This document shows positions 1-36,729 of a stretch of 36,729 nt of DNA, piece after piece. Source of the stretch: Spirochaetaceae bacterium. Lineage in GTDB: Bacteria > Spirochaetota > Spirochaetia > Treponematales > Rectinemataceae. Position numbers and translations under genes: made by a program. The DNA lies in the NCBI GenBank assembly GCA_025355995.1, contig JANXYQ010000082.1, positions 1 to 36,729 of the forward strand, in the 5' to 3' direction. Under the pieces are notes generated by a model, which worked only from the letters and a program-made list of their open reading frames with translations, made no database searches and was not told where the DNA came from. Position 1 is the first letter of the stretch; every line of letters begins with the position of its first letter.

Positions 1-460
1 CGTTGACGAAGCTCTCGTAGTCCTCGACGTTGAAGAGGGCCTTCGCGGAGTCCGTCACCCTCCAGACGACGATGGCGCCGATCTCGATCGGGTTGCCGTG
101 GGCGTCGTTGACCTTCAGCACCTGGGAGCCGAAATTCTTCGCCTTCAGCGTGACGCTCCGCTTCTTGACGAAGGGGTTGGTCCAGGAGAAGCCGGGCTCG
201 CGCGCCGATCCGGCGTACCTCCCGAAAAAGGTGAAGACCTTGGCCTCGTTGGGCTGTACGATGAAGAAGCCTCCCATGGCCAGGCTGGCTAGGACGAAGA
301 AGGCGAGGTCCGCGAAGAAGGCCAGGCTGGGGCCCGAGGCCTCGACCTTCGGAGCCAATGGGACGAAGAGCCAGATCGCGGCGGCATAGGCCGCGACGAC
401 GGCGAGCAGGGCGACGAAACCGTTCACCCTCCAGAGTTTCCTTTCGAGCAAGTCTTTCAT
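1..460 (-). CDS. SPFH/band 7 domain protein, partial (C-terminus beyond window)
   Basis: The open frame begins at an ATG at 458-460 on the minus strand, preceded by a clear GGAGGAA ribosome binding site, and runs off the window at position 1, so only the first 153 residues are visible. Two hydrophobic segments lie at about residues 14-35 and 48-68. They are followed by a stretch of the stomatin/prohibitin type: a VQPNEAKVFTFFGRY-like strand, a PGFSWTNPF loop and an IEIGAIVVWRVTD strand. This matches the start of an SPFH (band 7) domain, whose members form membrane-bound oligomeric scaffolds that often organise proteases or membrane microdomains. It lies 35 bases downstream of the alpha/beta hydrolase on the same strand and is probably co-transcribed with it. 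The family call is firm; the subfamily (slipin, prohibitin or flotillin-like) cannot be settled without the rest of the protein. Confidence 0.82.
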   Translation of the reverse strand, partial: MKDLLERKLWRVNGFVALLAVVAAYAAAIWLFVPLAPKVEASGPSLAFFADLAFFVLASLAMGGFFIVQPNEAKVFTFFGRYAGSAREPGFSWTNPFVKKRSVTLKAKNFGSQVLKVNDAHGNPIEIGAIVVWRVTDSAKALFNVEDYESFVN

Positions 461-495
461 ACCGTTTCCTCCCTATGGAATCGAATCGAAATCCG

Positions 496-1962
496 CTATA
501 GGCCGTGTATCCAGTCGGCGATCGCCTTCAGCGCCTCGGGGGCGAAGGTCTCCTCTATGGAGGCGTATTCGGACGGCGAGCCCGTGTTCGAGTGCTGGAA
601 GAGGTGGTTGAGGCCAGGCAGCTCGACAAAGGCGCTCTTCTTGTTCGCGCCCGCGACGACGCCCTTCCCGAGGGCGGCCTTGATCCCGCCGAGATCCTCC
701 TTTGGAGGTACCTGCAGGTCCTTCCCGCCGTTGAGGGCGAGGACGGGGATCGAGGTGGCCGCGAGGTAGGGGACAGGGTCGAGCCTGAGGAAGGCCCTGA
801 ACCAGGGCGAGGCCAATTGCGCCGCCGAGTCGTCCGCGTGCTGGCGAGCCGCGGCCCTGTCCTCGGGCTTCATCGCCCTATCCGCGTCCAGCCAATCGAG
901 AAGGGCCTTTTTCGCCTGGGCCTTCACCTCGGCCTCGCTCCCCTGGCCGCCCGCGATGCCGTAGAGGCGCCGGTTGATTTCCATGGCACGGGCGATGGCC
1001 TCGTCGGTCTCGCCTCCCGCCTCGGCGATCAGGCGGCCCTGGAGGTAGAGGAGCTCCTCGCCCCTGATGCCGGGCCCGGCGAGGAGGACGGCGAAGGCGA
1101 CCTTCGCGTTGCGCGACGCCACGATAGGCGCGATGAGGCCGCCCTCGCTGTGCCCGATTATTCCGACCGCCCCTTTCTTGGCCTCGGGCCGCGCGGCGAG
1201 ATACTCGAAGGCCGCCTCGACGTCGTCGGCGTTGTCGAAGGTGGTCGCGGAGGCGAAATCCCCCGTAGAGGCACCGACGCCTCGGTCGTCGCAGCGCAGG
1301 CTGGCGATGCCGCGCCTCGCCAGGTAATCGGCGATGACGAGGAAGGGCCTGTGGCCGAGGAGCTCCTCGTCGCGGTTCTGGGGGCCGGAGCCCGTCGCGA
1401 AAACGACGGCGGGGAAGGGGCCTTCGCCGGATCCATTCGCGTGATTCGCTGGAATGACAAGTGTGCCGGCGAGCTTGATCCCGGCCTTCCTATTCTCGAC
1501 CACTACCTCCTCGGTTTTATAGGGGAAGGGCGGCTTGGGTTCCTGCGTCCTCGCGGCCGAGGGCGCCGAATCCCTCTTTTCGAGGGCTAGGGGAAGGCTC
1601 ATCCCGCCCTGGGCCCACTTTCCTTCGATTTTTTTCCCATCGGGCGAAAGCGTTCCGGAAAATTCGGCCTTGATGACCTTGGATTCGATCCTGACGGATC
1701 CTTTATCTATTGAAACGGCCGAGACCGGAATGCCCTTCGCGCCTTGGCTCGGGCTGTCGATCGTCGCCTTCAAGAGTCCGCCTTCTTCGGAGACCGTGAA
1801 GACGAGAGGAAGGGCCTGTCCCTGGATCTTGAGATCTCCGACCCAGATGCCCGCCAGGGCGCTCGGACCCTCCGCAGCGAGCGGAAGGTTTGCAGAGGCT
1901 AAAAAGCCGGAGATGAGCGCAATCCCGCGGATGGCGTTTTTTAATCTAGAAGTGGCCAACAT
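496..1962 (-). CDS. Secreted alpha/beta hydrolase (serine hydrolase)
   Basis: This is a 488-residue protein with an N-terminal signal peptide (hydrophobic stretch 11-30, probable cleavage after LAA). A beta-rich N-terminal domain of about residues 36-130 precedes a complete alpha/beta hydrolase domain. The nucleophile elbow GHSEGG places the catalytic serine at about residue 272; Asp in NGGKD (about 415) and His in LNHLF (about 453) complete a plausible triad. An oxyanion-type [12 protein letters not shown] loop occurs near residue 188. The pattern is that of exported serine hydrolases related to the dienelactone hydrolase/serine aminopeptidase clan; the substrate is unknown and likely an ester or small peptide. 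The ATG start has an AGGAGG site seven bases upstream. It is the first gene of a minus-strand unit that continues into the SPFH gene, and its promoter overlaps a perfect palindrome, which suggests repressor control. Confidence 0.85.
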
Positions 1963-1975
1963 TGGTATCCTCCTG

Positions 1976-2021
1976 GTATCAAATCGATACTAATATGATA
2001 TCATATTCGTGTCAGAGTCAA
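1976..2021 (-). promoter_or_regulatory. Promoter with overlapping palindromic operator for the hydrolase unit
   Basis: Read on the minus strand there is TTGACT (2016-2021), an 18-base spacer and CATATT (1992-1997). A 16-bp perfect palindrome AATATGATATCATATT at 1992-2007 covers the -10 and part of the spacer. A second dyad, GTATC-N5-GATAC, lies at 1976-1990 over the expected transcription start. This is an AT-rich island in GC-rich DNA. The arrangement is what a repressor site would look like; which repressor binds is unknown. Confidence 0.55.
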
Positions 2022-2104
2022 GTAACCTTCCGATCCAGGGACGGCCCAAGGCTCTATCGAGCATTTTTTGCCCATACACCTACACAGAAATTAAGCTATC
2101 CTAC

Positions 2105-2134
2105 TTGCCGAGCCCTGGGGCCCGAAGCTATCAT
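2105..2134 (+). promoter_or_regulatory. Predicted uvrA promoter (TTGCCG-N18-TATCAT)
   Basis: TTGCCG at 2105-2110 and TATCAT at 2129-2134 are separated by 18 bases. The uvrA ATG lies only 10 bases after the -10, and there is no Shine-Dalgarno sequence, so a leaderless or nearly leaderless transcript is predicted. No convincing SOS-type operator was seen. Confidence 0.4.
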
Positions 2135-2144
2135 TCCCACTATT

Positions 2145-5018
<2,874 letters not shown>

Positions 5019-5023
5019 CGCCC

Positions 5024-5051
5024 TTTACCTCGCGAGCGCTGTCCGTATAGT
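5024..5051 (+). promoter_or_regulatory. Predicted lptD promoter (TTTACC-N16-TATAGT)
   Basis: TTTACC at 5024-5029 and TATAGT at 5046-5051 are separated by 16 bases in the short uvrA-lptD gap. The lptD ATG at 5062 lies 10 bases beyond the -10 and has no Shine-Dalgarno sequence, so a near-leaderless transcript is possible. Read-through from uvrA is also possible. Confidence 0.4.
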
Positions 5052-5061
5052 ATTCTCGCTA

Positions 5062-8000
5062 ATGCCGCACCGCCGAGTTCACGCAGCGTTCCTATGCGCC
5101 GCCTTCTGCCTCGCCGGCGCCGGTATCGGCAACGCCGAAGGCGTTAACGTGGAAGGCCCGAGCCGCGCCTGGGGCGCGGACGAGCCCTCGCCGGTTGCCG
5201 CGCCGACCCCCGATGCGCCGGCAGCCGGCGACCAGCCTAGCCTGCAGCGCGACGCCCTCCTCGTCGAGCTTTCGACGGCGGGCTTCTACGAGCTCGTGGC
5301 TCGAGCCCGCGAGCTCGCCCTGCCGGACTCGGGAACCGCCGACGAGCTCCGCGCCCGCCTCTACGAGCATTACGGTCTGAAGGCCGCGGCCGCGGCCCCC
5401 AAGGGCAGGACGGTCACCATCCAGAGGGCGGGGCAGGCGAGCTACGCGAAGGTGGAGGACGAGGAGGGCGGCGTCATCAGGGCCTCGGGAGGGGTGATCC
5501 TCACCCTCGTCGAGGCGAACGGGGACAGCCACCGCATACAGGCGGACAGCATCGCCTACGACCGGGCGCGGTCGATGGTGACCGCGAAGGGCGCCGTGGG
5601 CTATATCCGGAAGTCGGGGACCTCGACCGAGGTCTTCAGCGGCGAGACCCTGAGCGCGAACCTCGACGACTGGTCCGGCCTATTCCTGGACGGCACGCTC
5701 AGGCGCTTCGGCAACAAGAATCCGAAGACGATCGATGAAATCGTCAAGTACTTCCTAAGCCCAAGGACATTGCTGCCCAAAGGCGATCGGGTCCTGATCA
5801 TCTCGGCCGACACCATGCTCAAGCGTTCCGCGGACGTCATGGTGCTCAAGGACGGCGTGATCACGTACTGCGAGGCCGACGATCCCCATTTCAGGGTCAA
5901 GGCGAGCCGGATGTGGCTCCTCGGGGATAAGGAGTGGGCGGTCTCGGACGCGGTTTTCTACCTCGGCAACGTGCCCATACTCTGGTTGCCCTTCTTCTAT
6001 TACCCCGGCGACGAGCTCATCTTCCATCCCGTCCTCGGATATCGATCGCGCGAGGGGCGATTCCTCCAGACGACCGTCTACCTGCTCGGCTCCAAGCCGC
6101 CCAATGCGAAGAAGACCCAGCTCCTCGCCTTCGAGGAGGACGCGGGCTCGGCCAAGCCGACGAAGGTGAAGGGCCTTTTCCTTCGCCGCGTATCCGGTCC
6201 GCCGCCCAAGGACCTGGGCAGCCTGAAGACGATGGCAGACGTCTATTCGGGGCTCGGCGGCTTCGCCGGCATCCAGGGAAGCTTTCCCAAGCTCGCCTTC
6301 CTGGACAAGACCGACATCTTCCTGGGCCTCGGCTTGAGCAGGACCGTCTTTCCCCCCGCCGTAACCGGAACGAGCGCGTATTCGCCCTATGTGAACCAGG
6401 GCGATTATGCGAGCGTCTGGAACGGCTCCGACTTCCTCGGTCTCTCCCTGCCCGTCCGCTTCGGGCTGGACCTCTCCACTTCCCTGCACGTCGGGAGCTT
6501 CGCCGCGAACCTCGCCCTGCCGCTCTACTCCGACACCTACTTCGACCAGGATTTCCGCAATCGATCCGAGGACATGGACTGGCTCAAGATCCTGAGCTCG
6601 ACGGACAGCGATGCCGCCTCCTCGACGATCGCCCAGCGGACCCAGCTCGTCCCGAAGCTCGACGCCTCCTTCTCGTACAAGCCCAAGGCCCTCGATCCCT
6701 GGGTCTCCTCGATCGACATCTCGAGGTTCAGCGCGAACCTGACCCTGCTCTCGAAGAGCGCGACGCTTCCGGAGGACTCGACCCTCGCCTCCTACGACCC
6801 TGCCCGGATTTTCTTCTATCCCTCCTTCCTCCGCCCGATAGACGTCGCGGGCTCCATCCGGGGAAGCCTCTTCGGCGTGCCGCGGCAGACCCAGCCCGCC
6901 AAGCCGGATAAGGCCGTCGGCGACGCCGCGCCCGCGGCCCCCGAGTCGCTGAGGAGCCCCTGGGACGTCGTCGCCGGGACCGGCGACGAAGCGAAAACCC
7001 AAGACCCGGTACCTCCGCCTGCCGCCGCGCCGATCGAGGATTTTCGCCTTCCGCAGAGGGCCCAAGCCTCGTCCGGCTCCAAAACCCAGGCTTGGACGGG
7101 CTCGGCGACCTGGAACCTCAGCCCCTCGATGTTCGTCGAGGATCGGTACAACAGCGATTCCTGGGTCCTCCCCTCGTCGATCGACTACTCCTCCCTGCTA
7201 TACAGCCTGCTTTCCTACCGGCTCGCCGCGGGCGTGGACGCGACGGTCGCGTACGGAGACCTCGTCTCCTCCTCCCTCGGCATTTCCTACGCCGACCAAG
7301 CCCAGCGACGGCCCGTCCTCAATACCGATCTCGCCAGTACCGCCTCGTACGCGCTCGCCGACAATCTCTACAAGAGCCGCCGCGTCGGGGAGTCGGCCAA
7401 GCTGACGCTCAAGCCCCTCGCCTCGTCGTGGCTCTGGTCGGCGACCCAGCTCAGCTGGGGCCTGGACTCGACCATATACGGGCTCAAGTACGACTCGAGC
7501 TCCTCCGCCTTCAAGGAGAGCTGGCTCTCCTGGAATCCCGAATCGATAACGGCGCACAACGTCTCGGCGACCGTTTCCGCCCGCCCGAGCGGCCTCGCCC
7601 AGAGCGTCAGCCTCACGGCCAGCCTCCCGCCCCTGCTCGACTCCTATGCAGGCAACCTGGCGCTGAACGCGGGGCCCGCCTCCCTCGCCCTCCAGTCCCG
7701 CATGTACAGGAAGGCCGCGGGTGCTGCCTTTTCCTACGACCCGATCACCGCCGGCCTGACGGTCGGGACGAGCCCCGGCCCGACCCTCAAGGACAGCTTC
7801 GTCTACGACGCCACGGGGGACACCATCGGGTCCGGCTCGAGCGGCGGGCCGGTCTCCAACTCGACCAGCCTCTCGTGGGGCTTCCTGAACGCCTCCTTCG
7901 CCGCCAGGCGGACGCGCTCCTACAAGCCCGTCGTCGGCTCGGGCTGGGTCGCCTTCGGCGAGGAGGCCTTCGCGCCGAGCGACTTCTCCCTGGCCCTCAA

Positions 8001-8532
8001 TCCCGTGCTGAAGAGCGCCGCCGACGCGGCGGCGGAGGCGCCCGCCTGGTCCCTCTCCTCCAATGTCCAGCTGTCGCAGAGCCTCGTGCGCTTCTCGGAG
8101 TCGAGCCTCAGCTTCGGCCTGACCGCGTCGTTCAAGGTCGGCGACCAGCTCACCCTCTCGTTCGCGAGCGTCTCCCAGAATTCCTCGGCCTGGCGCTACT
8201 ACGCCGGCCTCTTCGGCTCGCAGCTGGCCAGCGGCGGCTTCTCCGCGGATTCCTTCCAGAAGAGCCCCTTGACGGATGTCTGGGAAGCACTCCAGGTCTG
8301 GGACGGCGCGACCCTGAGGGACAGCCTGTTCAAGCTCAAGTCCCTCTCGGTCAAGGCCTCGAGGGACCTCCACGATTGGACCCTCTCCGCCGAGGTCGCG
8401 ACCGCGCCCCTCTACGACTCGACCTCCAAGTCCTATTCGCTCAATACCACCTTCACCTTCCTCCTCGCCTGGAAGGACATCCAGGACATCAAGACCACGG
8501 TCAAGAAGGACACGGCCGGGCTCAGCTATTGA
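5062..8532 (+). CDS. lptD: LptD/OstA-family outer-membrane assembly protein
   Basis: This 1156-residue protein has a signal peptide (residues 1-25, cleavage near GNA). A short helix-loop-helix segment with a SAP-like pattern follows at about 68-106. An OstA/LptA-like jelly-roll domain spans about 115-300, with phrases such as IQADSIAYDRARS and the LptD-characteristic VPILWLPFFYYPGDE. The rest (300-1156) is a long beta-barrel region of alternating hydrophobic strands ending in an aromatic residue (Tyr), as expected for BAM substrates. A Pro/Ala-rich, probably disordered insert lies at about 615-675. LptD proteins insert lipopolysaccharide or related lipids into the outer leaflet; E. coli LptD is 784 aa, so this one is large. 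Some spirochaetes lack LPS, and the cargo may be another glycolipid. The position directly after uvrA resembles the Treponema pallidum arrangement (from memory). Confidence 0.85.
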   Translation: MPHRRVHAAFLCAAFCLAGAGIGNAEGVNVEGPSRAWGADEPSPVAAPTPDAPAAGDQPSLQRDALLVELSTAGFYELVARARELALPDSGTADELRARLYEHYGLKAAAAAPKGRTVTIQRAGQASYAKVEDEEGGVIRASGGVILTLVEANGDSHRIQADSIAYDRARSMVTAKGAVGYIRKSGTSTEVFSGETLSANLDDWSGLFLDGTLRRFGNKNPKTIDEIVKYFLSPRTLLPKGDRVLIISADTMLKRSADVMVLKDGVITYCEADDPHFRVKASRMWLLGDKEWAVSDAVFYLGNVPILWLPFFYYPGDELIFHPVLGYRSREGRFLQTTVYLLGSKPPNAKKTQLLAFEEDAGSAKPTKVKGLFLRRVSGPPPKDLGSLKTMADVYSGLGGFAGIQGSFPKLAFLDKTDIFLGLGLSRTVFPPAVTGTSAYSPYVNQGDYASVWNGSDFLGLSLPVRFGLDLSTSLHVGSFAANLALPLYSDTYFDQDFRNRSEDMDWLKILSSTDSDAASSTIAQRTQLVPKLDASFSYKPKALDPWVSSIDISRFSANLTLLSKSATLPEDSTLASYDPARIFFYPSFLRPIDVAGSIRGSLFGVPRQTQPAKPDKAVGDAAPAAPESLRSPWDVVAGTGDEAKTQDPVPPPAAAPIEDFRLPQRAQASSGSKTQAWTGSATWNLSPSMFVEDRYNSDSWVLPSSIDYSSLLYSLLSYRLAAGVDATVAYGDLVSSSLGISYADQAQRRPVLNTDLASTASYALADNLYKSRRVGESAKLTLKPLASSWLWSATQLSWGLDSTIYGLKYDSSSSAFKESWLSWNPESITAHNVSATVSARPSGLAQSVSLTASLPPLLDSYAGNLALNAGPASLALQSRMYRKAAGAAFSYDPITAGLTVGTSPGPTLKDSFVYDATGDTIGSGSSGGPVSNSTSLSWGFLNASFAARRTRSYKPVVGSGWVAFGEEAFAPSDFSLALNPVLKSAADAAAEAPAWSLSSNVQLSQSLVRFSESSLSFGLTASFKVGDQLTLSFASVSQNSSAWRYYAGLFGSQLASGGFSADSFQKSPLTDVWEALQVWDGATLRDSLFKLKSLSVKASRDLHDWTLSAEVATAPLYDSTSKSYSLNTTFTFLLAWKDIQDIKTTVKKDTAGLSY

Positions 8533-8549
8533 CCCTCCCCGGGCGCGTG

Positions 8550-8578
8550 TTGCATTTTTCCATTCGCGCGGGTACAGT
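8550..8578 (+). promoter_or_regulatory. Promoter of the phoH-HD-ybeY operon (TTGCAT-N17-TACAGT)
   Basis: TTGCAT at 8550-8555 and TACAGT at 8573-8578 have ideal 17-base spacing. The predicted start is near 8585, right at the AGGAGA ribosome binding site (8585-8590) that precedes the GTG start at 8595. The predicted 5' leader is therefore about 10 bases. Confidence 0.55.
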
Positions 8579-8594
8579 AGCCGCAGGAGAGTAA

Positions 8595-9575
8595 GTGGAC
8601 GGCACCGTCGGCATTGTCCTGGAGAAGACGAGCGTACTCGCGGACCTCTGCGGGGCGAACGACTATAATCTCCGAGTCATGGAACGCCTCGTCGGTAGCC
8701 GCATCTTCTGCCGCGGCAACGAGCTGTTCCTCGACGCCGAGGACGAGCCTTCCCGCGAGCTGTTCCGCCTCCTCGTGGAGCGCCTCGTGGATTCCATGGC
8801 CGAGGGCCTCCCTCCCACTCCCGACCTGATAATCGCGATCCACGCCGACCTGACGCCCGAGGGCGCTCCCCGGGACGGGGCCTCGTCCTGCGGCGATGGC
8901 GGCCAAGGGGATTTCCTGGAATCCTGCGTCCAGATCCCCGGCGGATTCGTCAAGGTCTTCCCGCGCAGCAAGACGCAGTCGCTCTACCTCAAGGGGCTCG
9001 CCACCCACGACCTCGCCTTCGCGATCGGCCCGGCCGGCACGGGGAAGACCTACCTGGCGATGGCCTGGGCCCTCCGCGAGCTCCTCTCGAAGTCCAAGCG
9101 CAAGCTCATCCTCACCCGCCCCGTCGTCGAGGCGGGCGAGAGCCTCGGCTTCCTCCCGGGCGATCTCGCCCAGAAGATCAGCCCCTACCTCCGGCCCCTC
9201 TACGACGCGATGGAGTCCCTCGTGCCCTTCGAGGTTGTGCGCCGGCTCGAAGAGAGCAGGGCCATAGAGATCGCCCCCCTCGCCTACATGCGGGGCCGGA
9301 ACCTCTCCAACTGCGTCGTCATCCTCGACGAGGCGCAGAACACGACCAAGGAGCAGATGAAGATGTTCCTCACCAGGCTCGGCGAGAATTCGAAGGCCAT
9401 AGTCACGGGCGACGTCACGCAGATCGACCTGCCGCGCAAGGGCGAGTCGGGCCTCGTCCACGCCCTGCAGCTCCTCTCGCGCGTCGAGGATATCTTCGTC
9501 TGCCGCCTCGACTCCCGCGACGTCGTCCGCTCGGCCCTCGTCCGGCGCATCATCGAAGCGTATGAGGCCGAATAA
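8595..9575 (+). CDS. phoH: PhoH-like ATPase (YbeZ type)
   Basis: This 326-residue cytoplasmic ATPase of the PhoH/YbeZ family is thought to work with YbeY in ribosome and RNA metabolism. Walker A GPAGTGKT is at residues 145-152 and Walker [10 protein letters not shown] at 241-249. The family signatures [18 protein letters not shown] (about 173-190) and the ending [11 protein letters not shown] are present, and length is typical. An N-terminal segment of about 110 residues precedes the ATPase core. The GTG start is supported by AGGAGA five to ten bases upstream. The stop overlaps the start of the next gene by 14 bases, and ybeY lies two genes downstream, the classic neighbourhood for this family, so co-transcription is very likely. 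Confidence 0.95.
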
Positions 9576-11835
9576 GCACCCTCGCGCGGAACGCGGCGGG
9601 GACCGGGGCGCGGAGCATCCCGCGTTGCGCCTGTTCGCCGCGAGGCTGCGCGAGCGGATCGGGCGCCGCTCCGCCCGCCGGCCGGCCCTGGACTTCCGCT
9701 CGGTCGCGACGCTCGCGGCCTGCAGCGCGGCCGCCCTCGTGCTCCTCCTCGCCTTCGGCCCCGGCTCCGTCGACTCGCGGGGCGGTCCCGCGGCGCTCGA
9801 GGAGGGCCGCATCGCGGAAAAGGACATCACGGCCGATCGCGAGATCAGCTTCGTCGACGAGAGCGCGACGCGCCTCAGGGTCGAGGCCGAGGAGCGCCTG
9901 GTCCTGCCCGTCTTCGTCGTCGACGTGAAGCCGGCCGCTCGGGCCGTCGCGCGCTTCAGGGACTTCCAGGACCTCGTCGTCGACCTCTCCTCGCGGAAGG
10001 TAGCCGGGGATACCCTCTACCTCCAGGTCCAAAGCGCCTTTCCGGGCCTCCTGACGAAGGAGGACGTGCTATCGCTCTCCCGCTCGCCCCTGAGACCCCA
10101 GGCCCTCGCCTTCGCCGACGACATATTGCGGCGCCTCCTCGACCAGGGTATCGCTGCGATGCCGGCCTCCGGCCTCGAACCCTACAACCACGACTATATC
10201 GAGCTCCGCTCGCTGAGCGACGGCAGGCCGGTCGCGGCGGAGATCCCGCTCAACCGGCTCGTCACGCTGAAGACGCTGAGGGAGGCCGTCGACGCGGAGG
10301 TCGCCGACCAGCGCCTCGCCCGGCCCCTGGCCGCCGTCTCCGCCGGGCTGGTCATGAGCCTCGCCGTGGAGGACGCCTTCTTCGACCAGGAGCAGAGCGC
10401 GCGTAGGCTCGCCGCCGCGAAGGACGCCGTCGAGCCCGTCGTCCGGACCATCGCCAAGGGCGAGCGCATCGTCCGACGGGGATCGATAGTCAGCGCCCTC
10501 GATGCCGCCAAGCTCGCGGCCGCCCGCGGCGCGGTCTCGCGCATGGACTGGGGCTCGGCCGCGGGCGCCATCGGGCTCCTCGCGGCCTCGCTCTGCCTCT
10601 GCTCCTTCCTCCTCGGCAAATCGGTCGCGGGGGTCTCGATCAAGCGCGCGTCCATCGGTCTCGTGGCCGTTTCGAGCTTCGCCTATTTCGCCCTCGCCCT
10701 CTTCCTCGGACGCTTCGCGGCGCCCAAGCCCCTCGAGCTCGCCTTCATGCTGCCCTCGGCCCTCTTCGCCATCATCGCGACGATACTCGAGGGGCAGCGC
10801 TTCTCCGTCCTCCTCGGCTTCGTCCTGGCGGCCCTCGCGCAGTCGGCCGTCGGTCTCGACGGCAGGCTTTTCGCCTTCTGCATGCTCTCGAGCGCGGCCG
10901 GCGCGTTCTCCGTGCGGACCGCCTACTCGCGCATCGACCTGGTCCGCGCGGGGGCGGTCCTCTCCCTGCTCGAGGCCGCCCTGGGCGCGACCCTCGCGGC
11001 TCCCGGGGCGGCGAGCCCGATGGCTCCCCTCGTAGCCGCCCTATGGGGGGCGGGGAACGGCTTCGCCTGCGCCCTCCTGGCGCTCGCGATCCTGCCCGTG
11101 CTGGAGCAGGCCCTCAACGCGCCGACCCGCTTCAGGCTCATGGAGCTCTCCGACCTCAACGCGCCCATACTCAAGCGCCTGCTCACGGTCGCCCCGGGGA
11201 CCTACAGCCATTCCGTCACCGTCGCCCACCTCGCGGAGTCGGCCTGCCGCGAGATCGGGGCCGACCCCCTGCTCGCGCGCGTCGGCGCCTACTACCACGA
11301 CATTGGCAAGATCGAGCAGCCCGAGTACTTCGTCGAGAACCAGTCGGGCTATAACAAGCACGACGAGATCAATCCCCGGCTCTCTGCGACGGTCATCCGC
11401 AGCCACGTCAAGCTCGGCGCCGAGAAGGTCCGCGCGCTCGGCCTCCCCGAGGGCGTCGTCGACATAGTCTCGCAGCACCACGGAAACGCGGTGATAGCCT
11501 GGTTCTACGACCGGGCCAAGAAAGCCGGCGTCGACGTGGACGCCGACGACTTCTCCTACCCGGGGCTGCCCCCCGCCTCCAAGGAGGCCGCGGTGGTCAT
11601 GCTGGCCGACTCGGTCGAGGCGGCGACCCGCACGCTCAAGAAGCCGACGGCCTCCCGCCTCGAGGACTTCATCCGCGAGATCATCATGGACAAGGTCAAG
11701 GACGGCCAGCTGGACCGCAGCGACCTCACCTTCAAGGACATCGATACCATCCGCAACAGCTTCACCCGCATACTTGCGGGCCATTTCCATTCCCGCATCG
11801 AGTATCCGAAGGCTCTCAAGGAGCAGCCGAAGTGA
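9562..11835 (+). CDS. 7TM-HD family phosphodiesterase (PgpH type)
   Basis: This 757-residue membrane protein has a basic, disordered N-terminus (1-45), a first transmembrane helix (about 48-68), an extracytoplasmic 7TMR-HDED-type domain (about 70-330), a cluster of hydrophobic helices (about 332-515) and a cytoplasmic HD domain (about 540-700). The HD metal residues are visible in TYSHSVTVAHLAE, YYHDIGKIEQPEYF and SQHHG. Relatives such as Listeria PgpH hydrolyse cyclic di-AMP, so a second-messenger phosphodiesterase role is likely but inferred. The gene overlaps phoH by 14 bases and its TGA overlaps the GTG of ybeY, so translation is probably coupled. The same gene order occurs in many bacteria, linking this signalling enzyme to the PhoH/YbeY module. 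Confidence 0.92.
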   Translation: MRPNKHPRAERGGDRGAEHPALRLFAARLRERIGRRSARRPALDFRSVATLAACSAAALVLLLAFGPGSVDSRGGPAALEEGRIAEKDITADREISFVDESATRLRVEAEERLVLPVFVVDVKPAARAVARFRDFQDLVVDLSSRKVAGDTLYLQVQSAFPGLLTKEDVLSLSRSPLRPQALAFADDILRRLLDQGIAAMPASGLEPYNHDYIELRSLSDGRPVAAEIPLNRLVTLKTLREAVDAEVADQRLARPLAAVSAGLVMSLAVEDAFFDQEQSARRLAAAKDAVEPVVRTIAKGERIVRRGSIVSALDAAKLAAARGAVSRMDWGSAAGAIGLLAASLCLCSFLLGKSVAGVSIKRASIGLVAVSSFAYFALALFLGRFAAPKPLELAFMLPSALFAIIATILEGQRFSVLLGFVLAALAQSAVGLDGRLFAFCMLSSAAGAFSVRTAYSRIDLVRAGAVLSLLEAALGATLAAPGAASPMAPLVAALWGAGNGFACALLALAILPVLEQALNAPTRFRLMELSDLNAPILKRLLTVAPGTYSHSVTVAHLAESACREIGADPLLARVGAYYHDIGKIEQPEYFVENQSGYNKHDEINPRLSATVIRSHVKLGAEKVRALGLPEGVVDIVSQHHGNAVIAWFYDRAKKAGVDVDADDFSYPGLPPASKEAAVVMLADSVEAATRTLKKPTASRLEDFIREIIMDKVKDGQLDRSDLTFKDIDTIRNSFTRILAGHFHSRIEYPKALKEQPK

Positions 11836-12311
11836 ACGCGCCCGCGGGCAACGCGGTGGAGATCTCGGTCGAGGGCATCGGCACGCCGGCCTGGCTCGAG
11901 CGGGCGAGGGACTTCGCGCTCGCGGTCCTCGGCCGCATGGGCAAGGACGGCTGGGACCTGTCCATCCTCATCTGCGACGACGCCTTCATCCGCGGCCTCA
12001 ACCGCCAGTACCGGGACAAGGACGAGAGCACGGACGTGCTGTCCTTCGAGCAGGGCGATTCCTACCGCGATCCGAGCGGGGCCGAGAGATTCCTGGCGGG
12101 CGACATCGTGATCTCCCTGGACGCCCTCTCGCGCAACGCCGAGGAATACCGGATCAGCCGCGACGAGGAGCTGCGCCGCCTCGTCGTGCACGGCATCCTC
12201 CACCTCTCGGGGCTCGACCACGAGGACAACGACTCCTCGCGCCCCATGCTGCTCCTCCAGGAGGAGCTGCTCCGCTCCCTCGCGGAGCAGGGCGGGCATT
12301 CAATCCTATGA
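11832..12311 (+). CDS. ybeY: YbeY, endoribonuclease/rRNA maturation factor
   Basis: The product is a 159-residue cytoplasmic metalloenzyme needed for 16S rRNA 3' end maturation and ribosome quality control in other bacteria. The zinc-binding signature HGILHLSGLDH (about 128-138) carries three histidines, and DESTDVLSFEQ (about 65-75) is a second family hallmark. Length matches the family. The start is a GTG that overlaps the preceding stop as GTGA, and the stop overlaps the next ATG as ATGA, indicating coupled translation on both sides. Neighbours PhoH, HD phosphodiesterase and CorC-like protein are the standard operon partners. Confidence 0.96.
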   Translation: MNAPAGNAVEISVEGIGTPAWLERARDFALAVLGRMGKDGWDLSILICDDAFIRGLNRQYRDKDESTDVLSFEQGDSYRDPSGAERFLAGDIVISLDALSRNAEEYRISRDEELRRLVVHGILHLSGLDHEDNDSSRPMLLLQEELLRSLAEQGGHSIL

Positions 12312-13114
12312 CGCGGCTCCTTCGTAGGCTCTTCCCCTCGGCGCGCCCGGCCTCGGAGGCCGCCGCCGGCCCGGGTCCCGGCGCCGCCGAGGCGGAGCGG
12401 GACGCCGACAAGAGGGAGATGATCCAGGGCGTCCAGGAACTCGGGGAGACGACCGTCAAGGAAGTCATGGTGCCCCGCATCGACACGGTATTCCTTCCCA
12501 TAGACCTCGGCCGCGACGAGCTCCTCGAGAAGGTCGTCGCCTGCGGGCACTCGCGGATTCCGGTCTATAGCGAAACCATCGACTCCGTCGTGGGCGTCCT
12601 CTACGCGAAGGACCTGCTCCGCGCCCTCGTCAAGGGCGGGGATTTCGCCCTCGCCGACCTGGTGCGCAGGCCCTTCTTCGTGCCCGAGTCCAAGCGCATC
12701 GACTCCCTGCTCAAGGAGTTCCGCCGCAGGAGGGTCCACATCGCCGTCGTGGTCGACGAGTACGGCGGGGTCTCGGGCATAGTCTGCCTCGAGGACATCA
12801 TCGAGGAGATAGTCGGCGAGATCCAGGACGAGTTCGACGAGGAGCGCGAGGACGTCGTGCGCCTCGGCGAGGCCTCCTGGCTCTGCGACGCGCGCGCCGC
12901 CCTCGACGACGTCAACCGCGAGACCGGGCTCTCCCTTCCCGAGGGCGACTTCGACACCCTCGGGGGCTTCGTCTTCGCGCTCTTCGAGAAGATCCCCTCC
13001 CGCTACGAGCGCGCCAGCTCGGGCGATCTCGATTTCACCGTCCAGGACATGGAGGGGCATCGCATAACGTCGGTCAAGATAGCCCGCCGCAGGCCCTCGG
13101 GCGGGGAGGAGTAG
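12308..13114 (+). CDS. CorC/HlyC-type CBS-domain protein
   Basis: This 268-residue soluble protein has a variable Ala/Pro-rich N-terminus (1-35), the VKEVMVPRIDTVFLP motif that opens the paired CBS domains (about 48-170, including VDEYGGVSGIVCLEDIIEEIVGEI-type sequence) and a CorC_HlyC C-terminal domain (about 185-260) with DTLGGFVFALFEKIP. There is no DUF21 transmembrane domain, so it is the short cytosolic form, like E. coli CorC, which has been linked to magnesium/cobalt efflux, and like Treponema/Brachyspira TlyC, once called haemolysin. The haemolysin label should not be taken as a function. The ATG overlaps the ybeY stop (ATGA). The TPR gene follows four bases after its stop. Confidence 0.92.
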   Translation: MTRLLRRLFPSARPASEAAAGPGPGAAEAERDADKREMIQGVQELGETTVKEVMVPRIDTVFLPIDLGRDELLEKVVACGHSRIPVYSETIDSVVGVLYAKDLLRALVKGGDFALADLVRRPFFVPESKRIDSLLKEFRRRRVHIAVVVDEYGGVSGIVCLEDIIEEIVGEIQDEFDEEREDVVRLGEASWLCDARAALDDVNRETGLSLPEGDFDTLGGFVFALFEKIPSRYERASSGDLDFTVQDMEGHRITSVKIARRRPSGGEE

Positions 13115-13118
13115 AGCG

Positions 13119-15221
13119 ATGCCCGCCCAGCCACGCAAAGCCCCGATATCGAGCGGCCCGGCCCTTGCCCTTGCCCTCGCCCTCGCCCTCGGCCCGGCCC
13201 TCGCCCCAGCCGCCTCCCAGGCCGCCGCGCCGGCGAGCCCGGCGGACGCGCGCACGCTCGGCGCTAGCGACGCGCGCACGCTCGTCGCTACGGCCGAGGG
13301 GCTCCGCTTCTCCGAGGACTGGTTCGCCGCGATAGACGACTACCTCGCCGCGATCGCGAAGAATCCCTCCTACGGCGAGGCTTACGCCGGCCTCGCCGAG
13401 TGCTACTACGAGCTCGGCGAATACGACCAGGCCCTCTCCTACGTCGCGAAGGCGGCTCCCTTCCGCAATGGAGACTCGGGGCTGGCGAACCTCGAAGGTT
13501 TCGTGCGGATCGGCCTGGGCGACCTCGCCGGCGCGCGCAAGGCCTTCGCGGGGGTCGCCTCCGCCCTGCCGAACGACCTCGACGCGCGCTTCGGGCTCTC
13601 CCTCCTCGACCTTTCCTCGGGCAAGAAGACCGAGGCGCGCGCGCGGCTCGAGGAGAGCCTGCGGATATCCCCGCAGGACGCGCGCGTCCTCCTGTCGCTC
13701 GCGCTTATCGCCTCGGACCAGGGCAGGGCGGCCGACGCGCAGGCCCTCGTCGAGAAGGCGCTCCGCTACCACGGCAGCGAGCCCAAGACCCAATACGTCG
13801 CCGCCAGCCTCGCGGCGGCAGCGGGCGACCTGGACAGGGCCGCCTTCCACGCCCGCAACGCCCTGGACCTCAAGCCCTCCTATTCCGAGGCCCGGCTCCT
13901 GCTTGGCTCGCTCATGTACGCCTCGAGGTCCTACGACCAGGCCATCGCCCTCATGCGGGAAGCGGTCGCCCGCGACCGCAAGGACGGCATGGCCTGGTAC
14001 ACGCTCGGCCTAGCGCAGGTGGGGGCGGGCAAGCGCTCCGACGCGATCTACAGCCTCAAGACCTCCGTCGCGCTCCGGCCGGACGACGAGATCGCGCGAA
14101 TCGCCCTCGAGCTGGCCGTGGCCGATTCGACGGGAGCGGAGGACGCGTCGCGCGCCCCCTACGCCGATTGGCACGTCTTCCGGGGCAAGGAATTCGAGGA
14201 CCGCAGCTCCTACGACCAGGCCATCTTCGAATACAGGCGGGCGCTCAGGATCTACCCGTATTCGAAGCAGGCGAGGCTGCTCTACGCCGGGATGCTCAAG
14301 GCCAGGGGCTTCCCCGGCAAGTACCTCGCCGAGCTGCAGTTTCTGAAGGGCAACGGCACCGCGGACCAGGCCGTGCTAGACTCGATCGAGACCTACGACT
14401 CCCTGCTCGTGGACGCCCTCGGGAGGAACTGGAAAATCGACGAGGAAGCCCTCCCCAAGCGCCCCTACAAGCTGGCCCTCATGTACATCGCCGCCTCTCC
14501 CGTCGCCATCGGCACCGGGATCCACGCCGCGGGGCAGGAACTCGCCCTCCGCTACCTCGAGGACATACTCGCCTCCTCGGCCCGCGCCTCGATCCTGAAC
14601 GTGCCCGTCAAGGTCTCCTCCTTCGCGGAGGCCTTCAAGACCGCCCGCGAGGCCGACGCCGATTATTTCGCCCTCGTGTCCGTAAAAGAGACCGAGCGCG
14701 ACGTGGAGATAGACGCCGACCTCCGCGTCGCCCGCACGGGCAGCCCCGCCGCCGCCTTCACGTCCTACAGGACCGGCAACGACCGGGTCAAGAACAGCGC
14801 CTCGCGGGCGGCCGACCTCATCCTCGGATCCCTGCAACCCCTGGGCTCCCTGGTCAAGCGCAGCCAGGACCGCATCCTCGTGGATCTCGGCAAGTCCGAC
14901 GGATTGACCAAGGACATGAAGCTCGTCGTCGTGAAGAAGGGGAGCGTGCAGGCCAGGAGCGAGGGCATCGGCATTGCCTACCCCCAGTCGGCGGTCCTGG
15001 GCGAGATCACGCTCGCGGCGGTCGGCGAGGAGGCGAGCGAGGGCACCCTCACGAGCGCCGGCTTCTTCGACACCGTGAACATCGGCGACCGCGTCGTCCT
15101 CGCGCCCCCCGCGTCTACGGCGGGCGCGACCGCGCAGAAGTCGGCGGCGGGGACCAAGCCCCAGGCAGAGCTGCCGAAGGAATGGCCGGGCCTGTTCACT
15201 GCCGTCCGCGCGCTAAGGTAA
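13119..15221 (+). CDS. Exported TPR-repeat protein
   Basis: A GGAGGAG site precedes this ATG by about 8 bases. The 700-residue product begins with a signal peptide whose hydrophobic core is almost pure Ala-Leu repeats, so it is probably periplasmic or membrane-attached. Tandem tetratricopeptide repeats fill about residues 55-345 (for example AYAGLAECYYELGEYDQALSY), with a further pair at about 350-410. The C-terminal 250 residues are not TPR: a region around 455-570 resembles TolB/CsgG-type alpha-beta folds, and 585-680 resembles a small beta-barrel with DRILVDLGKSDGL and VNIGDRVVL, loosely like the FlgT C-terminal domain. These last two assignments are inference. It is the last gene of the phoH-ybeY-corC operon. 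A protein-interaction role in the envelope is likely, and the partner is unknown. Confidence 0.85.
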   Translation: MPAQPRKAPISSGPALALALALALGPALAPAASQAAAPASPADARTLGASDARTLVATAEGLRFSEDWFAAIDDYLAAIAKNPSYGEAYAGLAECYYELGEYDQALSYVAKAAPFRNGDSGLANLEGFVRIGLGDLAGARKAFAGVASALPNDLDARFGLSLLDLSSGKKTEARARLEESLRISPQDARVLLSLALIASDQGRAADAQALVEKALRYHGSEPKTQYVAASLAAAAGDLDRAAFHARNALDLKPSYSEARLLLGSLMYASRSYDQAIALMREAVARDRKDGMAWYTLGLAQVGAGKRSDAIYSLKTSVALRPDDEIARIALELAVADSTGAEDASRAPYADWHVFRGKEFEDRSSYDQAIFEYRRALRIYPYSKQARLLYAGMLKARGFPGKYLAELQFLKGNGTADQAVLDSIETYDSLLVDALGRNWKIDEEALPKRPYKLALMYIAASPVAIGTGIHAAGQELALRYLEDILASSARASILNVPVKVSSFAEAFKTAREADADYFALVSVKETERDVEIDADLRVARTGSPAAAFTSYRTGNDRVKNSASRAADLILGSLQPLGSLVKRSQDRILVDLGKSDGLTKDMKLVVVKKGSVQARSEGIGIAYPQSAVLGEITLAAVGEEASEGTLTSAGFFDTVNIGDRVVLAPPASTAGATAQKSAAGTKPQAELPKEWPGLFTAVRALR
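13161..13190 (+). repeat. Hexanucleotide tandem repeat in the TPR signal peptide
   Basis: Five in-frame units of GCCCTT/GCCCTC encode Ala-Leu pairs in the hydrophobic core of the signal peptide; an imperfect sixth unit follows after GGCCCG. Gain or loss of units would change signal-peptide length without a frameshift. Confidence 0.8.
13245..13284 (+). repeat. 16-bp direct repeat, 24-base period, in the TPR gene
   Basis: GACGCGCGCACGCTCG occurs at 13245-13260 and again at 13269-13284. It encodes DARTLGAS followed by DARTLVAT, an eight-residue duplication just after the signal peptide. Confidence 0.85.
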
Positions 15222-15346
15222 AAGCGCGGACGAGTTCGCGCGCTGCGGTAGCGCCGCCGTAGCGCTGCGAACGCGAAGGCGCGCGAAGGCAGGAGTCTCG
15301 CGCGATTTCCGCATATTCATGCACGCATTTGAATATCCTCGCGATC

Positions 15347-15375
15347 TTGCCGGCCCTCGGCCTTCGGCTTACAAT
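15347..15375 (+). promoter_or_regulatory. Promoter of the first gdhA (TTGCCG-N17-TACAAT)
   Basis: TTGCCG at 15347-15352 and TACAAT at 15370-15375 have 17-base spacing. The predicted start near 15382 leaves a leader of about 13 bases containing AAGGAGA before the ATG at 15395. The rest of 15222-15346 is non-coding with GC-rich short dyads (for example GCGCT-N5-AGCGC near 15239) and no clear terminator. Confidence 0.6.
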
Positions 15376-15394
15376 TAAGGACGAAGGAGAACTC

Positions 15395-16741
15395 ATGAAC
15401 CCCTACATCGAACAAGTCCTCGACGAGCTAAGGGCGCGCTACCCCTGGGAGACCGAATTCCTGCAAGCAGTCGAGGAAGTCCTCGAATCCATATCGCCCC
15501 TCATCGACGCCGAGCCCAAGTACAAGTCCCAGCGCATCCTCGAGCGTATCACGGAGCCCGAGCGGACCGTCATGTTCCGCGTGCCCTGGATGGACGACAA
15601 GGGCACCTTCCGCATCAATCGCGGCTACCGCGTCCAATTCAACTCGGCCATCGGCCCCTATAAGGGCGGCATCCGCTTCCACCCCAAGGTCTCTCTCTCG
15701 ACCCTGAAATTCCTCGGCTTCGAGCAGACCTTCAAGAACTCCCTGACCGGCCTCCCCATGGGCGGCGGCAAGGGCGGGTCCGACTTCGATCCCAACGGCA
15801 AGAGCGAGAACGAGATCATGCGCTTCTGCCAGAGCTTCATGTCCGAGCTATTCCGCCACGTCGGCGCGGACACCGACGTGCCCGCCGGCGACATCGGCGT
15901 GGGCGGCCGCGAGGTCGGCTACATGTTCGGGCAGTACAAGCGCCTCGCGAACGAGTGGAACGGCGTGCTCACGGGCAAGGGCCTGGGCTTCGGCGGCTCC
16001 CTCGTCAGGCCCGAGGCCACCGGCTTCGGCGCCATCTACTTCGCCCAGGAGATGCTCGCCGAGAAGGGCGGCAGCCTGGCCGGCAAGACCATCTCCGTCT
16101 CGGGCTTCGGCAACGTGGCCTGGGGCGCCTGCATCAAGGGCAGCCAGCTGGGCGCCAAGGTCGTCACGATCTCCGGGCCGGACGGCTATGTCTACGATCC
16201 CGACGGCATCGGCACGCAGGAGAAGTGGGACTATTTGACGCAGATGCTCGTCATAGACCGCGAGAAGGTCGAGACCTACGTCCGCAAGTTCCCCAACGCC
16301 AAGTTCTTCGCCGGCAAGAAGCCCTGGGAGCAGAAGGTCGACATCGCGATGCCCTGCGCCATCCAGAACGAGCTGAACGGGGACGACGCGCGTACGCTCA
16401 TCGGGAACGGGGTGAGCTCCGTGGTCGAGACCTCGAACATGGGCTGCACCGCCGAGGCCTGGAAGCTCTTCGTCGAGAAGAAGATTCCCTTCGCCCCGGG
16501 CAAAGCGGCCAACGCCGGCGGAGTCGCGACCTCGGGGCTCGAGATGAGCCAGAATTCGATGCGCCTGCTCTGGAGCGCCGAGGAAGTGGACCGCCGCCTC
16601 CACGAGATAATGCGCAACATCCACAGGGCCTGCGTCGAGAACGCCAAGAAATACGGCTTCGAGGGCAATTACGTCGTCGGCGCAAACATTGCGGGCTTCA
16701 GGAAGGTGGCCGACGCGATGATCGACCAGGGCCTGGTGTAG
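15395..16741 (+). CDS. gdhA: Glutamate dehydrogenase, NAD-type signature
   Basis: This 448-residue hexameric-type glutamate dehydrogenase interconverts glutamate and 2-oxoglutarate plus ammonia in the cytosol. Substrate-site motifs are intact: [27 protein letters not shown] with its catalytic lysine, and [17 protein letters not shown]. The nucleotide-binding fold reads GFGNVAWG, and the end of its second beta strand reads SGPDGYVYDPDGI, matching what I recall of the NAD-dependent clostridial enzyme rather than the SDSxG of NADP enzymes; NAD use is therefore inferred. SNMGCTAEA replaces the common ANMPTT. The start is the ATG at 15395 with AAGGAGA upstream; the open frame extends to 15329, but that extension has no homology. 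It has its own promoter and is separate from the TPR operon. A degradative role (glutamate to 2-oxoglutarate) would fit NAD use. Confidence 0.95.
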   Translation: MNPYIEQVLDELRARYPWETEFLQAVEEVLESISPLIDAEPKYKSQRILERITEPERTVMFRVPWMDDKGTFRINRGYRVQFNSAIGPYKGGIRFHPKVSLSTLKFLGFEQTFKNSLTGLPMGGGKGGSDFDPNGKSENEIMRFCQSFMSELFRHVGADTDVPAGDIGVGGREVGYMFGQYKRLANEWNGVLTGKGLGFGGSLVRPEATGFGAIYFAQEMLAEKGGSLAGKTISVSGFGNVAWGACIKGSQLGAKVVTISGPDGYVYDPDGIGTQEKWDYLTQMLVIDREKVETYVRKFPNAKFFAGKKPWEQKVDIAMPCAIQNELNGDDARTLIGNGVSSVVETSNMGCTAEAWKLFVEKKIPFAPGKAANAGGVATSGLEMSQNSMRLLWSAEEVDRRLHEIMRNIHRACVENAKKYGFEGNYVVGANIAGFRKVADAMIDQGLV

Positions 16742-16760
16742 CTCCCGATACTCGGGGCTA
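16739..16760 (+). terminator. Possible hairpin at the end of the first gdhA
   Basis: TAGCTCCCGA-TAC-TCGGGGCTA forms a stem with one bulged base starting at the stop codon. There is no T-run after it, so it is only a weak terminator candidate. Confidence 0.3.
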
Positions 16761-16829
16761 GGGCCCTGCTCCGTCGCCCAGCCGATGGGGGAGGGAGGGT
16801 CCTGCCCCGCGCGCCCGCCCCATAGATGC

Positions 16830-16865
16830 TTGCCCGATTATTATATGCAACTAATTATATATACT
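16830..16865 (+). promoter_or_regulatory. AT-rich promoter region of the acyl-CoA dehydrogenase
   Basis: TTGCCC at 16830-16835 is followed after 16 bases by TAATTA (16852-16857); an alternative -10, TATACT, lies at 16860-16865. The block 16836-16881 is strikingly AT-rich for this genome. With TAATTA as -10, the GTG at 16867 is 9 bases downstream, so the mRNA would be nearly leaderless; with TATACT the ATG at 16882 fits better. Confidence 0.4.
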
Positions 16866-16866
16866 A

Positions 16867-18375
16867 GTGTCTTTATCTGCTATGACGACCACCGCAGCCA
16901 TCGCCGGAGGCAAGATCGCCTTCGCGGCTCTGATTTCTTCGCTATCTGATAAGCTCGGCGAGAGCCTCCGCCCCGGCGGCGAGGCCGATGCTCGGGCCTT
17001 CGACGCGCTTCGCTCGACGCGCGCTCTCTCCTGCTTCATTCCCGCGGCCTACGGGGGGCGGGGCGAAGCCCAGAGGGAAATCCTCTCCCTCCTCGAGGCC
17101 GTTTCCTACTTGTCCCTGCCCCTTGGGCTGACGGTCGGGATAAACGGCGGCCTCTTCCTCCAGCCCCTGTCCAAATACGGCGGCGAAGCCGTCAAGGAGC
17201 TGGCCTTCTCCCGTTTCCTCGACGAGGGCGCCCTGGGGGGGCTCATGCTCACGGAGCCCGATTACGGCACCGACGTCCTGTCCATGCGCAGTTCCTTCGA
17301 GCGGAGCGGCGAGGAGTACGCGATCCGAGGCGCCAAGCACTGGGCCGGCCTCTCGGGACTGGCCGATTTCTGGATCGTCACCGCGAGGGAGAGGGGGAGG
17401 GAGGGGGCGCTCAAGCGGGATATCGACTTCTTCGTCTGCGATTCCCGGGAAGCCGCGCAGGAGATCCGGGTCCAGGAATACTACCCCAACCTTGGACTTC
17501 GCCCCATTCCCTACGCCCTCAATAAAGTCGACGTCCGCGTCCCGCTCGGACAAAGGCTGGAGAGGCCGGGCAGCGGCGTTAGGCTGCTCATGGATACGCT
17601 TCACCGCAGCAGGATGAGCTTCGGCGGCATGGCCGTGGGCTTCATCCGCAGACTCCTGGACGAGGGGATCGGCCGCTGCAGGGAGAGGAGGGTGGGGGGC
17701 AAGAGCCTCATCGCCTACGACCAGGTCGAGGGTCGGCTGGCCGAGATCCAGGCCGCCCATACGATCAGCGCCGCGTTCTGCAGCTACTCAGCGGCCAATT
17801 CGACCGTCGCCCGGGATCTCTCGGGCGAGGGGCTGGCCGCGAATATCCACAAATCGGTCCTGAGCGACCTCATGCAGGAGTCCTCCCAGTCCCTCCTCCA
17901 GCTGTCCGGGGCCCAGGGATACCGCGCGGACCGCCTGGCGGGGAGGGCGACAGTCGACTCCAGGCCCTTCCAGATCTTCGAGGGCTCGAACGACGTCCTG
18001 TACGACCAGATCGCCTCGACCTTCGTGAAATCCATGGCGGAGCTCAAGGAGGAGAGGCTCCCTGTCTTCCTCGGGCTCCACGCCCTGACCGCCCGCGCCG
18101 CCGGCCGCTTCGCCGCCGTCCTCGATTTCCGCGTCTCCGGGGACCTGCCCCAGCGGAGGATGGTGACCCTGGGCAGGATATTCGCGGGCGTCGCCTCGGC
18201 GGACATGCTGCTGGGCCTGGGCTCCTCCGGCTTCGCGCCGCGGCTCGTCGCAAACGCGATCGAGTTCCTTCGCGCGAAGGTCGCCGGCCTGGCCGCCGGC
18301 CTCGCGGGATCCGGGAGCGCCCGCCTCGTCCAGGACTACGCGGCCGGGCCCGACTGGCAGGCCTGCTCGCGCTGA
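16867..18375 (+). CDS. Acyl-CoA dehydrogenase family flavoprotein
   Basis: This protein of about 502 residues has the three-part acyl-CoA dehydrogenase fold: an N-terminal helical domain with FIPAAYGGRGE (about 58-68), a middle beta domain with LMLTEPDYGTDV (about 120-131) and KHWAGLSGLADFWIV, which form the FAD/substrate site, and a C-terminal helical domain with RMSFGGMAVGF and QLSGAQGYR. The catalytic-base region IFEGSNDVLYDQIA (about residue 371) keeps the glutamate expected in EGT-type motifs, so the enzyme is probably active. These enzymes oxidise acyl-CoA thioesters at the alpha-beta bond and pass electrons to ETF. No CoA-pathway gene is adjacent, so the substrate cannot be inferred. 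The start is uncertain: GTG 16867 or ATG 16882, neither with a Shine-Dalgarno sequence. It sits between gdhA and the receiver-PPDK gene. Confidence 0.88.
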   Translation: MSLSAMTTTAAIAGGKIAFAALISSLSDKLGESLRPGGEADARAFDALRSTRALSCFIPAAYGGRGEAQREILSLLEAVSYLSLPLGLTVGINGGLFLQPLSKYGGEAVKELAFSRFLDEGALGGLMLTEPDYGTDVLSMRSSFERSGEEYAIRGAKHWAGLSGLADFWIVTARERGREGALKRDIDFFVCDSREAAQEIRVQEYYPNLGLRPIPYALNKVDVRVPLGQRLERPGSGVRLLMDTLHRSRMSFGGMAVGFIRRLLDEGIGRCRERRVGGKSLIAYDQVEGRLAEIQAAHTISAAFCSYSAANSTVARDLSGEGLAANIHKSVLSDLMQESSQSLLQLSGAQGYRADRLAGRATVDSRPFQIFEGSNDVLYDQIASTFVKSMAELKEERLPVFLGLHALTARAAGRFAAVLDFRVSGDLPQRRMVTLGRIFAGVASADMLLGLGSSGFAPRLVANAIEFLRAKVAGLAAGLAGSGSARLVQDYAAGPDWQACSR

Positions 18376-18380
18376 CCTTG

Positions 18381-18409
18381 TTGCGATCCACGCGGCCATC
18401 GTCCATAAT
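18381..18409 (+). promoter_or_regulatory. Promoter of the first receiver-PPDK gene (TTGCGA-N17-CATAAT)
   Basis: TTGCGA at 18381-18386 and CATAAT at 18404-18409 have ideal 17-base spacing. Only six bases separate the -10 from the ATG at 18416, so transcription should begin at or next to the start codon, giving a leaderless mRNA. No Shine-Dalgarno sequence is present. Confidence 0.6.
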
Positions 18410-18415
18410 CATCGC

Positions 18416-21400
18416 ATGTACTTCAACGACCTGGTCGAGGCCTACGACGAGTCCCGCGTGGAGCGCAACGCCTTCCACGACCTCATGCGCTACAGGGTCC
18501 GCGAGGTCCTCCTCGTCGCCAGCCTCTACGAGTCCTTCGTCGTCGAGTCCGACGGCGTGCTCACGGAGCAGATCTACGGGGAGTACTTCAAGCTCCACCT
18601 CAATACCGTCCCGCGCATAACCTGCGCCTATACGGCCGAGTCGGCCCTCGAGATGTTCCGGGAGGGCCGCTTCGACCTGGTGGTCCTGATAGCCGGCCTC
18701 GATTTCGACGTGCCCCTGGGCCTGGCGCGCTCCATGAAAGACGAGTGGCCGGGCGTGCCCATTCTCCTCATGGTCACGAACAACACGAGCCTCGCCGTAT
18801 TGGAGGGCTCGACCGGCGAGCGCGGCTCGCCGAGGCCCGGCCTGGATGCGGTGGACAGGGTCTTCGTGTGGAACGGCTACTCGAAGCTCTTCATCGGGAT
18901 GCTCAAGCAGGTCGAGGACCTGCGCAACGTCGACGCCGACACGCGGACGGGCCTCGTGCGCGTGATCCTCCTCATCGAGGACTCGGTCCGCTACTACTCG
19001 CGCTACCTGCCCCTCCTCTTCCAGGTCGTGCAGCGCCAGGCCCAGGCCCTCATCGAGGCCGAGAAGGGCGTCGAGACCCACAAGCTCCTCCGGGCGCGGG
19101 CGAGGCCCAAGATCCTCCTCGCCTCGAGCTACGAGGAGGCGATAGCCCTCTTCGAGCGCTACGAGCCCTACATTCTCACCGTGATCTCTGACGTCCGCTT
19201 CCCGAAGGCGGGGAAGCAGGACCCCGAGGCGGGCTTCGACTTCATGCGCATGGCCAAGGAGCGGATCTCCGACCTCCCGATCATGATCCAGTCGAGCGAG
19301 GAAGGCGTGCGCGAGCGGGCCTTCTCGATGGGCGCGGCCTTCGCCGACAAGAGCTCCGAGTCCCTCGAGCACGAGCTCGCGAGCTTCCTGCACGACAGCC
19401 TGGGCTTCGGGCCCTTCATGTTCCGGATGCCCGACGGGGCCCCCGTGGCCGAGGCCGGCGACATCGACGAGTTCATGAGCCTGCTCGAGGAAGTGCCCGA
19501 GGAGTGTCTCGTCTACCACGCCGGCCGCAACGACTTCTCCACCTGGCTCACCGCCCGCGGGGAGATACGCTTCGCCAGCAAGCTCAAGCCCTACAAACTC
19601 GGCGATTTCGGGACCACGGGCGCGATGCGCGACTTCATCGTCACCATGCTTCGCGAGGCGCGGAAGGCCAGGTCCCGGGGCGCCATCCCCTACTACGAGG
19701 CCGCGTCCTGCCGCGACGAGAATTGCCTCTCCAGGCTCGGCGACGGCTCCGTCGGGGGCAAGGGCCGCGGCCTCGTCTTCATCAAGAGCCTCCTCGACAA
19801 CGTGAGCTTCCCCCGCTATATCAAGGGGATCGACGTCAAGATCCCGCGCACCGCCTTCATCGGGATCGACGAGTTCGAGCTCTTCCTCGAGTCCAACGGC
19901 ATGTGGTCCTATGCCTTCTACGAGTCGGCGGGGGAGCACAAGGACTCGGAGCTCCGCGAGCGCTTCCTCCGCACGCGGCTCTCCGCCACCCTCGAGGAGA
20001 GGCTCGGGCGATTCGCCGCGGAGACCGATCGCCCCCTGGCCGTGCGCTCCTCGGGCCTCTTCGAGGACATGCTCCAGGTCCCCTTCTCCGGCATCTACGA
20101 GACCTACATCATCCCCAACTCCCATCCCGACGGCTCCTTCCGGGGAGCCCAGCTCTGCCAGGCCGTGAAGCTCATCTACGCCAGCCTCTTCTCGCAGAAG
20201 ACCCGCGCCTATTTCGAGATGGCGGGTTATGCCCTCGAGGAGGAGAGGATGGGCGTGGTGGTCCAGGAGCTCGTCGGCTCGCGGCGGGGGCGCTGGTACT
20301 ACCCCCACGTCTCGGGCACGGCGCAGTCCTACAATTACTACCCCGTGTCCTACCTGAAGCCCGAGGACGGCCTCTGCATCTCCGCCCTCGGCCTCGGCTC
20401 CTACGTCGTGGGCGGCGGCCCCGCCCACCGCTTCTGTCCCAAGTACCCCAAGCTCGACGTCATCGCCCCCGAGCGCGTCCTCGACTCCTCGCAGCGGGTC
20501 TTCCGCGCCCTCGACATGGAGGACGCGGAGCCCGACATACTCCTCGGCGACGAGGCGGCCCTGCGCGAGATCGACATAGCCGAGGCCGAGGCGGACCCGC
20601 GCTTCGCCCTCCTCGCCTCGACCTGGGACGCCGAGAACGACAGGCTCTCCGCCGGCGTCGGGGCCAGGGGCGCGAGGATCGTCGACCTCGCGAACATCCT
20701 CAAGCACGACGCCCTCCCCTTTGCCGAGGCCATCGACATGGTCCTGGACATGGGCTCCCGCTCGATGGGTACGCCAGTCGAGATCGAGTACGCGCTCAAC
20801 CTCGACGAGCCGGGCGGAGCGCCCGCACTCTATCTCCTCCAGCTCAAGCCCCTCATCCGCAGCGAGGGCAAGGGCGTAGTCGAGCTCGAGGGCGTCTCGC
20901 GCGACGATTGCTTCATCTACTCGGACCGCAGCATGGGCAACGGCCGCGACGCGGGCATCGAGGACGTGGTATGGGTGGACCCGCGGAAATTCGACCGCAA
21001 GGAGACGCTCGCGATAGCCGCCGAGATCGAGGGGCTCGACAGGGAGATGCGCGCCCTCGGGCGCCGCTACGTCCTCGTCGGCCCCGGCCGCTGGGGCACC
21101 CGCGACCGCTGGCTCGGCGTGCCAGTGGCCTTCACTCAAATCTCGATGGCCCGCGTCATCGTCGAGGCGGACCTCCCCGACTTCAAGGTCGAGTCCTCGC
21201 TCGGGTCCCATTTCTTCCACAACGTGACGAGCATGAACATCGGCTACTTCACCGTGCCCTGGAACGGCGCCGGCAAGGTCGACTGGGACTGGCTCTATTC
21301 ATTCGCGCCCGAGCGGACCACGCCGCATTGCGCGAGGACCCGCCTCCCCGGTGGGCTCGAGATCCTGATGGACGGGAGGAAGAGCCTCGCCGCCATACGG

Positions 21401-21430
21401 AAGCGCGGCAAGGCCGAGCCGGGAAGTTGA
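18416..21430 (+). CDS. Pseudoreceiver-receiver-PPDK_N protein, first copy
   Basis: This 1004-residue cytoplasmic protein has a visible domain order. Residues 28-165 form a receiver-like domain lacking the phospho-acceptor (VVLIAGLDF where an Asp is expected). Residues 182-325 form a second receiver with the key residues in place: acidic pair in LLIEDS (188-189), Asp259 in VISDVRFP, Ser in IQSSEE (293-294) and Lys312 in ADKSS, with an unusually long first helix region. About 437-815 is a PPDK/PEP-synthase N-terminal ATP-grasp domain, with GDGSVGGKGRG (442-452), AVRSSGLFED (542-551), VVVQELVGS and a closing LLQLKP. A conserved C-terminal module follows (GPGRWGTRDRWLG near 890, GSHFFHN near 930). 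The phosphohistidine and TIM-barrel domains of true PEP synthases were not found, so it probably does not make PEP by itself. A paralogue lies at 23821. A phosphorylation-controlled phosphotransfer role is inference. Confidence 0.8.
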   Translation: MYFNDLVEAYDESRVERNAFHDLMRYRVREVLLVASLYESFVVESDGVLTEQIYGEYFKLHLNTVPRITCAYTAESALEMFREGRFDLVVLIAGLDFDVPLGLARSMKDEWPGVPILLMVTNNTSLAVLEGSTGERGSPRPGLDAVDRVFVWNGYSKLFIGMLKQVEDLRNVDADTRTGLVRVILLIEDSVRYYSRYLPLLFQVVQRQAQALIEAEKGVETHKLLRARARPKILLASSYEEAIALFERYEPYILTVISDVRFPKAGKQDPEAGFDFMRMAKERISDLPIMIQSSEEGVRERAFSMGAAFADKSSESLEHELASFLHDSLGFGPFMFRMPDGAPVAEAGDIDEFMSLLEEVPEECLVYHAGRNDFSTWLTARGEIRFASKLKPYKLGDFGTTGAMRDFIVTMLREARKARSRGAIPYYEAASCRDENCLSRLGDGSVGGKGRGLVFIKSLLDNVSFPRYIKGIDVKIPRTAFIGIDEFELFLESNGMWSYAFYESAGEHKDSELRERFLRTRLSATLEERLGRFAAETDRPLAVRSSGLFEDMLQVPFSGIYETYIIPNSHPDGSFRGAQLCQAVKLIYASLFSQKTRAYFEMAGYALEEERMGVVVQELVGSRRGRWYYPHVSGTAQSYNYYPVSYLKPEDGLCISALGLGSYVVGGGPAHRFCPKYPKLDVIAPERVLDSSQRVFRALDMEDAEPDILLGDEAALREIDIAEAEADPRFALLASTWDAENDRLSAGVGARGARIVDLANILKHDALPFAEAIDMVLDMGSRSMGTPVEIEYALNLDEPGGAPALYLLQLKPLIRSEGKGVVELEGVSRDDCFIYSDRSMGNGRDAGIEDVVWVDPRKFDRKETLAIAAEIEGLDREMRALGRRYVLVGPGRWGTRDRWLGVPVAFTQISMARVIVEADLPDFKVESSLGSHFFHNVTSMNIGYFTVPWNGAGKVDWDWLYSFAPERTTPHCARTRLPGGLEILMDGRKSLAAIRKRGKAEPGS

Positions 21431-21494
21431 GCGATCTCGAATTGCATAAACATCGCAAGACAATGAATAAATATTCGCGCCTTCTCCTCCCTGA

Positions 21495-22943
<1,449 letters not shown>

Positions 22944-23035
22944 GTCGAATGTAGGGGGGGGGCGCGGCGGAACAAGGCGTTGCCAGCGCTCCCCCGTTAT
23001 CAGTGCGCGCAGGCTCAATGCGCGGGTCCCAGCTT

Positions 23036-23108
23036 CGATAAAAACAGGGGGATCGACGGTCCTCGGACCCTTCGGGTCCTGCGGAGTGTCGGCCCCCTGT
23101 TTTTATCG
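23036..23108. terminator. 73-bp inverted repeat with 16-bp perfect arms, probable bidirectional terminator
   Basis: The left arm CGATAAAAACAGGGGG (23036-23051) and the right arm CCCCCTGTTTTTATCG (23093-23108) are exact reverse complements. The interior contains a further CGAC/GTCG pairing and a perfect GGACCC-TTC-GGGTCC hairpin, so the transcript could fold into one long branched stem. Both strands give a GC-rich stem followed by a T-run, as in intrinsic terminators, but the size and symmetry also fit a small repetitive or mobile palindromic element. Confidence 0.65.
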
Positions 23109-23199
23109 GCGTCCCGCGCTTTATGCCTGCGCTCACATCATGTCTCTGTACGCTGGCAGTACATAATTAAATGCGGCTCCTCCTGCCTTCGCAGTCCTC

Positions 23200-23218
23200 G
23201 GCATCGCGGGGCGATGCC
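23200..23218. repeat. Perfect 8-bp hairpin
   Basis: GGCATCGC-GGG-GCGATGCC forms a short perfect stem with a three-base loop upstream of the DUF1801 gene. It has no T-run directly after it. Confidence 0.6.
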
Positions 23219-23319
23219 TCCGGTCTGCTCCGGCACCCCCACTCCTCGGGGATCGGTCTGGTTTTTCTCTCGCTCCGCTATATGACCGGGGAATAGTATA
23301 TTCTTCGCTGGGGGTAGGT

Positions 23320-23778
23320 ATGAAAAGTACTGCTTCTAGCGTGGAAGGCTATCTCGACTCGGTGGACGCTACGTGGAAGGCCATGATCGTCAAGCTTCGG
23401 AATGTGATCAAGGAGAACCTTCCGCCGGGCTTCGCGGAGACGATGAGCCACGGGATGATCGGCTATGTCGTGCCGCTTGACCTCTATCCGAACGGGTATC
23501 ACGTCAATCCCAAGGAGCCTTTGCCGTATATCGATATCGCCGCTCGGAAAAACAACGTCGCCATGTATCATATGGGCCTCCACGGGAACGCGGAAATCCG
23601 CGCGTGGTTCGTCGATAGCTACATCGCCATTTATGAAAGGCCGCTGGACATGGGGAAGGGCTGCTTCCGATTCAAGAATGACGCGCTGCTTCCCTACGAC
23701 TTGATAAAAGAGCTGGTACGAAAGATAAGCGTCGAGGGCTACATCGAGGGCTACGAGAGGGCGCGCAAGGGCACCTAG
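23320..23778 (+). CDS. DUF1801 (YdhG-like) family protein
   Basis: This 152-residue cytoplasmic protein matches the DUF1801/YdhG fold: an N-terminal helical segment with VEGYLDSVDATWKAMIVKLRNVI (about 8-30), the HGMIGYVVP strand (about 44-52), IDIAARKNNVAMYHMGL (about 70-86) and a KGCFRFKN strand near 112-119. The biochemical role of the family is not established. The ATG is preceded by GGGGGTAGG. Codon use and base composition are visibly less GC-rich than in the neighbours, which suggests later acquisition. It lies between the second gdhA and the second receiver-PPDK gene, after the large inverted repeat, and a -10-like TATATT at 23297 suggests it may have its own promoter. Confidence 0.82.
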   Translation: MKSTASSVEGYLDSVDATWKAMIVKLRNVIKENLPPGFAETMSHGMIGYVVPLDLYPNGYHVNPKEPLPYIDIAARKNNVAMYHMGLHGNAEIRAWFVDSYIAIYERPLDMGKGCFRFKNDALLPYDLIKELVRKISVEGYIEGYERARKGT

Positions 23779-23820
23779 CCGGCTATCTCCGGCCGCCGCG
23801 CGGTGCTAAAGTGATGCGAG

Positions 23821-26800
23821 ATGGCACCGGAAACAGCCATGTACTTCGAGGAGCTCGTGGCCTCCTACGACGAGTCGAGGCGGGGGCACAATGTCTTCCA
23901 CGACCTGATGCGCTGGAGGGTCCGCGAGGTCCTGCTCGTGGGCAGCCTCTACGACGCCTTCGTGGTGGAGTCCGACGGCATACTCAACGAGCAGGTCTAC
24001 GGGGAGTACTACAAACTCAACCTCAACACGGTGCCGCGCATCACCTCGGCCTACACTGAGGAGAGGGCCCTGAAGCTCTTCCGCAGGGGGGGCTTTGACG
24101 TGGCGATACTGATGGCGGGGCTCGATTTCGAGAAGCCCCTCGCAATAGCCCGGGCGATGAAGGAGGCCTGGCCCGCTGTGCCCATCCTCCTCATGGTGAC
24201 CAACAACTCGAGTCTCTCGATCCTGGAAACCGCCGGGCGAGGCTCGCAGGGCGAGCTTCGCCCGGCGCTTGCGGCGATCGACAGGGTCTTCGTGTGGAAC
24301 GGCTACTCGAAGCTCTTCGTCGGCATGCTCAAATACATCGAGGACCGCCGCAACGCGGATGCCGACACTCGTTCGGGGCTGGTCCGCGTCATCCTCCTCA
24401 TCGAGGACTCGGTCCGCTACTACTCTCGCTACCTCCCCACGCTCTACGAGGCGGTGATGCGCCAGACCCGGGACCTCATCGAGGGGGCGAGGGGGGGCGA
24501 GACCTACAAGCTCCTTCGCGCCCGCGCGAGGCCCAAGGTCCTCCTGGCCTCGAGCTGGGAGGAGGCCATGCCCCTCTTCGAGCGCTACCAAGGCTCCATC
24601 CTCACGGTCATCACGGACCTGCGCTTCCCTCGCGACGGCGTCGCGGACCCCTCCGCGGGCGCGGATTTCCTCGCCTTCGCCGCGAGCCGGGTCAAGGACC
24701 TCCCCGTGATGATCCAGACCAGCGAGGAGGGCGGCAGGGAGAGGGCCGCGGCCCTCGGGGCGGCCTTCGCGGACAAGTCCTCGGCCTCCCTCGAGCGCGA
24801 GCTCGGCGACTTCCTGCACGGCAGCCTTGGCTTCGGCCCCTTCCGATTCCGAATGCCGGGGGGGGAGGAGATCGCGCGCGCAGCCACGATGGACGAGTTC
24901 ATCGCCGCCCTAGCCGTCCTCCCCTTCGAGTCCCTCCTCTACCACGCCGAGCGCAACCACTTCTCCGCCTGGCTCCTCGCCCGCGGGGAGATAGCCTTCG
25001 CCAAGCTCCTGCGCGACGCCCGGCCCGAGGACTTCGCGGGCCCTTCCGAGGTGCGCGATTTCGTGATCCGCGTGCTGGTCGACGCGCGCAAGGAGCTCTC
25101 GCGCGGGACCATCCCCTCCTTCGACGACTCGGCCTTCCGCGACGAGGGAAGCCTCGCGCGGCTCGGGGACGGCTCGGTCGGCGGCAAGGGGAGGGGCATC
25201 GTCTTCATCCGGAGCCTCATCGACAACCTCGATTTCTCCCGCCACCTGGAGGGGCTCGAGGTCAAGCTGCCGAGGAGCGCCTTCGTCGGAATCGACGAGT
25301 TCGAGGTCTTCCTCGAATCCAACGGCCTTTGGGCTTACGCGTTCGACGACCCGGTCGCTCCGGCCGGCCCCAGTTCCGCGGGGGGGGATCCGGCCGAGCT
25401 CCGCGAGCGCTTCCTCTCCGCGTCCCTGAGCCGGGGACTGGTCAGCAGGCTCGAGTCCTTCGTGGCGGCCGTGGGCAAGCCCCTCGCCGTCCGCTCCTCG
25501 GGCCTCTTCGAGGACATGCTGGCCGTCCCCTTCTCGGGCGTGTACGACACCTATATCATCCCCAACTGCCATCCGGACCCGAGGGTGCGCCTCGAGCAGC
25601 TCGAGTCCGCGATCAAGCTCATCTACGCCAGCCTCTTCGCGCCGCGCTCGAGGACCTATTTCGAGCTGGCCGGCTACAACCTCGAGGAGGAGAGGATGGC
25701 CGTCGTCGTCCAGGAGCTCGTCGGCTCGAGGAGGGGGCGCTGGTTCTATCCCCACGTGTCGGGGACCGCCCAGTCCTTCAACTTCTATCCCCTCTCCTAC
25801 GCCCGGCCCGAGGACGGGCTCTGCGTGGCGGCGCTGGGCCTGGGCACCTACGTAGTCGAGGGCCTGCCCTCCTATCGCTTTTGCCCCGCCTACCCCAAGC
25901 TGGAGGCGACGCCGGCCTCGAGGCTCAAGGCGGACTCGCAGCGGCGCTTCCGCGCCCTCGACATGGGCAACGACTCTCCCGACCTCAGGGCGGGCGAGGA
26001 CGCGGACCTGGTCGACCTCGAGCTCTCCGAGGCCGAGGCCGACCCCTGCTTCGCCCTCCTGGCCTCGACTTGGGACGCCGAGAACGAGCGCCTCGTCCCG
26101 GGCCTCGGCGCGAGGGGCATGCGCGTCGTGGACCTCTCGGGGATATTGGTCTACGAGTCCCTGCCCCTCGCGCGCGCGATCGGCATCGTCCTAAACGTGG
26201 TCGAGCGCTCCATGGGCTGCCCCGTTGAGATAGAGTTCGCCCTCAACCTCGACGAGGCCTCGGGCAAGCCGGCCTTGTATCTCCTCCAGATCAAGCCCCT
26301 CCTGCGGACCGGGGGAGGCGCGGCCGTCGAGCTCGGGGAACCGGTCCCGGGGGAGGCCTTCATAGTCTCGGAGAGGAGCATGGGAAACGGCCGCGACTCC
26401 GCGATACGCGACATCGTGTGGGTCGAGCCGGCCTCCTTCGACCGCTCCGCGACGGAAGCCGCGGCCAGGGAGATAGAGGAGCTCGACCGGGAGCTGCGCG
26501 CCATCGGGAGGCGCTACGTGCTGGTGGGGCCCGGCCGCTGGGGCACGCGTGACCGCTGGCTGGGCATACCCGTGGTCTATTCCCAGATATCGAACGCCAG
26601 GCTCATCGTCGAGACGGAGATGCCCGGCTTCAGCGTCGACTTCTCGTTCGGCTCGCATTTCTTCCACAACGTGACGAGCATGAACGTCGGCTACCTGACT
26701 CTGCCCGGGGGAGGGGGCAGCTACATCGACTGGGCCTGGCTCTCTTCCCTGCCTACGAAGCGAAGGACGGCGCACTGCGCCTGGGCCTGCCTGGACCAGC

Positions 26801-26877
26801 CGCTCGAGATCGCGATGGACGGGAGGAAGGGGAGGGCCGTCGTGAGGAAGCCCGAGGCCTCCCCGCGACGGGAATGA
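23821..26877 (+). CDS. Pseudoreceiver-receiver-PPDK_N protein, second copy
   Basis: This protein of about 1018 residues is a full-length paralogue of the product at 18416 with the same domain order. The first receiver again lacks its phospho-acceptor (ILMAGLDF). The second keeps LLIEDS, the Asp in VITDLRFP, Thr-Ser in IQTSEE and the Lys in ADKSS. The PPDK-type ATP-grasp motifs GDGSVGGKGRG and AVRSSGLFED and the C-terminal GPGRWGTRDRWLG and GSHFFHN are retained. The phosphohistidine and PEP/pyruvate TIM-barrel domains of PEP synthase are missing. Differences include a Gly/Pro-rich insert at about residues 513-525. Two starts are possible: ATG 23821, eight bases after a -10-like TAAAGT, or ATG 23839, which aligns with the first copy. 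It follows the DUF1801 gene by 42 bases. Confidence 0.8.
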   Translation: MAPETAMYFEELVASYDESRRGHNVFHDLMRWRVREVLLVGSLYDAFVVESDGILNEQVYGEYYKLNLNTVPRITSAYTEERALKLFRRGGFDVAILMAGLDFEKPLAIARAMKEAWPAVPILLMVTNNSSLSILETAGRGSQGELRPALAAIDRVFVWNGYSKLFVGMLKYIEDRRNADADTRSGLVRVILLIEDSVRYYSRYLPTLYEAVMRQTRDLIEGARGGETYKLLRARARPKVLLASSWEEAMPLFERYQGSILTVITDLRFPRDGVADPSAGADFLAFAASRVKDLPVMIQTSEEGGRERAAALGAAFADKSSASLERELGDFLHGSLGFGPFRFRMPGGEEIARAATMDEFIAALAVLPFESLLYHAERNHFSAWLLARGEIAFAKLLRDARPEDFAGPSEVRDFVIRVLVDARKELSRGTIPSFDDSAFRDEGSLARLGDGSVGGKGRGIVFIRSLIDNLDFSRHLEGLEVKLPRSAFVGIDEFEVFLESNGLWAYAFDDPVAPAGPSSAGGDPAELRERFLSASLSRGLVSRLESFVAAVGKPLAVRSSGLFEDMLAVPFSGVYDTYIIPNCHPDPRVRLEQLESAIKLIYASLFAPRSRTYFELAGYNLEEERMAVVVQELVGSRRGRWFYPHVSGTAQSFNFYPLSYARPEDGLCVAALGLGTYVVEGLPSYRFCPAYPKLEATPASRLKADSQRRFRALDMGNDSPDLRAGEDADLVDLELSEAEADPCFALLASTWDAENERLVPGLGARGMRVVDLSGILVYESLPLARAIGIVLNVVERSMGCPVEIEFALNLDEASGKPALYLLQIKPLLRTGGGAAVELGEPVPGEAFIVSERSMGNGRDSAIRDIVWVEPASFDRSATEAAAREIEELDRELRAIGRRYVLVGPGRWGTRDRWLGIPVVYSQISNARLIVETEMPGFSVDFSFGSHFFHNVTSMNVGYLTLPGGGGSYIDWAWLSSLPTKRRTAHCAWACLDQPLEIAMDGRKGRAVVRKPEASPRRE

Positions 26878-26889
26878 TGCGGCGACTCT

Positions 26890-27588
26890 TTAGGGCTTGC
26901 GGGCGGAGAGTTCCCCCGACACCTTCAGGACCTGGCCGTCCAAGGCGAACTGGAGGAAGCCGCCCCACACGTAGACGGTGGAGCTGGCGGCGTCGTCCAT
27001 GATCTTGCCGGTCTTGGCCGCCGTCGTCCCCACCTGCTTGCCGTCCGCTATCGATGCGTCCCAGACCTTCTTCCAGTCGACGCCCGCGACCTTGCCCGTG
27101 GCCGAGAAATCGGTGGAGATCGTGTTGTCGCTGAAGCCGATCGCACGGGTCTTGAGCACCGTCGCGGGCAGGGCGAGCTTGCCGCTCGCGTCCGTGGAGA
27201 ATTGGAAGGCCGTTCCCCGGTGTACGAAGCGGACCTGGATTTCGCCGCTCGCGGCCTTGGTTACGGTCAGGCCATCGCCCGTCCTGGTGTCGTCGCTGGC
27301 GATCGGGTATAGGAAGAAGTTCCGCAGCCCGCCGGGCAGGAGCTTCCCGCCGAAGATATCCCAGCGGTAGATGTTGAACATGGCCGTCGACTCGGACTTG
27401 CTCGCGCTCGTCACCGCGTCGACCTGGTCCTTGACGACGCTCACCGGCTTGCCCTGGAAGGTCAGGAAGTTGTTCGCGTAGTCCTTGGCTGCCGTGTTCA
27501 CCTGCATCGAGATGGTGAGGTCCGCGGCCCATAGCCCCGACAGGACGGAGAAGGCGAGCGCGAGTACGATCGAAAGTCTCTTCTGCAT
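26890..27588 (-). CDS. Secreted protein of unknown function
   Basis: This 232-residue protein has a clear signal peptide (MQKRLSIVLALAF core, probable cleavage near WAA at residue 22) and no other membrane segment, so it is probably periplasmic or surface-exposed. The mature part is rich in Thr, Ser, Lys and short beta-like stretches, with FNIYRWDIFGGKLL near 70 and VYVWGGFLQFALDG near 208. I do not recognise a family. The ATG at 27588 is chosen because GGAGG lies six bases upstream and the signal peptide starts there; the frame is open back to 27900, but that would cross the pheS promoter and gene start. It is divergent from pheS and convergent with the second receiver-PPDK gene, 12 bases away with no terminator seen. 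Confidence 0.75.
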   Translation of the reverse strand: MQKRLSIVLALAFSVLSGLWAADLTISMQVNTAAKDYANNFLTFQGKPVSVVKDQVDAVTSASKSESTAMFNIYRWDIFGGKLLPGGLRNFFLYPIASDDTRTGDGLTVTKAASGEIQVRFVHRGTAFQFSTDASGKLALPATVLKTRAIGFSDNTISTDFSATGKVAGVDWKKVWDASIADGKQVGTTAAKTGKIMDDAASSTVYVWGGFLQFALDGQVLKVSGELSARKP

Positions 27589-27671
27589 TGTATGCCTCCG
27601 CGATAAGTCTAGCCGCTGCCGCTGAACTTGTCGAACGCTTTCGGGCCCGGTACGGCTCCCCTCCCCTAGAA

Positions 27672-27700
27672 TTGACGCCCTTCGGCTTTTTCGCCACAAT
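27672..27700 (+). promoter_or_regulatory. pheS promoter (TTGACG-N17-CACAAT)
   Basis: TTGACG at 27672-27677 and CACAAT at 27695-27700 have 17-base spacing. The predicted leader of about 29 bases holds AGGAG (27725-27729) before a TTG start at 27736. No T-box or attenuator was seen in so short a leader. Confidence 0.6.
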
Positions 27701-27735
27701 GGCTGGAATTGCTGAGGCTTTCGTAGGAGCATAGA

Positions 27736-29361
27736 TTGGACGCACGATCCCTCGTAAAGAGCCTTCATCCCCTGGAAGTGAAGGTTCTCCTCCGCTACGG
27801 CACCCCCGACGCCATGGCCTCGGGCGACGCCATCGCGTCGGGCGGCGACCGACTCGATTCGGCCCGCCTCGAATCCGAGCTCGGATATAAGGAAGGGCAT
27901 TCCAACCAGGCCTTCTCCTGGCTCTCGGCCAAGGGGCTCGCCGCCGAGGACGGGCGCGAGGCGCGGACGGTCTACGAACTCACCCCGCTCGGCCGCGAGT
28001 TCGCCGAGAAGGGCGCTCCCGAGGAGCGCATCCTGCGCTATCTATCCGAGAAGGGCCCGAGCCGCCTGCCGGACATCGCCGCCGGCCTCGGCCTGGAGCA
28101 GAAGGACGTAGGCTCCGCCTTCGGCACGCTCTCCAAGGAAGGCGCGCTCTCCATGGACGGCGACAAGCGAGCCGTCCTGTCGACGGAATGGTTCGAGAAG
28201 GCGCACGCCGCCGGCGGCGCCAAGCCGCGCGTGGCGATAGTCCGGGAGCTCCTCGCCAAGGCGGTCGCCTCCGAGGGCGGCCTGCTCGAGGAATCGGCTC
28301 TGGACGGGCCGGAGAAGGCCGCGATGGCCGGCATCGCCCGCAAGCGCGGGGCCGGGGACGCGGCCTTCCGCGCGGCCGAGCGCGAGCGCGTCTGGTACCG
28401 CCTCACCGCGGACGCCGTCCTGGCGGCCGAGGAGCTCAGGTCCCAGGGCGTCACGGGCGAGGAACTCGGCGCGGTCACCCCCGAGCTGCTGCAGAGCGGA
28501 GCCTGGAAGGAATCGACCTTCCGCCCGTACAATATAAACGCGCCCGCGGCCAGGCTCATGCCCGGAAGGCGCAACGCCTACGTGGAGTTCCTCGAGGGCG
28601 TCAAGGACAAGCTCGTCTCCCTCGGCTTCGAGGAATTCGACGGCGGCCTCGTCGAGACGGAATTCTGGAACTCCGACGCCCTCTTCATGCCTCAGTTCCA
28701 CTCCGCCCGCGACATACATGACGTCTATCACCTGGCCGAGCCCACGAAGGCCAAGTCCATCGAGGAGCCCTACCTCTCGCAGGTGGCCGCCACCCACGAG
28801 AACGGCGGGGCCTCGGGAAGCCGCGGCTGGAACTACTCCTTCGACCGCGAGTTCACCAAGCGCCTAATCCTGCGCAGCCAGGGCACGGTGCTCTCCGCGC
28901 GGCAGCTCCCCAAGGCCAAGGTGCCCGGCAAGTACTTCGGCATCGCCCGCTGCTTCCGCTACGACAAGGTCGACGCGACCCACCTCTCGGATTTCTACCA
29001 GACCGAGGGCATCGTCCTCGGCGAGGACGTCAACCTCCGCACCCTGCTCGGCTTCCTCGAGATGTTCGCCGTCGAAGTGGCCGGCGCCAAGGAGGTCAAG
29101 TACGTCCCGGGCTACTTCCCCTTCACGGAGCCCTCGGTCGAGGTGCACATCAAGCACCCGGTGCTCGGCTGGTTCGAGCTAGGCGGCTCGGGGATATTCA
29201 GGCCCGAGGTGACCGAGCCCCTCGGCATCAAGGTCCCCGTGCTCGCCTGGGGCATCGGGATAGACCGCATGGCCCTGATGGCCCTCGGCCTCAACGACCT
29301 GCGCGACCTGTTCAGCCCCGACATCGAGAGCGTCAGGCTACGCCGCGCCAAGAACATTTGA
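27736..29361 (+). CDS. pheS: Phenylalanyl-tRNA synthetase alpha subunit, archaeal type
   Basis: This 541-residue alpha subunit of PheRS charges tRNA-Phe with phenylalanine as an alpha2-beta2 tetramer. Residues 1-170 carry winged-helix-like segments found in the archaeal/eukaryotic form rather than the coiled coil of the usual bacterial one. The class II catalytic core begins near 280. Motif 2 is visible as IARCFRYDKVDATHLSDFYQ (about 400-420) and motif 3 as GIGIDRMALMALG (about 506-518). The usual bacterial alpha subunit is about 330-350 aa, so length also points to the archaeal type, which spirochaetes are known to have. The start is TTG at 27736 with AGGAG six bases upstream. pheT follows after 13 bases. 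Confidence 0.95.
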   Translation: MDARSLVKSLHPLEVKVLLRYGTPDAMASGDAIASGGDRLDSARLESELGYKEGHSNQAFSWLSAKGLAAEDGREARTVYELTPLGREFAEKGAPEERILRYLSEKGPSRLPDIAAGLGLEQKDVGSAFGTLSKEGALSMDGDKRAVLSTEWFEKAHAAGGAKPRVAIVRELLAKAVASEGGLLEESALDGPEKAAMAGIARKRGAGDAAFRAAERERVWYRLTADAVLAAEELRSQGVTGEELGAVTPELLQSGAWKESTFRPYNINAPAARLMPGRRNAYVEFLEGVKDKLVSLGFEEFDGGLVETEFWNSDALFMPQFHSARDIHDVYHLAEPTKAKSIEEPYLSQVAATHENGGASGSRGWNYSFDREFTKRLILRSQGTVLSARQLPKAKVPGKYFGIARCFRYDKVDATHLSDFYQTEGIVLGEDVNLRTLLGFLEMFAVEVAGAKEVKYVPGYFPFTEPSVEVHIKHPVLGWFELGGSGIFRPEVTEPLGIKVPVLAWGIGIDRMALMALGLNDLRDLFSPDIESVRLRRAKNI

Positions 29362-29374
29362 GGAGAGGGAAGAC

Positions 29375-31087
29375 ATGCCCAAGATAGAAGTAAACGAGAG
29401 CCTCTTCTTCTCCCTCCTGGGACGGCGCTTCTCCGCTCGCGAGCTCGAGTCCAGGCTCGAGGGGGCCAAGGCCGAGCTCGACGAGTGGCTCGAGGACCAG
29501 GTCGGCCCGGTGGACGAGCGGACCATAAAGATCGAGCTCAACGACACCAACCGCCCCGACCTCTGGTCCACCGCCGGCCTCGCGCGGGCCCTCAGGGTGA
29601 GGGAGACGGGAACGCGCCCCGAGTATCCCTTCTTCTCGCGCGAGGGCGCGCCCGCCGCGTCGAAGCGGAAGGTCGTCGTCGAGGAGAGCGTGAAGGGCGT
29701 CCGGCCCTTCCTCGCCGGCTTCTTCGTCTCGGGCCGCGCGATGACCGACGCGGTCCTCAAGGACATCATCCAGACCCAGGAGAAGCTCTGCTGGAATTTC
29801 GGCCGCAAGCGCCGCTCCGTCTCCATGGGCATCTACCGCACCGCGATCATCCAGTGGCCAGTCCGCTACAAGGCGGTCGCCCCCGACTCCGTGCGCTTCG
29901 TGCCCCTCCAGGGCGACAGGCCCATGACCCTCACCGAGATACTCAAGGAGCATCCGAAGGGGAGGGAGTACGGCTTCATCAACGAGCCGCACGCGCTCCA
30001 TCCCCTCCTCACGGACGCGAAGGGCGCCATCCTCTCCTACCCGCCCATCATCAATTCCAACGACCTCGGCGCGGTCAAGGTCGGCGACACCGAGCTCTTC
30101 GTCGAGCTCACGGGCACCGACCTCGTCTCGGTGACCCTCTCCGCCTCGATCGTGGCCTGCGACTTCGCGGACTCGGGCTTCGCCGTCGAGCCCGTCAAGG
30201 TCGAGTATCCCTACGATACGGCCTTCGGCCGCGAGGTGACCTTCCCCTATTATTTCCAGACGCCGGTGAGCGTAGAGGCGGCTAAGGTCTCCAAGCTCCT
30301 CGGGAAACCCTTCAGCGTCCAGGCGGTCCGCGACGCGGTCCGCCTCATGGGCTGCGCGACGGAGAGCCACGGCCAGTACGTGACGGTGTACCCTCCCGAG
30401 TACCGCAACGACTTCCTGCACGCCGTCGACATCGTCGAGGACGTGATGATGGGCAAGGGGATGGCTTTCTTCGAGCCCGAGCGCCCGCGCGACTTCACGA
30501 TCGGCCGGCTCACCCCCGTCGAGCTCATCTCGCGCAGGGCCAAGGCCATCCTCGCGGGCCTGGGCGGCCAGGAGATGATCTACGGCTATTTAGGGTCCGG
30601 CAAGGACCTCGTCGAGAGGATGGGAACCGGGGACGGCGAGGCGATCCGCATCTCCAACCCGATGGCGGAGAGCTTCGAGTACGTTCGCCCCTCGATACTT
30701 CCCAACCTCCTCGGCTCCGAGTCGGTGTCGAGCAGGGCTCCCTATCCCCATCGCATCTTCGAGGCGGGCAAGGTCGCCTTCCGCAACCCGCTGGAGAACT
30801 ACGGCGTCTCGACCCGCGCCAGGATAGCCTTCCTCCTCGCCCACGGCTCCGCTGACTACAACGAGGCGGCGAGCCAGGTCGCTACCCTCATGTTCTTCCT
30901 CGGCAAGGACTATTCCATCGCCGAGACCGAGGACCCGCGATTCATCCCCGGCCGGCAGGCCAGGGTGATCTACAAGGGCGATCCCATCGGCATCTTCGGC
31001 GAGATCCATCCCCGCGTCCTCGAGGCCTGGAGCATCGCCATGCCCTGCTCCGCGGCCGAGATCGACCTGGAGTCCCTCCTCGTCTAG
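29375..31087 (+). CDS. pheT: Phenylalanyl-tRNA synthetase beta subunit, archaeal type
   Basis: This 570-residue protein is the structural and editing beta subunit of PheRS. It is short (bacterial PheT is about 795-800 aa) and lacks the N-terminal tRNA-binding EMAP domain and the C-terminal anticodon-binding (FDX-ACB) domain, as expected for archaeal/eukaryotic-type beta chains. Visible landmarks are IELNDTNRPDLWSTAGLARALR (about 50-71, B1-like), the B3/B4 editing region around 100-260 with YPPIINSNDLGAV, a B5 domain near 300-370 and a catalytic-like class II module to the end with SNPMAESFEYVRPSILPNLL (about 427-446). The ATG has GGAGAGGGAAG upstream. It lies in an operon with pheS; the HEAT-repeat gene starts shortly after its stop. 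Confidence 0.95.
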   Translation: MPKIEVNESLFFSLLGRRFSARELESRLEGAKAELDEWLEDQVGPVDERTIKIELNDTNRPDLWSTAGLARALRVRETGTRPEYPFFSREGAPAASKRKVVVEESVKGVRPFLAGFFVSGRAMTDAVLKDIIQTQEKLCWNFGRKRRSVSMGIYRTAIIQWPVRYKAVAPDSVRFVPLQGDRPMTLTEILKEHPKGREYGFINEPHALHPLLTDAKGAILSYPPIINSNDLGAVKVGDTELFVELTGTDLVSVTLSASIVACDFADSGFAVEPVKVEYPYDTAFGREVTFPYYFQTPVSVEAAKVSKLLGKPFSVQAVRDAVRLMGCATESHGQYVTVYPPEYRNDFLHAVDIVEDVMMGKGMAFFEPERPRDFTIGRLTPVELISRRAKAILAGLGGQEMIYGYLGSGKDLVERMGTGDGEAIRISNPMAESFEYVRPSILPNLLGSESVSSRAPYPHRIFEAGKVAFRNPLENYGVSTRARIAFLLAHGSADYNEAASQVATLMFFLGKDYSIAETEDPRFIPGRQARVIYKGDPIGIFGEIHPRVLEAWSIAMPCSAAEIDLESLLV

Positions 31088-31114
31088 CTGTCCATGCCGG
31101 AAAGGCCGGATCCG

Positions 31115-33397
31115 ATGGTAACAAGGAGCCTCTCCCTCATCGCCGCCCTGACGCTGGCCCTCGGCGGCCTTTTGCCCGCCGCGGCCCGGGCCGAGCCCGG
31201 CGCCGCCGATTGGAAGGAGCCGGGCCTCATGCGCTCTTTCCTGAAGAAGGCTTCCGCACCCGACCGGCTCCTCCTCTATCGAAGCTGGCTCGCGATGCCC
31301 TCGGTCGAGAGGCCGGCCGTCTCCGAGGAGCTTGGCCTCGCCCTCGCGGCCGAGCTCGCCTCTCTCGACCTCCCCAAGGCGAGGGAGATCGCCGACCTCC
31401 TTCCAAAGGCGATGCGGCGCTCGAGGACCTTCTGGCCCGAGCGCGGGGAGGCGAGGGGAGAGCTCGTTGGCGCCCTGCTCGACAGGCCGGAGGCCGAGCT
31501 CGTTTCCTCGGCCGTCGCTCTCTGTCCCCTGGTCCCGCCGAGCCTCCCCCCCGCGGGCCTCCTCCTCACGAAGCGCCGGGCGGAGGGAATCCTTGCCCTG
31601 ACCGCGAAGGGGAAGCGCCCCCTCTCCGACTCCGAGGGCGGGGCGCTGTGGGCGCTGTGCTGGGCTTCGATCGAGAGGGGACAAGCCAATCCCTCCGCCC
31701 TCTCGCTGGCGGCGAGGATCGTATCGCAGTCCCGCTACTCCGCCTGGACCTGGTCCTCACGCATTGGCGCGCGCTCGATCGACAGGGCCGCGGCGGCCCT
31801 CTCGGCCCCGGCCCTCCCCTCGGAGCAGGCCCGACTCCTCTCGATCCTGGCGGCGGCAACCAGGATAGGCGAGGACGGCTCGATCTCCTTCGAGCCGAGC
31901 TACGCCTCAAGCCCCGCCGTTAAGCGGCTCCTCGACTCGCGGCTCAAGCCGGGCGGCGCCTACGGCGACGACGAAGAGGCCGGCTCGGCCCTTCTCCGTT
32001 CGGCCCGAGGGGCCCAGCCCTCCGAGGCGGAGCTCCTGGCCCTCCTCGATCCCGACCGGCCGGCCCAGGCCGCCGCCGCCGCCTCGCTGCTGTCGGGCAG
32101 CCGGAGCCCGGCGGCGGCCGCCGCTCTGTCCGCCCTCCTCAGGAACGGGGCCGCCCGCGACCCCTTCCTCCTCGTAGTCGCGATGCGCGCCCTCGCGGCG
32201 AACCTAGGCGCGGGCGCCGTCGATCCCGTCGCCGGCCTCTGCGAGGACCCCGCTGCCGAAGTGCGGGAGGCGGCCTGCCGCTGCCTCGCGCGACTCGGCG
32301 ACGCCGGGGCCCTGCCCGCCCTGCTCGGGCGGCTCCGCGATCCTGACGGAGCCGCTCGCCTGGCCGCGATCGAGGGGCTCGGCCGGCTCCGCGGCCAGGG
32401 CGCCGTCGATTCCCTCGGCGCGATCCTCCTCTCGCCCGAGGAGGACGGAGCGACCAAGCGGGCCTGCGCGAAGTCCCTCGGCGCCCTGGGCGGCCCGAAG
32501 GCGTTCTCGGCGCTCGAGGCCTTCCTCCTCTCGCCGCAGGACGGAAGCGGCGAGGAGGCCGCGGCGCGCTCCTATGCCGCCATCAGCCTCGGCGAGAGCG
32601 GGGATGGGTCGGCCGCCGATTCCCTCCTCGCGAACATCGACCCTAGGCGCGAGGCGGACCTGAATTACCACTGCATAGTCGCCCTCGGGCGCATAGCCGA
32701 TCCCGCCGGCCTGCGGAGGCTCCTCCCTCTCGCTCAGAAGGGGCTGCCCGTATGGATGGCCGCACCTAGGACGCGGACGCCGAGCGCCGTGTACTGGGCT
32801 CTCCTGTCCCTCGATGGCGGCCCGGCGCGCCAGTTCTATTTGGATCGCTGGAAGGCTGCCAGGCTCGCGTCAAGCGATAAGGCCGATGCGGCGGCCTGGT
32901 TCGCGGCGCTCTACCTTCTCGCTAACTCCCCCGCGGACGGGCAGGGCGCCTCCGCCGACCGCGCGGCCTGGGCGACTTGCGTCGACAAGGAGCTCCCCCG
33001 CGCGATCGCAACCGATTGCCGCATGGCAGGCGAAGCCCTCTCTCGCTATCCCTTCCCGGCGCTCCTCGACCGCGCGGCCTCCCTGCTCTCGACCCTAGAC
33101 CCATACTCGAAGTCCTGGATAGCCTCCTCCCTTGTCCATCATCCGACCGCGTCGATGATCCCAGCCCTACGCGCCCTCCTCGATTGCGAGGACGATTACC
33201 TCGCCTACGCCGCCCTCGCCTCGATGGACAACCTCGTTCCCCTCCTGCCGGCCTCCCTCGATCCCGAGCTGCGGGCGAGGCTAGCCGATTTCCGCGCGCG
33301 GATCGCGGGCTTGAGCACGGCCCAGGTCGCGGGGCGAACGGGTGAATGGCGCGATGTCGTGGGAAAGAGGCTCGACGGCCTCCTGGGGAAGCCCTGA
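31115..33397 (+). CDS. Exported HEAT-repeat protein
   Basis: This protein of about 760 residues has a signal peptide (MVTRSLSLIAALTLALGG core, cleavage near ARA), so it is probably periplasmic. The N-terminal half is helical and Leu/Ala-rich without a recognisable domain. HEAT/PBS-lyase-type repeats run from about 350 to 545, visible as alternating helices such as VREAACRCLARLGDAGALPALLGRLRDP. More irregular repeats continue to the C-terminus. HEAT solenoids usually mediate protein-protein contact. ATG 31115 is preferred because AAAGG lies upstream and the signal peptide starts there; ATG 31094 is in frame and also possible, giving 767 residues. It starts within 30 bases of the pheT stop and is probably co-transcribed, but nothing ties it to tRNA charging. 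Confidence 0.82.
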   Translation: MVTRSLSLIAALTLALGGLLPAAARAEPGAADWKEPGLMRSFLKKASAPDRLLLYRSWLAMPSVERPAVSEELGLALAAELASLDLPKAREIADLLPKAMRRSRTFWPERGEARGELVGALLDRPEAELVSSAVALCPLVPPSLPPAGLLLTKRRAEGILALTAKGKRPLSDSEGGALWALCWASIERGQANPSALSLAARIVSQSRYSAWTWSSRIGARSIDRAAAALSAPALPSEQARLLSILAAATRIGEDGSISFEPSYASSPAVKRLLDSRLKPGGAYGDDEEAGSALLRSARGAQPSEAELLALLDPDRPAQAAAAASLLSGSRSPAAAAALSALLRNGAARDPFLLVVAMRALAANLGAGAVDPVAGLCEDPAAEVREAACRCLARLGDAGALPALLGRLRDPDGAARLAAIEGLGRLRGQGAVDSLGAILLSPEEDGATKRACAKSLGALGGPKAFSALEAFLLSPQDGSGEEAAARSYAAISLGESGDGSAADSLLANIDPRREADLNYHCIVALGRIADPAGLRRLLPLAQKGLPVWMAAPRTRTPSAVYWALLSLDGGPARQFYLDRWKAARLASSDKADAAAWFAALYLLANSPADGQGASADRAAWATCVDKELPRAIATDCRMAGEALSRYPFPALLDRAASLLSTLDPYSKSWIASSLVHHPTASMIPALRALLDCEDDYLAYAALASMDNLVPLLPASLDPELRARLADFRARIAGLSTAQVAGRTGEWRDVVGKRLDGLLGKP

Positions 33398-33445
33398 GCG
33401 CCGAAGGCGCCCGGCTTCAGCGGCCCGCCGGGGCCTTCTCAAGCC
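33398..33445. terminator. Convergent gene gap with short hairpins
   Basis: The 48 bases between two convergent stops contain GCGCC-GAA-GGCGC (33398-33410). An AAGCCCT/AGGGCTT pairing begins at 33441 and extends into the end of the minus-strand gene. No T-run is present; it may act as a weak bidirectional terminator. Confidence 0.3.
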
Positions 33446-34288
33446 CTAACATCCCGCAAGGGCTTGCGCCACGTAGCGGGGGAGGGCGAAGGCGGCCCTG
33501 TGGACCTCGGCGTCGTAGTAGCGGGCTTCCAGCTCGCGCTTGGCCCAGCGCTCCGCGTCGTAGTCCTTGACGGGATGGTACTTCTTGGAGGCGAAGCCGA
33601 GGAGAGTCGAGCCTCCCTCCGCGGCGGGCGAATCCACTCGGTAGAGGCAGTAGGAGGGGAAGAGCCGCTTCAGCTTGCCCGCGGCGCTCACGAGCTCGCG
33701 GCGCCTGGCCGCGTAGTAGGCGCTGCCGGCCGGGGAGACGAGGATGCCGTCTCCGGAGAGGAGCCTGAAGCAGTCGCAGTAGAAGCTCTGCCCCAGTCCG
33801 CTTTCTCCCGAGTCGCCCCGATGCTGGATTATCGCAAGGTCGAAGCGGTCCTTGGATTCCCTCGCGTAGGACTCGGCGTTCTCCTGCGCGAGGCGCATCC
33901 TGGGATCGGCCAGGGCCGCCGCCAGGTCCGGGAAGAAACGGCGCTGCGCCTCCAGCAGCACGGCATCGTCCTCGACGAGGACGACCCGCTCGACCTGGGG
34001 GTAGCGGAGAAGCTCCGCCGCCACGCCGCAGTCGCGGGCGCCGACGACGAGGGCGGCCCTCACGTTCGGGTGCACGTTGAGCGGCACGTGGACGAGCATC
34101 TCGCGGCGGGCGAAGCCCTCGCCCTCCGTGAGCGCCAGGCAGCCGTCGATCGCGAGCGCCTTGCCGAAGTCCTCGGTCTCGAGCACGTCGACCCGGCCTT
34201 CCTTGCCCTCGCCCGAGAACAGGGGGCGCGTTACGCGAACGCACCACTTGGTGTCGGGGCTGTCGCTCCTTGCGTACCATAGGTCCAT
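33446..34288 (-). CDS. Spermidine-synthase-like protein with altered active site
   Basis: This 280-residue protein is colinear with SpeE aminopropyltransferases: an N-terminal beta domain (1-70) with VDVLETEDFGKALAIDG, and a Rossmann-type domain (75-230) with LLRYPQVERVVLVE, which normally binds decarboxylated S-adenosylmethionine. Several catalytic positions differ from the family. GGGDGG is GARDCG (83-88), the conserved YH after the DE loop is RR (61-62), the adenosine-contacting DG is NA (137-138), and the DSTDP catalytic loop is QHRGD (155-159). It is therefore likely not a normal spermidine synthase and may bind a different substrate or none. It lies alone on the minus strand, with a TTGACA-N17-TACTCT promoter six bases before its ATG. 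The start is fixed by the family's usual N-terminus (MDLWY). Confidence 0.75.
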   Translation of the reverse strand: MDLWYARSDSPDTKWCVRVTRPLFSGEGKEGRVDVLETEDFGKALAIDGCLALTEGEGFARREMLVHVPLNVHPNVRAALVVGARDCGVAAELLRYPQVERVVLVEDDAVLLEAQRRFFPDLAAALADPRMRLAQENAESYARESKDRFDLAIIQHRGDSGESGLGQSFYCDCFRLLSGDGILVSPAGSAYYAARRRELVSAAGKLKRLFPSYCLYRVDSPAAEGGSTLLGFASKKYHPVKDYDAERWAKRELEARYYDAEVHRAAFALPRYVAQALAGC

Positions 34289-34294
34289 CGTCTG

Positions 34295-34323
34295 AGAGTA
34301 GGACCTTCGCGAGGCTATGTCAA
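34295..34323 (-). promoter_or_regulatory. Promoter of the spermidine-synthase-like gene (TTGACA-N17-TACTCT)
   Basis: On the minus strand TTGACA (34318-34323) is followed after 17 bases by TACTCT (34295-34300). The ATG at 34288 starts six bases later and has no Shine-Dalgarno sequence, so a leaderless mRNA is predicted. Confidence 0.6.
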
Positions 34324-34410
34324 TGTAAGCTTCGCGCTCGGCTGAAAGGCCGGGAGCGCGAAAGGTCCTGTCAAGGTCGGGTCCGAGCCGTCCGATATTG
34401 CAGGCATACT

Positions 34411-34710
34411 ATGAGCCCTGGGGATACCGTCCTGCTTGTGTCGCGACTCGCGACCGCGGCCGTGGCCGCCTTCCTCGCGATACTCCTCTGGTCCAGGACC
34501 AGGGACATCGCTTGGATGCTCATTGTCATAGGCGTCATCGCGAGCTACGCGGACATCCTCTTCGGCCTCCTCTCCCAGCTCGGCCTGGTGGACGAGTCGC
34601 GCTACTCCCTCCTCGGCATACCGATCGGCCGTGCGCTCCTGTCCAACCTGCCTTATCTATTCCTGTGCTCCGCCCTCCTCGTGATGATCCGTCGTAAACG
34701 CATCCATTAA
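34411..34710 (+). CDS. Small integral membrane protein
   Basis: This 99-residue protein has three likely transmembrane helices: about 8-28, 33-57 and 74-94, with a basic C-terminal RRKRIH tail suggesting a cytoplasmic end. I do not recognise the family. The frame is open back to 34270, but ATG 34411 is chosen because the hydrophobic protein begins there and the upstream codons show no sensible sequence. No Shine-Dalgarno sequence is evident. It lies between the divergent spermidine-synthase-like gene and yifB with 130 bases after it, so it may be transcribed alone. The function is unknown, and the short length makes the call moderate. Confidence 0.6.
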   Translation: MSPGDTVLLVSRLATAAVAAFLAILLWSRTRDIAWMLIVIGVIASYADILFGLLSQLGLVDESRYSLLGIPIGRALLSNLPYLFLCSALLVMIRRKRIH

Positions 34711-34840
34711 TCCCGAAAGCACGCTTTTATGCGCGAGTTCGGATATCCTCGCCGACCTCGCGCGATAATCGATGTGTTCTTGAATCCAGCCTCAATCGTC
34801 AGGCCCCGCCGCGCGCGTCCATCCCTAAGGGGAGGGCGCG

Positions 34841-36415
34841 ATGACCGTGATCGCCCATGAGCCTTCGGGCTTCGAGGGAAGCCTCGTCAACGTCGAGGTG
34901 GACATACGCCGCGGCATCCCCGGCATGGATCTCGTCGGCCTCGCTGCCGGAGCGGTCAAGGAAGCCCGTGAGCGGGTCAGGGCGGCGATCCGCAACTCGG
35001 GCTTCGAATTCCCTCTCGACCGCGTCCTCATCAGCCTCGCCCCCGCCGACCTGACCAAGGAAGGCGCAGCCTACGACCTGCCGATGGCCCTTGCCCTCCT
35101 GGGCGCATCCGGGGCCGTGCCCGACGCCGGCCATCCCATCCTCGCGCTGGGCGAGCTCAGGCTCGAAGGAACGGTGCGCCCGGTCCGAGGGGTCCTTCCC
35201 GCGGTCGCCGCGGCGATCCGCGCTGGTATCCACCGCTTCATCGTTCCCGCCGACAACGCCGCGGAGGCGCGAGCCCTGCGAAAGGGCCTCGTCTTCCCCA
35301 TCCGCCACCTTTCGGAAACGCCCCTGCTGCTAGGCCTTATCCGCGAGGGGAGCGCGCCGCCCGACTGGCGTCCGCCGGATGGCGGAGCGCCACTCCCGTT
35401 CACCCGGGCCGCCGCGTACGAGGGCGACCTCTCCGAGCTCAAGGGGCAGGCTCGCGTCAAACGCGCCCTCGAGATAGCGGCGGCCGGGGGGCACAATATC
35501 CTCCTCGTGGGACCGCCGGGCTCGGGGAAGACCATGGCTGCGAGGCGTTTCGTCGGGCTGTTGCCCGATATGGCCGAGGAGGACGCCGTGCAGGTGGCCT
35601 CGCTCTACTCCCTCTCCGGCCTCCTAGGCGCGGGCGGCGACCTGCAGCTCAGGCCGCCCTTTCGAGCCCCTCATCACTCGGCCTCGCTGGAGGGGATGAT
35701 CGGAGGGGGCCGCCGCCTTCGGCCCGGGGAAATAAGCCTCGCCCACAAGGGGGTCCTCTTCCTCGACGAGGCCGCCGAGTTCCGCGCCGACGTACTGCAA
35801 TCCCTGCGCGAACCCATAGAGGAAGCCTGGGTCTCCCTCGTGCGCGCCGGATCCGTCGCGCGTTTCCCCTCGGAATTCCAGCTAGTGATGGCCGCGAATC
35901 CCTGCCCCTGCGGCAATCTCGGGCGCAAGGGCAAGGCCTGCCTCTGCTCAATACAAGAGCTGCAGCGATATAGAAGGAAAATAGGCGGCCCCCTGCTCGA
36001 CCGCATAGATATCCGCGTGCCCGTGGAACCTACTCCCGCCGAAGCCCTGCTCGGTCCGGCCGGAGAGCGGGGGGCGGCCGTTAGGCGGAGGGTAGAGGCG
36101 GCGATTACGCTGCAGGGAGAGAGGTATCGCCGAGAGGGGGGGCTCGGCGAGGGGCCACGCAAAGCCATGTCGAACGCGCGGCTCGAGCCCGGGCAGGTGG
36201 AGGAATACTGCCGCCTCGACGGCGATGGCATCCGCATCTTCCAGCGCGCGGTGGAGAGGCTTGACCTCTCCTCGCGCGCCTGCCATTCGATCTTGAAGAT
36301 AGCCCGCACGATAGCCGACCTCGAGGCGCGGGAAGCGATCGGGGAGGAGCAGGTGCTCGAGGCCGTTCAACACAGGCGTTTCGGCGATGGCGATGAAATT
36401 TGGCCCGATCTGTGA
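34841..36415 (+). CDS. yifB: YifB/ComM-family AAA+ ATPase
   Basis: This 524-residue protein belongs to the Mg-chelatase-like family of YifB/ComM. The N-terminal 165 residues form a Lon-protease-type ChlI domain (VEVDIRRGIPGMDLVGL near 20-36). The AAA+ module has Walker A GPPGSGKT (about 224-231), Walker B VLFLDEAAEF (about 303-312), the family's cysteine cluster NPCPCG...CLCS (about 352-368) and GGPLLDRIDIRVPV (about 384-397). ComM is a hexameric helicase that aids branch migration during natural transformation in some bacteria; whether that applies here is unknown. It does not indicate chlorophyll synthesis. The ATG has GGGGAGGG upstream. It appears monocistronic, since the next 300 bases carry no clear gene. 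Confidence 0.95.
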   Translation: MTVIAHEPSGFEGSLVNVEVDIRRGIPGMDLVGLAAGAVKEARERVRAAIRNSGFEFPLDRVLISLAPADLTKEGAAYDLPMALALLGASGAVPDAGHPILALGELRLEGTVRPVRGVLPAVAAAIRAGIHRFIVPADNAAEARALRKGLVFPIRHLSETPLLLGLIREGSAPPDWRPPDGGAPLPFTRAAAYEGDLSELKGQARVKRALEIAAAGGHNILLVGPPGSGKTMAARRFVGLLPDMAEEDAVQVASLYSLSGLLGAGGDLQLRPPFRAPHHSASLEGMIGGGRRLRPGEISLAHKGVLFLDEAAEFRADVLQSLREPIEEAWVSLVRAGSVARFPSEFQLVMAANPCPCGNLGRKGKACLCSIQELQRYRRKIGGPLLDRIDIRVPVEPTPAEALLGPAGERGAAVRRRVEAAITLQGERYRREGGLGEGPRKAMSNARLEPGQVEEYCRLDGDGIRIFQRAVERLDLSSRACHSILKIARTIADLEAREAIGEEQVLEAVQHRRFGDGDEIWPDL

Positions 36416-36448
36416 GCTGGAAAGTCCGGCCATCGAGGAGCGAGTAGC

Positions 36449-36477
36449 TTGACAATTATCGTGCCAACCTATATTAC
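36449..36477 (+). promoter_or_regulatory. Near-consensus promoter (TTGACA-N17-TATTAC)
   Basis: TTGACA at 36449-36454 and TATTAC at 36472-36477 are 17 bases apart. It lies just after yifB and reads out of the window. Confidence 0.6.
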
Positions 36478-36540
36478 ATCCCTCGCGTCGAGTGACCTTC
36501 CAAGCGCGGCGAAAAAGGGAAGAGAAAAGGGAACAAGCGC

Positions 36541-36568
36541 TTGACAGGGGACGAGGAATTACGATAGT
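36541..36568 (+). promoter_or_regulatory. Second near-consensus promoter (TTGACA-N16-GATAGT)
   Basis: TTGACA at 36541-36546 and GATAGT at 36563-36568 are 16 bases apart. It is the second of a tandem pair 92 bases apart. Confidence 0.55.
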
Positions 36569-36729
36569 TTCATCGAGCGCCTTAAAGGCACGGCGGCACG
36601 TGAAAGCCCTGGAAAGAAGATAATCAAACAGCGGAAGGCAATCGGGCAGTGCCCAATCCTTGGTGAAAAAGGCCAAGGCAGCGGGTGACGGTCAGTATCG
36701 CCTTGACGCAGATGCGAAGGGTTCCAAGG

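Follow-up and report, generated by a model that had tools for sequence, protein, structure and literature searches.

A PPDK-like protein family associated with glutamate dehydrogenase in Spirochaetota and Bacteroidota

PEP synthase and PPDK are built from an ATP-grasp domain (PF01326), a His domain (PF00391) and a TIM barrel. What, then, does a PPDK-type ATP-grasp domain do when it is placed behind two receivers, in a protein that seems to lack the rest of this machinery? The question is raised by a gene at positions 18416-21430 (forward strand) of the 36,729-nucleotide stretch of DNA analyzed here (the window). The original prediction described two receivers, one degenerate and one intact, joined to a PPDK-type ATP-grasp domain with neither a His domain nor a TIM barrel, and proposed signal-gated, ATP-dependent phosphotransfer to an unknown protein or small molecule. 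The open reading frame and the domain description were confirmed: the bounds are exact, the frame begins with ATG and encodes 1004 residues, and its start codon coincides with that of the close relative in Spirochaetaceae bacterium UBA1306 (L003) and nearly with that of the paralogue. UBA1306 is the nearest named relative (80% identical) of the host, which has a spirochaete-related genome of 4.5 Mb. In this protein, which we call RR-PPDK copy 1, Pfam reports PPDK_N at residues 445-817 (E 1.8e-32) and, below the cut-off, DUF5752 at residues 347-392 (19454..19591, forward strand), and it detects neither PF00391 nor a TIM barrel. With only 72 residues between His932 and the end of the chain, there is no TIM barrel. 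The full-chain AlphaFold model (four sequences) reached a pLDDT of 37.6, too low for reading a domain arrangement. Three features had been missed: a C-terminal domain with an invariant His932, a second copy of the gene, and flanking genes for glutamate dehydrogenase (GDH).

The input side of the protein agrees closely with what was predicted. Receiver 1 (residues ~28-172; 18497..18931, forward strand) is recognized by profile matches to response regulators, and its Response_reg match at residues 63-125 scores 22.3 bits against the Pfam cut-off of 30.2; this is the only PF00072 match in copy 1, none lying above the cut-off. Its degeneracy is evident at the phospho-Asp position (I92 in copy 1), which is never Asp in the 22 full-length homologues (Met in 15, Thr in 5, Ile in 1 and Val in 1). 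Receiver 2 (residues ~180-330; 18953..19405, forward strand), defined by homologue alignment, is intact: Asp259 is conserved in 22/22 homologues, as is Ser or Thr at position 293 (S293 in copy 1), while E188 and K312 are each found in 21/22 and D189 in 18/22 (3 Asn). In receiver 2 an unusually long segment (residues 190-231; 18983..19108, forward strand) separates strands 1 and 2; predicted at about 45 residues, it spans 189 to 232 (about 43 residues) and is a feature of the family, ending in LRxRxRPK with R226, R228, R230 and K232 (R-x-R-x-R-P-K) invariant and Pro in 21/22. A genome search for a cognate histidine kinase yielded 33 HisKA matches, none of them in the window and none assignable as the partner. 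A motif scan of 65 loci found 0 histidine kinase neighbours, a count that is not evidence of absence because a kinase annotated in L132 escaped the scan too.

The ATP-grasp domain (residues ~436-817; 19721..20866, forward strand) is of the PPDK type, as predicted, with an hhalign E of 6.9e-23 against PEP synthases. All ATP-site motifs are present (the K of GGK, the R of VRSS, DxE/ExE and QxR/QxK), represented in copy 1 by K449, R544, E550/D551, E789/E791, Q809 and K811. In an alignment spanning two architectures, K449, R544, E550, D551, E610, E791 and Q809 are invariant (36/36), and position 811 is Lys or Arg in every aligned protein. We take these conserved residues to be the ones that hold and cleave ATP in PPDK; since they match, the domain should be catalytically active. 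Rifampicin phosphotransferase models match this region weakly, the equivalog NF041857 giving copy 1 24.1 bits against a cut-off of 999.

Does the protein contain an acceptor for the phosphoryl group? The final ~180 residues (821-1004; 20876..21427, forward strand) form a domain common to all relatives, with the pattern LxGPGRWGTxxPxLGVPV...IVE...SxG[ST]HFF. Within it, His932 (codon 21209..21211, forward strand; SLGSHFFHN), a candidate phosphoryl acceptor, is invariant in 35/35 sequences. Sequence comparison does not connect this domain to known phosphohistidine domains: among 35 members Pfam finds neither PF00391 nor any shared family, hhalign of the C-terminal alignment against the His domains of PPDK, PEPS and EI gave nothing usable in local or global mode, a PDB search with the C-terminal profile (hmmsearch) returned two matches at chance level only, and the GGxTxH motif is absent. 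With hhalign, hmmsearch and Pfam all giving no support, sequence proof of a phosphohistidine domain was dropped. One hint in favour of a His domain is that the PDB profile match to PEP synthase 8a8e extends beyond the ATP-grasp domain, up to residue 394, and so into what we take to be the first strand of the PEP synthase His domain.

The AlphaFold model of residues 821-1004 (three sequences, best of five models) has a pLDDT of 69.6 and a pTM of 0.72, with the His loop under 50. Foldseek returned no match with E <= 0.001 for this model. VIA-align 2 placed it with the apical domains of GroEL and TRiC (Z up to 5.7) and with the central domain of PPDK (5jvn 381-510; Z 4.3, rmsd 3.7, 111 aligned), Z values of 4-6 falling in the range that VIA-align 2 calls common; RraA, the transferrin-receptor (TfR1) apical domain and LD-carboxypeptidase are also listed. 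All of these presumably belong to one SCOP fold, the swivelling beta/beta/alpha fold. In the model His932 lies in the low-confidence loop between strands 913-918 and 942-947, a position that may, on this weak indication, correspond topologically to the catalytic His loop of PPDK. The C-terminal domain is thus probably a diverged swivelling domain, with His932 as the probable phosphoryl acceptor. The profile searches bear out the predicted lack of PF00391 and of a TIM barrel, but it is probably incorrect to conclude that a His domain is missing: its usual place in the chain is taken by a conserved domain that has a swivelling-type model and contains an invariant His.

To see how widely this arrangement is used, we examined the relatives of RR-PPDK, which are present in 59/296 genomes of the phylum and absent from the viral contigs scanned. 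Three architectures occur, all with the ATP-grasp and C-terminal domains, and it is the N-terminal input module that varies. The first, that of the window, has two receivers and is also the type found in Bacteroidota, where WP_041525632.1 is 34% identical over nearly its full length, shares the architecture and adjoins gdhA. The second (e.g. L022, L048) carries an N-terminal STGxxxLDxxxxGDN segment (STGxxxLDxxxxGDNVVWQ) that looks like a RecA/KaiC-like domain, in which we saw neither a Walker A motif nor a Pfam match. The third (L109, L111, L131; also L121, L127) comprises proteins of 1030-1080 residues whose N-terminus contains no named domain. The C-terminus of L109, L111 and L131 is a nucleotidyltransferase-like region (Pfam names PF01909 in L109 and L131), presumably of the kind found in the nitrogen regulators GlnD or GlnE; by analogy, it might provide a second covalent modification.

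The genes that surround the family point to nitrogen metabolism. In the window, NADP-type GDH genes lie on both sides of copy 1: GDH1 at 15329..16741 and GDH2 at 21501..22943 (both forward strand), the latter starting 70 bp downstream of copy 1, with a true start that may be internal to the frame. RR-PPDK copy 2 (23821..26877, forward strand; 1018 residues, 64% identical to copy 1) follows, so that the order is GDH1, an acyl-CoA dehydrogenase-like gene, RR-PPDK copy 1, GDH2, a DUF1801 gene and RR-PPDK copy 2. GDH and RR-PPDK genes each occur exactly twice in the genome, all four within one 12-kb part of the window, and the assembly contains no third RR-PPDK copy. Across the family, GDH is found in the flank of 52/64 genes, within 500 bp in 43, at a median gap of 232 bp. 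The linkage extends over 21 families (two of them Bacteroidota), two phyla and the three N-terminal architectures, and takes every relative orientation (n=52: tandem in 22 and 14 for the two gene orders, divergent in 13, convergent in 3); in Parabacteroides distasonis, gdhA is divergent and about 250 bp from the RR-PPDK-type gene, whose product is WP_041525632.1. The GDHs adjoining genes of the third architecture are only 33-36% identical to those of the window.

At 12/64 loci no GDH lies in the flank, some of these flanks ending at contig ends. Two of the twelve have glutamate synthase instead: the neighbour L107:413-4903 is the large subunit, GltB, and L046:7535-8176 is a GltD-like frame that reads as the small subunit. 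Glutamate synthase is also close by at four further loci (L100, L103, L116, L124). Canonical PEP-utiliser loci served as a control, and GDH was found at 0/20 of them (10-16 kb each, 281 kb in total, all from GDH-encoding genomes). GDH is encoded in 57/59 genomes that carry the family and in 112/237 that do not (Fisher p 4.7e-14, indicative only because the genomes are related), and the 112 GDH genomes without an RR-PPDK protein show that GDH does not depend on it. Copy 1 itself has the ATP-grasp domain, the GxHFF C-terminal domain and the GDH or glutamate synthase neighbour that define the family. The family is associated with GDH, a conclusion we hold with near certainty. The neighbourhood points to a common process and does not by itself make the GDH protein the substrate. 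Synteny that was merely inherited and has no functional meaning would explain a gene order shared by related genomes, such as GDH1...RR-PPDK-PheS-PheT, which recurs in two families of one taxonomic order, but the four orientations, the 21 families in two phyla, the varied N-terminal architectures and GDH types and the 0/20 control leave it a very small chance and refute it as far as neighbourhood data go.

How might these parts work together? A constant core, exchangeable inputs and a tie to one nitrogen enzyme suggest that RR-PPDK regulates a pathway instead of catalysing one of its steps. Our leading interpretation, to which we give somewhat less than an even chance, is that RR-PPDK is a signal-gated phosphotransferase whose target is GDH or the glutamate/ammonium node. 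A histidine kinase would phosphorylate Asp259 of receiver 2; the phosphorylated receiver would alter, and so gate, the ATP-grasp domain; this domain would phosphorylate His932 with ATP as donor; and His932 would hand the phosphoryl group to the target, most likely GDH or else a metabolite of the GDH node, so that ammonium assimilation or glutamate breakdown would be tuned. The domain content, the conservation of ATP-site and receiver residues, the invariant His and the GDH gene linkage are observed; the swivelling fold, the acceptor role of His932, the choice of the GDH protein as target and the direction in which regulation acts are inferred. The original proposal is supported in its phosphorylatable receiver, ATP-site residues and missing TIM barrel, though not in dispensing with a His domain, and gene linkage offers GDH, or the glutamate/ammonium node, as a candidate for its "unknown protein or small molecule". 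To judge from its sequence, RR-PPDK would fit phosphotransfer aimed at something other than pyruvate. As a broader and doubtful generalization, Spirochaetota and Bacteroidota may control GDH by PPDK-derived protein phosphotransferases that act through His932 and are fitted with interchangeable sensor modules.

Two other readings deserve weight. RR-PPDK could be a regulated dikinase or kinase for a small molecule, a glutamate, 2-oxoglutarate or ammonium metabolite that GDH supplies or consumes and that the ATP-grasp and His domains would phosphorylate, just as rifampicin phosphotransferase and PEP synthase phosphorylate their substrates. The intact ATP-site residues suit such an enzyme, its neighbours GDH and glutamate synthase are enzymes of one metabolic node, and to our knowledge all characterized proteins with a PPDK-type ATP-grasp domain (PEPS, PPDK, RPH, GWD) target small molecules or glucans. 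We nevertheless consider it unlikely: Pfam recognizes no TIM barrel or other substrate domain before or after the core in copy 1 and its relatives, and freely swapped input domains fit signalling better than they fit a pathway enzyme. RR-PPDK could also be a sensor that binds ATP and controls GDH through direct contact, without phosphotransfer, the states of its receiver and ATP-grasp domain reporting signal and energy charge much as PII-type proteins do for other nitrogen enzymes. GDH linkage and variable input modules would be expected of it, and it is favoured by the weakness of the case for a true phosphohistidine domain; but pure sensors tend to lose catalytic-type residues, whereas here such residues, among them E791, Q809 and a His that has no other explanation, are invariant across architectures, making this reading improbable as well.

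Least probable among the mechanistic readings, and very unlikely in our judgement, is the one first put forward, in which the ATP-grasp domain has no His domain of its own and passes its phosphoryl group to a separate phosphohistidine protein or another target. PF00391 is unmatched in the chain, and the search for stand-alone phosphohistidine proteins did find four separate PF00391 proteins in the genome; yet the place where a His domain is normally located is already filled by a conserved domain whose His is invariant.

RR-PPDK can be compared with systems already described. Like PEP synthase and PPDK, it has an ATP-grasp domain with the ATP-site residues followed by an invariant-His domain that is probably swivelling; it differs in having receivers in front, no TIM barrel, a C-terminal domain unrecognizable by sequence and without GGxTxH, and a linkage to GDH. 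Rifampicin phosphotransferase and glucan water dikinase likewise join an ATP-grasp and a His domain without a TIM barrel and use an acceptor other than pyruvate, but their domain order and acceptor domains are different. Response regulators with enzymatic outputs share the acidic pair, the phospho-Asp, the Ser/Thr and the Lys, whereas RR-PPDK has two receivers (one dead), the long strand 1-2 segment and a PPDK-like output. From the "PEP/pyruvate-binding domain-containing protein" of Bacteroidota (NCBI WP_041525632.1) it differs in nothing essential, and public records for such proteins give that domain name only. The open-access literature contained no description of the family, of a PPDK-like receiver output or of a PPDK-GDH link (subscription papers lay outside the search). 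Both the core and receiver input are known; what is new is their combination and a testable partner, GDH.

This partner matters because, in many anaerobes, GDH is a main route by which ammonium enters metabolism. We know of no dedicated protein regulator of GDH in either Bacteroidota or Spirochaetota. A gene found together with GDH at about four-fifths of its loci, in two phyla, in any orientation and with sensor domains that can be exchanged, is a strong lead to one, and RR-PPDK is a strong candidate for an unrecognized regulator of the conversion of ammonia to glutamate in spirochaetes. The modification of E. coli NADP-GDH is reportedly a phosphohistidine. The results suggest that the PPDK catalytic scheme, from ATP-grasp to swivelling His, has been re-used for signalling; if this is true, we know of no earlier case in which the scheme is directed at a protein. 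The E. coli enzyme is reported to be phosphorylated in vivo (Lin and Reeves 1994, listed as reference 26 in PMC3318891). Labels such as "phosphoenolpyruvate synthase" or "PEP/pyruvate-binding protein" are likely to mislead metabolic models.

Comparison with related genomes also sheds light on the layout of the window. UBA1306 (L003) has a single GDH and a single RR-PPDK at the equivalent syntenic place, and GDH2 and RR-PPDK copy 2 therefore look like an extra pair in the present genome. The acyl-CoA dehydrogenase-like gene (16867-18375) that separates GDH1 from RR-PPDK copy 1 is not there in the relatives checked. A frame of 1156 residues at 5062-8532 has no Pfam match but a conserved counterpart in UBA1306 (about 55% over the portion compared). 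In a tandem RR-PPDK paralogue at L036:5350-8205 the C-terminal domain is decaying, with GPGLPFGS for GPGRWGT and GSHFS for GSHFF, which perhaps marks an inactive copy. PheS (541 residues) and a short PheT (570 residues) occupy 27736-31087 of the window and look like the archaeal/eukaryal-type PheRS of spirochaetes; they come after the RR-PPDK genes in every same-order locus checked (L003, L033-L036).
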